A DNA stretch of 64,000 bases from Hysterium pulicare CBS 123377. Its lineage: Eukaryota > Ascomycota > Dothideomycetes > Hysteriales > Hysteriaceae. This document shows positions 1 to 64,000 of this stretch, piece by piece. Each line of letters starts with the position of its first letter. Position 1 is the first letter of the stretch. Made by a program: the position numbers and the translations under genes. Location of the stretch: the NCBI GenBank assembly GCA_000467715.1, contig AJFK01000769.1, positions 87,960 to 151,959 of the forward strand. Reading direction: 5' to 3'. The notes under the pieces are model-generated. The model was given only the letters and a program-made list of their open reading frames with translations. It did not search any database and was not told the DNA's origin.

Positions 1-53
1 CCTCTCCTCTTCTTTTCCACCTCACCCAATTCCAGACTTCCTCGCCAACAACA

Positions 54-1051
54 ATGGCGTACACTGGAAACGTCCGAATCGCCGCCGCCTATGGCGGTCC
101 AAAGCGCAAACGCGTTGAGAAAACCTACAGCAACATGGCAGACGCACCGCTCCACCTCCCATTCGCCGTTCAGCACCGCATCCTGACCAGCGTCCAAGCT
201 CTTCTGGAGTCAGCGTGTTTCAACTTCGCGTCCAAGCACCTCCGTCACGTCATTGAGGAAAAGACATGGGACTGCGCCGAGAAAGTCGAGTTGAATGTCT
301 GGACCGGGATTCTCAACATCTACGCGCGTGTACCTGGCTCACTTCCCATTCCGCCGGTAGAGATCATGCCCATCAAGCCGCTCGGTCTGATCCTCAACTC
401 TGTCACTGATATCCGCCACATCGCCGTTCACAGACTACGGATCTCTGCTGCTCGCGTCCTTGAGTTGTTGGATGATGCGAAGGGATTGGGAATTTGGATG
501 GAAGATGACAAGAGTATTGAGGTTATTGGGGCAATGATCAAGGAGATTCAAGATGTCATGAAGCAGATGCAAGTGAAAGAGAAGGACTTGGAATCTGTTG
601 CCGAAGCTGACATGCTCACGATTCAAGACAATAGGGCTTGGTTGATGGAGGAAATGAGAAAATTGGATGTTTGTGAGCAGGAGCTCAAGAACGACGTGAA
701 GAAAGAGCTTCAGGCTATCATGAATGTCGCTTGCGGTGGTTTGGGAATGAATCATCAGACGCCAAAAATGCCAACGACACCAGTCGCACCCGTCACGCCC
801 ATCGAATTCCGAACGCTCTCGGCAAGCGATCTGCCACCTCCTCCGCCACCAAGCTTCATGTTGCAGTTATCAATGCTGAATCGCGAAGAGCCGCAAATTT
901 TAGAAGTGGAAATGAGCTCAGATACCTTATCTGAGGAGTCTGAACCAGAGCTCTCCGACATGACTGACAGGTATCTAGTTTTACCATTCTTTGCAATTTA
1001 GCTATTCATGCTGACATTTTTGAGCGTAGTGAGAGCAGCGATATGGGGTGA
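54..1051 (+). CDS. Coiled-coil protein of unknown function
   Basis: Not recognised as a named family. The reading frame runs from an ATG at 54. A 59-bp intron (971-1029, GTATCT...TAG with a GCTGAC branch site) removes an in-frame stop at 999-1001 and lets the acidic tail continue to a TGA at 1049-1051, giving 312 residues. Residues about 150-230 are rich in charged residues and leucine and look like a coiled coil. A Pro/Thr-rich segment (about 240-275) follows, then an acidic Ser/Glu/Asp tail. No signal peptide or membrane segment is seen. The intron is inferred from splice consensus and from the matching acidic composition on both sides. Function is unknown. Confidence 0.7.
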
Positions 1052-1458
1052 ACGGGTTCGCATGCTTCAGCACCTGAGCAAAGCGTATTGGGAGTTGGCT
1101 ACAAGCTAGAGGTTCGAATGTGAGGGTGTTGTTGGTGCATGTCCGGGCGTGTGTTGGCTTGCTGTAGACACTTTGGCCTGGATGACTTGAGGACTGCGTT
1201 GAAGTCTATATTGATGGGCAAAAAAGTGCGTTGAATCATTTGAGGCACTATACTGAGTCCAATTCGATCAAATGAAAATAAAGTACTTGAAGCTACTAGA
1301 AATTGCTGACTTAACTATATGAAGTATTATGGCCCGGAGTGAGGCTGCACTTTGGTGCTCCATGACAATCATTAAGGCAGACCAACCAAACCGTGATTGG
1401 TGTTAAAATTCATCGACCCACAACAAGTGTGAGGGTTGCTTGGAGATGCTCAATAAGT
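1052..1458. other. Intergenic, convergent 3' ends
   Basis: About 400 bp between two converging genes. I see no ORF, repeat or RNA gene in it; it probably holds both 3' UTRs. Confidence 0.6.
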
Positions 1459-2808
1459 TTACTTCGTTATGACAAAACGACCGAGGTCATCAATGACTTT
1501 TATGTAGGGTATCATCTTCCTACCCTGTTTCGTCTCCTTCCATTGCTGATAAGTCAAGCCATCTCCAACACCCCCAGCATAATGCCATCGTTTGTGAGTG
1601 AAGTTTTCCTCGTCTAAGTCGAACAGAGCAGTTCTCAAAGCATCCAGTTCCTCGATCCATTCTTGTTTAGAACCCCAGAGAGTAGCACTTTTCACAGTAA
1701 GATATCGTAACCGACCAAGGTAGCGCTTGTCCACCAAGTCGAAAAGATCATTCGGCGTGAAGTAGTTGTCCGACTCATGGTGGGGGTTGCCAGAATGTGT
1801 AATATTAAGTACCTCAAGCGGAAGAGATTCCTGCCACATAGAAGCGTTAAATCCTGCGGGCATGGAGCCAAAATCAATGTCAATGTAGTCGATTGAAATG
1901 ACGAGCTCCTTAAGAATAGGGCAACAATCCAGAACACCGTTCAAAGCACCATCTCTGATGTAAGGAAGATCCCTTAGTTCAAGCCAGAGAAGCCGATCTC
2001 CCAGGTTGAACTGGAGTAACTGGATGATGTCTGTTTCATTGATCTTGGGAGAGTGAGCCACTGAAAGGTGAGTGAGGGTGTTAGGGAAGTTTTGAGGCTG
2101 TCTGATAAGGTCATACATGAATTTGCCGTGTATGCCTCCAGAAAGTCGAAGTCGCTCTAGCTTCGGTGGCCAACGCACGTTCATTGATACTTGAATGCCG
2201 TCGTAAGAAGAGGAACATCGAGGGAGATAGAGGTCGGTCAACTCAGAGAGGCCGCGAACAGTTTGAGTAAGCGCTTGATATGATATAGCTTCGGAGACCA
2301 GTGTGAGATCGAGGAACTGGAGGCGAGTGCATTTTGACAGTGCGGCCCAACAGTTAATGGCAAAGGATGCCTGTGGCGCAACGAATTTCCTAAGGTTGTT
2401 CTTCGTCCTACCGAGCAAGCGGGCGGTAATAGATTTACTACCTTGGTGCACAATAACACCCAAATCCAATATTCGCACCAAACTAGCCAGCTCGCTCTTC
2501 CGTATGTGTGCATTTATTGAAGGACAAATGGTTCGGACGAAGAGGGAGTAGGCGGATCCGGTGAGTCGAGGGTAGTCGTATAGACGTGTGACGCCCACGT
2601 CATACCATTTTCGAGATACAAGACAGAAGCTATGTAATGTAGGTTGAGATTTGGCTTCCAAAGGGATGTATTCGAGAATTGCTAGGAGGATTTCGTCAGG
2701 AAGATACGGCGCGAATCGTTCTTCTCCGGCTTTCGGTGACTGGGCATCACGAGGCTCAATTGAGTGTGAGCTGCCCATGGTAGGTATATCGAAGGGTGGG
2801 TATTTCAT
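1459..2808 (-). CDS. F-box protein with leucine-rich repeats
   Basis: Intronless frame of 449 residues. An F-box lies at about residues 33-75 (LPDEILLAILEYIP, then a CLVSRKWYDVG stretch). It is followed by a long region with leucine-rich-repeat spacing (LEFLDL/LTDLYLP/LERLRLSG-like units, about 150-380). F-box proteins of this layout are normally substrate receptors of SCF ubiquitin ligases, binding Skp1 through the F-box and a target through the repeats; the target here is unknown. Met11 is an alternative start. The gene heads a run of three minus-strand genes of receptor type in the first 5.4 kb. Confidence 0.8.
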   Translation of the reverse strand: MKYPPFDIPTMGSSHSIEPRDAQSPKAGEERFAPYLPDEILLAILEYIPLEAKSQPTLHSFCLVSRKWYDVGVTRLYDYPRLTGSAYSLFVRTICPSINAHIRKSELASLVRILDLGVIVHQGSKSITARLLGRTKNNLRKFVAPQASFAINCWAALSKCTRLQFLDLTLVSEAISYQALTQTVRGLSELTDLYLPRCSSSYDGIQVSMNVRWPPKLERLRLSGGIHGKFMYDLIRQPQNFPNTLTHLSVAHSPKINETDIIQLLQFNLGDRLLWLELRDLPYIRDGALNGVLDCCPILKELVISIDYIDIDFGSMPAGFNASMWQESLPLEVLNITHSGNPHHESDNYFTPNDLFDLVDKRYLGRLRYLTVKSATLWGSKQEWIEELDALRTALFDLDEENFTHKRWHYAGGVGDGLTYQQWKETKQGRKMIPYIKVIDDLGRFVITK

Positions 2809-3151
2809 GGCGGGGTCGAAGGAGGGCGTCCATATTATGGGTATGAACTGTGAACGTTGGGCGTTGGTCTATGGTACGGACTGACGACATTTAAATCTCA
2901 TCTTATCTAATCGCTTGGCGTTATTTTCCACGTTACTTGATTGGACCGCCATTTCTTTTGGTAACGACCACTCTACTTGTTGTATCGCTCCTTTGTTTGG
3001 TACATGCTTGATTCGATCGATGCTGCATGCGATAACTTCTCGGCTTGTACTTCTAGCCCCTTATATCCAGTACCAAATCTTTGGCTAGACGAATATAGAC
3101 CTTACAACGACTGCGCCTTACGAATCAGTCTCTAACCGGTCCGTTGTACCA
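2809..3151. other. Intergenic, no gene seen
   Basis: About 340 bp between two minus-strand genes; presumably the promoter of the F-box/LRR gene and the 3' UTR of the next one. No repeat or RNA gene seen. Confidence 0.5.
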
Positions 3152-4217
3152 TCACAATCTTCGGATTATGGTACATGGTAATTCTCTTGCAACACTTCCT
3201 CCAGGCTTCTGCGGAAATGGTGGAATGAGTTCGAATACCCTTGGTCTTGTCACCTTCTTCACAGGCTCCAGAGCCTCGTCCTCGCGTGCTGTCCAGTAAC
3301 GGCGATCCATCGAGTCTGCTAGAGTTATTTCGAAACGTAAATAGCGAAGGTTTGAGAGTAGGGAAAGATTTCTCCATATCATCAACCAAGACTTGTAGTA
3401 GTGATCATTTCTTTTTCGCTTATATGGTGGCATGCGAAGATCACGCCAAATGAATTGAACGTGAGCAATCATGTCTAGTCGTTGGCGTAGAAATTCTCTT
3501 GGAAGATGAACCAGAAACATATATGACTCCGTAAAGTCAAAGAGACTGGTTGTATAGAGTATAGGTATGGCTTCGCTGTATCTAGGAACAGCAAATATCT
3601 ATCAGTACTATATTGTTCCGGTATCTAAAGGATGCTTACATGGCACGGCATGTCAAGATCAATGCGATCAAACCTCGACTTGCGTTCAATTCGTTACTTT
3701 GCTGGTGGTTTGAATCCTTTCGATTGGCCCCGAAACAGACATCGTGATTGTTAGGATCTGCATCCTCAGGCATTTGGCACACATAGCCACCCATACGCTG
3801 GTTGGTTCCCATATGCCCTGTTTTCAAGTATATATGGATCCGGTTTCCTTCTACACATTCTCTCCAGATCATCTCCCGGAGCTCTATTGGAAGTTTCGAG
3901 AAAAGAGGCGATGAAGCTTGGCTACAGCAACGGGTTTTCAAGCCCGGCGGTCGGTATGGGAGGGGTAGAGTAAGAGCTCTGCGGCGAGAGCTAATTTTCT
4001 TTGGGTTATGTCCATAAGGTGCTCGAATACCCTCCTGTCTCTCTTGTTTGTGCTTCTTGCTTATGTATGTTATAGGGAGGCAGCAAAGACAATATAAGCA
4101 TAGTGAAGTATAACCCAGAATATTGTCCATATTAGATGGTTGAACGTGCCGTGAGATTTGGGTGTTCTGGCGTGTAATCAAGATGCTAGTCGGGTTGCTG
4201 CGCCGCATACCCATCAC
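3152..4217 (-). CDS. DUF7730-type fungal protein
   Basis: Two exons, 4217-3640 and 3581-3152, joined by a 58-bp intron (3582-3639, GTAAGC...TAG). The splice restores a continuous reading (LILTCRAIYSEAIPILY). The motif LFSKLPIELREMIWRECV, the later CR-IYSEAIPILYTT segment and a downstream region on distances between neighbours are the pattern of the DUF7730/2EXR group, common and of unknown function in Pezizomycotina. The protein is about 335 residues. The first 29 residues precede a second Met (MDNILGY) that may be the true start; a Cys-rich hydrophobic stretch (LCLYCLCCLPITYI) follows it. The adjacent genes also carry receptor-like domains, but no functional link is shown. Confidence 0.75.
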
Positions 4218-4783
4218 GTGTTTGTCTCACTTGTTTCAGCATCCACGTAGTTTTCCAATAAACAGCTATAATCATAGAAAGCAAAATCATCTATGAGCTA
4301 CATGTGATGGGCAGGTTCCAGTGATTCGGAAGGTCCAATTGCCACCTACTGCCTCATTATATATACCTTGGAGTGGATCATTACCGTTACTGGAGGTCGA
4401 ACAGAGCAAATGAGATCTTCACGAGCAGCGTTACTATTCACGGAAGCCAGCACTTTCACACTACTCGCACGTATTCGCGAACCGTGATGGGTACAATTCC
4501 GTTGCTGGTATCGAAGCTAAAGCATCCACACATGAAGCTAATCGCCTTCCCTGTAATGGTTCCATACTCCAGAAGAAGCTGTCGGGTATGCCAGAATTGA
4601 TGTGAGCATTCTGTTTTGATGGATAATCATGTATTTCAAGGATCAGACGAGGCGATCAAAGTAATGATACCCGATACTATGGTGCAGCCGAATTCAAAGT
4701 CTCCCGCCATTCATTGCTGTACACTGGTAGTTCCTTGATAGAGGTAACTTGAACTGAAGTTAGCATGATTAAGAAAGAATCAT
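4218..4783. other. Intergenic, no clear gene
   Basis: Short ORFs on both strands have no recognisable content. Part of 4677-4783 may be the last exon and 3' UTR of the next minus-strand gene. Confidence 0.5.
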
Positions 4784-5344
4784 TCAATACTTGCCTCCAA
4801 CCTCGCGACAAACTAAATTCGCCGCCAGGGTTTCCGATGTTCCGCGACTCATTCCAGGTATTGTCGGGAAGCAAAGACAATAAGCGTGACTGGGAAGAGA
4901 GAATTGAGGTACCGTGTGTCCACAAACCGGGCAGAATCTGACGAGAAGCCCGTTTTGACGCAGACAAATTACCGTCCCTCGTTTATACTTTCCAAGCAGA
5001 ACTCCGCAGTTGATGCAGTACCCTTTGAGTTCACGATAGCCCTTCACAGGAGTCGTCATGAATTGTAGTTGGTCGAAATCCTGGGAGCTTAAGGCGCGAA
5101 AACAGGTCGTACAGCCGCCGAACGGCCGCCTCTTGATGTCAACTAGGCCGATACTTCTTCTTTGATTGAGTCTTTTGACCATTTTGCGAACGTAACGCAG
5201 CATTTCATCTGTTCGATCCAACCCAACAAAGCTGTCCCGACATAATTCCAAATAGTACCAGTTAGTTTGAGCAAATCGTATTGCAGTTTCGTAGTCAAGG
5301 TACCCGATAATTTCAAGGTGAAGCTCGGTTGACAAAGAATCCAT
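4784..5344 (-). CDS. F-box-like protein with paired cysteines
   Basis: The N-terminus (MDSLSTELHLEIIGYLDY...) is F-box-like. Cysteine pairs at residues 78/81, 110/113 and 138/141 suggest a small zinc-binding fold. The unspliced frame is 186 residues. A GTATTG donor at 4790 and a GCTAAC branch (minus strand, near 4760) suggest a 3' intron. Splicing to the CAG ending at 4717 (74-bp intron) would replace the last residues and extend the gene to 4677, so the C-terminus is uncertain. A second branch-plus-acceptor (CTAAC...CACAG) just upstream of the ATG suggests a 5' UTR intron. The likely role is a substrate receptor, inferred only from the F-box. Confidence 0.65.
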   Translation of the reverse strand: MDSLSTELHLEIIGYLDYETAIRFAQTNWYYLELCRDSFVGLDRTDEMLRYVRKMVKRLNQRRSIGLVDIKRRPFGGCTTCFRALSSQDFDQLQFMTTPVKGYRELKGYCINCGVLLGKYKRGTVICLRQNGLLVRFCPVCGHTVPQFSLPSHAYCLCFPTIPGMSRGTSETLAANLVCREVGGKY

Positions 5345-5640
5345 AGCTGTGACAGAGGAATGATAGTTAGCAGTTTCAAAAGTAGGCTTCGAACGCTTCT
5401 GTTCACCATGAGATACTTCCCCTGCTCATGTGCATGATGGGTATCTTTGTTTGATTGCAGTTGTGTTGTGGCTGAAGGAGAGAGAAGTTGGCGCGTTGAA
5501 TCCGGCGTTGCTTCGGAGTAATCGCCAATTCACGTGCGTGTTTACTTTATGCAACAACCCTCTCGACAACAAACCTTGCGGTTCCCTTCTCGAAACTCTT
5601 CATTGACACACCGATACTTACAACCTTTCCACCTTTGAGA

Positions 5641-6377
5641 ATGCCATCTGCAACCAAGGCACCATCGCGCTCCCCCTCTCCCCCGACCGCACCACCGGTT
5701 GGTGAATCGCCCGGCCCTCGTGCAACGGCATTGATCAATGTCTTCAACAACGCCCACGACGCGACATTGAAGAAATGCTCATACAACAGCTTCGCTACCT
5801 GCTTTCCGACTGCCGCACAATATGTTCCCGAGACGGTAGACCAGATGTGGAGGGATTTCACTGGACAATTGGGAAAGACTTGGAAAGACGACTTTGACAG
5901 TATCCTAGTCGAACGAGACGTTGTGCAATCTCTCAATGCACTTGATCAGTGTATTACTGATGCGAAAAAGCGCAAGGAACGCGCGGAAAAGGAAGCCAAT
6001 GGCGGCCCAGTGGAGGTTCCAATTCCGTGAGTGTTGCTCGTCTACTTCATGCACCACTCGCATCAATTATAATCTGAGCTGCTAACAACATAAGCAGACC
6101 GCATACTTTATCACCATCAGCCCTTCATCTCGCGCATTTGATGCCTTTCCTCGAAGAGCAGACAGCCGCAATGAACAATCAACTCTCAGCTACTCAGAGC
6201 TCGAACGCAGATCTACTTTCGACTATAAATACTCAACGTTCGGAGATTGAAGCTCTGGTTCGAGGACTGGAGAATGTCGTACATGATTTAGAGACTAGCG
6301 CACAGCTACTGGCGCAAGATGAGGTTCAAGGTCTGAGCGGAGAGACAAAAGAAATTGAAATGGAGCTGAAGGCTTGA
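5641..6377 (+). CDS. nnf1: Kinetochore protein Nnf1 (MIND/Mis12 complex)
   Basis: Two exons, 5641-6026 and 6098-6377, with a 71-bp intron (GTGAGT...GCTAAC...CAG), giving 221 residues. The first exon holds the conserved block ATALINVFNNAHDATLKKCSY and the WRDFTGQLGKTWKDDFDSI motif typical of Nnf1/PMF1. The second holds PHTLSPSALHLAHLMPFLEEQ followed by a coiled coil (TQRSEIEALVRGLENVVHDLE). Nnf1 is a subunit of the four-protein MIND complex that links centromeric chromatin to the Ndc80 microtubule-binding complex. The start is the ATG at 5641, because the upstream in-frame codons lack an ATG. Length fits the family. Confidence 0.88.
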
Positions 6378-7185
6378 AATCAATTATAGCCTGTGCTCCT
6401 TATCTTCCTCTCATGCTTGAGTCTGGAAGAGGAACGCGTCATATATCCATGAAGTCCATCTCCGTATCACTAGGATCACATTCATCACGACCCACGGAGC
6501 CCTATCATGTCTGCCATCCTCACTCGATCGAAGGCGACTCATGACTCACGCCGGATGCCATGATGAAATTACAAACATGTATATCATGGAAGTTCCACAG
6601 ATCCGAGTGTGAGTATGTGTAAAGGTGGAATGCAATCACATGTTAGTCACGACGAAGATCGATACTGTTGATGGTTGCGCGATTGGCTCGGTAGGAGCTG
6701 CAACGTTTGAAGGATGGTCATGCAAGAGTAAAGGTGGCACTTTTGGATCAACGAAATATGTTATAGGTCGCTGAATTCCGCGTTCTTTTCTATTTCCGGC
6801 TATCAATGCACCATACAGCATTTGAGGCGATGAAGAACAGATAGATATTATACGATCAACACTTTCTGTACAAAATAAACACCTTTTCTAGAGACGACCC
6901 TCTATTTCACCCTCCATTTCATTCTTATTCCATCTCCCTGCAAAGAAGTCAAATCTGTAGATCCCACATCGATTTATCTCAACCCTTCCCCTTTTTCCCA
7001 ACAGTGACATGCATATACCACCTCAAATATGCCGTGCTCCTCTTATTCTCAGCCGCTAATTCCCTCTTCTCATTCTCTTGCTTCTCTTAATACTCCTATT
7101 GCAGATCCTTCAACCCAGTCTGCTCAGCCAAGGCCCTGGAATCCGGGAAACCGAACCCAAGCATGTCCTGCCGCGGGTATCTAGT
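6378..7185. other. Intergenic, no gene seen
   Basis: About 800 bp between convergent genes. It is AT-rich and pyrimidine-rich toward 6850-7100, and probably mostly 3' UTR. A 61-codon minus-strand ORF at 6636-6821 has no support. Confidence 0.5.
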
Positions 7186-8756
7186 TTAGGACTTGTTGAC
7201 CACGAATGTCTGCCGAGGCTTAAGTCGTAATCCCCGACTGAAGATGTTATCAGGATCCCATTTATCCTTCAACCCTACCAACTTCTTTGCATTGTTTCCA
7301 TAAATCGTCGTCGCAGCAACATCAACATCTACATATTCATCATCAGCACCATCCTTCCACGAAGAAATAAAGAATCGATCAAAAGACTCACCAGCATAAT
7401 TTCCATACTGTCCAACCCCCTTCTTCGCTCTCACCTCCTCATCCTGCACAACACCCGCCGTCTCACTGGCCTTCAACAACAACCCCTTACTGAATGATTT
7501 GACTTCGTCGTCCAAAGCCGAATCATACCATTTGAAGCACGTAGCCACATTATAGAATTCCCCTCGATTGGAGAACGCCATTTCCTCGTTCGTCCGTTCG
7601 AGAACTTTCTTATAAGGAATCGTTTCAAAGAGAAGCAGACTCTCCCCCATCTTCTCATGACCATTGACGAACTCTAGGAACTCCTTGTGGAGAGATTGCA
7701 CGAATCCTATGTCGAGCGGGAGAGTGAATGCGCCACCACCGAACATCTTTCGACCGCCGAAACCCGCAGAGTCGTTGAGTTGCGCGTTAAGATACTTATA
7801 GGGGATCATACCCGTGGTATCCACCAACGGCTCGAGTTTGAATAGCGGTTCGAAGAATTCTTTCCCCTTCTCTCCTGGTCCGTTGTAGAACACTGACGCC
7901 AACACCACCGCCGCATTCGCAGGTGGAGGAGAAGAGAACCCCCAGAGCAGGACTTGATTTCCGTCGTTCGCTGTATGGAAATGATTCGCGAACTTCACGA
8001 TCTCGGGGAGCTTGTCTGGGAGGAATATGAGCAGGCCTGAATAGACGGGATCCTTTTGCTCGAAGCCTTGGAACACGAATTCTGTCACGACGCCGAAATT
8101 CTGGCCTGCGCCTCGCACGGCCCAGAAGAGATCCTCGTTTTCGGTCTCGGATGCTGTGACTAGTTTCCCGTCCGCCAGCACAATTTTGACGGAGAGAAGG
8201 CAGTCGATCGTAAGTCCGTACTTAGAGGTCAGATATCCATACCCGCCTCCAAGAGTCAGACCGCCAATCCCCGTATGATTGACAGTGCCGCCGACGGTCG
8301 CTAGATCATACTTTGCAGCTTCGACATCGACGTCTTCCCAGAGACAGCCGCCCTGCGCAGTGATAGTTTTGGCCGCGGGATCGACGGTTACAGAGCGCAT
8401 TTTGGACAGATCGATGACGAGGCCGTCGGAGATGGAGTTGGAACCGGAGGTAGAGTGGCCTCCGCCCTTCACGACAAATGGGATGGAGTGCTTGCGAGTG
8501 AAGGCTAGTACGGTGCTGATTTCCGGAGCTGAAGTTACCTTTATGACGGCTTGCTGGATACGTGTTAGAGATGTGAATCGAGCGTAGAAAGCGGGTTGGA
8601 TATGTGAGGGGCTGGTCTTACGGCTCGCTTTTCGCAGTGGTCACTCCATCTCTTGATACTGTCTTCATAACCCGGCGTATCGGGCGTGAAGACTTCGGCT
8701 CCGGTGGACTTGAGTTCTTCTTTCAGGAGGTTGTAGACATCTGATGAATTACCCAT
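7186..8756 (-). CDS. FAD-linked oxidoreductase, berberine-bridge type
   Basis: Two exons, 8756-8622 and 8553-7186, with a 68-bp intron (GTAAGA...CAG), giving 500 residues. The N-terminal FAD-binding domain (PF01565 type) carries KGGGHS, whose His78 is the usual flavin-linking position, and [18 protein letters not shown]. The C-terminus ends with the BBE signature ([21 protein letters not shown]). Members oxidise alcohols, sugars or secondary metabolites and pass electrons to O2, producing H2O2. No secretion signal is visible, which argues against a secreted oligosaccharide oxidase and for an intracellular, perhaps secondary-metabolic, role. No biosynthetic cluster partner is next to it. A second ATG three codons upstream (8765) is possible. 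Confidence 0.88.
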
Positions 8757-10399
8757 AGTGCACATAGTTCCGCTTCGCTCCGTAGAAATGGGTCCACGGG
8801 AATAATGAAAATGTCTTCAGACAACAATGAATGCGGGCGACGGGTTGCCTTGAAACTACAGTAACGTCACCTGTTGTTATTCCGGATATGTTATAACTAA
8901 AGGAAGTTGATGATGAAGAGCCTTGGCGATGGGAGCAGTCCAGCTTTGCTTGAGTGAGTGGACGATGCCACAACGATATTTAGATGAACTTGTAGAGCTT
9001 TCTATTTGGGTTGACGGACGAAAAATCTGATTAGGACGTTACTGTAGATTATTCTTTGGGACGTATCCAGCCAGTTCTTCTAGGAAGCTCGCAAACCCCA
9101 AGCGCTGACGTGCCTCGGAGGTCTGACCAACGAAGCCCCACCTACACTAATCAGCTCCACCGGTGATCACGATAGAATCTAGGAGGAGAAGCTTACGAGT
9201 CAACCCTAAGGTATCAAGTAATTTCCCCCCAGGTTGCTGCTACACCGCCCATCGAACGGCTTATTGGTTAGTAACTCCTGCTCCTGGGAAGTCCTATTTA
9301 AATGCGATTATGTAAGCACGCGTCTAAAAACATAGTCTCTCGAAATACCGGCCACGATGGGTGGAGTGACTTACTGCCATTCAGAGTCATATAAGTAGGT
9401 TAGTTGTAGTAGCTACCAGAGTAATAAAAAGTCGCAGAACTTTTATGAACTTGTGAACCTAAGTACCTAAAGGCCTATCTTTTCTAGCCATCCCAGAGTT
9501 CCACATAACTCCCCTAAATCTCAAAGTTAAACGTCATCAAACACAAACCCCATGCAAGAAAGCCAAGTCTTGAAGTCAAGATTTGTACCAAAAATATCTT
9601 TAATATCTAAGACCTAAAGAATCACCTATGATCCCACAAAATGGACACATCTTTATGATGTCCCAAAAGTCCTAGGTGTAGCTTTCCGTAGATAGCATCT
9701 CGAGTAGGAAATGGCCTGGGTAGTATGCAGGGTATAAACGTCATCTCAAACTCTAGTTGCTATCTCTGGTCTCTGGATCGTGATGGCTAGGTAGAGCGGT
9801 GGATTTCGTTTTCGGCCACCTGCGATTTCGACATTCCGACCACCGATCGACATTCCGGCCACCGGTCTAGAAAGACCTCCCGGGCACCGCCGAAATCAAC
9901 ACTTCTTACACGAAAACTTTCCCAACATGGCACCTCTATGATTCTGTGCTCCAAGTGGGTGAAACAGAGACTTTCATCATGCCTCAAGCAAAAGACTCGA
10001 AACCGTAGCCTGTAGGAGCCAAAAAAACTCGCAATGTATTATTATCACTCCAACATTGAATTTCGTAAATATGCAAAGGTATATATGTTACTGCCCTCCC
10101 ATCCATATGCGCATCTACACGCCAACTGTACAAATACTCTCGCCGAATCTCACTTATCTTCTCACCTCAACCAATGCTATCCAAACCCCACCAACCATCC
10201 CCAATCCAATGCAAGAGGCACGACACAAGCGCATAAAACTCTCATCGACGGTCGTCTTCCCGACCGAAGACTCGAGCTTGCGCCACTTAACTCTTTAGCC
10301 AAGCTAGCAAACCATGCAAACGATTAAAAGAATAGGCAAGAAGAAAAACTCGTGAGAAAAAGTGAATATGTTTTTCAATTTTTTTCAATCGAGTTTTAC
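8757..10399. other. Long intergenic region with a small tandem repeat
   Basis: No convincing gene. ORFs at 9787-9987 and 10034-10327 lack protein-like composition. The stretch 9400-9800 is AT-rich. A 19-bp direct repeat lies at 9828-9865. The right end is probably the 3' UTR of the copper radical oxidase. Confidence 0.5.
9828..9865. repeat. Tandem 19-bp duplication
   Basis: Two adjacent 19-bp units beginning TCGACATTCC differ at two positions. A related CGGCCACC string lies just upstream (about 9812) and another in the second unit. Function unknown. Confidence 0.7.
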
Positions 10400-13151
10400 T
10401 TACGACACTTGCACGAATTGTCCAATGGCTGGAACACCGTCCACAACAACATATACAACGTAAGGGCCCGGTGGAGCCACGTTCTTGTTCGGTGGCATCG
10501 TGACGGTGATGCTTTGTGCTGTCGACCCGGCTTTGAAGCCTGTGTTGTCGAGGAATGCCATGCGGTGGCCCATGTGCACTGAGTGGGTGACGTAGCCACC
10601 GTAGTAGAGGGCGACCTTGACGGCCTTGGCGCCAGAGGGTGCAGTGAAGGTGATTTTGAAGGTGGAGCCATTGGCCGTGAGGGCTTTTGAGGAGAGCGCG
10701 ACGGCTGAGGGGCGGGTTGGGTTGCCTTGGAGGTAGGGAGGAGTGTAGATTTCGACACGGAATTCGGTAACATAGGGGTCTTGGGTCGTGGGTGTGAGGA
10801 TGGGCTGTTCGACGGGATTGGAGCCAGCGACCATGAGTGTGCCGTCGAGGAGAAGGAGCGCAACACTGTGGTAGAGACGGGCGATGTTTGTGCTGGCGCC
10901 GGTGGTCCATCGCTGGCCAAGAGCCTTGGTGGGATCGTAGATGAGAGCTTCGAAGGTTGGGTTACGGCCAAGTCCGAAACCTTGAGCACCTGTGTTACCA
11001 CCGTTGAGGAAAATAGCTGTACCATCAGGGAGCAGGGTTCCTTCAACCATGACACGGCCTTCGGGCATGCTGTCCATCTCCCAAGTAGGGTTGGTGCCGA
11101 GAGGTTGAATACGTCCGCAGGAGGCATCAGTTGGAGCAGTAACGTCTTGATAAGCGCCACCACCACAGATAATGATATCAGGATTCCACTGCGTAGCGCT
11201 GGACAATGGAAGCATGACGGAGCCACCAGTGTTGGGATAGGTACGGTAGTCACCTGGCAGATCGCCGAAGGTGCGGACGGTGGTGTTCGTGGCAACGTTG
11301 AAGAGTTCGGCAGATTTCGATACCTGGACGAAGAGAGTGCCATCCCTCAACAGATGCATAAAGGGATACATATAATATGGCTGGTTCTTAGCGAGGATGT
11401 CCATTGGAATGCTCTTGCCCTGAGGAGTGCCATCCGCGTTCAGTATCTCATATGTGGGGTTGTTGTTCACTGGCTTGCTAGGATCAAGGCCGTTCAAGCT
11501 ACCAGAAGCAACAAAGATAGTGCCATCACCCATAATCTGAACAGAAGGATACCAACGAGCGGTAGAGAGCTGCTGTCCTGGTTCGCTCCAGTCTTTACCG
11601 TTGAGGCTTGCATCGGTGGAGGATCTCTTCAGGTATCGAATAGCTTTGAAGCCATCTCCGACAGTTGGGTCAATGAAGTCCAAGGGAGCATTTCCACCAA
11701 CGGAAAGGAATTGTCCATCAGCAAGGAAGATACCACCAGAGCAGAACGCGTTCGTCTTGTAGGCAAGACCAACAGGCTGATTTGTGGAAGGATCATATTC
11801 GGAAGAGTAGGCATATTGTCCGTTGGAGAGCTTGATTTGAGTGTAATTCTCTACCTTGTCCAAGAAGACAACACGGCCATTGGGCAGGAGACCAGCGTGC
11901 ATAGGAGGGACACCAGCCTGACCAACAACCTTGAAGGAGCCAGGCTTGGCAGCTGCAGGCGCAGGGCTTGGTCCAGGGGCGGGAACGACCGCTCCACCAG
12001 AGCAGGGTCCGGATTGACAACCGTCACCGCAGTGAGCAGTGGTATTTCCGCAGTAGCCGTACATGGAGCAGCACGCTCCTTGGGCCCAGTTTCCGCAAAC
12101 AGTTCCACCAAAGTTGACACCACACGAACCATCAGTCGTGACCTTGGCGGTAGAAGTGGCACTTGAAGTAGAGACAACGGAAGAGGGCTTGCCAAGGACA
12201 GGCTCACCAGTAGTCGTGGTGGATGGTGGCTTGGTTCCAGTCGAAGCGGGAGCAGAAACAACGGTGGTAGATCCCGTGCATCCATTCTGGCATCCATTGG
12301 CGGGTAAACAATGGTCGGTGGTGGAACCGCAGTAGCCATACTCGGAACAGCATCCACCATACTCTCCCTTAGGATCACAAGTGGAACCGCCGAAGTCTTT
12401 GCCGCATCGACCGTCAGATCGAGGCGCGGCGGAAGAAGCAGAAGGCGTCGAAGGAGCAGATGAAGCAGCTGCGGAAGTGCATCCACTTTGGCAGCCATTA
12501 GCTACGAGACAGTGACCATCGGTTTTTCCACAGTATCCATAGGAACTATTTAGAGATTAGCATTTCCCTCTACTTGTCCAACAATTTATCATTACCTGCA
12601 GCATCCACCATATGCGCCATTGGGATCGCAAGTAGCACCAGCGAAGTCCTTTCCACAACGTCCATCGCTTCGCGGAGCAGTTCCTGAAGCAACCGGGGTA
12701 GCAGCGACGCTTACAACAGAAGATGCCGCTGAGGTTGTGCATCCTGAAATGCATCCAGTACCGCAGTGAGCAGGGGTGTTTCCACACTTTGAACGTTAGC
12801 CTGGTTTTCTTCATATCCAACCCGCTTTCTTACCCATCCATACTGACTGCAGCAAGTACCTGTATAGACAGTGCTGTCTGGGCTGCAAAGTGTGTTCCCG
12901 TTGTTGGGTCCGCAGGTTCCATCGGTGGAGTAGACATCACGCTTGACCTCTGGAACATGGCGGCGGAAAGTCTGGTAGTGTTCTGCGTTGCTAACATCCG
13001 CCTCGCACGTGTCGTTCTCGTTGCAATGCTGTCCTCGAAGACATTTGTTCTCGATATCGCTGAACTTGCAGGTTGGCTGAACCCAGTGGAAAGTGATGTT
13101 GGCTGCCGCAAAGCTGGCGAATGCGCCGAGAGAAAGGATCGTCGCCTTCAT
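10400..13151 (-). CDS. Secreted AA5 copper radical oxidase with four CBM18 modules
   Basis: Three exons: 13151-12834, 12786-12596 and 12545-10400, with introns of 47 and 50 bp, giving 884 residues. A signal peptide (MKATILSLGAFASFAAA) leads into four Cys-rich chitin-binding type-1 modules (C-G-...-CCS-YGYCG pattern) separated by Ser/Thr/Pro linkers. The catalytic half is the glyoxal/galactose oxidase beta-propeller plus the C-terminal early-set domain. Putative copper/radical residues are Cys438 (NAFCSGG), Tyr502 (ARWYPSV), Tyr728-His729 (ARLYHS) and His824 (VTHSVHMGH). Enzymes of this family oxidise aldehydes or alcohols and release H2O2 outside the cell. The chitin-binding modules suggest action at a fungal wall or other chitin surface. 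The upstream neighbour is another H2O2-forming oxidase type. A GTAAGT string overlaps the stop codon, so an alternative 3' splice cannot be excluded. Confidence 0.92.
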
Positions 13152-15216
13152 GGTGGAAAAGAAAATCTGGATAGAGAATGTAAGTTGACTGAGTTCTATA
13201 AGTTGCTCAGACTCGGTCTGGGCACCCCTGATGTTTTAACCAAGACCCACAAAGAGAACGACGGCACGGTAAGGACAGACGACGAAAAGAGTATTACGGA
13301 ACATGCTTGGGAAGTGAAATTGAACTTGGCAGAGGCGTGGAAATGGGTGAACGCTGCACCTGAGATGCGCGTTGCCGCCAATATCGGGAAGCTACATAGT
13401 GACTCCGCTGAAGCAATTGGTTCGGGAAGGGAAGTGACCACAAGAATCCGAGAAGGACATACCCGGAATTGAAAGCGAGGATGTTTCTATTATTTGCACA
13501 ATTATTAAGTTATGTATAAGGAATAATATTAGTGAGTGTATTACAAGCACGTGAAGGCCGCGTTGCAGAGAGAGGATATGGACGAAGAAGCCGGAACGAG
13601 TGACGGCTCAACGAAAATAGAATAACAGAGAAAGACTGCTGGCAAAAAGAATGCCGACAGCTAGAGGAGAGAAGTGAGAAGAGAGGAGAGGAAGGAAAGC
13701 GATGTTGACGGCCTGGGCGGGTTGATATGGATAGCCAGTAGGGAGGGCTCAGGCCAGCCGCAGCCAGCAACCCAGCCGTAGCCGCATTACCGGCGCATAA
13801 GGATGCAAAAGCGTGAACAAATGGGCTCGGGCTTGCCATCGCTGCAAGCCATCCCCTCCAAGACTGGGGCGTTCGCCGAGTGATGTTTTGTGGCCAATCG
13901 AGGTTGCGAGGAGCGGGCGCTTTGATCAGAAACAATCTAAAACGCCAGCCACAGCGCCCAGCCAGCAGCCGTGTGGGCGATCGTCAACAGGGACCACGTC
14001 TCCAAGTGCTGCTATTTCCAGTTGCTGAGAAAACACGAGCCTGCTAAACTCCGCTAGGCCTGAGGACACGAGATACGATGATTCTGCAGCAAGCATCGGA
14101 GATGTGACGTGGTAAGAGCAGGCACACGCGCTTGAACAACATGATAAAACGTGCAGCCTTGTGGCGCCCCGGACAATCAAGAGACAGACTCAGAGTTCCC
14201 GCGAGCCGGCATTGATGAATTCAAGCAATATGCAACGGCTGCCAAGTAGTGCGGGCAGAGAGGGAAAGAATAAGCCTCGACGGACCCCTTGTCAGCATCG
14301 TGTCTTGTCCGATGTTCAGGGGCTGAGAATGCAAACCCCACAGAGTGGCGGCAGAGGAAGCCAGGAACCGGTTTAGCGGGCCACCGTTCAGGGGCAGCCC
14401 ACACCACGAAAGGCGCCCTAAAGAAGGCTATCGCACAATGTGATGGACACCCTGCAGTATACGAGAAGTAGTGAAAATTGAAGCTGCCGGCCTTAGACTC
14501 TGGCGTTTGCCGACAGCCCCTTCAACTCACCGCATGTCCGGCTGACCTGGGAAAGGAACAGTGGATGGACGTGGTTACATCGGAACGCCGTCAGCAAACG
14601 AAGGATCATACCTATGTGGTAGTTTACTCGCACCCCCAGTTTTCGACTCGTAAATTCTTGACCGATACGGCAGTTCGATGGTGAGACTAGACGAATACGG
14701 CAGCTCTCAATGCTTCATAAGGCGAAACCCTTGTCTCAGCACTCTCTTAGAGTCTTGTTTAGCTCGACGACGAACACAAGACGAGATGGCCATTTCCATT
14801 CTTGTTTGACACAACAAATGTCAAGTGAGCCGTACCTCTGTGCCGTCTTACCGAAGAGACTGGCATCTCTGCACCACTAAACGACTTCAGTGCGAGCTTT
14901 CCATGTATTGACCTGACTAGCCGCCGAGCCGAGAACACATGGAACTACATGTGATTATTGACACGCTATACGAGGCTACCGAACGACATTTTCTTCTCCA
15001 TTTTCCATACTCCCTTCCAATCCATCTGTCTCGTCCTGCAATATCACATAAATGAGTATGCTGAGCACAATCTCTAAATTACATGAAACCTGCATATCAA
15101 CCTTTCCCCCCTCACCTCCATTCTCGTAATACGAGCGAAAGAATCACGATCGTCCAACCCCCTCGTCTCATAGCCAACTCAGTCCCGAACACGAACTTGG
15201 CATCGTCACCTCCATC
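13152..15216. other. Long intergenic region, no gene seen
   Basis: About 2 kb with only short, overlapping, low-quality ORFs on both strands (for example 13510-13935, 14161-14376, 15083-15466). I see no domain, splice-consistent chain of exons, RNA gene or repeat. The first few hundred bases are the promoter side of the AA5 oxidase. Confidence 0.5.
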
Positions 15217-15824
15217 TCAGCTCAACCCAAAGCAACCCCTGGCATGGGCTGGCACCTTCCTTCGTCTGGGGCTTCGAGCACAGAATGGACAGATGGTTGC
15301 CTCCCTTTGCTGCAGCACAACCTCGAACACTCGACACTTTCCATTTTCGCCAGCACTGAAGTTGTCGATCCGTGACGCTTTTCCAACCTCCTCCATAGGA
15401 ATCGGAATGATTTCTCCCGTCTTTGCATCTCGGGGAAAGACGTGTTCGCCTGCTTTGGGGTCGTAGGTGCTGAGTAGAGGGGAGTTACTGTTGCCAGGCG
15501 AAGAAAGGTCGATGGTTGGGATCGAGAGACGAGGGCGAGGTGTCTCGTCTCCCGCCGTGTCCTCTGACGTGCCAGAGGAGGTCCTGGAAGATGTTGTTGA
15601 AGGACGTCTGTCAGCGGATGAGGTTTGAGGCATGCCGATTGGTCTGATGGAGTGATGAAGGGGGTTGAGCGGGCTATTCAGATCGTGCATTGCGCGGTCA
15701 ACGCTGCAGGAGGAGTATTTGGTGAAGTAGCTATCGCCGCATTTCCACTTAAGCTCTCATCAGTCCTGACTTCAAGTGCCTCCGAGAAAGTTTCACTTAC
15801 AACTCGCAGGACCCAGTGACACAT
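15217..15824 (-). CDS. Small Cys-pair protein of unknown function
   Basis: Two exons, 15824-15801 and 15747-15217, with a 53-bp intron (GTAAGT...AAG), giving 184 residues. The splice joins MCHWVLRV to WKCGDSYFTKYSSC, so the N-terminus has several cysteines plus a histidine. A long Ser/Thr/Pro-rich middle follows. The C-terminus carries a CPFC motif and ends in a basic, Cys-containing tail (RRRKVPAHARGCFGLS). The cysteines at both ends could build one zinc site. The first exon is only eight codons and was recognised from splice signals. No family recognised; no signal peptide. Confidence 0.65.
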
Positions 15825-18250
15825 TTTCAGTTTCCCTTTTTTCGTTTTGCTGCTCTAAGATATTCCACCAACAATTGACTTTAGCAGACCACTGATTTTA
15901 GAGAGATCAGCTCCGGCCTTCTTTAAGTTTCTCTCCATGGTCACCGCTTCTTCTTCCGATTGCGCGATGCTGCAACTTTCCCAACGCTCGATGCTCAACC
16001 CTGGGTCGAAATGTAGACAAACGTCAATAGCAAGGACCTCGTGGCAACTACAACTCTTTCCTGCGTTCCTGCAGATATGGTGCAGCGACTATACCCATCG
16101 TCTGCGCAGCACTTTGTGGAGAGCGTGCTGGAGAGCTCGTTCAGCATTAGGCGGAAAAGAAGGGGGTTGGTCGGCTTTCATTCTTCCTTCAATTATCTTC
16201 CAGGACGCATTCCATCGTCCAGCAGAAAGGTGCATGTCATTCACGCGACTCGCATCATCCGTCAAGCGAACGAATTGGCACGATATCCCAAAACTTGCCT
16301 TAGTCACGTTTCATCATGCACCCCCGACAAGCAGTATTCCCCACCTGCCAAACTCCATTTAGCAACGTTGACAAGATGACAGCTGAGCTCGTACAGATAC
16401 TCTCGCTGATGGGACCGGACCATTGTTCCTATGCGAGAAGCATATGTACATACGTCCAGTACACATCCACACCGCCAGTTACAATAGCCTCAGAAGTCGT
16501 TGGGCGAGTTTGCATTTACACGCAGAGACCGTCAGCCAATCAACGGGCAGGCCACTCTTTCCCCTATCCCGGTCTGCATAAGGCGGGTTCCTAAAAAATA
16601 TTCCGGTCTCTGGATCACACAGGAAATCTCGCCAATCCAAATGATCGAACCGATCTACGATTTCCTTCCATGCTTCATCTCCATGATCTTCGCCACGAGT
16701 GGCATCCATGCGTCTCCATGCTGCCCAAGATCTGTCTCCGCAACTCTCCTACAAGCTGCTATGCAAGATTCCGACCTCGCTGCTACATTCCATCCGATAA
16801 CCTTCTCCTATCCTTCCTTTCCCCAGAAACCATGAAAATATATGTAAATGAATATACGTATTCGAGGTAACAAGTACATACACAACTATTTCCCCAAACC
16901 GCCCCAACCCCCAACCTCTCTCTTCCGGGAAGTACATACATTCAAGGCGCCCTCCCAGCGCCTCAGCCGCCCCCAGCAAACCAAAGTCCTACAAACTTTG
17001 GTTCTGTGCAACCTCAGTAGACAGCCCAATCCACTAGGCATTCTTCCCGTCCCTCCCCGCCAGCCCGCTTCCCCATCGGCCCGCTTCGGGCCCTTGGTTA
17101 GTCTGCGGAAGTACGAATATGCACAGTTTCCAGATTCCGAACCTCGCCGACTAACACACACACATACCCACAACCTTCTAAAAAGGTCGTGTATGCAATT
17201 GCCTGGGGGTGAGCGCTCATGTTACAGTCGTGTCCTTGCTACGCCTGCTTTTGGGCTTTTTGACATGGCTTGCCGTGGTTTGTGTTCGCGCGGAGATTTC
17301 CTTCCTTTCCATTTCGTGCGTTTGGATGCCCGGTTGCATGTATGTAATCTTCCGAATAGAAGAAGAAAGATCGCGAGATCGGGTCTTTGACGAGGATGTG
17401 CGGCTGGGATGGGTTTCTTTTGCGCGGCTAGGGCTCTTGCAAAAGAGGTCGGACACGTGGGATTGGGCTGACCTACTTAGCCCTTGCCCCCGGCTTTCGC
17501 TGTTTGTTTCTGCTGAGGTCGTACAGAACCAAAGATAGATGCGACTGTTTCGTTTTCCTGCGGTGGTGCCTGGGAAGGCTGGATGGGCTGGCGGGCTGGC
17601 TGAAGCGAAGGCCAGGAGGCCCTGGTGGGGGAGGTTGGACTGAGGCTACGTACCTACACTGCATTGCTTCGGGTGGTGTGAATAGAGGGGTGGATGTGTT
17701 AGGGAGTATGCTTTGCTTGAAGAAGTTGTGACTACTCAGTATTATGGTAGGATGGATGAGATGAGTAGATGAGTAGATGGTTATCGCGCAATAAAGTTGA
17801 ATTAATATTGAAGAGAATTCTACATCTACAGAGTTTGAACTGCAATAGTTTTTCTTTTGATACGCGCGCGAATGAGATAGTGTGTTAGAAATGCCACTTC
17901 ATCTTTCCTGAACAGAACTGAGCTCGTATGAAAGGCGTGGTAGAAACCAAAAGTGGAAATGAATGAATAAGGCCGTGTTAATCATTGTCGTGAAAAGCAT
18001 ATCATCGTATCGTCGCGTCTCAACTGCAGTAGTTTTTCGGATCCTTCTCGACTTCGTCCTTGGCCCCCTTTTGAAATCGAACAAGACATATTACCGGGAA
18101 GTTGTGAGCCAGAAAAGGCCAAACCATTCAAGACGCCTACTCCAGAGTACATAAAGACCGAAAACGTCCGAGAACGTAGCTTCCTTTTTCCCTCCTTTCC
18201 AACCATGATACCGATTCAACCAGAGAAATCCTCGTTCATATTTATCTTCT
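15825..18250. other. Long intergenic region with one candidate exon
   Basis: About 2.4 kb. Apart from the candidate exon near 16479-16748, I see only short ORFs, a CA dinucleotide run at 17154-17165 and GATGAGTA-type simple sequence at 17752-17780. No RNA gene recognised. Confidence 0.45.
16479..16748 (-). CDS. Candidate exon of a small unknown gene
   Basis: From a TTGTAG acceptor at 16749 the minus strand reads open through GDRSWAAWRRMDATRGEDHG and AWKEIVDRFDHLDWRDFLCD, then ETGIFFRNPPYADRDRGK to a stop at 16479. The composition is much more protein-like than the other ORFs in this gap. The internal ATG at 16709 would give 76 residues by itself. No convincing 5' exon was found, so this may be a partial or decayed gene. 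No family recognised. Confidence 0.35.
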   Translation of the reverse strand, partial: ESCGDRSWAAWRRMDATRGEDHGDEAWKEIVDRFDHLDWRDFLCDPETGIFFRNPPYADRDRGKSGLPVDWLTVSACKCKLAQRLLRLL

Positions 18251-19522
18251 TCATACTTTCTCCGTCCCCCGACAACACCCACAACTCAAAGCCCTCAACA
18301 ACTTCCCCGGTTTTTTCTCCTGCCGCTCCCCCACTTCCTCTTGCTTACTTTCCCGTCTGCCAAAAAAGGAAGTCTTACTTCCCCTCCACTTGCCCCTCCA
18401 ATACCGCACCAACCCCGCTTTCTCGTCGTCGTCGTCGTCCTCCCATACGCTGATGGTATTTTGCAGACAATAGCTCGCTCTATAGACCGGTGTGGTTGGC
18501 ACACTTGAGGTCAGGTATGGGGACATTGTGCTGAGTTCCGACGGTGTGGCGGAGACGTGGCGAGAGTAGTTTGGAGGCGTCGTGACGTTTGCTAATCCGG
18601 ATGGAAGGGTTCGAGAACAAGAAGAACCGGGTGGCGTAGATGGGAGGATGGTTAATGGGCCGTGCGGTGTTGGAGGGAGGGGTTTTCGTGCGACACGCAG
18701 AGCGGGCTCGTTGGGATCTGTCAAGGAGGGTTTCCGAGGGCGTGGAACCTCCGCTGTAATGGGTGGTGAGTCGAAGAGAATTTGAAGCTGACAGGACGGT
18801 CGTTCAGGTGGTGGACGGAGGGATGAGAGTCGTATTGGAAAATCATTCAGTTGCGTTTCGTTGGAATGTCGTTGGCAGGTCCTTTTCGGAGACGCTGATT
18901 TCCGATCAGCTCGCGGGCTGCGTATGCTTGATTCGTGCTGCTTGTTAAGTCTTGCCAGGTCTGCACTTGCGAAGTTGCGTTGAGAAGGGCTCAGTGGTGG
19001 AGGGCTGTCTCCGGTCGTCACTACGTGGGTCCTTTTACACGTCTCGCAGATTCCTGGTGTTGCCTTTATGGATTGCTTGCACGTCCTGCAAATTGCTATC
19101 TCCGGTGCGGTACTGCTTTTACGTGACGAGCTCATCCCGGGCATAGATGCAGAAAACCCAAAGTCGAAGTGTGGGCTTGGCACTGCTGAAGAGATAGGCG
19201 ACGGAAGAGGGGGCGCTTTTGAGGAAGAATATGAATCACCGCGATAACTTCTAATGATCTCCGAGACTGTGCCGCTAGAGTATCTCTGGGAGATCGGGGC
19301 CACTTGAATGCCACTCGAAATTGATGTGTCCCGAGCGTTTGCTTTCTCCATGGCACGCCTTTCGTATTCGTCCCATAGTTTTGCGGTGTCTCTTGGCGAG
19401 CATGGCGGTGTTTTCGTATCTGTGAATTCTGATGCCGCTCTATCCAACGAAGGAGATGAGATGCGAGAAGAGAAGCCAGAACTATCGCCGATGGCTAGAC
19501 TTGGTTGAGAGAGAATGGACAT
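18251..19522 (-). CDS. Disordered Ser/Pro-rich protein with a CxxC zinc ribbon
   Basis: Single exon of 423 residues from the ATG at 19522. The frame is open upstream to 19696, but that leader looks like 5' UTR, so the later ATG is preferred. A four-cysteine ribbon (C-x2-C-x10-C-x2-C, residues 145-162, CRTC...CETC) sits in an otherwise low-complexity Ser/Pro/Thr-rich chain. An SPRDTAKLWDEYERRAMEKA helix lies near residues 42-61, an acidic run (VWEDDDDDEK) near the C-terminus and a Cys/Lys-rich end (LSCGCC). The layout suggests a signalling or scaffold protein with many phosphorylation sites; that is inference. No known family assigned. Confidence 0.7.
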   Translation of the reverse strand: MSILSQPSLAIGDSSGFSSRISSPSLDRAASEFTDTKTPPCSPRDTAKLWDEYERRAMEKANARDTSISSGIQVAPISQRYSSGTVSEIIRSYRGDSYSSSKAPPLPSPISSAVPSPHFDFGFSASMPGMSSSRKSSTAPEIAICRTCKQSIKATPGICETCKRTHVVTTGDSPPPLSPSQRNFASADLARLNKQHESSIRSPRADRKSASPKRTCQRHSNETQLNDFPIRLSSLRPPPERPSCQLQILFDSPPITAEVPRPRKPSLTDPNEPALRVARKPLPPTPHGPLTILPSTPPGSSCSRTLPSGLANVTTPPNYSRHVSATPSELSTMSPYLTSSVPTTPVYRASYCLQNTISVWEDDDDDEKAGLVRYWRGKWRGSKTSFFGRRESKQEEVGERQEKKPGKLLRALSCGCCRGTEKV

Positions 19523-22117
19523 TTTGAAAAGAGTATATATACCAGAGCAAGGACCACCAAAAGGCGATAAGAAACGGTTGGATGACAGAGCCGCAGGCAC
19601 GATAACTCTGATAACCTTGATAGGCGAAAAATCGGCGACACACGATGATATATACATGCACATTCCCGCTTGATGGGACTCAAGGGGGTGAGACACATTG
19701 TTTATGGGGTAACCAGACTGGCTAGAATTGGAGAGGGGGAGGTTGGTAGGATCTTGAAGGTCAGCGTTACGTGAACCTGCTCCTCGGATTGCGGCTATTA
19801 CCTGATCTGCCTGGGAGACCTATTGGTGACTGCGCCAGTGTAATGGTGCTTATGATATGGGGTATCATTCTTTTACCGGATCCAATAAACGGTTCGTACA
19901 TCTAAGAAACCTGTCGTTTGTGGTCTCAAGGGGAGGGTGGGAGGCGAGAAGATATAAGCAAGGGGGATCTACCTTGTCAAACGCATGCTTTCGCAGCATA
20001 CGTCTGCCCTACCTGAGCAACGACCGCAAACCTAAAACAGTGGCGCATCCGATATGAGAAAGGTTCTCATGGTGCGGACCATATTCTTCCTGCGGGAACA
20101 ATACAGTTGGGTTTTGCCAGCCGCTGGATACCTTCAAATGTCGGAAGGACACTGGATGCATCCGCGGACAGCGCTAGAAGAAGCCATCGTTACGCAGGGG
20201 GAGCTGTGCAGCGAAGCGATGTATACGACCCAGATCATTGGGCTTGCGATGGGAGTACAGCGTCATGGAATGTAATTATTCCTATTCGGAGTCGTCGCTG
20301 TGAGAAGCTACCAATATTCCTCGCAGTATGCACCGAGAGCGATGAATCATGAGGGTATCCGGACCGCACACCGATATGTGAGATGAATCATACTTATTAA
20401 GAGCCAAACGCTTTGAATGATGACGATAGAGCTCTCTCTTCTCGAGGCAACCATCAAGATGAGAAAACAACATCCAGAATTTGTGCAAACTAGTGGTTAC
20501 TGCGGTTCTTTGCGTATTTTAAAGAGCGAAGGGTTGCCTCCAGACGGCGGGAAAAGGCAATGTGGAGCCAACATCGATCTCAACAACATGAGAATGGCAC
20601 AAGGTTGCATCATCGGAATACGTCTGAAGCATACAACACGGCTGGTTTCAGCCATGAGCTTTGACAGGCATGAACACCAGAATAGTATTGTAGATGATAG
20701 GAGCGGAACTTGCATGAGCATTGTTCGATGGAGTGTTGAGAGTGGGTTGTGGAACTTGGATGAGCTGACGAGTCCGGGAGAGAAAAAGCAAACCACCGCG
20801 TCTTGGCACACAACCTTTGTCAACCATTGGAACGCGTCCTTTAACCAATAAGGCGACATCGTCAGAATCTCCGGATTAACTTGTGTTTGACTTTTTGTTA
20901 CGAACAAATTCGGTCATTATTGGGGAGCCGAACGTCAACAACAGCTTCCACCGCCACGAACTCCATCACCACGAACTCGGCCAAGCAGTGAATTCTGCCG
21001 CACTAAGGCTATCAGAACGGATAGCATCAAGAATAACATAAACCCAAAAGGATTGCTGTTAAGTTTGTGGTGCTGTACTTGATTTCCCATGGTCATCGGG
21101 TGTTATGTCATATAGCTCTAGCTCCTGAATAATGAAATCCGTGGTACTATTTGTTTGCTTTCAGAATTCCACGGTGTCTTCATAACGCATCACCTACGCG
21201 CTGCCATCTCAGAGTTTTAACAGGGCTGCTCTTCGTCACAGAAAAGCGATGTAATCCTGACGGTAGTCAAGCCAGCTCTCTGAGTACAACTAGATCCGAC
21301 CAAGCCACATCCTTCCCATTGGAAGAAGATATATGAATAGGAAAGTAGGATTCGCCCATGACGAAAGGGGTTTAACGCCCGGTCTAGAGATTAACCCGAA
21401 CCGAAGTGTCCAAGAGAAAACATTTGTGCAAGAGTTGAGCATCTGGTCGTGTACGGACGAATTCGTTCGAGATGTTCAATAGGCCTTTTCCAATGAGCGC
21501 CTGGTCTGCCGTCTAGTGTTTTTTCTTGTGCTACAACATGACCCTTGTCTTGGTAGCAACAGTCAACATCCTCAACTCATTTCTGCTTTAAGCCTCTCCA
21601 TGCAGGTGCCAACCATGTGTTGATCAATATTCCAGACCTCCTGATGATTTCTTTCAAGCGTCCGCCGGAGGCTGGCTTGCTGAGATCCTCGGTGACCAGC
21701 AAGGCAATTAATATATCGGTATCATCGAGCCCGAAAACGGTCTATATGTGTGATCATCATCCCACTTTTCGTTACTTCAGCCGGCTGTATTTTGTGTGGT
21801 TATGGAGTGTGGAGGACATTGCATTCGGTCTCTTTCTTATCATATCAAAGAATATCAGAACCCAAAGGTAAACAAATCAAATCAAGATGGACAAGTGCTT
21901 AGATGGACGACTTGATGACTACCAAGCACTAACTGAATTTTACGACTGCATCTCTTGGTGCTGGCAGCGTCATCTTGCCCTCGGCGTCGAATGTACCGAG
22001 CTACGGTTGCATCTTGCGTTCAAGTTTGAGCTGCTCTATAGCTCTTGATTCATATTTGTGTGTACTGTACATATAGTATTGATACAATTAGCTCCCAGTG
22101 AACTTGACTCGAAAGGA
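19523..22117. other. Long intergenic region, no gene seen
   Basis: About 2.6 kb. ORFs such as 20417-20851 (+) and 20497-20907 (-) overlap each other and show no domain or protein-like pattern. The left end probably carries the 5' UTR of the zinc-ribbon gene. No repeat or RNA gene recognised. Confidence 0.45.
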
Positions 22118-23260
22118 TTATACCGTTTTTGACCGATGCGGCGCTGCTTCTTCGGCTTTCGCTATAAGTTTCGTGTGCATCTCCGAAATTTCAGGGATGA
22201 TGAGGGACTCGATTTCGACAATGGGCTCGCCCTGTTGAGATTCCGCGTCCGGGTTTGCTTCTTGATTGCCGCCTGCAAGTCCTACGTAGGATTCGACACC
22301 AGAGAGACTCTTGGTCCTACGATTGCGGGGTACTCGAATCCATTTTTCTCCATCTATTCGCGACACAAAGACGACTTCCCATTTCCTGGTCATTAGCAGA
22401 TTCCCGATAACCAGATGATGGGCGTATTTATTTAGGGAATGTTTAGCTTTCTTCACAAGGATTGATGGGTCCGTCTCTAGCTTGAAGCTAACAATCATCC
22501 CTTCAGGTGCCCAACCGTCCACAAGCTGCTGTAGGAACTTTGGAACCGGTTCCAGGTCGATTATGAGACTTTTTCCTTGGGTGCGCGCTGCAGGCGTCTT
22601 TCCTCCTTTTCCAGCGTGATCCGTACCGTTCATACTCTGGCTGAACTCCTCTGATGACTGGATCTTGTGCTCAACCATTCGGTCTTGCGGTACGAAGAAG
22701 TCGGAGACCGCTGCAGCGAGATAAAACATTGCATTTGGGCCAAGTGGACGCATAAGCTTAGCCACCTCACGCAGCTCCCAGAGATATTCTGTGATGGTCA
22801 CAAACGACAAAATCAAGAGTTTGTTCTCCCTCTGAGCCGCGGTATACTGTCGTAGGACCCTCAGCATTTCCTCCTGATGTTGCTCGTCCACTACGACGCG
22901 GCCATTGTCTTCTTTCATATAGTCGAGGAATGACCGAGTGTTGTGGGAGTAGTGTCGAGAATAGGGAAGGAGGGAGTACTGGCGGTGGAGGAAGATAACG
23001 GCGTATCCTGCTTGCAGGAAGTATTCTGCGCTGGTCGCTCCGCGAGTCCCAGCAGAGAAATTGTCAATGAAGCGCACGGTCTGAGTCTCCAGGGGTACAG
23101 TAGTACCTCCGGAAGTGACAAGGACTACTCTTCTATGCTGTTCCGCATGTCGCGTTATGAACTCGCGAGCAAGGGTAACGTTGGATTTGAGGGATTTGGG
23201 AGGAGGGTTGTGGGTAAAGTAGTTGCTCTCGGCAGTTTCGGCAGCAGGATGGCTCTCCAT
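22118..23260 (-). CDS. CAB2: Phosphopantothenate-cysteine ligase (CoA biosynthesis)
   Basis: Intronless, 380 residues, the usual size for the eukaryotic enzyme. It joins 4'-phosphopantothenate to cysteine, the second step after pantothenate in cytosolic CoA synthesis. Diagnostic segments are [13 protein letters not shown] (about 46-58), the nucleotide-binding [12 protein letters not shown] (63-74), the [16 protein letters not shown] block and the SFKLETDP stretch of the DFP fold (PF04127). The C-terminal extension (Gln/Glu-rich, about 330-380) is poorly conserved in such proteins. The start is the first ATG of the frame, consistent with the family N-terminus. The yeast counterpart is CAB2. 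Confidence 0.92.
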
Positions 23261-25197
23261 AGTTATTCGACCTGGAGGTAAAGGGAAGGGGATGAAGGAG
23301 GAGGTTTGAGGTTGAGGATCGAAGGAGCGGTGTTATAGCCAGCCCAAAGGCTCACAATCGACTGTTCGGATTGCGAGACGTGGCCTCGGGGCGCACAATT
23401 TGGCAGGAATCCTATAACTCGGCAGCGACGAGTAGCATGGAACACTACACAGGGCTGGCAATGGCTTGAAGGTTGGCACAGCTTGTTGGGTGCTTCTCGG
23501 CCGGTGGAGTAAGATGATAGAAGAGCATTCGGGAATCGGAGGGGACCTCGGGAAGCTAGACGAAGCACGTGATCGCGCTTACTTCTACAGCAACCCCGCG
23601 TCTCCATGGTCGACATCTTTCCGCAACCTACCGCATAACTGTAGCCAGCGGTAGGGTGATACATGAAACCGCGAGCAAAAGCTTTCGTTTGTGAGCCATC
23701 CATTGTCGGCAAGTCGGAGATGTTTGCAATTGCCATGCTAGCGGTGGGCCTCGGGGAGTCTTCCACAATCAATCTTGCTGCCCAGAAAGGCCTGGTCAAC
23801 AGCTCACCACTCTCACATGTGATATAGCCCCGAGGATGGGAAGCCGCAGACTTTTGGGCTTTTGGTAGGGCCCTGATGTAGATGGCAGGCATAGGTTCCT
23901 ATGGAGCATTCCGTTTCCAGTGGCTAGACATAGCTGTTTGCTATATCAATGGATGCGGAACGATGAGCCAACGAATCAGAGAGAGCAGTTCTTGGCATAT
24001 ACAAAGCCCTGCGACTGCGGCTGCGACTAACCAGTACAGTGAACTTCGGCATCACGCAAAACACTAGTCAGCAATGGCAAATATATGATGGATGATTCTG
24101 ATCGCCTTAACCCGTTTCAGTTGGTAATATTCCAGTGACTCCCCATACTCCAGACCTAGGTGTGGCACCTAAGACCTTGATGCATCCGGTGAACGCCTGT
24201 CTAGCGGTGGTAATGCTGTTGATCGCTCCTTATGAAGTCAGGTTTTAGATTGTTGCTATAAGAAGCTTAATTTGGCCCAATGAAGGGTCGGTTATCGAAC
24301 AGCCTCACGTACCAAGACTTCCCATTCCCCATTCCCCATTTCCCATGCAGCATCTTGATCAGCCTACGCACAGCCATGTTCTGCCCAGGTGTTCTGTCGG
24401 ATGCCAGAAGCTGGTGGTGTACGTATGCTCACCCTGTTGCGCTAGTCTTAAGGGTTCGGAAGGAAGCGAGTGACTAAGCGAGACCGTATTGGGAGTTGAA
24501 GTTGCGGACTTCACGAAACTTCCATTTGATCACTTCTTTGCGCAACGCCCAGAATTTTGATTATTGGAATAGACGCCGTGGCTTCTGCTTCGATTATGCG
24601 AGTCTTGCAGTCAACACTTCGCCCGGTCGGCCTCCGCAATGCCGGCAATGTCGCCTGGCCAGTATATCTCTGGCGCAGCCAGTGTCTGGCTACGTCCATT
24701 GCAAAACACAAGATACACTGACACCTATCCGGTATATGGCATGGAAGAGATGCACATTGCCGCCACCGCTTGCCTTGAGCAGCAAATGCGGGCGTTGTTC
24801 TCCTTCATACCTTTGCAGGTTTCGTTGAAGTGCGGTCGAGTTTCCGCGCGTCTGATTGGCCGGAAGGATACTCCGGCGATCAAATTTATGGCCCATTTTC
24901 TCTACGATTCTGCGTCACCGGCAATGAGCCAACAACTCGTCACAAGCAATTGCTATCCCTTGACCGTGCCGCGACCTGGCAGAACCCCCCGCTGTCTCTT
25001 CTCGCCGGCCATACAATACCACCTCACCTATCGATTCGATCCGCAGTCGTTACTGTTACCGTTCGTCTATTATCGTGCCCCAAAGCCCTAATACTAACCT
25101 TAACTTCGCCTCAGACTCACCATCCGCGGAATTACTCCCCCTTCCAATGCTCAGGCTATGTCGCTAGTTGCCTATATCAATATCATCACCGACAGCG
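23261..25197. other. Intergenic region upstream of two divergent genes
   Basis: About 1.9 kb between the CoA-pathway gene and the Zn2Cys6 regulator, which diverge, so it holds both promoters. A 209-codon minus ORF (23263-23892) looks like a chance frame. A CCCATT-type simple repeat lies at 24319-24347. Confidence 0.5.
24319..24347. repeat. Short CCCATT-like simple repeat
   Basis: Four near-copies of a 7-8 bp CCCATTC/CCCATTT unit in a row in noncoding DNA. Confidence 0.6.
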
Positions 25198-27927
25198 ATG
25201 TCTCCACCAACCCCTCCACCCCCCCAACCCTCCGTTACACCTGGACCTTTGCCAAAGGTCGCTATTCCTAGGCTCCAGAGAGCTGCTGACAATGAAGCTG
25301 CGACTCAAAGTGCTGCTGAGAAACAAAGAGTCCCCAGAGCATGTAAAAACTGCCGGAAACGCAAAGTCAAGTGTTCTGGAGACAACCCTCAATGCAAGAA
25401 CTGCAACGACAATGACCTGCGGTGCGAGTACGATTTAACCAGGAGAGACCGCCTCAAAACGTGCGTCACTCTGTACCCCAAGTCAATGCATCCACCGTTT
25501 GACGTTCCGTAGGGCCATGGAACAAAATGTAGAGATGGCCAAATTACTGAACGATTTGAAGTTCCGGGCGAACGATAAGGATAGGAGAAAGATAGAGTCT
25601 ATCTTGCACGAGGTCTGTAATGCTCTTCTGCGCTCATTCATTAGTTTGGCTAAGAAACATCAGGTCGAGGACAATGTCGGCAGCGCCTTTGCATCCAACA
25701 GCAGGTCAAAGTTGAAAAGGCTGAGGACGTTTGACCAAGAAAAGAGACACGGAGAATCATCAGCACGAGGCGATGCCGGCTCCAACGAAGACCTGGATTT
25801 TATAGACGAAGACCTTGATCGCGATGAGGAAGCTAGGGCAACGGGATATTTGGGTAAGAGCTCTGAAATCCAATGGCTCCGACATTTGAGGGCCGACATC
25901 GACGATGATACACGGTCCGATATCGATCCATCTATCTCCTCATATGCAACTTCAGGAGGATGGAGTGATGGGGTGGGCAACCAACACGGCATTGCGTCCA
26001 GGGTACATCGCAGCGAACGCGCTAATGCTCATGCACATGTGAATGACTCAACCTTTTACCTCGATAACGACGAAATTGAAGTTACGGATTTGGATAAGTA
26101 TGGTATCCCAGATGCAAATGCCGCGGAGAGGTATTATACGTATTATATTGACACGGTACACGACTCTTTTCCCATCATATCCAAGAGATCTTCTGAGGAA
26201 CTGCTAAGCAGGTACATCGAATCACTGCAAGGAGGACGAATGTTTCCAGATGATCCGAAGAAGGCCGCAATACTGAATTTGATATTCGCAATTGGGTCAA
26301 AGTTCTCTCAGCTGGTGGGAGACGAAGGGGAGTCTACGGTAGGGGAGGAGCAACATTTAATCTTCCAATGTCGTGCGCGGGTCCTAGGTGTCCAACCAAC
26401 AACTTTAGTCTCACACCCCAACCTCGCAAAAATCCAGATCTTGGGTCTTCTCGCCTTTTATTACGTCTCCATTGGACAAATAAATCGGTAAGCTACGTTG
26501 CCCCAAACGCCGCCATTGTAGACTAATCGGTTTTTACCAGAGCTTGGGTTGTCATGGGTACGGCGATCCGGTTCGCCCATGCACTTGGTTTACATGTCCG
26601 AAATGAAGATCCAGATGCCAAGGCCATCAGAAAAGAGTCTCTCAAGCGTACCTGGTGGGCGCTTTATAGCCTCGACTGCGTCCTCACGGTCATAACTGGC
26701 AGACCAAGCGGCATTGATGATGAAGATTGCGCCGTGCCTCTTCCATTGCCGCTGCCCGAAGACGAAATTACCGAATCTATGAACCCTTCCGACGCTCAGA
26801 CTCTAGCGCCAACGTCCGTGTTCAGCACGGGTGCTTCAACTCCTTCCATCACAATCAACCATGTGTATATAATGCCGCCTTCCACTCCACCAAATTCGGG
26901 CACGTACTTGACTGCTAGAATTCAAATCGGCTCGATCACTCAAAGGGTCTTGAGCTGTCTATACTCTCCTGCTGTTGCGAGGGAGCTATCCTGGGCACAA
27001 GTACAGGTTTCCATGACCAGCTTGCTTCAGCTGCTGAATGATTGGGCCAAGGCCCTACCTACCCCCTTCGACTTCGTCTATCAGAATCCCGATGGTCCAT
27101 ATGGTCGTGAACGGATGATGCTCGGACTGTATTATCTTAGCACAAAAATCCTTATCACACGGCCTTGTGTTTGTAGACTTGATCGCCGAATTGAGAACCA
27201 AACACAAAATTCAAACACATTCAACCGAGAAATGGCACAAATGTGCGTCGACGCCGCGAAGGGAATTATAAACATGCTACCGGATCGCCCGGACCCAGAC
27301 TACATTTACAATACAGGGCCTTGGTGGACAATCACGCACAACCTCATGCAAGCCTTCTCTGTTCTATTGCTTGAAATGTCGTTCAATTCGGCCCACGTTG
27401 CACGAAACAAAGAACCGCTCACGCGCTATGTGCATAAAATTCTTCCATGGTTCCGAGCCTTGAAGGAGCACAATCACATTGCGGAGAAGGCGTATAAAAC
27501 GGCGTTGATAGTCTTGCGGAAGGTTTCATCACGGATAAATATCGACATATCGGACATTCTTTCTGAGCATCCTCCAGACACAGGAGCTTCTTTCTCGACG
27601 CCATATCGCCCGGCTTTTCGTTCACCTCAGCGCGAATTCTCCCGCCGTAAATCGGAACTACGCACTGCTACGTCGCCAGGAGCTAATGATGCTTCTCTAA
27701 CACAGATGTTCGCACCCACTGACACAGCGTCGTCGATGTTCTACGATCCCGCCAACTTCTACCAGCCAGGTTCTTATCCCGGTCTTCAACAAGCACCCTT
27801 TTTCACAAGTTACGACCAGCAGAATCCCTTCACGACAGTAGCCAGCAGGCAGCAGTACAATTTCCCAGATGTTTCGATGCAAGAATATCCCGAAGATGGA
27901 CATGATGATCTATATGAGAATGGCTAG
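25198..27927 (+). CDS. Zn(II)2Cys6 fungal transcription factor
   Basis: Three exons: 25198-25460, 25513-26487 and 26541-27927, with introns of 52 and 53 bp, giving 874 residues. A Pro-rich N-terminus precedes the binuclear zinc cluster at residues 49-76 (C-x2-C-x6-C-x6-C-x2-C-x6-C, beginning RACKNCRKRKVKC). A coiled-coil linker follows (MAKLLNDLKFRANDK), then an acidic/Ser-rich spacer and the fungal-specific transcription factor domain (PF04082) from roughly residue 250 to 570, with the characteristic AHALGLHVRNED and LKRTWWALYSLDCVLTVITGRPSGI motifs. The C-terminus is Gln/Pro/Tyr-rich and could activate transcription. It acts in the nucleus; the target genes are unknown. The translation start is the ATG at 25198. 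Confidence 0.9.
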
Positions 27928-29330
27928 GAAACCATTTATAATGGCCAACGTCGGCACTTGGGACGAAGAAGTCGATGACTGTGTGCCTATCTTTGGGCCA
28001 TGGCAGAAGCATTAATCCAAAAGTTCGACCGTAGAAATTGTAGTGGGCATTAGGGTCGATATTTCGTTGAGTGAGGCAGGGTGGGGATTCATTAATAGTG
28101 AATTGGCTTTATCCCCATAGACACACGATTGGAGTCTTGACGGAAGATACCCGAGCTTCGTTCTAAGCTCTTTAGCTAAACTTCCATAACCTACTATTGA
28201 TCCAAGTTTTGTAACTGGAACCATTTGGGATCAAATAATGCTTGCTTATGGCAAGTAGACCGTTGATGCCTTTCCGATATTTTACTGAACTCTCGTATTT
28301 GCTAACCAGATAGGTACCTATTGAACTCCCCAACCTAGTGTTTTGTCAAGTATGCGTCCTTTCTTACCATTACACGTCAACGAATGCACTTCTTCTTCAC
28401 AAAGCATCATACCAATACTTTCTAACCACGCTTCACTCACATGGTTTATACATACCGCACATACAGAAGATCGAGGTAGGCCTGCTATGGGATCGATATA
28501 AGTCTAACTAGAGAGGAAGCAAAGATGGACGTTCGTAGGCAATATGCAAGAGAGTTCTTTCCTTCTTACAGGAACCTTAGCAACTTCAAGGAGATTTCAA
28601 AGGCCTCTAAGGCTTCCGGGGGTTCCTTTCGAAGTCTAGAGGAAAGAGCCAGAGTCGTCTAAGCTAGGTAGAATAGCGACGGTCACGGTGGCGATGTGTG
28701 GGATGGGTAAAAAAAGGCTGCCCTTCCACCACTCTCAAAGCCTTACCGCCTGAAACCCCAAAAATTGATTAGCTTCATAAGAATCTAGATTTCGTTAGAT
28801 TCGCAAAATGGAGTGCATAAAGGTGCGATTGAGTAGCTACAGAGAGGAATATGTCAACATGATTCTGGGGGTAGCTTAAGGGGTATGTAAAAAGGGGTAA
28901 AATAGGCCCGATTGCCCATGTGACTGGCACCTTACTAATCTACGAGGAACGTCAAGGCTCGATGTTCTCATCATCTCATGTTTCTCCGAACCTTGTATAC
29001 ATAACCGGCCTATAGACGCACCTCCCACACTTCGAGAAAATGCCGACAGTTCGATTTCTTAGACTGTTATTCAACTTGTCGTTGAGATGGACTTCTTCCG
29101 AGTAGGCTTCTTTGCGCTTGCTTGGTATTCTTCCGAAGAACACTTCATGGATCATTGGCTCGGAGAGGATACGCGAGGTCTGCTCTTGCCGTGATTACAA
29201 GCAGTTGTTTGTCATTTGTTTGCGGACTTGAGTGACCTATAGCCCAGATAAGTTTTGATTTGGCGTACAGTTGTACTGTCACGATTGAGTCATCTCTTTT
29301 ACATGAACCATAATGCATGATTGACTCAAG
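27928..29330. other. Intergenic, no intact gene
   Basis: About 1.4 kb, AT-rich in parts. An open stretch on the plus strand near 29087-29193 (beginning MDFFRVGFFALAWYSSEE) is short and stands just before the decayed ORF at 29331; it may be part of it. Nothing else recognised. Confidence 0.4.
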
Positions 29331-30395
29331 ATGGACTGCAAGGTGTTGGCCCGATACTGGTACCCAGAAGATTCTGAATTCAGTGACGCCGATTATCTAT
29401 TACGGATGAAGTACGAAGGCGATTGGAAATACTTCAACACTGTTGCATTTATGGACCCAGAGGACGTGCTACTTGCTTATACCCAGACCCGATTGGCCGA
29501 AGACTGGGACGAACGGGAGAGCTGGTTTAGGGACCTATGTCGGCTGCGCAAATTTTACCGAGCTTGGGTCCTTTAATATTGGAACAACCATGTAATTGGT
29601 GAGGATGATAAGAATACACGAAAGGCATGGGCAGATGTTCTGCAGGAGTTACCGAAGTTAAACAATCTTTTGCTATTTTCATTCACAGATCGAGACGACA
29701 GGCTGAGGCATCCTGTTCGGGGCATCCGGGACTATCTGGTACCGCATTTACAGTATACCATGGTATGGGAGTATTGTAAGAAGACTCGGCGATATGAAGA
29801 GGTGAAAAAGCTCTGTATTCATTATGCGGAAGGGAATCCCTTATCCCTTTCGTTTTAGCACGGGGTTGATGCCAGAGATGCTCACTCTGAATGCTCCACA
29901 GTCAGACTCAGTTTAAGTCCCTCAAAACTAATGCAAGCATGCTTGGTTATATAAGCATAGATTAGTTACATAAATGGAAAATGAATAACCCGACTTGGGG
30001 TTTCCTGCTTCGCATCCAAACTCCGCAAAATTTTCCAAGATTTTGTGGCTGCATGCTGTGCACAGGTCACTTCCGCTCAACGATTTAGATTCAATACAAT
30101 TGTTGGACGGATGAACTAGAAAAGCTCCAGAAAGAAAGTGCGCTAAGTCATATCGATTATGACGCAGCAGACGATTGGGAAGAGGTTGAAAATAGCGCCC
30201 AATACCCGGGAGCCTTGCAGCGAGACCTTGAGAATCCGGAAGAAGACAATTGGATGGAGGTATTCGACCTTTTCGATGCGAGCTTCTGGAAGGATATAAC
30301 GATACGGTCCGCGGGGCGTCGCTTCATTGGCCACGTTTTCAAACCACTGGAAAATTACCTTGAACCGATTGTACAGCCTCGATCCTTTCGTTAGG
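29331..30395 (+). pseudogene. Decayed protein gene of unknown family
   Basis: One frame reads from an ATG at 29331 to a TAG at 29858, broken by a single TAA at 29574-29576. Protein-like sequence continues in the same frame on both sides (FYRAWVL, stop, then YWNNHVIGEDD). A second open stretch, after a TTTAG at about 30083-30087, encodes an acidic, Trp-containing segment (DDWEEVENSAQYPGALQRD, then EVFDLFDASFWKDI) to a TAG at about 30395. Both look like former coding DNA, with Trp, Tyr and charged residues spaced as in folded proteins. I cannot assign a family, and whether the two parts were one gene is an inference. A readthrough or a base-calling error at 29574 is the alternative to decay. 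Confidence 0.5.
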
Positions 30396-30587
30396 TAGAT
30401 GTCGGCCTCTAGTCGCACTCGCGGCGGACTTTTGCTTTCTTTCTTGATTCTTGATTAGACGCTTTTTGTTCGCTTGATTTAGATTGGATACACATCAATT
30501 TTACCTCATAAATGAGATCTTTGAAATACGTGACTGCTTAATATTCAAAAGTATGACTGCATACATAGGGTTTGTACCTTATCATAC

Positions 30588-32369
30588 CTATGGATCCGCA
30601 TCGCGCATATCACTCTTGAACCTTTCAATAGCTCTTGCCTTCGTCTCCTTCCAGTCCACGTGCGGCTTCGGGTATCCTAGTTTCTCGAATTCTTCCTTTG
30701 ATAACCTTGCATAAGGAGCAAACACAGCCTTCCCCTTCACGTCTTTAAGCTCCGGAACCCACTTGCGGATATAGTCGCCTTGAGGGTCATTTCGTTCGGC
30801 TTGCGAAACAGGATTGAAGACCGTGTAGCTAGGTTCCCAGCCTTGGGTGTTGTTTGAGAGGTCCCAGTCGATAAGTGTCTCAGCAAAGTAGCGTTCACCA
30901 CGTCGATAGTCTATTAGTAAATTGCAATAAAGATACGATGACACGTTCATGCGTAGCCTGTTGTGCATGTATGCTTCGGTGTTCAATTGGCGCATCCCGG
31001 CATCAACAAATGGCTCTCCTGTTTTACCCTCATACCACTTCTTCCAGCCCTCCTCATCATCTTCCCATTGCACGAAATCAAATTTGAGGTTTTGGGGTAA
31101 ATTCATGACAGTATGCGGCGTCGTAAGTGTGGTCTGACGATAAAGTTCTCGGAAAACAATTTCTCGAACCCACGCTGACACTCCAGCGCTGGACCCAGAA
31201 GTGCTGAAGTCGCTGCTGCCGTCATTGTACTTCTGCACTTTAGATAAGGCCTCGCGAACGCTGACCATGCCGGAAGAGAAGTATGCGCTCATACGTGAGG
31301 TTGACTCTGCTGCCGGGTTGCTGCGAGTTGCGGCATAATCCTCGATCTTGTTCTTGATGAAGTCTTCCACTCGTTTGATACCTGCATCATGCCCAGCTGG
31401 CCACAACTTTCGTATGTTATTTCGCTCCTCGTTGGACGAGAACTGTTTATCCTTTGCTGGTTCGGGTAGCTCGGAGTCGAAGAGAGATTTGAATTCTTTC
31501 GAAACGGATGAACCGTTCTTTACGGGCGAAGGTACCGTTTTCAGAAGCTCTGCATTCTCCTTAACTTCTGCTAGCCATGCACGATGATATGGTGTGAAAA
31601 CTTTCATTGGCTTATCACCACCGGTTTTGATGGTACCAGGTTCCATAACAGTCTGGTCATGGTGCAAAGAGACGTGCACCTCCGAACCAATGTTGTCCAT
31701 CAACTTGATATCCCTCCTAAGCTCATCCACTTCGTATTCATAGTTTGCAAAAAGATGAGACACGGAATTTTTCTTTAGAAATTCTACTACTCGAGGAACG
31801 ATCTCCTCTCTTTTGTCAGCCTGCAAGAAGACGAGCGGGATATTGAGTTTTTTCAGCTCTTTTTGCATGAGACTGAGTGCCTCCAGAATGAAGTCTACTC
31901 GAGCGGGGCTTGTGCCGTGCCACGAGAGCTCTGCAGGACAGTTAAGATAAATGCAGATCAACGGTTTCTTGGACTTTTGTGCGAGCTCGGAAGCGTTGTG
32001 CAGGGCGATATTATCTTGTATCCTAAGATCCTTGCTTCGGAACCAATGGACGACTTTGGAAACCTCTTTCTTCGACTCTTGGGCTTCTAATGCATCAAGC
32101 AAATGATCGTATGGTGGGTCTGCGTCGACTTGCTTTGCGCGTTTGGTGGTTGGGTGACCGAGCTCTGAGCGCTCGTATGCTGTTCGTTTGGACATTTTGG
32201 ATTTCTTTGACGGGGCTTGTGTTTTTGGGGAAGTATTGAACAGTTTTAGGAGGACTTGTTTGGGAGGATAGTGGCGCACGATAGCAGGACGGATGCTACT
32301 CAAAATGAGATAGTTTTGGAAAAACAGAGGAGGCCGCTTGGAAAGTAGATCTCTGCCCTTGGATATCAT
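30588..32369 (-). CDS. phr: Class I CPD photolyase
   Basis: A blue-light flavoenzyme that splits cyclobutane pyrimidine dimers. The photolyase N-terminal (antenna) domain begins with VVHWFRSKDLRIQDN. The FAD-binding helical domain carries the hallmark WVREIVFRELYRQ, GMRQLNTEAYMHNRLRM and LSNNTQGWEPSYTVFNPVSQ segments. The frame is open to 32465. Three candidate starts exist: 32465, 32369 (593 residues) and 32195 (535 residues, MSKRTAYERS). The stretch between the last two is basic and nearly free of acidic residues, as in a mitochondrial presequence. Alternative starts could therefore give mitochondrial and nuclear forms, as reported for some fungal photolyases. A basic nuclear-localisation-like patch (TTKRAKQ) follows the third start. 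Intronless. Confidence 0.93.
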   Translation of the reverse strand: MISKGRDLLSKRPPLFFQNYLILSSIRPAIVRHYPPKQVLLKLFNTSPKTQAPSKKSKMSKRTAYERSELGHPTTKRAKQVDADPPYDHLLDALEAQESKKEVSKVVHWFRSKDLRIQDNIALHNASELAQKSKKPLICIYLNCPAELSWHGTSPARVDFILEALSLMQKELKKLNIPLVFLQADKREEIVPRVVEFLKKNSVSHLFANYEYEVDELRRDIKLMDNIGSEVHVSLHHDQTVMEPGTIKTGGDKPMKVFTPYHRAWLAEVKENAELLKTVPSPVKNGSSVSKEFKSLFDSELPEPAKDKQFSSNEERNNIRKLWPAGHDAGIKRVEDFIKNKIEDYAATRSNPAAESTSRMSAYFSSGMVSVREALSKVQKYNDGSSDFSTSGSSAGVSAWVREIVFRELYRQTTLTTPHTVMNLPQNLKFDFVQWEDDEEGWKKWYEGKTGEPFVDAGMRQLNTEAYMHNRLRMNVSSYLYCNLLIDYRRGERYFAETLIDWDLSNNTQGWEPSYTVFNPVSQAERNDPQGDYIRKWVPELKDVKGKAVFAPYARLSKEEFEKLGYPKPHVDWKETKARAIERFKSDMRDADP

Positions 32370-33409
32370 TGACAAGTTAAAACCAAATAATGAACCTACC
32401 TGAACGCGGATATTAATAAAGCCACGCCTGAAAGAATAGTGCAAAATGGTGACGTAAGTGAACACGATCGTTCCCCTGCCAAGTGAATCTAAGATCTAGA
32501 GATCTTCCCGCGCCGGGCAACCAAGATCGCGGAATCAGCAAAGGCATGATCGGGAGTTGGTGGTTGGGACACTGATAGTCGACGCAGATGACGTTGCTGT
32601 GCAGATAAGACGGAGACGATAGATGGAGAAAAGACGTTCACATCGTATTGGCTAACCCAACTTGGCCTACACGTGACTTCCCTCTTGCGTTAATGACAAA
32701 GGAAACTTCAGATGATTTGCATAGACGCATCATTGGCCCATTTCATTTTGAGAAGTATTCAAAAGCATTGTTCAATTATCTTGGTGCCATGCATAACGAG
32801 TATAACATGCTATATCCCCTCCATCCCAAGCCAACATTTCAGCCCCTTCACTGTTGTTATATTTCTATGTTATATTACTCACTCGAATAACTGACTAACT
32901 TCGTTCTCTTTACTCGCACCTTCTATCAATCCCCTCAACCTTCGACACCTGTTCCACTCTTCTCGGACTAAACAACTCCCAACAGTCTTTGCTGATTCAA
33001 GCAAGCTCCCATCAGTATCCAACAACCCCACTTTCATACCATGATTTCATTATTAGCACGGTGCTTGAGGTGGGAGTAAGCTTCGTTCATAATAACTCTG
33101 TGGGAAGTAAATCTACTAATAGAAGAGTCCGACGATTTCATGCCATGATCGGCCCTGATTCCTAATTTTCAATCATCTTTGATGGAGTCAAAAGCATGTG
33201 GGAGACAGGGGCGAAGGAACACGATACCCTGCTCCGTATCCAAACTTTCCTTTCTCAAATCTTTCGGAGCGATACGTACAACTGCAAATGCCCCTCCATA
33301 AACACCCTCCGCTTGAACAGATACGTCTCTACGAATATAAATCAAAATGCTGATCCAAGAATCCCACAAAGATGTTTCCACGCAAGCAGGAGGAGAGATG
33401 AGTAATTGA
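32370..33409. other. Intergenic between photolyase and hydrolase genes
   Basis: About 1 kb between divergent genes. No convincing exon for the start of the downstream hydrolase was found here; the 70-codon minus ORF at 33169-33381 is weak. Open plus-strand fragments lack support. Confidence 0.45.
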
Positions 33410-34684
33410 CATCATTTCGGAGCTTTCCAGACGTTTACTAAGGAGATACTAGGGATTTTCCTCTTTCATCCGACCATCGCGAATTATCCAAAGGCACAGT
33501 TTCCTGGCGTCGTTGTTTTTAGTGAGATTTATCAAGGTAGGTATTTGAATTGATGTATATGTTGGGTCTATGCGTTTGACTATATTGTAATCCCACCTCA
33601 AATATTGAAAACTTTGGTTAATTCTCCAAATATACCCGTTTCCATGCAGAATATGCAGTCAATCTTTCTTATCACTCAATACCCGATTCACTCTTTGAGC
33701 CATATACATTTCTCCTATCTTTATACCATCGTTCTCATACAGCCATAAGTTACCGGCCCCGTCGCACGCTTCGCCCGTCAAATAGCCAGTCAAGGTTTCA
33801 TCGTCGCCGCACCATCCTCATACCACGAATTCACCGGTCCCGAGCCGCTGGCATACGATGGGCCTGGAACCGACAAAGGCAACGATTGGAAAGTAGCCAA
33901 AGTACATATCCCCGTCTATCCTTCACCCGATCTCTTATACTCATTATGACCTCCCTCCTCTATGCTGATATTCTACTTCCAGAAACTCACCGCCTACGAC
34001 GAAGACGCGACATTAAGCGTGGATACTCTCCTCTCTCTCCCCACGTGCACCGGCCGCATCGGCGCAACGGGCATGTGTCTAGGCGGTCATCTGGCCTACC
34101 GCTGTGCGCTGGACAAGCGCGTATCTGCTGCTGTGTGTTACTTCGCTACGGACATCCACTCGCATAGTCTAGGGGAGGGGAAGAACGATGATAGTTTGAA
34201 GAGAGCGGGGGATATCAAAGGAGAATTGGTTATGGTGGGTTCCATTCATATACAAACTCACGTCCTATCAGTTTTAATTTTCTCGCGTATTCAACCTTGT
34301 CGTTGCGATGGATTGCTTCATACTTGATGGTTACTTATGATGCTGATTAGTGCTCAATAGATCTTCGGGAAATTGGATAATCACGTCCCTCCAGCCGGAC
34401 GAGATCTAATCCGCAAAACGCTCCACGACGCCGGCGTTACGTTCAGCTTCTACGAGGTGGCGTGGGCACAGCGTAGGTACCGTTCTACAATAGGGGCGGA
34501 AGAGTTAGTGCTAACCTGTTGCCATTTAGATGCGTTCATCCGCGACGAGCTAAGCAAAGGACGCTACGACCCGGCCATATCCGGCATCTGCTTCGAGATG
34601 TTGAAGGAGCTGTTCAATCGAACTCTACGTTCGGATTTGGGGCCGAGGAGTGGAGGAGATGTCGAGGTGGAAGATGTGTGCTAA
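33410..34684 (+). CDS. Dienelactone hydrolase family protein, 5' end not found
   Basis: Five exon segments: up to 33536, 33750-33901, 33983-34234, 34361-34472 and 34530-34684, with introns of 213, 81, 126 and 57 bp, all in consistent phase. The alpha/beta-hydrolase triad is visible: nucleophile in GATGMCLGGH, Asp in FGKLDNHVPP and His in WAQHAFIRDEL. The family (carboxymethylenebutenolidase, PF01738) hydrolyses cyclic enol esters in aromatic-compound breakdown; some fungal members have other roles. The conserved core begins at IFLFHPTIANYP, where relatives have roughly 20-30 more residues starting with Met. The frame before it is open only from 33410 with no ATG. The coordinate given is that open frame, not a start. 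Either a small upstream exon was missed or the gene is truncated. Confidence 0.75.
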
Positions 34685-35070
34685 ATGCCACGAGGTCAAG
34701 CGGACAACGAGATTTCGGGAGTGTGTAAGTAAGGGGGAAATGGCTCTTCATTAAGCTCCGAACGAGCATTAATACAACTACTTGCCTTCAGTCACCACCA
34801 CCGTCTTCGACCGTGTCTCTTCTTCTGTTTTGTAGAAATGATATGTACAAGGAATTCACTGGTTGAAGAAAGTGTTTTAATCTCCTGGAACGTCCATGTA
34901 TCTCCAAGAAAAGATACATGTACTGCACGAATGTGCCTATAGTACCTCACCTTACCCCTCACATGCTCGAAATTATATTCACCCTTTCCTCTCTATTGGC
35001 AAACAAGACTGCTCCATGAAAATAGAGCGACTCGCGAGGTCTCCCATCCTGAGCGTCGGTGTAGCTCAGC
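34685..35070. other. Intergenic, convergent 3' ends
   Basis: Nearly 400 bp between converging genes; no gene, repeat or RNA recognised. Confidence 0.5.
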
Positions 35071-37869
35071 TCAAACCTCAATCTTCTGATAGAACAAGAT
35101 ATAAGCAACCTTGTTGTCCCGCACGCTTTCCTTTGGCAGCGGTGTCCTTTTGCCTGCCGTACTTGGTGTCGCAGTACCATTTACAACACCACTCCACTTC
35201 TTCCCACTCGCTTCCTTCCCTGATTTCTCCGCTCCGTTCACCTGACTCCAGCCACCTTCTTCGGTCTTCTCTTCTTCGTCATCAAGCCCAACTTGCTCGT
35301 ATATATTTCGGCTACGGCTTGAGTCGCGCTTATGCTGTTCGAGCGCCGCGGCGAGGATCTTTGGGTCTTCTTCTGCGCCACCTTCGGCAACGTCATCAGC
35401 ACGGATACGTCGAATAACCGTGTCATCTATACGAATCCATTCACGGCCTTCTTGGCGACGGATATCAACAGTATAGTGACCGCCACCCGCGTTCTTACCA
35501 TGGTGATATACAACAGCGGTCAAACGGTAACGGGGAAGACCACCCCTTACGTTGAAGCTACTACGTTTGTGTGGGGGGAAGACTTCCTTAGGGATTTCGA
35601 GTTCGAGAGGATACCCGATTTTCTTCCAGATCTTCTGAGGGCCGTTGGCATCATAATGAAATCGCTTAAGATGAAGGATGAGGACTGGAGGAAGGGTTTC
35701 GATAAAGACCTGTTTGGTGGAGGGTCGAGCACCACGAGGAGCGTTTGCATCGGGCGGAAGGGTTTCTAGATGCGTCAAACCCTTGAGAGCGTCCGTGATG
35801 TTGTTTATATTGGGCGAGCCAATGTCGAGTTGAAGAGGTTTGTACGCTTCGAGTGTAATGGACGGTTTCTCTCCAGGTTTGCGGAATTCTGACCGAATTC
35901 TGCCTCCGAATATCTTTGTTACCGGGGTTTCATACTCAATCGTGCCAGAAGACTGCGTGACTGCAGACTTTTGCTTTGGCCCAACTTCAAGCCAGCCTCC
36001 ATCTACCGATCCTGACCTTTCGCTTGTGGGTGAAGTGAACCCTTCGGCGTTATTGCTTGACTTGTCACCTCTGATAACATCACCGCACTCTTGGTGGAGC
36101 CCTTCAAGTAAGAAGCCAAGAAATTCCTCCGCATCTTGTTGCTGCCCGCGCTGAACACAGTCAGCTTTCAAGTTAGATGCTTGACGAAAGTAAGTCTTAC
36201 CTTCATATTGATGAAGCGAGGTAATCGTTTGGTAGCCTCATAAACGTACTCCGGAGTCAGTGGGTCGCCATACTGTTCCAGCTCAGTATCTTTCAGCCGC
36301 ATACGCAATTGTTCTGCCGACACAGCGGAGTCTATAATCGAAAAGTCGCGCATGAACATGATCCTTAAAATTTGGTTAGTATGGAGATTTAGGAGAAGTT
36401 TCGAGGGACTTACATTGCGTCAACGAGAGGCGTCTCAGATTTGAAGCTATGGACGGCGCGTTTCGCGACTTGATCCAGGAAATCGTAAAAAGGAACACAG
36501 AAAAGAAGAACTTGAAGTATCTTACACGAGAATTAGTATCTTTTGTTTGTGAGGTAGCGGGAGACCATACAGAATTCATATAACACATATTACCCGAATT
36601 TACAAGTCCACGGGGTTTGAGAAATGCAACTTTTTTGTCGGAATCCACGGAAAATGCAGCCAGAGCGCCTGAAAGAGAGCTACTTTTAGCGCCCGTGGTG
36701 CCATTCGTGTCTACGACGCCGTTTGATAAAGAGGGGGGCTGGCCTTGCGAAGGCGCAGGCTTTGGGCGGAGAAGTTCGGCCCATGATTTTGGTGCTGCTT
36801 TCACGGCAGGCGGCGATGCTGTCGGAGTGTTCTCAGCGCTTATAGATGACTGATGCGGAACGTCGATTGCTTGGGATTCGTCTTTGTCAGCAGTTACTGA
36901 CTTTTGTGTGGTTGACGTCACACTCCTAGGGCCTGCCGGGACCGCGGCTTTAATGGGTATAAGAGGTACAGCCGGTTTAGTAGGATTTCTCTTATGGGTA
37001 GGAGATGTCAATGGACGAGTGGAGGTTGGAGGAGGCATAGCAATTGAAGGTGTTGCGGGTCGGGTTGAGTCGACTTCCGAAGGAGCCTGGGAAGTTGCAG
37101 GTGTCTCGAGATCCGATACCGCAGCGACGGTCGAGGTTTGTGATTCTGCTCGCTCTTCTGTTGGCGTCTGCTCATCTTCTTGTTCAAATTTGTCATCCTG
37201 CTCCTCTGTCTCCACCTGCTCGCGTGCAGGAAACGCAAGGCCCTCTTCAGTGGATGACACTGGGCCCCTTCGTCGCCTCTTCTTGAGTGATGCTCTTGCT
37301 GGGAACGATGCATCTGGGACAGAGTACCACGGCAAATGAGGATAAAAAGGCATCTTGTGTGTTGGCTGTGGGGGAGGAGGGGGAGCGGAAAATGATGGTC
37401 TTGATGATGTTGGAGGAGGGGGCGTCGGAGTAGTCATATCGGTAGGCGGCGTGGGAGAGGAAACATGAGTCTGCGATGTGACTGATGGCGTTGATGGAGC
37501 TGGTTGAGGGGTGATGTTACGAGGCATGGGCGGCGTTCTTGTGTGAACAATTGGCGGTGTCTGTCCCATTTGACGATTCACCGCGGGCATTGGCTGCATG
37601 TGAGGGTGTGATGACACTACAACCGGTGAGCCATGAGGCTGGTATTGCCGGGGAGGAAACCCATATTGAGGCTGCGGTTGGTGGTAGGGATACCACTGCT
37701 GAGGTGCGTAAGGAGACGCATGAGGAGGTCCATGGTACTGAGGATGGTAGTTGGCGTACGGATTATGGTGAACGGGCGAGTGCGCTTGTGGAGGGATGTG
37801 GTAGTAGTCACTCTGCCTCCTACCCGGATGGATAGGAAGGGCAGGTGGAATATGAGGGCCTGGCATCAT
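35071..37869 (-). CDS. Ubiquitin-specific protease, Ubp3/USP10 type
   Basis: Four exons: 37869-36571, 36520-36414, 36363-36201 and 36150-35071. Three introns of exactly 50 bp separate them, giving 882 residues. Residues 1-200 are a Pro/His/Gln/Tyr-rich disordered region, and 200-420 are low complexity with basic and acidic patches. The USP catalytic domain starts at GLVNSGNMCYMNS (nucleophile Cys429), continues with RGQQQDAEEFLGFLLEGLH and ends with the His box GGGHYTVDIRR and WIRIDDTVI. The QQQDAEE block and the position of the Cys resemble Ubp3/USP10, which removes ubiquitin in vesicle transport, ribophagy and stress responses. The true start may lie in an upstream exon: a GCTGAC branch and GTGAAG acceptor stand just before the ATG, and the frame between them reads QHLPPPG. 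Confidence 0.88.
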
Positions 37870-38766
37870 TCCCGGCGGCGGCAGGTGTTGCCTTCACAGT
37901 CAGCGCTGGCCGATCAAGGACCAAGCGGCCGACTTGTGAGGCAACCGAGTGTGCACAAACAGCTCCAAGATGGATCTCAATGGAGCTCCGCGGCTCTGTG
38001 AGGCAAATGGCGATGAACAGGTGGTGGAGTTATGCGGCGCGGTGGAGGACGAGGCAGTGACTTTCAAACCGAGAATTCTTGCTGGGGTCCGACAGGTCGC
38101 GCGACGAGGAGACGGAAGTTCGGCGGTGGTGCAGGCAGAAACTTATGAAGGAAGCAGGATTCCGGTGACATCATTCACCAAGGACATTAGATATACAAGT
38201 GAAGAGTAGGCAGTCAAGTATGTGGTGGATGGGGAGAATAGATGCAGCGGCCTCCACAGCCTGAGGCTGACGAGGGAGTTGATCAAGCGGCTCTCCTTCT
38301 GGGCTTTGATGGGGGCCCGTGCGTCTCCGCCAAAGATCTGACTGGGGGTGGAGACAATGCAAATTGCTGTCAATGCCTCACTGTCAGCCGGGAGCTTCGC
38401 TGCTGAGGGCGTGTTTGGCCATATCTTCTACCGTCTTCGGAATAGACGACTGGGCTGTCTTGAATCCGTCATCGGAAGCGTGCCTCTGCGCCGGAAGCAA
38501 TCGAGACATCGCCTCCGCAAACACGTGACTCTCTTCGCTCCATCGAAAGCCGTCATTCTAGCCACTCTGCTGTGACTCTTGCTTCAAGTCCACCCATTCT
38601 CTTGGGGGGACCCAATCGCCTCCATATCAAACAATAATTTACTGAAAGCTGCTTTCGCCTGTCCTTCCTTGTTCTTCGATCCTCGATCTCCTTCCCTGCT
38701 CTTGTCTCGTCCGATTGTCAGCCGCCTCTCTCCGGTACCGTTCTTCGTCATCTTAGCGGTGCCGTC
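37870..38766. other. Divergent promoter region
   Basis: About 900 bp between the deubiquitinase and the RING gene, which are transcribed away from each other. It may contain an undetected first exon of the deubiquitinase gene. Pyrimidine-rich stretches at 38600-38760 look like the RING gene's leader. Confidence 0.5.
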
Positions 38767-41114
38767 ATGTCTTCGAACCCACCATCAATCGCTACCTCTT
38801 CCAAATCAGTTGCAACTACCGGCCAACTATCGCCTGCCCAGGTACAACCCGGGTCCGCAGCATCTGGTGATAACTACGGACAACGGCGAAGTGGGGGAAG
38901 TTTTGGAGCGGGGGTATCGTCCAGAGCCTCTCCATCACCAAGGAGCAATCAGCAATCGAAGAAACAGCATAAATCCTCCAAACGCTTCAGGGCGACAGAT
39001 GAGGATGCCATTGCGGAATCTGTGAGCGACCCTTTGAATGTTTATCCTGCGTACGACTGCTTACGTTTCCTTCACTAAGGTCGCCATGCGCCCCTTCAAT
39101 AGCCGCAAAGGACAGACGTCCATTACCCATCTCATGAACTTTAGCCTTCCTCCTCGCCCTCAGAGCTCTCACCATTCCTACGGATTTTCACGTAATTACC
39201 GGAGAGCTCCGACTTGGGGTTTGGGTTCAGGGTACCACGCTGTGGACAAAGCAAGGTCCGGGACTTCCAATACAACTCAGATTTGTCTAACAGTCTTGTA
39301 GATATGTGCACGCTAATTACAGATTCATTGTCGACCCTCGAGGCGACTATCGCGCCCAAACCATTGATGCCGATGTACATTTGGACTGGAACAATGTCCT
39401 TCAGATAGTGGTATCTGCACAGTCGCAGTTGGCATCTTGCCCCATATGCCTAGGAACGCCGGTTGCTCCAAGGATGGCCAAATGCGGTCACATATTTTGC
39501 TTACCATGTTTGATTCGCTACATGCATTCCGAAGAGGAGGGAAAGGTCCCGGAAAAGAAGGCTAGATCAAAGAAGTGTCCATTATGTTGGGACAGCATAT
39601 ACATCTCTGAAACTCGACCAGTTCGGTGGTATGTTGGACAAGAAGGAGAAGCCCTGAGGGAAGGCGATGATGTCGTACTTCGCCTAGTGATGAGGTCGGC
39701 GGGCAGCACTCTTGCCCTGCCGAGAGATGGGGCTGATGCATTGGACAAGGATGAGGATATTCCATGGCATCACGCCGCCGAAGTTATGGACTACGCGAGG
39801 ATGATGAAAGGTGGTGAAGAATACATGTTAGTCCAGTTTGAAGATGAGGTTCGGGAGTTGCAAAGACAAGAGAAGGAGGACGAATTGATGTTTGGTGAGG
39901 ACAATGCCGAATGGGTTCGTAAAGCTATCCGGGCGATCGAAGAAGCAAAGGAGAGGGTTCGAGGTATCGGTAATCCACCTGAGATGCCCAACAAGCCTGT
40001 CGAGTCAAAGCCGAAGCGAGCTCCGATTGTTTTTCATGACGAAGACCATACCCCGTATATGTATGTTGTTCAAAATGCCTCCAAATCAGGGCAGAGTCTC
40101 CCACAACTACACCAGGCTGTCACTCCAGCTCCTGAGACCAATGCTCCCTTGGCGTCTACTCAACCAGGAATGGGTGCGCCTACGCATCCCTCTCGGAAAT
40201 TATCCTCTACGTCTGATTCACACAAATCAGCCATTGGAGCATCATTGGCAGATATTCGCAACCGACAACATCACGAGCACCATCACACGCCTTCCGAGTA
40301 TTATTTTTACCAAGCATCGTTGCATTACTATCTTTCACCTTTGGATATTCGCATTTTGAAAGCGGCTTTTGGGAATTTCTCCTCTTTCCCGTCAACTATC
40401 CTACCTCGGGTAGAGCGTGTCTCTACCGGCCACATCGTGGATGACGAACTCCGCAAGAAAACTAAATATCTCGCACATTTACCATATGGCTGCGAAGTGA
40501 GCTTCCTGGAATGCGACTGGACAGATACTGTGTCTCCCGACATATTGGAGCGATTCAAACCGGAGATCGACAAACGGAGAAAGAAGAACGAAGATAAGGA
40601 AGCCAGGGAAGAAAAGGCCCGCATCAAGGCCGAAAAAGAAGAAGACGCTCGATTTGCGCCGGCAAGACGAAAGAGGCCGAGCTTCTCGGACAATTTTGCT
40701 GTAGATGATTTTCAGCCTTTGGTATCTGCGGAGGCTGTTGATAGCACTGTGTCGGTTGGTGCTGAAAGTGCATCCACTTCTCCACCGTGGCCTGCACGTC
40801 GTGGCCAAGGTTTTGCGTCTCTTGCATCTCCTTCGACAAGCCCGTCTGCTCCTCGTACCGTGTGGGGTACAACAGCTATCGCTCCGACTTCCCCAATACT
40901 ACAAGCTACACTTCACGAAGATGTACCGGACGACGGGTGGTTGCAGGGATGGGAGAAAGATCTATTACAGGAGGGAGAAATGATAGCACAAGCACAAGCG
41001 ATGTCTCTGGGAGAGCCTGGCGAAACATCTAAAAAGGGTGCGACTGGCGGAGGGAAGAAGAAGAAAGCCAAGAAAATAACCTTGATGAGTACGAATGTGA
41101 GGAGAGGAGCGTAA
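38767..41114 (+). CDS. RING-finger protein, RNF10/Mag2 type
   Basis: Three exons: 38767-39021, 39080-39255 and 39302-41114, with introns of 58 and 46 bp, giving 747 residues. The conserved stretch GQTSITHLMNFSLPPRP, then PTWGLGSGYHAVDKARYVHA and VHLDWNNVLQI, is typical of the RNF10 family. A C3HC4 RING follows at about residues 190-243 (CPICLGTPVAPRMAKCGHIF, then CPLCWD). RNF10 and yeast Mag2 are E3 ubiquitin ligases acting on small ribosomal subunit proteins at stalled ribosomes. The middle holds a conserved DQYYFYQ-like segment (YYFYQASLHYYLSPLDIRIL). The C-terminus is Lys/Glu-rich and ends in a basic tail. Cytosolic; no membrane segments. Confidence 0.9.
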
Positions 41115-41842
41115 GACAGCTCCTTAACCCATAGATATCCCATAGGAGCCCAATCATGTTTCAGTGGAGCGGGAGCGGGCGTGCTTGGTTTGGGTTCGAA
41201 ATAGCCATCAGGCGAGCAGCTTCTTTTGATAATGTAGACTCACGTGCGACCTTAGCTTCACCTATTACAAGATGTTCCAATGGATATTTATCCATAGGTA
41301 GACACGTCACAAGCACGTGCTTATACGAAAAGATTCCCATTCTCTGGTATGCTGCGTACCAAGGTTTCGGCTGGCGGATCGGCATACATACATAAGTTAT
41401 GCGAGCCTTGATTTGGTGGCCATCAGGCCTCCCCTGGAAGTTCAACACCTCTCATGTCTCTCTAAGCAACCATTAAGCAGTAAATTCGACCTCCCTTCGT
41501 TCTCCAGCTCGCGCTGTTCTCCACATGAAAACAATGTAGCGCGCTTCGTGTCGTTATCGAGGATCTGCACAAACGATAGCCTTTTTCCGCAGTATGACGT
41601 CGCGTTGGGCCCACCTCCTGCGAAATCTCGTCAAACGTTCCCCAACGGATCCTACGTTGCGGGTAGTGCCTCTGTGAAATGGCTTTGACACCTGTCCTTC
41701 GATGTTTTTCTTTCATTCCAACTAACCTTCTACCACGGTTCAATTTCAGCTCTGTTTCTTTTCCTATTCTCACCTCCTTTTCTTCTAGTTGATACTTGGT
41801 ATATCGTTCGTTTCGGAGGATTTTGTAGATAAATTGCATTTG
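41115..41842. other. Intergenic, no gene seen
   Basis: About 730 bp between two plus-strand genes, presumably 3' UTR and promoter with a pyrimidine-rich leader at 41700-41800. No repeat or RNA gene recognised. Confidence 0.5.
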
Positions 41843-44800
41843 ATGATGGGTTTAGCTCCAAGGCAGACTCAGGACAGTACCGATCAATTCCTGAATTTGA
41901 TCGCGGATCCCTTTCAGACCCAAGTAAGCTTAATAGCAGCATGCCTTTCTCGGGGATCCTTACATCTGACGTACCATTAGGTACAAGCAAATTCGATCTA
42001 CGCCGCAGTTGTCTGGTCTTTCGCCGTCTCTGGGGGAATCTTCCTAGTTTTCTGTTGGCTTCGACCTCGATCTCCTACAGTTTACGCTCCTCGAGCCAAA
42101 CATGCGGATGAAAAGCATGCCCCGTTGCCACTCGATCGAAAACCGTTCAGTTGGTTTCGAGCGATCAAGGATGTAAAGGAGCAGGAACTCGTAGAAAAGA
42201 TCGGCCTGGATGCCGTAGTCTTTCTCCGTTTCCTTCGGATGATAAGGAATATATTCCTTGTCTTTTCGATAATCGGATGCGGTATTCTGATCCCGGTCAG
42301 CGTTATTGGGGGCAGCGATTTCCAGCAATGGAACGACGTGGCTACTTTGATGAAGTTTACGCCGCAATACATATTTGGGCAAAAGTTCTGGGCATTCGTT
42401 GTCTGCGCTTATCTGTTCGAAGGGACAGTGTGCGCCTTCATCTGGTGGAACTATCGAGCTGTTTTGCGGCTAAGGAGGGCGTATTTCAACAGCTATGACT
42501 ACAAGTCCAGCTTACATTCGAGGACCCTTCTAGTAAGTGGATGCGTTTCTAAGTCGAGAACGTTCACAGCTAACCAGATCAAAGCTCACACACATACCCG
42601 TATCGTCCAGAACAGATGCCGGCATTGCACAGCTTGTGGAACAAGCCAAGCCCACGAAAGATATTCCACGAATTGCAATTGCTCGCAACGTGAAAGATCT
42701 TCCAGAGCTAATCAAGGAACATGATAAAGCTGTACAGAAACTGGAAGGGTACCTTGCGAAATATCTTCGTAATCCAAACAAGCTACCCGAGAAACGTCCA
42801 ACATGCAAACCTGCAAAGAAGGAACGAGCTATTCACGGATCAGATCAAGTTGATGCGATTGACTACTTTACTGGGCGAATCAGAAGACTTGAAACAGAGA
42901 TCAAAGAGGTCCGGGACAGCATTGACAAACGAAATCCAATGCCCTTTGGGTTTGCCAGCTATACACACATCGAAGATGCGCACGCTGTCGCTTATGCATC
43001 GAGAAACAAGGGGCCGGATGGCTCTGATGTTTACCTTGCGCCGAAGCCTCACGACTTATTGTGGCAAAATTTGCCAATGTCGCGGGCAGTACGCCGTACC
43101 CGAATGTTCTGGGACGGTTTATGGATGGCTCTACTTACGATCGTCTTCATTGTTCCTAATATTCTCACATCCGTATTCCTCTCTGATTTCTCACATCTTG
43201 GTCTTGTCTGGCCCTCTTTCCAAACTAACCTCGAGAGTCACCCATTTGGATGGGGCATTGCACAGGGTATTATTGCTCCATCTGTTCAGACTCTCATGTA
43301 CATGGCCATTCCAACAATCTTCCGACGTCTCTTCACTCATTCCGGGGACGTTTCCAAAACATCACGCGAGCGCCATGTCACATCCCGCCTCTACGCTTTC
43401 TTCGTCTTCAACAATCTAGTCATATTTTCCATCTTCGGTTCCGCATGGCGTTTTGCGGCTTCGGTTATGGCTGCTCAGGACCAAGGAATTTGGGAGGCTA
43501 TTCGAGAAAGCCACCTTTTCTCAAGAGTCATGACCGGTCTCTGTAATGTCTCTACCTTCTGGCTCACATGGCAAATGCAGCGCAATCTAGGCGCCGCGAC
43601 CGATCTGATTCAGCTTTTACCTTTGATCTGGGGTACGATACGCCGAAAACTTTTCTCGCCTACTCCACGGCAACTAATTGAGCTTTCGGCTCCACAGCCG
43701 TTCGAATATGCAGATTATTACAATAATTATCTGTTCGTGGCTACCATTGGCTTCTGCTTCGGCACGCTTCAGCCTATAATTCTACCAATTACCGCTTTCT
43801 ACGTCGCAATCGACGTTTGGTTCAAGAAATACCTTCTTCAATACGTTCTTATTACCAAGACAGAATCAGGAGGACGGTTCTGGCGTCTCCTTGTCAATCG
43901 CATGCTTTGCGCAGTTCTTCTTGGCAATGCTGTTATAGCACTTGTAGTAGGAGCACAAGGTATCGGCTCTATCAATTCCGTCCGAAATGGTGGAATGCTC
44001 TACGCTATGATACCACTCCCAATCCTGTTGGTGGCATTCAAGTGGTACTGCAAGCAGACATTCGATGACAAGCTCACCTATTTTACGACCCAGTCTTTCT
44101 CGGATCTAGAAGGCGATGCAGCAGACCAACCGCGAAAATCCAGGAAGAATGAGAAGGTTGGTGTCAGGTTTGGTCACCCGGCGTTATATAAGAGACTTAT
44201 GACGCCGATGGTACATGCTAAGTCAAGCCATCTATTGAAGGAAATCTACGCTCAGCAACCTCATGAAACCGACCTGTTTGAAGCCGAAAGGCATAGAAAA
44301 TCGACCGACGGTGCCACGCCGACGAACCCATACAGATATAGCGATATCTATATGAATGAAATGAACCCTGAAAACGTTGGCAAGCCTGAAAGCCAGGCGG
44401 CTGAAGGGGTTCCACCGCCGGTCGAAATTGTGGCAGAAGAGGACCTTGACTTTGAGAATTTCAAGCGTCGAGCGGAGTTCAGAGAGGAATTTGGAGGCGA
44501 CGGAGAACTCTACGGCCGACCCGAAGACCTCATCTCTCGCCCAGGCACGCCGTCTACCTTTAACACACTAGCCAACCCGGCATACATGGAGGATAGCCCC
44601 CAGGCTAACTCCAGTCATACTTCGAGTCGAACAAAGTTGGATGAGGTAGAGGAAGAGGGAACAAGTTATAACAGGGGTTACCAACTTACCCCCACTAGAC
44701 CGAGATTCGGATCAGTAGATGTGGATATTCCGACTTCGCCTCTTGGTACTGAAGATATTGTAAATGCAGCGAGGAGGAAGGAAAGTGATCAAGAAAGTTT

Positions 44801-44948
44801 CTCGGCACAGAGGCTGTTGGCTATGGGTGAGGATATGGGACGAAGTCCGACTAGCGAGAGTAGAGCTATGCGGGGTGGGTATTTTGACAATGGAATAGAT
44901 GATGTGGATACCAGTTACGAAGGGTTCAGATATGGAGGAAGGGCTTAG
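41843..44948 (+). CDS. CSC1/OSCA-family (RSN1-like) membrane channel
   Basis: Three exons: 41843-41923, 41981-42532 and 42585-44948, with introns of 57 and 52 bp, giving 998 residues. The third exon's acceptor is the AAG at 42584, since the CAG four bases after the GCTAAC branch site would shift the frame. The order is: N-terminal hydrophobic segments (ANSIYAAVVWSFAVSGGIFL, then IFLVFSIIGCGILIPVSV), the cytosolic PHM7-type domain (THIPVSSRTDAG to GFASYTHIEDA), then the multi-pass core from about residue 370 to 680 (MALLTIVFIVPNILTSVFLS, FVATIGFCFGTLQPIILPI). A hydrophilic, acidic C-tail of about 270 residues follows. Relatives are osmo- and mechanosensitive, calcium-permeable channels (yeast CSC1, plant OSCA) or, as RSN1, trafficking factors. 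Plasma or Golgi/ER membrane. Confidence 0.92.
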
Positions 44949-45851
44949 AAAGTAGAGTCGATGTGGAAAGAGGAGATGTGTTTACGATGAGACGAAACCC
45001 TGGCATGAAGTTACTTGTGAGCCTTAAAGTGGGAACGCCACATAGGTGTCCTAATTCGTCATTTTCGAAGTATAGGTCTGCGCCCTACGAGGTATTCTAC
45101 TAGCATCCTATAAGGATGATTTTGGCTCAGCAACGGGCTTCAGAGCAATTTAGCATCGGATGATATTTCAGGCAACAGCATATAACTGAAGCTCTACACT
45201 GAAGGGTTAGAATAGGTCAAGGTCGGGTGATCGTAAATAGTCACTGATCGACAAATAATAGAAATGAAATAAAACTCATTGCAGAGTATCAAATCAAAGA
45301 GTTACCATTTAGGAAAGTTTGATGCATAAAGTGTTGGGTTCAGAGCCCGGACCGGTGCCCGGATGGAAAGGACTGGGCACAAGCCAAACCGGTGCCCGAA
45401 ATTTCCAGCATTCGTGTAGTACAATCAGAGGCACAACTTCTAGAGAATGGAACCTCCTTAACCTGCAGACCGCCCTTGAATTGGGATTTCAAAATGTGAT
45501 CGTGCTGTGCTCAACCGTCTGACGCTGTTCGGCACACCAATGCAAGAGAGTTGGACCACCGCACCTCGCAGCAAGCAGCAGCAATCATCACCAATCCATT
45601 TTAAATTCATAAGTCAAGCATTAAGATCACTAATATCCACAGTAGCTTCCTCCGATGTACCTTTGAGTCTTCAATAACACTACTTTACAGACGCACAACG
45701 ACACTCAACATGACGCTGTGGCAGCGTCATAGCTGACAAAATTCATGAATTAGTTTCTTAGGGCATCTTCAAATGATATAAATCAATAGGGGTCTAAGAA
45801 AGACACAGACGCGACCTTCAAAACTCGATACAACGCTGCCGGTCTTTCAAA
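44949..45851. other. Intergenic with promoter elements
   Basis: About 900 bp. Contains short repeats of ACCGGTGCCCG (45351-45361 and 45391-45401), the inverted repeat at 45711-45729 and a TATAAAT at 45777. No gene recognised. Confidence 0.5.
45711..45729. promoter_or_regulatory. Perfect inverted repeat upstream of hydrolase gene
   Basis: Eight-base arms TGACGCTG and CAGCGTCA around a 3-bp centre, about 125 bp before the ATG at 45852 and 48 bp before a TATAAAT (45777-45783). Each arm contains TGACG, the half-site of many bZIP regulators. A dimeric regulator binding here is inference. Confidence 0.45.
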
Positions 45852-46775
45852 ATGGTTTCACAAGCAAGCAATCCAGCCGACAGCAAACCCTGGAAGCAGC
45901 GGATCGCAACCGTTAAAACTTCATCTGGCGAGGAACTCCGTCTGAACTACATCGATTGCTCCAATCCGTCGTCTGCTGATACGAAAGGCACGATCCTCCT
46001 GATTCATGGTTTTCCACAAACCTCTTATCAATTCCGGCATGTGATCAAGCCGCTATCGGACGCCGGATACCGTGTAATCGCACCAGACTATCGTGGTGCG
46101 GGACAATCTTCGAAACCTGTCAATGGCTATGAGAAAACACAGATGGCTGAGGACCTGTTCCATCTCGTCCGGGACCATCTTACTATCAAGGACAAGATTC
46201 ACGTCGTTGGACATGACATTGGTGGCATGATTGCCTTCGCATACGCCTCGAGGTACTCAGATCATGTGGCTGATGTCATCTGGGGTGAATGTCCTCTTCC
46301 AGGATCGACTTTCTATGAGACAAACAAAGGCACACCCGATCTATTCCATTTCGTCTTCCATCGTATTCTTGATCTGCCGGAAGCACTTATTGCCGGAAGA
46401 GAAGGCATCTACCTCAAACATTTCTTCGACAAGCTATCCTACAATAGTAATGCTATCTCAAAAACCGACTTGGAGCATTACACCACTGCCTTCTCTCAGC
46501 CCGGGGCTATGAGGTGCGGCATCAATGTCTACCGAGCTTTTGAAGCGGACGCCGATGAAAACCGTAAGCTTCTGCAAGAGAAGGGGAAATGCAAAGTCCC
46601 GGCTCTTGCTCTGAGTGGAGGCAATTGCTTCATTGGCACTTTTGCGGAAAAAATGTTGAACGAATTCCATACGAACGTGGAAGTTGCATTTGTGGAAGAT
46701 TCGGGTCACTACATCGCCGAAGAAAACCCAGAGCAGTTCGTCAGCAAAGTCCTGGAATTTGTGCAGAAGCATTAA
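45852..46775 (+). CDS. Epoxide hydrolase-like alpha/beta hydrolase
   Basis: Intronless, 307 residues, a normal length for soluble epoxide hydrolases and haloacetate dehalogenases. Seen in the sequence: oxyanion-hole motif HGFPQ at 52-56, catalytic nucleophile Asp122 in GHDIGG, a cap region with SQPGAMRCGINVYRAF, and the catalytic His286 in EDSGHYIAEENPEQF. These enzymes open epoxides to diols or cleave carbon-halogen bonds through an aspartyl-ester intermediate. The cap motif PGAMR does not separate the two activities, so the substrate stays open. No targeting signal; likely cytosolic. A TATA box and an inverted repeat lie upstream, suggesting regulated expression. Confidence 0.88.
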   Translation: MVSQASNPADSKPWKQRIATVKTSSGEELRLNYIDCSNPSSADTKGTILLIHGFPQTSYQFRHVIKPLSDAGYRVIAPDYRGAGQSSKPVNGYEKTQMAEDLFHLVRDHLTIKDKIHVVGHDIGGMIAFAYASRYSDHVADVIWGECPLPGSTFYETNKGTPDLFHFVFHRILDLPEALIAGREGIYLKHFFDKLSYNSNAISKTDLEHYTTAFSQPGAMRCGINVYRAFEADADENRKLLQEKGKCKVPALALSGGNCFIGTFAEKMLNEFHTNVEVAFVEDSGHYIAEENPEQFVSKVLEFVQKH

Positions 46776-47528
46776 CATGTGATCTAAGCAATCATATCCG
46801 TGTGCTGGTTATCTGATTGGATTCTTCTTCTATGCAGGATCGGGCCAGTCAGGTTGCTTGCTTCGCTGCCTCAAATCTCAGTTCGCATGGCAACCACTTA
46901 TCTCACATATTTGTATAGCGAACCAGAGGTGTTTTTGCAAGAAGTCGTTCATGTCTTTTGAGTCACTAATTGATGCAGCACCAGATTGGGTTCACCAGCT
47001 ATTCGATAGAGCTGCGTGCTCAAGCCCTCCGTTTTACTCTCACAGTATGACCCAGTGACCAGCGACTTTTTGATGGCTTAACACTCTGAAGGAGGCAGTC
47101 ATGCTATGGTTTCACCCCATTTTCGATTATATAATTCCTCTACCAGATGCTTGTACACTCGCACGATTAACTACTCCGTCCGAAACCCCTTGATCTACTA
47201 CCAACCTATACATATCACCCACCCAGGCATGGCCCGCAAACGAAAACTTCTCGCTACAAGAACTAGCTTCCTTCGTTAGCTAACTTCCAAATCGCAGAAG
47301 GTGAGACACGGCAATTCTATTCAGACTTCAGTGATGATTTAGGCTGGGTACAATGCATCTCATCGTATATACACGAGACTAGAATATATACAACAGATCA
47401 AGCAACGCGATAAACGACCAAAACAAAAAACGAGTGACTGTGCGATCTACCAACTCCATTCCATGAAGACTCCATGCTTATGCCGACTCCACTCCCCTAG
47501 GACTCCATGCTCATATGCTAGAATGTGT
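46776..47528. other. Intergenic, convergent 3' ends
   Basis: About 750 bp between converging genes. AT-rich around 47300-47450. No gene, RNA or repeat recognised. Confidence 0.5.
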
Positions 47529-48008
47529 TTAACCGCAGTTGGCGCAACCGGAAGGCTAAGTCAATCGTTAGTGAGTCATCTATGAATTGGAAGGATGCAT
47601 TCTTACAGGGTTCTCGACGTCGTTCAATCCAGCAGCGAAGCAAGTAGCATCAGCAAGAGGGTCTGTGTATTCGTGAGTCTTGATTCGAGAGGTCTGGAAA
47701 CTTTCAACAACTTACTGACGGCCTCTTCGGCAAGAGCAGTAGCGCAAGAGACGACGGCAGGTGCAAGCGCAGTAACACATTCTATAAGAAGGATTAGCTT
47801 CAATCAGCTGGCAGAAATTATATGCTCTGCAGAGGGCGTTTGTGGACTTACTGAGAACGTCGCAGCCATCAGCGGTCTTTTGGTCCATGGTGGCCTGAGC
47901 GGAAGCCTGGAGATCGGAGACGGATGGGGCACGAGAGACCAAGACTGGTGCTGGTGCAGCGGCCACCATGGTAGCGAGGATCATTGGGAGAATGGCGAAT
48001 GAACGCAT
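47529..48008 (-). CDS. Small secreted cysteine-rich protein, fungal Cbp-like
   Basis: Four exons: 48008-47852, 47781-47716, 47662-47607 and 47555-47529, with introns of 70, 53 and 51 bp. The product is 101 residues. A signal peptide (MRSFAILPMILATMVAAAPA) is followed by a short helical stretch. The mature core contains six cysteines: DGCDVLKCVTALAPAVVSC, then ADATCFAAGL and a terminal PSGCANCG. Alternating Ala-rich helices with spaced cysteines resemble the fungal calcium-binding protein family (PF12192 type, named for the Histoplasma Cbp1 group), but this is recognised by pattern only. Such proteins are secreted and stabilised by disulphides; the role here is unknown. The unspliced frame hides the gene, since all three introns are needed to keep the cysteine core. 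Confidence 0.75.
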
Positions 48009-49987
48009 GTTGATTGATGGTTTGTTTGATGTTGGTAGCTGGGAGCTGAATCAAAGGATGATTGATTGTTGTAGAAGTGAAGAGAGGCTGCTGGACTGTT
48101 GGACTGCTGGACTGTTGCTTGCTCTTGTGAGATAACTGATGGGAAGATGTCTGCTACTTATACATTTCTTTGAAGGCCTTCTCGTATCCGGACTTTTGAC
48201 GATTGTTGGTAGTGTATGAAAGTCCTACATCGCGATGGACGAGGTCTTCGAAAATGGAGGCACAGTTCTCTGCTCTGAACTACGGGTTTACGGCTGAGCT
48301 TGAGCCTCATGGCTCCATGGGGTTGCGATCGTTTCACCAGTTCCTGCAGGAGTTCTTTCAAAGATGGTAATGATGTACACGGAAAGATGGGCTTGTTGCT
48401 GAGACCAGTCGGTAAGAGGAAAGTGTTAGAGCCCCACGACACTACTTCGAGTAAGGTGAGAGGAATCAGATGATGGAATCTCATAATGAGAATGACTTTG
48501 ACAACGCCCGATGACGACTTGTTCAGGGGGGTGAAATCTGGGGAAGCGCATAGTGCACAATGCACCTGGAGTCGATCTCATACTCCGTGAGAGGTAACAC
48601 GACTACTAAAAAGGATGCAGGGGGTTAAGAGAAGGGAGAGTTCTAAAAAAATCAAGTCCGCATGGTCGAACTTCGCCTTACATCTCATGGAATGTCACCA
48701 GTTGTTCTCGAGTTGGGAGATACGTCGACACGCCTCAAATGGCTACATATGTTGTGAACATGTTCATTCCCACCGTTTACTTTCCGCGATGGCTTAGGCG
48801 GCTGAGAATAAGCTTCTCCAAGAATCACACCCAGGGCTTGACAGCAGGAAGCTTTGCATGCAGTAGATTGAAAGTGCGGGGTCCGCAAGGCTACATCTCT
48901 CGGCCTTCACGAAAACGATCAGATCGATGAGAGCAAGTGCCCATTCGGTGGCGAAGCCTTGCGGCACACGCATAACATGAGAATAGCGCGATGCCTCAGG
49001 ATCTCGGGCGAGAAGAGGCGTATCGGAATTCAATATGGAGATCTGCACGGAGGAGGATGTTGCCAAGGAGTTAATAAATTTTAGCGACAACTCATTCTTC
49101 AGCTTCAGGAAATATGAAACGGAAAAAGGAAGAACAGGCAAGTGGTAAAGACTTCGTGGGATGAAGCAGAGACCAGACGGAGTTGTGGAGAGATCGAACG
49201 TGAAGGCTTACGTACATCACATGCTAGGCTCCTTTTGGAACAAGCTTAGACTTCTTCATCTCATATTCGAAGTTCAAGGCCACATTCATCCATCAACTAT
49301 CACGTGGGCAGCAGGTTCCTGAGGAAGGTTCGGTGTAACGTCTATGCGGGCTCTCAAGTTTGTATACTACCCAAATGCTTTCCTTCATTCAGGTACAATC
49401 TGCTCTTAGGTTCAGATATATGCTCTCCCCAAGCCTTGAATCGGCAACGTTAGCACAAAGGGGCGCATTTCGCGAGACTTCATAAGTCTACCCTCATCCT
49501 TATTTCCAAAATCACGGGAGTTCAGAATCATGTTGCGTTCTAATAGCGAATGCAATTCGCCGAGGACAAGCGAATGACGGCGGTGAATACATACTGCATC
49601 CGAACTGCTCACATGTATATACGCCCGTGGACTTAAAGGTGTCTACTAAGAATGGTTTTGAGAATTGATCTTAGCCCTTATACATTGATACTATTATAAA
49701 ATAAAAGTGTCTTGCTACCCTTTCTCTTACTCTGTTCGAAATGATAAAGCCTTCCATATGAGCCGCCGTACCTTAAAGCTTGGGCCAACCGGGGAACCTT
49801 ATCAGCCTTTCCGACGTCAACATCTTTCAACTTCCCAAATTCGCCGGATAGGCCATTGAGGAACGGATACACGGCTCATGATGCATCAAGCATCTGATTC
49901 TCCTCACGAGTGGATCGCCGTCTACCTTCAAGATTTTTGCAATAACCGTCCTCGACCGAAAAGAACCCAACAACCTCCCTGATCACA
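48009..49987. other. Long intergenic region
   Basis: About 2 kb between divergent genes. A TATAAGTA on the minus strand near 48160 is a plausible TATA box for the small secreted protein. Short ORFs at 48158-48565, 48794-49141 and 49412-49612 have no protein-like pattern. No repeat or RNA gene seen. Confidence 0.5.
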
Positions 49988-51832
49988 ATGCCTCGTAATA
50001 TCCGCATTGCTGCCGCCCAAGTCGGTGCTATTCATCTCAAAGATCCTCGAGAAAAGACTTTAGTTCGATTAGTGCATCTTTTAGAGGATGCTGCATCTAA
50101 GGGAGCACAAGTTGTCCTCTTCCCGGAATGTACCTTCACGACGTTCTTCCCTCGACACTTCATTTCGGACGAAGCCGAGCTGGAATCATTCTTCGAACAT
50201 GGAGATATCATAACAGCGCCAAATACAAAACCAATATTTGATAAAGCGAAAGAGCTCGGAATAGACATCTGCATAGGGTTTGCCGAGGCGACGGACGCGG
50301 GCGAGCATTACAATACCTGCGTATATTATCATGCGAAGTCAGGATCAATATTATCAAAATACCGAAAGATCCATCTGCCTGGAGACTATGAGCCTTTCCC
50401 AGACCCTGAAGCTACGAATCAGCTTGAAAAGCGATACTTCAGGCCCGGAAACCTGGGATTTGAAGCTTTCCGGGTCCCGGACCTCACAGAAGCGCCTGCG
50501 GACCGTGGCGAACCCCTGTTCGGTATGATTATTTGCAATGACCGTCGATGGGCAGAAGCATGGCGTTGTTTGGGTCTTCAGGGCGTGGAAGTAATATTCT
50601 GTGGCTACAACACTACGGGGTTCGCTCCACATCTTTGGGGTTCATCTGTCAAACAGGATCCCAAGGAAGCCGAAAACATGGCGCTTTTCCATCATAAGCT
50701 GGTCATGCAAGCCAACTCATACACGAATGCTACATTCTCCGTGAGTGCTGCTCGATGCGGTTGGGATGACGACAAATACAATCTGATTGCTGGCTCATTG
50801 ATCACGGGCCCAGATGGAACAATCCTAGCCGAAAGTCAGACGACCGAAGACGAAATAATCATAGCTGATTGTGACCTGGATCGCTGTAGGCAAGGTAAAA
50901 GCAGGACATTTGACTTTGCCAGACATCGTCGAGTTGAACATTATTCCCTCCTCACCTCTCAACCTGGCGTAATCGAGCCTCCCCATCTATCTGCGACTAC
51001 CAACGGAAACAATGCCCTGCCGAATGGACATACGAACGGTGTAAAGAGTCCAGCTCCAACTATACGTTCCGTCTCAGGACCGGCATATACGAAAACGATC
51101 CGTATCCTCCTTTGCAACCCCAATGCCACAGAATTCATGACCGACGCCTGCCTCCAGATGGTGAAACCCACGCTGCCTCCGGATGTTTCTGTTCACGGCT
51201 TCACGGCCCCAGTACCAGCTCCATCCGCAATCGAAGGCAACTTTGACAGTGTCATGTCTGCCGCTGCTGCAGCCCGTGCTATCATTCCTATCGCAGACCA
51301 ATTTGACGCCTTCTTGGTTGCCTGCTACAGCGACCATGCTCTTATTCGTATGCTTCGCGAGGAGCTATCGCAGCCGGTTGTGGGCATCATGGAGGCTTCG
51401 CTATTTGCCGCCCGGACGCTGGGAAGTCGTTTCGGTATCGTCGCAACTTCATATCGGGCCAAATTTATGATGGAAGATGCAGTCCGTCATTACGGTCTTG
51501 AAGGTTTCTGTGCCGGCGTCCGGAGCTGCCACCTTGGAGTTCTGGAACTCGAATCGAAGCCAGAGAAGGAGGTCCTTGCGATTATGTGCGAAGTCGGCAA
51601 AGAGCTGGTCAAAGACGGTGCCGATGTCCTCACGCTAGGATGTGCTGGTATGACCAACATGAAGGCCGCCGTTGAACATGCCGTGGGAGATACTGTTCAG
51701 GTCGTCGATGGCGTTGTTGCTGGTGTACATCATCTGGTAGGCTTGGTAAGAATAAACACAAAAACTGCAAAGGCTGGATTATACACCAGCTCGGCGATAG
51801 AAAGGAAACTGAGGGGACAAGATTACTGTTAG
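49988..51832 (+). CDS. Fused N-carbamoylase (nitrilase family) and hydantoin racemase
   Basis: A single uninterrupted frame of 614 residues. Residues 1-325 are a nitrilase-superfamily amidohydrolase with the catalytic triad Glu47 (FPECTF), Lys127 (RKIHLPG) and Cys183 (IICNDRRW). The Glu47/Lys127 positions match those of bacterial N-carbamoyl-D-amino acid amidohydrolase, which releases D-amino acids, CO2 and ammonia. A flexible Asn/Gly/Pro linker (about 331-366) leads to residues 367-614, an Asp/Glu/hydantoin racemase domain with the two catalytic cysteines Cys446 (ACYSDH) and Cys552 (LGCAGMTN). Together the halves could racemise a hydantoin-type or related substrate and then cleave its carbamoyl product; a separate hydantoinase would still be needed, and none is visible nearby. 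No intron, no targeting signal. Confidence 0.9.
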   Translation: MPRNIRIAAAQVGAIHLKDPREKTLVRLVHLLEDAASKGAQVVLFPECTFTTFFPRHFISDEAELESFFEHGDIITAPNTKPIFDKAKELGIDICIGFAEATDAGEHYNTCVYYHAKSGSILSKYRKIHLPGDYEPFPDPEATNQLEKRYFRPGNLGFEAFRVPDLTEAPADRGEPLFGMIICNDRRWAEAWRCLGLQGVEVIFCGYNTTGFAPHLWGSSVKQDPKEAENMALFHHKLVMQANSYTNATFSVSAARCGWDDDKYNLIAGSLITGPDGTILAESQTTEDEIIIADCDLDRCRQGKSRTFDFARHRRVEHYSLLTSQPGVIEPPHLSATTNGNNALPNGHTNGVKSPAPTIRSVSGPAYTKTIRILLCNPNATEFMTDACLQMVKPTLPPDVSVHGFTAPVPAPSAIEGNFDSVMSAAAAARAIIPIADQFDAFLVACYSDHALIRMLREELSQPVVGIMEASLFAARTLGSRFGIVATSYRAKFMMEDAVRHYGLEGFCAGVRSCHLGVLELESKPEKEVLAIMCEVGKELVKDGADVLTLGCAGMTNMKAAVEHAVGDTVQVVDGVVAGVHHLVGLVRINTKTAKAGLYTSSAIERKLRGQDYC

Positions 51833-52349
51833 CAGGCCGCCTTGCTCAAACCCCGTTTGGTCTTGGAGACGGGTAACTTTTTTCGTTAATCTTTCGAAAT
51901 CCTTTATCAGTATCTTTGAAAGCAGCCACCTAGACCTTTATACCAAGAAAAATACTAATATATACTTTCCATCTCTTTAAAAATTATACTTAAAAGTCTT
52001 TTTTCTTTTTCACATCCAACCTTTTTTATAACCGAGTATTTGAGCGCTCTCCTCAAGATGCCGGGATTGCTTGTTGCTTATTTCCCATCCTCGGTCTTTT
52101 CACTGTCTACAGTTCACTTCACTGTCGGTAATGAGTAGTTCAGGAGGAAAATCCAGCTCATCGGCCCCTCTACCTGCAAAGTCACTTTCCTAGGCGCGTG
52201 ATGCAGGAACCGTTCTAGACAGGACCTAGCGGTTCACCGTCTTGGCCTGTATTGAGATTGCGTTCTGCTACCGTTCTTCGGCTACTATTTTACTAACTCG
52301 TTATACCACTTCAATCACCGGCAACCAAACCCCAACATACCTTACCAAG
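51833..52349. other. Intergenic, AT-rich
   Basis: About 500 bp of AT-rich DNA (especially 51890-52030), holding the 3' UTR of the fusion gene and the promoter of paralog A. Nothing else seen. Confidence 0.5.
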
Positions 52350-53345
52350 ATGCCCGCGTTTCGTGTAAACGAAGGCAACCGCATTTACGAGATCCTTGAT
52401 TTTCAAGGAGACGCAACATTTACGTTCAATTTCACCCGAGATGAAGTACAAGGCCAGATCCAGCTAGCTACAATTGCTCCTGTCGGCCCTGCCGGACACG
52501 TTCTTGTGCCTAATGTGCCTAATGTGCCCCCGAACAATTGTCCGAACGGCCCCTTACCAAATCAACCTCCTGTCAGCCTCCTTCCTGCCAACGGACATCG
52601 TCAGAACGGACCCCCGAATGTTCCTCCACCTCTTCGGAATGCTCCTCCACCTCTCCAGAATGCTCCTCCACCTCTTCGGAATGCTCCTCCGCCTCTTCAG
52701 AATGATCGTCGTCGAAACGATCTCCGCCAAAACGGGCGTCCTGCGAATGGTCCTCCTCCAAACAACGCTCTTCCCAACAATCCCCTCCTGAACGGTGCAC
52801 TGCTGAATGGGGGTCTCAACAACAAAGGCGTTCGCCAGCGAAATAACGTCCCTGTCAACCCAGCCCCACCGAATGGTAGGCCATTTCCACTGCCTGTTAG
52901 GGAATGCAGATTATTGATTTAGGTTTAGGCTTCTTCCTGTACGCTAGGATTCCACATCACAAACTTGGGATTTTACATGTGGACAATACTCACTTGACCT
53001 GGCGTCCTGATAAAGGAAACCCTCGTCGGTTTATCATAACTCCAACCGGTACGATGCTTCTTTTTAATTTCTAGTCCACTGCTGATTCTGATAGCTGGTA
53101 TTGAGATCTGGATGAAGGCTCAGGGACGCATGCTGAAGTTTAGGATGGCGCTGCAGATGGAAGGCGCCCTCCCTAGCAGCCAATACAATGTTCTGTTGAG
53201 TCCTAAGGTGGACAAGCCACAGGACCGTGGTTGGGCCAAATGGGAGGGTGCGAAAGTCCGACACAACGACGCCACGCTCCAGGCTTTCATGAAGGCAGCT
53301 TCTAGGCTAACCACAGCATGGCGTATGCCCCATTTTGCTGTCTAG
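52350..53345 (+). CDS. Tandem-family paralog A, Asn/Pro-rich
   Basis: Three exons: 52350-52875, 52929-53048 and 53095-53345, giving 298 residues; introns are about 53 and 46 bp, both phase 1. The N-terminus (residues 1-43, FRVNEGNRIYEILDF) looks like a short beta segment. Residues 44-175 are Asn/Pro-rich, including four NAPPPL(R/Q)-type repeats. Exon 2 encodes FFLYARIPHHKLGILHV. Exon 3 carries the family core YNVLLSPK...WAKWEGAKVRHND, and ends LTTAWRMPHFAV. A second acceptor six bases upstream of 52929 would add two residues. An alternative 3' splice after 53320 is possible. No signal peptide, membrane segment or known domain. The start is the ATG at 52350, as the frame upstream has none. Function unknown. 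Confidence 0.75.
52623..52706 (+). repeat. Four 21-bp in-frame repeats in paralog A
   Basis: Four consecutive 21-bp units (CCTCCACCTCTTCGGAATGC-like) encode PPPLRNA/PPPLQNA. Unit length is a multiple of three, so copy number can change without breaking the frame. Confidence 0.85.
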
Positions 53346-54095
53346 AGTGACGGTTCTTAATGGGTTCCAATCGGCACTGCTAGAGTGCATTCTATATGGC
53401 CTCGAAAAGATTGTTCTGGTATGTGGAGACGAGGCAAAGGGTATTCAGCTTAGGACAAGTTACATGAATCAGAACTAAAGGCTCTTCTGATAAGTATCAA
53501 AACACTTAGTCTCATCTCGTCAATGTGAAACATTCTTCTTCGCTATCTTGCCGGCCATCTATTTCACGATCGGTGTCCGTATTCATAGTACTTTAACTCT
53601 ATAGCTTTGGAGTCTACAATGTAGATCTAAACTATATGTCACTTTCCGAATTGCCACGAGGATGGCAACTTGCTTTCAGGCGTCTTACCGAGTCCAATTC
53701 GCCTTGGTTAGCTGACGGCAAAGCAGTTAGTAAGCGCAGACTCATCCTCCGACGGTAGTAAGTTCGGACTCTTGTTTGTATATTCGCCTCTAAGCTCCGT
53801 CTTAGTTGACCACTCATTAGACATAAATAGAGGTGCCAATATGCCAACCATGCCCACTCATCAAGGGACAGTGAAGGGACGAAAATCCGGTGAAAAGAGG
53901 GAGAATCGGAAAATAGCAAAAAGCAATCACATGATTTTAAGTCACGCTACTCGTTATGTACGGTTTAAACGGATCTTTGGGGTTCATTCACCATTAGAAC
54001 CAGCCCCACTTCTATTTAAACCGCGCGTTCTGCTTCGGTTTTCCCAACATCCTCATTTCAACCACCCCGCCTCCCAACGCACAACCATAATCAAT
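53346..54095. other. Intergenic between paralogs A and B
   Basis: About 750 bp. A TATTTAAA at 54013-54020 lies 76 bp before the next ATG and is a likely TATA box. The long frame open upstream of paralog B (from 53772) lacks an ATG before 54096. Nothing else seen. Confidence 0.5.
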
Positions 54096-55278
54096 ATGGT
54101 TACGATCCGTATCGAGGAAGCAGGAAGGACATACGTTATCACCGGCATTCATGCCCCGGTAACCTATACAGGTGGCTTGTTGAGGGTGGGCGCCGCTGGT
54201 CAGGTCCCTCCAATAGGGCCTCCGAACACCGTACAACCACAAAACGGACTGCCCGCGAACGCTCCGCCCGCCAATGGACTGCCCGTTAACGCTCCTCATG
54301 CCAACGGTCCTCATCTCAACCCTCCCAACAACGCTCCGCCCGCCAATGGACCGCCCGTTAACGCTCCTCATGCCAACGGTCCTCATCTCAACCCTCCCAA
54401 CAACGGCCCTCCTGTCAACGGCCCTCCTGTCAACGGCTTTCTTGTCTATGCCCCTCCCGTCAATGGCCTTCCCGCCAACGGCCCTCCAATGAACGCGCCT
54501 CCAATAAACGCGCCTCCGATGAACGGTCCTCCAATTAACGCGCCTCCGATGAACGGTCCTCCTATCAACATGGCCATAGGTCAACCTCATAATGGCCTTG
54601 CCAATCTTGGCCCTCCTATCCCGGCTCAACCAAACGGTAAACTATCTCCATTACCCTGCTAGATCACGGGCCACTAATGCAAATTCAGTTCTATTCTTGC
54701 ACGCCCGAATTCCTCAGAACCAGCTCGGCACAATTCGACTCCAAGGCGGAGCGGTCAGTTGGCACCCGAATAGAGGACAGCCTGCAGCGTTTATCATACT
54801 CCCTCAATGTAAGTCTTCTTCTTTTTGGGTTAAGCTCAAAAACTAATACTTCTAGCGTTCGTCGAACTGGATGAGCGGCCCCAGGGCATTCGCCTAGACT
54901 TCAAAATGCGCCTCCAAGGAAAGTCTAATCCAAACCACCTGTTCAACATCCTCGTGAGTCCCCGATACAACCAGAGGGACACCGACAATAGGGCGTGGGC
55001 GAAATGGGATGATGCTGAAGTCGCGCATAACGACAACACTATCAGTAACTTCATTAATGCCCTCACTGGGCTCACGACGGTATATCGTGTCCAATAACGC
55101 ACTTCCAGGGTCTTAGGCTAATCTGGTTCAGGTTAACGACCTCAGGGAAGTAGAAGATGAAGCTAGGAATGAAGATGAAGATGAAGATGAGGATGAAGAT
55201 GAGGATGATGATGAGGATGAGGATGCGGATTGGCCGATTCCTACTGTTATGCCGGCCGTAATTCGGCATTCTGTTTGA
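54096..55278 (+). CDS. Tandem-family paralog B, repeat-rich with acidic tail
   Basis: Exons 54096-54636, 54689-54808, 54856-55079 and, probably, 55132-55278, giving 343 residues. Exon 2 is exactly 120 bp, as in paralog A, and the first two introns are phase 1 at matching sites. N-terminus IRIEEAGRTYVITGI resembles that of A. Residues about 48-170 are Asn/Pro/Gly-rich repeats. Exon 2 gives LFLHARIPQNQLGTIRL. Exon 3 gives FNILVSPRY...WAKWDDAEVAHND. Without the last 52-bp intron (GTATAT...CAG) the protein would stop at 55097 after TTVYRVQ. With it the frame runs into an acidic Glu/Asp tail and ends PTVMPAVIRHSV. The last intron is supported by size, branch site (GCTAAT) and a similar exon in paralog C. 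Function unknown. Confidence 0.72.
54261..54404 (+). repeat. Two 72-bp in-frame repeats in paralog B
   Basis: Two adjacent 72-bp units starting GCTCCGCCCGCC are almost identical (one clear mismatch), encoding a 24-residue unit rich in ANG, VNAPHANG and LNPPNN. The near identity implies recent duplication. Confidence 0.85.
54484..54568 (+). repeat. 15-bp PP(M/I)N(A/G) repeats in paralog B
   Basis: About six consecutive 15-bp units encode PPMNA, PPINA, PPMNG or PPING, continuing the Asn/Pro pattern. Confidence 0.75.
55143..55236 (+). repeat. GAAGAT/GAGGAT trinucleotide-type repeat
   Basis: A run of GAA/GAG/GAT codons within the proposed last exon of paralog B, encoding an almost purely acidic stretch. 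If that exon is not used, it is a plain microsatellite in the 3' UTR. Confidence 0.8.
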
Positions 55279-55735
55279 TCCGATAATGAGGTATGGTGGT
55301 CCAGTGTATCAAGATAAACATAGTGTAGTACTGGGATCAAATCAGAGAATCCTTCAATTATAAGTATCTGCTGATCTCCTCCTCTTACATCGTCCAAGTG
55401 AACTATCATAATTTTCCCTCTTGCTATCCATTCATTTCACTTGACTTTAGATTATTCTGTTTACTTTTGCTGTAATATTTTTTTATTTATAATCAAAAAA
55501 CGCTCTCATTAGGTTCGTGATAGGCTCTAGAGTGGCAGTTGGCTTTAGAGAGGTTCCTCGAGCTCCAATGATTTATGTAGACCGTAGACCGGTGGCCTCG
55601 ATCGATGTGGAGGTGAGCACGCCCTAATGAAAGGCATGGAGTGAACGCGCTAATGTGGCTGTGCTCCGGCTAAGCTTTATTCAGCAAACGGCCTATACAG
55701 TCTCTACATTCTTCAAACACATCACCAATTTCACA
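55279..55735. other. Intergenic between paralogs B and C
   Basis: About 460 bp, AT-rich at 55420-55510. No gene or repeat recognised beyond promoter DNA for paralog C. Confidence 0.5.
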
Positions 55736-56818
55736 ATGGATTCAGGCCTTTCAATCCCTGGCCTTCGGCTTGACTCTGGCAAAGTCGTTGGAAAGCTCGA
55801 CCTCACTTGGACACCTCCCGGCGGTGCTCCAATTCACCTGTCTATTTCGTCACTTGATCCTATCTCAGGTACTGACCCTACTCCAAATCAAGTTGCAGGT
55901 ACTCAGCAATCTGTCGCTGGAGATGAGTCAGGAACATCCACTCGTGACACAATCCAAGTCCAGCCACATGCACAAGCCCGAAACGTGAAGTCTCCAGGTG
56001 AAGCGATTAAGGCTATGAGCGCCGAAGAACGCAAACGCCGCATTCGAGGCGCAAAGCCTTCCGAGCTTGCGAAAACGACTCTGAATCCCAAGCCTAGGCA
56101 GCGCGAAGGTGAGTTAATACTTAGAACTTTACGCTTGATTCAGCATACTAAGGAAAATAGAAACACCTACAGAGCTTTTTCTACATGTCCGTTGGCGCTC
56201 CAACAAAAATGGACATCTCGTTGTGGATTCGGAAAATGTCTCTTGGAGGTCAAACCATTCGATTCCACCTCAACCCGTCGAGTTCGATCATGGAGGTAGA
56301 TTTCATTCCAACTATTGAAGCATCTCCACTAGAAACTGATTCCTAAACCTCTAAGTGTGCGCTCAGATATCAGCATACTCACAGGGCGTCAAGATCAAGT
56401 TCATTATCTCGCCCAGCTCTAAGAATAGTCGTGGGAATGAGCTATACGCATTGATTCCACCTAAGGCGGACAAGGTTGGCACAGCAGTGGGACCTATTTG
56501 GGATGCCGAAAAGGCCGAGCACAATGCTGGAGTAGTAGACGAATGGCTGGACGGACTGCGCAAACTTATGCCAGTTACGTACGTATCTGCCGACGGAAGC
56601 TCATATGAAGGGTTCAATCTCTTCCCTGAGTTGAGGTAAGCTTCCGTTAAGCTATGAGTAGACTGTGTCCATCTGACATAGCTCCAGACTGCTTAGCCCT
56701 CAGCTGTAATGAATTGGCGGAATCAGCAAGAATTTGGTGGGCCGATGCCGTTGAGGAAGATATGGACATTCCGTATGTTTGGGGCTTCATGTCTTCCTAT
56801 TCTGCTTGTTTTTACTAG
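55736..56818 (+). CDS. Tandem-family paralog C
   Basis: Exons 55736-56108, 56173-56295, 56356-56635 and probably 56704-56818, giving 296 residues; the first two introns (64 and 60 bp) are phase 1 at the family positions. The N-terminal unit IPGLRLDSGKVVGKLDLTW matches the duplicated unit of paralog D. The middle is Ser/Thr/Gln-rich, then basic (MSAEERKRRIRGAKPSEL) instead of Asn/Pro repeats. Exon 2 reads LFLHVRWRSNKNGHLVV, aligning with B. Exon 3 reads YALIPPKADK...IWDAEKAEHN, the divergent family core. A stop at 56637-56639 would end an unspliced form at 259 residues. Splicing 56636-56703 opens an exon with RIWWADAVEEDMDIP, acidic like the tail of B. Function unknown. Confidence 0.68.
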
Positions 56819-57208
56819 GGGCTTGCTTTGATACCCGTCATATGTGTCTCTCACTTTCATGTAATTTTTTCTAGCTAGTCAAACTCAGAGACTTAGCTTT
56901 TCTCACGGAACCTGTATTCCCTTCTCTACTCATTTCCAAAATTAGTCAGAAATCGTTCGGTCTCAAGAGGTCATTCTGCTTCTTGTTCACGAGTATTACT
57001 TTCCGCTTTCGTAAACATCAGTACTGTGATCTCATCATTTCCTCACCTCTGGCCCTAAATCAGTGATTCTATCCTGAATTTCGGCTTTCCTCACCCAGTG
57101 TACGAGACGCCTCAAGCACCACAGGCCTCAAGTACAGCTTCACGTACCATACTCCAATCATAGTTTTGAAGTTATCGTCCAACTAATACTGCTTCGTCTC
57201 GTTGAGCC
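56819..57208. other. Intergenic between paralogs C and D
   Basis: About 390 bp; no gene or repeat recognised. Confidence 0.5.
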
Positions 57209-58285
57209 ATGGCCCAGCATATCTGTGTTGCCGGCTTGGAGTTCTATGTGCTCAAACAAGAAGGCACTTTGAAACTATGGCTCGAGTCCGGAGGAAAACA
57301 AACAGCCGTGCTTGAATTACCCGCCGCAATGGCAAGCAGTCCTTTCCCACTTCCACAATCTCAACAATCCCCTTTGCCTAACGGTCACCGTATCACATCA
57401 CTAGGCCTCGAGCTACATTTAGTCAAAGCTGAGGGGCTCCTGAAGCTTCGCTTCAAGGGTACCGCTGGGGCAGTATTCACACTGGAGTACGATGGGACAC
57501 TTCCACCGGTCATTGATCTCGACGAAAAGAAGCCGATCAAAGTCGACCCGGTTTCGCGGACAGATGACGTGGCACATGCACTGCCGGATGTGCTGATGGA
57601 TACGGCGGTCCTAACGAACACGGAGAATCATGGGAATGCACACATCGACAAACTTGCCAAAAAGGTCGCGCAAATGGCGCAGACATTGCCACACGCGTTG
57701 CCGCAAAGCACCAACTGCCTGCCCACGACTTCGCTATGCCCTGGTAGGTTGAGTTCTTCACAGTTCGTAATTCAGAGGCTCGAGGTGACTAACATGTGAT
57801 CAGACAAAACCCGGAAACCGTCGAAACCAACGCAGCGTCCCCAATCCTGCCAAAGCGACCCAAAGAAAAGAGCGTGCTCTTCTCCGAAAATCCTCTTTCT
57901 CTCAGGGAATAAGGTAGGTCCACGCTCTGGCTTTATTGGTAGCACGGGAAAGCTCTGCTTCGACGTTGAGAAGAAAAAGCTACACTGGGAGGCAAAGTGC
58001 GGTAGTAGGATTCCGATCACATTGAGCAAGAAACGTACGTTTCTCTTCATCCGTCTGATTTCTATCGGCTAATGGCTTCCCTATGTGATAGTCGAATTGA
58101 CCTACAAATCGCATAAATGGGGTGAGAAGAAATTCGAGCTTTCTCACCAATATGGGAAGAAGAGCAAGACTTGGGCTTCTATCCATCTATCTGGCAGCAA
58201 ATCACCTATTGCTGTAGAAAACCGTGCGGTAGAGGCACAGATGGTGAACCTTATTAGGAGATGCATCAAACAAAGCGCTACTTGA
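57209..58285 (+). CDS. Tandem-family paralog D, duplicated N-terminal unit
   Basis: Three exons: 57209-57743, 57804-58034 and 58092-58285, giving 319 residues; introns of 60 and 57 bp, both phase 1 at the family positions. Residues 6-37 (GLEFYVLKQEGTLKLWLES) and 64-95 (GLELHLVKAEGLLKLRFKG) are an internal duplication of the unit seen once in paralog C. Exon 2 is longer than in A-C, with a basic Cys/Ser/Lys-rich insert before ILFLSGNK and KLHWEAKCGSRIPITL. Exon 3 (ELTYKSHKWGEKKFELSHQY, then WASIHLSGSKSP) is the most diverged C-terminal domain of the four and lacks the WAKW motif. No known domain or targeting signal. Function unknown. Confidence 0.72.
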
Positions 58286-59561
58286 GATCTGGCATCCCTA
58301 TCCATCAAAGCGCTTAGAAGACCTAGTTCACCCGACACTCCGACACTGCTACAGTGCTATATCTTCGGTTCCGGCTTGGTCAATTGGGAAGAATATGGGT
58401 CGAGTCTGGCTGCCGATTCAAGCGTCCTTCATGGGGAAAAATGATTCTTTGAGATGCCAATCGGTTTCCTTTGGTTGTTTGGCGTTTTGGTGTTGGTGTG
58501 TGATTGTTTGTCTCCTTGCTTCTTTACGAGACTTTGATGCAGATATTGATCGTGCATCCAGAGACTGCGCCGGCTTGAGATTCAGGAAGTGATCATGAGT
58601 AAGGCTGGAGGTTGGGAGAGATCGGAGTTAGGATTGGAAAGTGGTTTTTTTAGCAATTTGACTTCTTATTTCTTTTCCCCAGGAAACCTTCCTCCAAGCT
58701 GAGATCTAAGATGTGGTCCACATGGATCACGATGTGGGCGACATGGCCCATGTCGCCCACGTTTGCCCACGTTACGGCCCATGTCGTCCATGTTATGCTC
58801 CACGATGGCCCACATCGTCCACATCATGGTCCACATCATCCATGCCTAGCCCTACACGGAGAGATGGCAATTAAGGACGGCCTGAAAGTATGTAAGATCG
58901 AATCGGACCGGCTTAATCATAAGCAACCATAGGGTCGTATGAAGTGGGAAGGCAACGACGGTAGGAGTGTAAGATTGCCAAGAGTGGTGCAGTTCGACAC
59001 AGAGAAAATACGAAGAGTTGGAAAGAAGAGGCATAAAAAAGAGGAAGCAGCAGGAAATGAAACTATTTCCAATTTTAATTCGATGATTGAAACATTGATG
59101 TTGGTGCCCTTGACGTGTCTTTAAGAATATATGACATTAATCCCCTAACTCAACCTAGCTAGAACGACAATGCTTCCGTCTCAGAGTTTACAGACTGTTA
59201 AATAATGAATCATTCTTGAGGATCGAACGCGCTATGCTGTGGTTTAGATATACTATGAGAGCCAGAAAGGGGTAAAAGAAGCGAGGGAAAAAAGAAAGCA
59301 AGCGACAAGAGGGCAAAACTCTCCACATCCGCTAATAAGCGATGTGTCGTTATCCGCCATTTCAATCTTCACGAAATAGCTTCGATACAGCGTCGATCAT
59401 CCCCGAACCTCGGGACCCTGCCTCTAGGTTTATCTCAATCGATCCCACGGAGTATTCAACTGCAAATATTTCTTTTCTCTAGCTCAAACAAATAGTAAAT
59501 GGTATCAATTTATAATCGCGTCTTCAAAGCCTGATCTCCAGGGAATCAATACCAGGTGCAA
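58286..59561. other. Intergenic with CCAYRT-rich repeats and a hairpin
   Basis: About 1.3 kb. The stretch 58711-58850 is built from near-repeats of CCCACG/CCACAT/CCATGT words and contains a perfect inverted repeat. The ORF across it (58711-58932) is a product of the repeats. The rest is AT-rich with no gene seen. Confidence 0.5.
58734..58760. repeat. Perfect 13-bp-arm inverted repeat
   Basis: Arms GTGGGCGACATGG and CCATGTCGCCCAC flank a single C. In RNA or single-stranded DNA this would fold into a strong hairpin. It sits inside a 140-bp tract of related words. Confidence 0.85.
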
Positions 59562-61411
59562 ATGCCTTACACCAAGTGGCAGGATGCAGCTTCGCACCTC
59601 GATTTCCTGACGGAACAAGAACCTTCTGTCGTGGTACATCTCTGCCGTCAGCCGGATTGTCCAACATGTACTCGACCTGAGGCAGCTCCTTCGTCGATAG
59701 ATACGACGGTGTCTAGTTTGAAGAAGACTGTATTGGATAGAGACTGCATTGATAGCTTCCCGGATTTGCCTTTTAGGTTAATGTGAGTTTTTGTCCATTA
59801 CTAGAGTGAACCAAAAGAAGATGACTATGCCTGCGAGCCTCAAGATTGCCTACTCATTATCTTTAATTATAGGATAGGGAACTCAAGAGCTGTAGCTCTT
59901 CGAGACTCCCCCATCCCGTACACAAAAGACATTTTTGATAGTCTTATAGCTAGGTGGCACCTTCCACCACAGTTTATGGACTGTGTTCGAAAAGAAGATG
60001 CTTTGTTTGCTACGTTCGGCTTGAAACCGGCACTTCAAGAAGCTCAAGGTGCAGTTCCATGTTCTACGGGGACATTTGTCCGATATTAATGCTGCCCCAG
60101 ACACCTTTAGTTATCTTTTCGTAACTCCGGCGAGCCGCTATGGCCGATTTTCACTCGCTATGAGCTATAATAAAAGATCAGGGAACATTCGCGGTGTACT
60201 TCTTGATGCGCGTGAAGTCGAGATGCTTGATTTTAAAGAGCAGTTACAGGCCTTGAGACACCTCTCTGATCATCCACTATTGGTACCAGCGGTGCTTCTG
60301 GAGACATGTACAAGGCAGATTGCAACACGTCTAGAAAAACTCACGACTAAAATGGGCGAAACACGATTCGACAAGTACATGATCGTGGAAAGGCAATCAA
60401 ATCTGGAAGGAGAAGCAGCACCAACCGACGACAAAGGTGAAAGGTATCCTAATAGGACACAATTCTTCAACCATGTTGCAGCTGAAGCAGGCTTCTGCGA
60501 ACTTCGGATCAGCTCGGTCCTTTATCTCATATCGGGATTGCTCCAGTGCAATGAGCATCTTCTCAGCCAAGCCAGGGACAACACGTCTTTGAAAGATCTC
60601 TGCCAAATCTCCGCTACAGTAGCCGACCGGCTTCGCCATACAGAAAGTCAGATGGAAAACCTACGCTTCCGTGGGCAGTATCTCCAAAAGAGAGCCGAGA
60701 CACAGATTTCCGCGGTAATCCCACCTCTTGGTTGAGGAGAAGGCCAAATTTCGCTAATACATCATTTCAGGTGTACAACCTGATTGCGCAGGCCGACTCC
60801 CTTATCAATATGCAGATAGCCTCCGACTCCCGAGCCCTGTCCAACGCGGCACTACGTGACAGTTCCGCCATGAAGACGATTGCAGTGTTGACCACGATGT
60901 TTCTTCCAGGCACTTTCGTAGCAGTAAGTTACCATTGAACCGTCTATCTATCTCTTTTACTTAGCTAACGAATGGGGTAAAGACATTCTTCGCGATGCCT
61001 CTTTTCAATTGGGATGTCCCAAAAGGACACGCAGTAACCAAGACTCGATTCTATCTTTACTTCGCAGTCACCATTCCAGCCACCATCATTACCCTCTGCG
61101 TGTGGAGGCTCTGGATATTCTATCACAACCGTGCCGAAAGCTCAGCACGAATTGCATCCCAGGAGGATGAGCCAACGGGAAAGCCAGTGGAAGACGGGTT
61201 GTCAGATTCGGATGATGATGTGAAGCCCTACACAAACAAGGAGAAGACTACAGGGTACCAGAGATACAAGCGCTGGGAAGTCCAACCTCACGGCGACGTC
61301 TCCTCAGTGAATACGGATGAGGACCTTGGCCCGTATGGGAATCAGCTTCGGGAGAAATTCCGCACCAATCGTCGGAAAAGACGGGTGACTTCCACACGAG
61401 TGAACGTGTGA
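59562..61411 (+). CDS. CorA-like metal-ion transporter, possible frameshift
   Basis: Exons 59562-59782, 59873-60714 (with a frame change near 60024-60030), 60771-60923 and 60983-61411; introns of 90, 56 and 59 bp. The N-terminus has CRQPDCPTC cysteine pairs. The cytosolic domain contains YNKRSGNIRGVLLDAREVEM, then ERYPNRTQFFNHVA and LRFRGQYLQKRAETQI. The C-terminus has the CorA pore helices: MKTIAVLTTMFLPGTFVATF followed by MPLFNWD, then a second membrane span (FAVTIPATIITLCVWRLWIF) and a charged tail. The canonical GMN loop of bacterial CorA is replaced by AMP, as in this fungal subgroup. The frame ending FATFGLK and the frame starting HFKKLKVQFHVLRGH are offset by one base with no good splice site between them. 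The gene may therefore be broken, or the base call wrong. Confidence 0.8.
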
Positions 61412-61811
61412 AGTACGAGTCTTGCTATCCAATTTACTGTCCTTGATGCAGGCAGAGATGGCAGCTTGCCTAAAACCAGAGTTGAAATATTGATGCTGGG
61501 GAGGAAGGGAAGGGTATTGAGCCGAGACTTTGCAAGAGAACTGTGACTGACATCCGACGGCTTCGTGAGACTTTCCTGAAAGGGACAAAATGCCAAGACC
61601 GAGGCAGCGAGCTCGGTTGGGAAATGAGGTGCGGCCGTAAGCAAGGACTTCAACCTTCTTCCTCCTCACTAATCATGACTGTAAGCAGCAATCCACCCCC
61701 CGACACATCCGTCCTCCATATACCCTTCCTCCTCAAACCACCCTGAACGTCCAGCCTATCCATTCGGGCGGCGAGGAATCTCCCAGGGCTGGCTCTCGCG
61801 ATACCGTCAGC
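61412..61811. other. Intergenic, no gene seen
   Basis: About 400 bp between plus-strand genes; promoter and 3' UTR. Confidence 0.5.
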
Positions 61812-63128
61812 ATGTTCAAAACCACCATCGTAAGTCCCCCACCACAGTTTCGTTTTCTGTCGAACGCGTGGAACTGATCATAAATCCTCAGGCCCTTCTT
61901 TGCCTGGCGTTCATAGCGCCCTATGTCTACGACCGTTATGTAGTCTTATCTTCAATCATCCTCAAAAATCGCCCGGGTCATATGGTGGCAATCAACAATT
62001 TCAAAGGACATGAGTTCAGGCTACAAGACTTGGTGCGGAACTGCGAGGATGTGGTGTTAGATGAGGGCATGGGGTTGGCGATACTGAGCTGTGATGGAGG
62101 GCGGGATAAGTGGAATACCGTCATGGTGAGTTGGAACCTAGCAGGTTGTCCTCGGCGAGTTGTCATTGCGCCGCATGATGGACAATAAATAGCTGACGCA
62201 AGACTAGGGTATCTTCCATGAAGAAGGCATCAGTAGCGGTGGACTCTACATCTATGACTACTCCAAGCAGGATCTCCCCGAAGAAAAAGCACTCAAGCGC
62301 ATTACGCTCACGAACTTCCCTTCCGCTGACACAAATTTCCATCCGCTGGGGTTAGACTTTGACTCAACTACATCCACCCTTTATGTCGCCAACCACGTCA
62401 AGTCCGGGTCTAGAAAATCCGAACCCACCATTGACGTATTCGAGCTCTGGGTCTCATCTGCTACCGCGCGGCACGTTCTTACCCTGAAACATCCTCTCAT
62501 CACAGCTCCGAATTCCATAGTTTCTTTGGGAGACGGAAAGATCTTTTTCACGAACGACCACTATATCAAAGCCGAGCACTCTAAGTTGCTCAGCAAAGTG
62601 GAAACGTTCAGTGGATTCCCAGGCGGTAGCGTGGTCTACATGGATACAATGCAAGAGACGGTCAAGAAAGTAGCTCGCGTACCGTTCGCTAATGGCCTCA
62701 AAATGCTGAATGAGACCACCCTGGCTGTCGCATCTTCTTCCAAGCCAGGTGTCTATCTCTACACAGTGACTCCGGATCATGATCTCGTATTCCAAAAATT
62801 CATCAGGTCGCCTACAGCGGTTGATAACATTTCGGTCGATGGAAAGGGAAAGCTTCTACTGGCTGGTCATGCCTATGCTCCGGGTATCATGACGGTCGCT
62901 GAAAATAGGGCCATGTGCAATTCGGAGAATCCCGAGGACAGGACGAAGGACGTTTGCAAGGTTCGGTCGCCAAGCTGGGTTGGTGAGTGGACTGAAGAGG
63001 AGGGACTGAAGGAACTCTATCTCGACACGGAGTTTGAGAGCAGCTCTACGGCCGTAAGAGATACGACGAGGGGGATAGGATTGGTCGTGGGGTTGTACGA
63101 GAAGGGAATTATGGTGTTCAAGGACTAG
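61812..63128 (+). CDS. Paraoxonase/arylesterase-like beta-propeller protein
   Basis: Three exons: 61812-61829 (six codons), 61892-62125 and 62208-63128, with introns of 62 and 82 bp, giving 390 residues. A hydrophobic N-terminus (TTIALLCLAFIAPYVYDRY) is a signal peptide or anchor. The rest has the six-bladed propeller pattern of the serum paraoxonase family: EDVVLDEGMGLAILSCDGGR, FHPLGLDFDSTTSTLYVANH, the Asn-containing TAPNSIVSLGDGKIFFTNDH and VDNISVDGKGKLLLAGH. In paraoxonases such Asn/Asp residues hold the calcium ions. Relatives hydrolyse lactones and aryl esters, but fungal substrates are not known. The tiny first exon was placed from its splice sites. Probably secreted or ER-anchored. 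Confidence 0.85.
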
Positions 63129-63406
63129 GGCCTGGTGCTGTTTTCGACGTAACGTGACGGATAGACGGCGGAGTTCCGGTTCACATTTTCGTGGGACGAA
63201 GAGCACGGCGTTTTATGGGATACAGGCTTATCGAACAGCATAGAGGATCCGCTGATTTGTTCCACAACATCCAGCATAGATCATTAGATCGTTAGGGATA
63301 CAGTACCCATCTAAAAGTCTATTTGCTTCCAGCCCCTCCAGCTTCCTCCGCTATATACAGCAAACTCTCTCCATTCCCCAGGAACCAGTGTTCAACTCCC
63401 TCCCAA

Positions 63407-63883
63407 TTAATCCTGGCCCCCCTCTCCCTCCCTCCCCAGCTCCTCCCTCTTCCTCACCAACTCGGCCTTCAACTTCGGGAAAAAATCCCTCACCATACCC
63501 ACATCGACAAACTCATCCCAACTCACAATGACGTCCCCACTCTCATCAAACCCCATCTTCCACACATACTCATTATTATACTCGCCGACGGCCGTCTGTC
63601 CCAGCGCCGTAACCCACATGCAGATCTTGCGGCGCGCTACATCCTCGACGACGTCGTCGACGGTCAGCTGGAAGGAGGTGAAGATGGAGTTCATGCTGTT
63701 GAGGTTGGCGAGGTAGAGGTCGTTGGACTGCGGGGTGAAGTGCAGGCTGAGCGGGTGGAGGATGCGGGTGCAGGTGGGCGCGCGCAGGGAGATGATTGTG
63801 GTTGTGTCTTGGGTGTTGAAGGCTTGGATGAGGCGGTCGGCGGTTTGGCGTTGGCGGGTTGGTTGGGGTTGTTGGGGGGTCAT
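63407..63883 (-). CDS. SnoaL/NTF2-like small protein
   Basis: Single exon of 158 residues. The pattern of a cone-like NTF2 fold is visible: an N-terminal helix (QTADRLIQAFNTQDTTTIISL), a region with LRAPTCTRILHPLSL, and strands around RKICMWVTALGQTAVGEYNN and EYVWKMGFDESGDVIVSWDE. The ending VRDFFPKLKAELVRKREEL is helical. SnoaL-like proteins act as small cyclases, isomerases or hydroxylases in polyketide and other metabolism, or as proteins of unknown role. No biosynthetic partner is in view, so no reaction is assigned. No signal peptide. Confidence 0.75.
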   Translation of the reverse strand: MTPQQPQPTRQRQTADRLIQAFNTQDTTTIISLRAPTCTRILHPLSLHFTPQSNDLYLANLNSMNSIFTSFQLTVDDVVEDVARRKICMWVTALGQTAVGEYNNEYVWKMGFDESGDVIVSWDEFVDVGMVRDFFPKLKAELVRKREELGREGEGGQD

Positions 63884-64000
63884 TGTGGGAGGGTGGAGGG
63901 GGGGTTGGTTGGAGGGATGTAGCTATTTTTGAAGTAGCAGCTTGATTGAATTGAAGGCGAAGGTTAGAGGCGGGGGTTGGGGATTGGGTTCAATTTAATG

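Follow-up and report, generated by a model that had tools for sequence, protein, structure and literature searches.

A tandem array of old gene duplicates in Hysterium pulicare with a constrained C-terminal domain weakly resembling the Tfb1 PH domain of TFIIH

The window analyzed here, a 64,000-nucleotide stretch of Hysterium pulicare CBS 123377 that stops where its contig (AJFK01000769.1) stops, carries four predicted genes, A to D, arranged head-to-tail on one strand within positions 52350-58285. This arrangement raises the question of whether the four genes form one family and, if so, what kind of domain they share. The gene models uphold the gene order and the two introns per gene, all phase 1 with GT..AG ends and splice-compatible frames, that were proposed in the initial annotation, and the exon 2-3 motifs quoted there (LFLHAR, FFLYAR, LFLHVR and ILFLSG, among others) are found in the sequence. 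Gene A (298 aa; 52350..53345, + strand) has exons at 52350-52875, 52929-53048 (or starting at 52923) and 53095-53345. Gene B (54096..55278, + strand) is modeled either with three exons (54096-54636, 54689-54808 and 54856-55097; 300 aa) or with four, the last two being 54856-55079 and 55132-55278 (343 aa, + strand); the putative fourth exon, of 147 bp, may encode a long Asp/Glu run, adding an acidic tail. Gene C (253 aa; 55736..56639, + strand) has exons at 55736-56108, 56173-56295 and 56374-56639, with a further putative exon possible downstream, and gene D (319 aa; 57209..58285, + strand) has exons at 57209-57743, 57804-58034 and 58092-58285. Exon 2 measures 120 bp in A and B and 123 bp in C, as previously described, and 231 bp in D; that of A becomes 126 bp if the acceptor further upstream (52923) is taken.

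Exons 2 and 3 encode a C-terminal domain of approximately 115 residues in A (52929..53345, + strand; intron 53049-53094), B (54689..55079, + strand; intron 54809-54855) and C (56173..56578, + strand; intron 56296-56373), and a candidate PH-like domain in D (57806..58282, + strand; intron 58035-58091). Pairwise alignment shows the A, B and C domains to be homologous at a level well beyond chance, with z-scores of 44 for A-B and 13 for both A-C and B-C, and with 0/500 shuffles reaching the score of any pair. The three domains have no 5-residue word in common; the C domain has its own counterpart (GPIWDAEKAEHNA) of the WAKW...HND stretch. The domains of A, B and D are basic (pI 10.6, 9.5 and 10.1, respectively), and that of C is not (pI 6.6). 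The D domain showed no alignment above chance to A, B or C (282/500, 233/500 and 323/500 shuffles reaching the score), also when anchored at the intron (p 0.065-0.08 for exon 2 and 0.34-0.70 for exon 3), and is linked to A-C only via its exon plan and its score against the Tfb1 profile described below. Thus, the conserved C-terminal domain, the above-chance alignment of the C-terminal exons and the paralogy claimed in the initial annotation for all four genes were borne out for A, B and C, each pair of which aligns, and not for D, which fails the sequence test. D is probably a more diverged tandem duplicate of A-C kin, and its inclusion is by inference; A, B and C surely, and D possibly, are members of an old local gene family.

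Among the three pairs of A, B and C, synonymous divergence in the C-terminal domain (pS 0.83-0.86) is saturated and nonsynonymous divergence (pN 0.39-0.51) is clearly lower, so the copies are old. No excess of protein over silent change was seen in the domain, which is constrained rather than diversifying, contrary to the diversifying change previously proposed for it. The same pattern, together with the long open frames and the short GT..AG introns alike in phase and position, makes it very improbable that A-D are, in part or as a whole, pseudogenes or otherwise spliced, even though A has two candidate acceptors, B and C each have an unsettled 3′ end, and the introns and 3′ ends are predicted from models.

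The N-terminal halves are organized differently from gene to gene. In A, a 45-aa N-terminal unit is followed by an Asn/Pro-rich linker with a minisatellite and then by the C-terminal domain; D has two N-terminal units ahead of the C-terminal domain. The first exons had been described as strongly different, which does not hold for A and B, the first 45 residues of A being homologous to the first 41 of B (0/1000 shuffles), and C shows a weak likeness to A (27/1000) and to the two units of D (21/1000 and 41/1000; uncorrected, ten comparisons). The two units of D are copies of each other (0/1000 shuffles). A nucleoplasmin-like identity may be considered for these N-terminal units. The repeat-built N-terminal half of the earlier description is confined to the linkers of A, with a 21-bp minisatellite in its Asn/Pro-rich stretch (52616-52704, + strand), and B, with minisatellite rows of 15, 30, 45 and 72 bp (54243-54569, + strand), and repeat-driven change was seen only in these Asn/Pro linkers. 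A secreted effector or adhesin was considered as an identity and is disfavored, the proteins having neither a hydrophobic N-terminus nor a membrane span and the sub-threshold Pfam matches of B, described below, falling mainly on low-complexity and acidic sequence.

No name for the family emerged from profile databases, in agreement with the initial annotation. A Pfam search matched the four domains to no family at E up to 10, including PF08567 (PH_TFIIH; gathering cut-off 27.1 bits), while the host Tfb1 control was recovered at 1e-24, with 87.1 bits for PF08567; the BSD domain (PF03909), present in 120/120 Tfb1 proteins among the matches listed, had no match in A-D. The whole B protein gave nine Pfam matches, including Extensin_1, all under cut-off and mainly over the low-complexity linker and acidic tail. 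In NCBIfam, A-C had no match at E 1 and D a single one, far under cut-off. In sequence searches of the PDB, the A-C profile had no match, B had a single match to mitochondrial ribosomal protein S26 (E 0.099), and the ten matches of D were to ribosomal proteins throughout (best uS12, E 0.033), with no PH domain among them. Within the window and 20 kb upstream, the A-B-C profile found nothing besides A-D at E < 1, and single queries (D and five N-terminal units) gave weak matches elsewhere at E 0.25 or worse. No account of such a family appears in the titles and abstract openings of the literature matches listed.

These negative results bear on whether a wider, fast-changing fungal family exists beyond the reach of the searches, with the cluster as one ordinary example of it, a reading that we consider unlikely. 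The search of a protein collection with A-C as queries found no relative; it requires shared 5-residue words, none of which is common to the A, B and C domains, so it could miss even a relative no more distant than A and B are from each other, and B-C and A-C would themselves reach just E 40-180 at the size of that collection. Likewise, no additional copy was found in the host genome, in a search that is weak because the B query missed C. However, the profile-based Pfam search also shows nothing for the domains. The Tfb1 control was found in such fungi, but Tfb1 is conserved and says little about fast-changing proteins. Weak host-genome matches were observed on contigs C424 (E 0.22) and C171 (E 0.92).

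Profile comparisons revealed a likeness not noted in the initial annotation: the A-C profile and the individual domains of B, C and D weakly resemble the PH domain of the TFIIH subunit Tfb1 (p62). Using HHalign, the A-B-C profile scored 24.4 against a four-row Tfb1 PH alignment (0/100 column shuffles reach this score; best 18.5) and 25.9 against one of 74 rows (0/200; best 23.7). In a scan along Tfb1, the PH window scored 26.6, whereas none of the 10 other windows exceeded 14.9 and the reversed profile never rose above 12.2. In the opposite direction, a Tfb1 PH HMM was run against 2614 six-frame ORFs plus the four spliced domains, and C, B, D and A ranked 2, 3, 5 and 91, rank 1 being C's own exon-2 frame; E-values for C, B and D were 1.9 to 3.9 in this small search space, and an unrelated 47-residue frame equaled D. 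Scores of B, C and D were each reached by 1/500 of their own shuffles and that of A by 20/500; among length-matched windows, 0/1519 reached B, C or D and 97/1519 reached A.

An alternative that we regard as doubtful, albeit with a real chance of being right, is that A-C form a family of non-PH fold, that the Tfb1 likeness is a chance G-x-L...W beta-hairpin motif, and that D is an unrelated neighbor with a similar exon plan. It is consistent with the HMM matches being confined to around 20-38 positions around the hairpin, with the near-background score of A, with the absence of a Pfam match and of any credible PDB or NCBIfam match, and, for D, with its failure to align to A-C and its ribosomal best PDB matches. 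Two HHalign results also count against the PH reading: the probability for the A-C profile was 19-34% across 22-62 columns, and D scored slightly higher with another Tfb1 window (17.34) than with the PH window (17.25). In contrast, two findings speak against chance likeness. With the same profile, all 1519 windows are beaten by each of B, C and D, even though D is not detectably similar to the other two, and Tfb1 and A-C share a phase-1 intron at nearby positions.

The host Tfb1 PH domain has a single intron, of phase 1 like intron 2 of A-D, close to where strand 5 begins. With the comparison anchored at this intron, the exon 2 products of A (1/1000 shuffles), B (1/1000) and C (6/1000) matched the part of the host PH domain encoded by its first exon, and that of D did not (p 0.19); exon 3 hardly matched at all (p 0.75, 0.08, 0.03 and 0.08 for A to D). 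When the cut was slid along Tfb1, where the true position is 44, the best fit was at 41 for A and B, three codons away, and at 50, then 46 and 43, for C. Against the PH reading, the true cut ranks only 12th (A), 6th (B) and 7th (C) of 50, and the cut of D itself fits Tfb1 better at 70, 57 or 56 than at its true place, 52.

Structure prediction and fold search, also proposed in the initial annotation, gave no usable fold match. AlphaFold2 reached pLDDT 43 for the C domain with 26 intron residues retained and pLDDT 53 for exon 3 of B only (with A and C), and with predictions this poor, which also fit a non-PH fold, the fold is unproven; both low-confidence models show strands and then a C-terminal helix. 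Foldseek and VIA-align on the C model were uninformative because the model is poor and has intron residues inside. TFIIH PH chains were absent among the best 50 of 546 matches and another 50 listed for the C model, and among the 36 of 36 and the 24 listed for the model of exon 3 of B. The PH domain of Sin1 appeared at rank 27 (E 0.99) among the best 50 of 546 for the C model, which is not evidence.

On balance, our preferred but tentative reading is that A-C, and probably D, are old tandem duplicates encoding intracellular adaptors with a divergent PH-like C-terminal domain nearest that of Tfb1. Each protein would consist of a short N-terminal unit, a linker that is presumably disordered (in A and B, rich in Asn/Pro and built of minisatellites) and the C-terminal domain of around 115 residues, most likely a divergent PH-like fold of strands and one closing helix; the lack of a hydrophobic N-terminus or membrane span points to an intracellular, non-secreted location. 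The Tfb1 PH domain grips acidic disordered segments of partner proteins, and the mostly basic PH-like domain of the array might do the same, in which case the putative acidic tail of B could sit in its own domain or in that of a neighbor. A bolder and distinctly improbable proposal is that the TFIIH PH domain was split from Tfb1 with its intron kept, was joined to novel N-terminal units and to disordered linkers, and then proliferated within a single fungal lineage, yielding free-standing readers of, or decoys for, TFIIH-recruiting acidic segments. If the Tfb1 link is true, a module that serves the recruitment of a general transcription factor would have become a multigene family of its own, local and free-standing; if it is false, the array adds to the unnamed tandem families of filamentous fungi and is of use chiefly as an example of repeat-built linkers next to a constrained domain.

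Two known systems offer a comparison. The PH_TFIIH fold is a seven-stranded PH barrel with a closing C-terminal helix. Like the Tfb1/p62 PH domain (PF08567), the array domain is of comparable length, is basic in A, B and D, has strands followed by a helix in the low-confidence AlphaFold2 models, and shows a profile resemblance centered on the strand 2-3 hairpin. Unlike it, the array domain is C-terminal behind a linker rather than N-terminal and carries the additional WAKW...HND stretch ahead of its last helix; moreover, A-D are without a BSD domain and without a Pfam match at E 10, and the C domain is not basic. The second system, Phafin2, is described in one report as a PH-domain protein with a C-terminal polyD motif (PMC9324892). 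If its fourth exon is real, B would similarly pair a putative PH-like domain with a C-terminal Asp/Glu run; A-D have no FYVE or PH match in Pfam, unlike Phafin2, and the analogy is one of plan only.

Gene models read from the sequence place four genes, A to D, head-to-tail on the + strand, spanning 52350-58285, each with two phase-1 introns of 46-78 bp bounded by GT..AG. The gene plan of the initial annotation is thus upheld, as are its exon 2 lengths for A, B, and C: 120 bp (or 126) in A, 120 bp in B, and 123 bp in C. Exon 2 of D measures 231 bp. The predicted products comprise 298 (A), 300 or 343 (B), 253 (C), and 319 (D) amino acids. In B, a third intron (55080-55131) could be followed by a fourth exon that encodes a long Asp/Glu run; a fourth exon is also predicted as possible for C, the 3′ end of whose model is provisional. 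The Asp/Glu run is encoded by a GAT/GAA-type repeat of 6/12/18 bp at 55153-55230; short tandem repeats of 21 and 31 bp occupy 58703-58834, immediately downstream of D.

The window runs to the end of contig C502, part of an assembly of 37.2 Mb and 596 contigs. Upstream of the array, a single open frame (49946-51832) encodes both a nitrilase-like (carbon-nitrogen hydrolase) domain and an Asp/Glu/hydantoin racemase domain, and further upstream are an alpha/beta hydrolase and a calcium-channel-like membrane protein; the downstream neighbor is a weak arylesterase match. The genes around the array point to no pathway. Between A and B, at about 53572-53771, a dispersed element some 200-230 bp long has left a degenerate copy, part of which recurs at 70-79% identity in at least 32 other genomic places (at least 33 rows including its own). 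Most of the eight copies compared, namely that in the window and seven aligned to it, start near GGTGTC and finish near its complement GACACC, and the element looks like a candidate short non-autonomous DNA transposon (MITE).

The array is a genuine tandem family of long standing, with three genes and a possible fourth. The products of exons 2-3, which form the C-terminal domain, are 39% (A-B), 23% (A-C), and 26% (B-C) identical, and none of 500 shuffles reached the alignment score of any pair. The D product scored like a shuffle against all three, including when exons were aligned singly and anchored at the intron, so that the four paralogs originally proposed are secured for A, B, and C but not for D. 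First exons, described as strongly different, are homologous over the N-terminal 41-45 residues in A and B (0/1000 shuffles), while D does carry its own unit in two copies (0/1000 shuffles). The N-terminal unit of C is weakly similar to that of A and to the two of D (27, 21, and 41 of 1000 shuffles, uncorrected for ten comparisons).

Asn, Pro, and Gly make up 57% (A) and 61% (B) of the linker between unit and domain. Both linkers contain tandem repeats, built of 21-bp units in A and arranged in B as rows of 15, 30, 45, and 72 bp, of which the 72-bp unit occurs in 2.1 copies with 98% matches; repeat-driven change is therefore visible in them. For the three domain pairs among A, B, and C, pS is saturated at 0.83-0.86 and pN is 0.39-0.51; the copies are old. 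Of the conserved domain and repeat-built N-terminal half said to be under diversifying change, the repeats therefore hold for the A and B linkers, but the domain is constrained, and these sequences offer no evidence for diversifying selection on it.

Because the domain pattern suggested the PH domain of the TFIIH subunit p62/Tfb1 (PF08567, PH_TFIIH), the two were compared. In profile-profile alignment, the A-B-C profile scored 24.4 against four Tfb1 rows (0/100 column shuffles reached it), 25.9 against 74 rows (0/200 shuffles, best 23.7), and 26.6 against 71 rows, with probabilities of only 19-34% over 22-62 columns. Of ten other windows along Tfb1, one overlapping with the PH half, none exceeded 14.9, and reversing the A-B-C profile gave no more than 12.2. 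An HMM of the 74 rows (the host's own Tfb1, three PDB chains, and 70 of 120 fetched proteins covering the PH domain) was run over the four spliced domains and 2614 six-frame ORFs from the window plus 20 kb, cluster exons included. The exon 2 frame of C ranked first, C second (E 1.9), and B third (E 2.6); D came fifth (E 3.9), level with an unrelated frame of 47 residues in fourth place, and A ranked 91st. Own shuffles reached the score in 1/500 cases for each of B, C, and D and in 20/500 for A. As background, 1519 windows of matched length were scored, 1136 taken from 61 ORFs of at least 150 aa outside the cluster and 383 from the parts of 40 Tfb1 proteins that lie beyond the PH domain; none reached the scores of B, C, or D, and 97 reached that of A.

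D would thus resemble the Tfb1 PH domain by itself and not A-C, which is the sole sequence evidence for its membership. Counted against that membership are an HHalign score slightly higher for another Tfb1 window (17.34) than for PH (17.25), no match to Tfb1 of D exon 2 anchored at the intron (p 0.19), and best PDB sequence matches to ribosomal proteins (uS12, E 0.033).

The PH domain of host Tfb1 has one intron, of phase 1 like intron 2 of A-D, and its joined reading agrees with ITNLQQTP of 7bmu. By counting on the S. pombe Tfb1 strands published in PMC10345426 and by alignment, this intron is placed close to where strand 5 begins. With the Tfb1 cut moved through 50 positions, the best fit was at 41 for both A and B and at 50 for C, followed there by 46 and 43, so that the intron place agrees within three codons for A and B and about six for C; the true cut, 44, ranked 12th (A), 6th (B), and 7th (C). 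A hypothetical three-residue gap before the intron would make the B fit exact. For D, agreement of the intron place is not supported, its cut fitting Tfb1 better at 70, 57, or 56 than at the true 52. Overall, the intron agreement lends mild support to kinship with Tfb1.

The structure prediction originally advocated yielded poor models. AlphaFold2 models of the C domain with intron residues kept inside (pLDDT 43) and of B exon 3 with A and C (pLDDT 53) both placed a helix at the C-terminal end after a series of strands, with two further short strands behind the helix in the first model, a pattern that is weak at such confidence; the fold searches originally advocated returned no usable match for them. 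A PH-like domain nearest to TFIIH Tfb1 is plausible but unproven.

The statement that no named family applies is borne out in Pfam, where the four domains had no match at E up to 10 and whole proteins had matches for B only, all below cut-offs, and in NCBIfam, which had no match to A-C and one, far below cut-off, to D. When the host genome was queried with the B domain, with C and D at full length, and with two N-terminal units, the array genes and two isolated weak matches (on C424, E 0.22, and C171, E 0.92) came up; these searches were shallow: B recovered A and not C, and C recovered itself alone. Within the window and the 20 kb upstream of it, no copy beyond the array was picked up by a profile search. 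Among 5.8 billion proteins, queried with B and the A-B-C alignment, neither the 53 nor the 5325 candidates, respectively, included any at E 10 or better. This negative is weak because candidates are picked by common 5-residue words, of which the A, B, and C domains share none, and in a collection this large the A-C and B-C similarities would have E-values of 40 to 180; the family may therefore be confined to this lineage or extend beyond it. The collection does cover such fungi: with host Tfb1 as a control query, 7999 proteins were scored and 1236 of them found, and many of the named entries among the 120 matches listed are Dothideomycetes. The nearest relative among those listed was in Lepidopterella palustris (78% identity), a Dothideomycete of the order Mytilinidiales, so that the host is probably a filamentous fungus close to that order.

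The A-D proteins may be intracellular protein-binding adaptors reading acidic segments, because the Tfb1/p62 PH domain uses a basic surface to bind disordered acidic segments in transcription and repair factors (PMC10345426), the A, B, and D domains are likewise basic (pI 10.6, 9.5, and 10.1), and all four proteins lack both a hydrophobic N-terminus and a membrane span. The C domain, with a pI of 6.6, is not basic. The possible acidic tail of B could then act as an internal ligand. A known parallel for such a tail is Phafin2, whose polyD tail autoinhibits its PH domain (PMC9324892).
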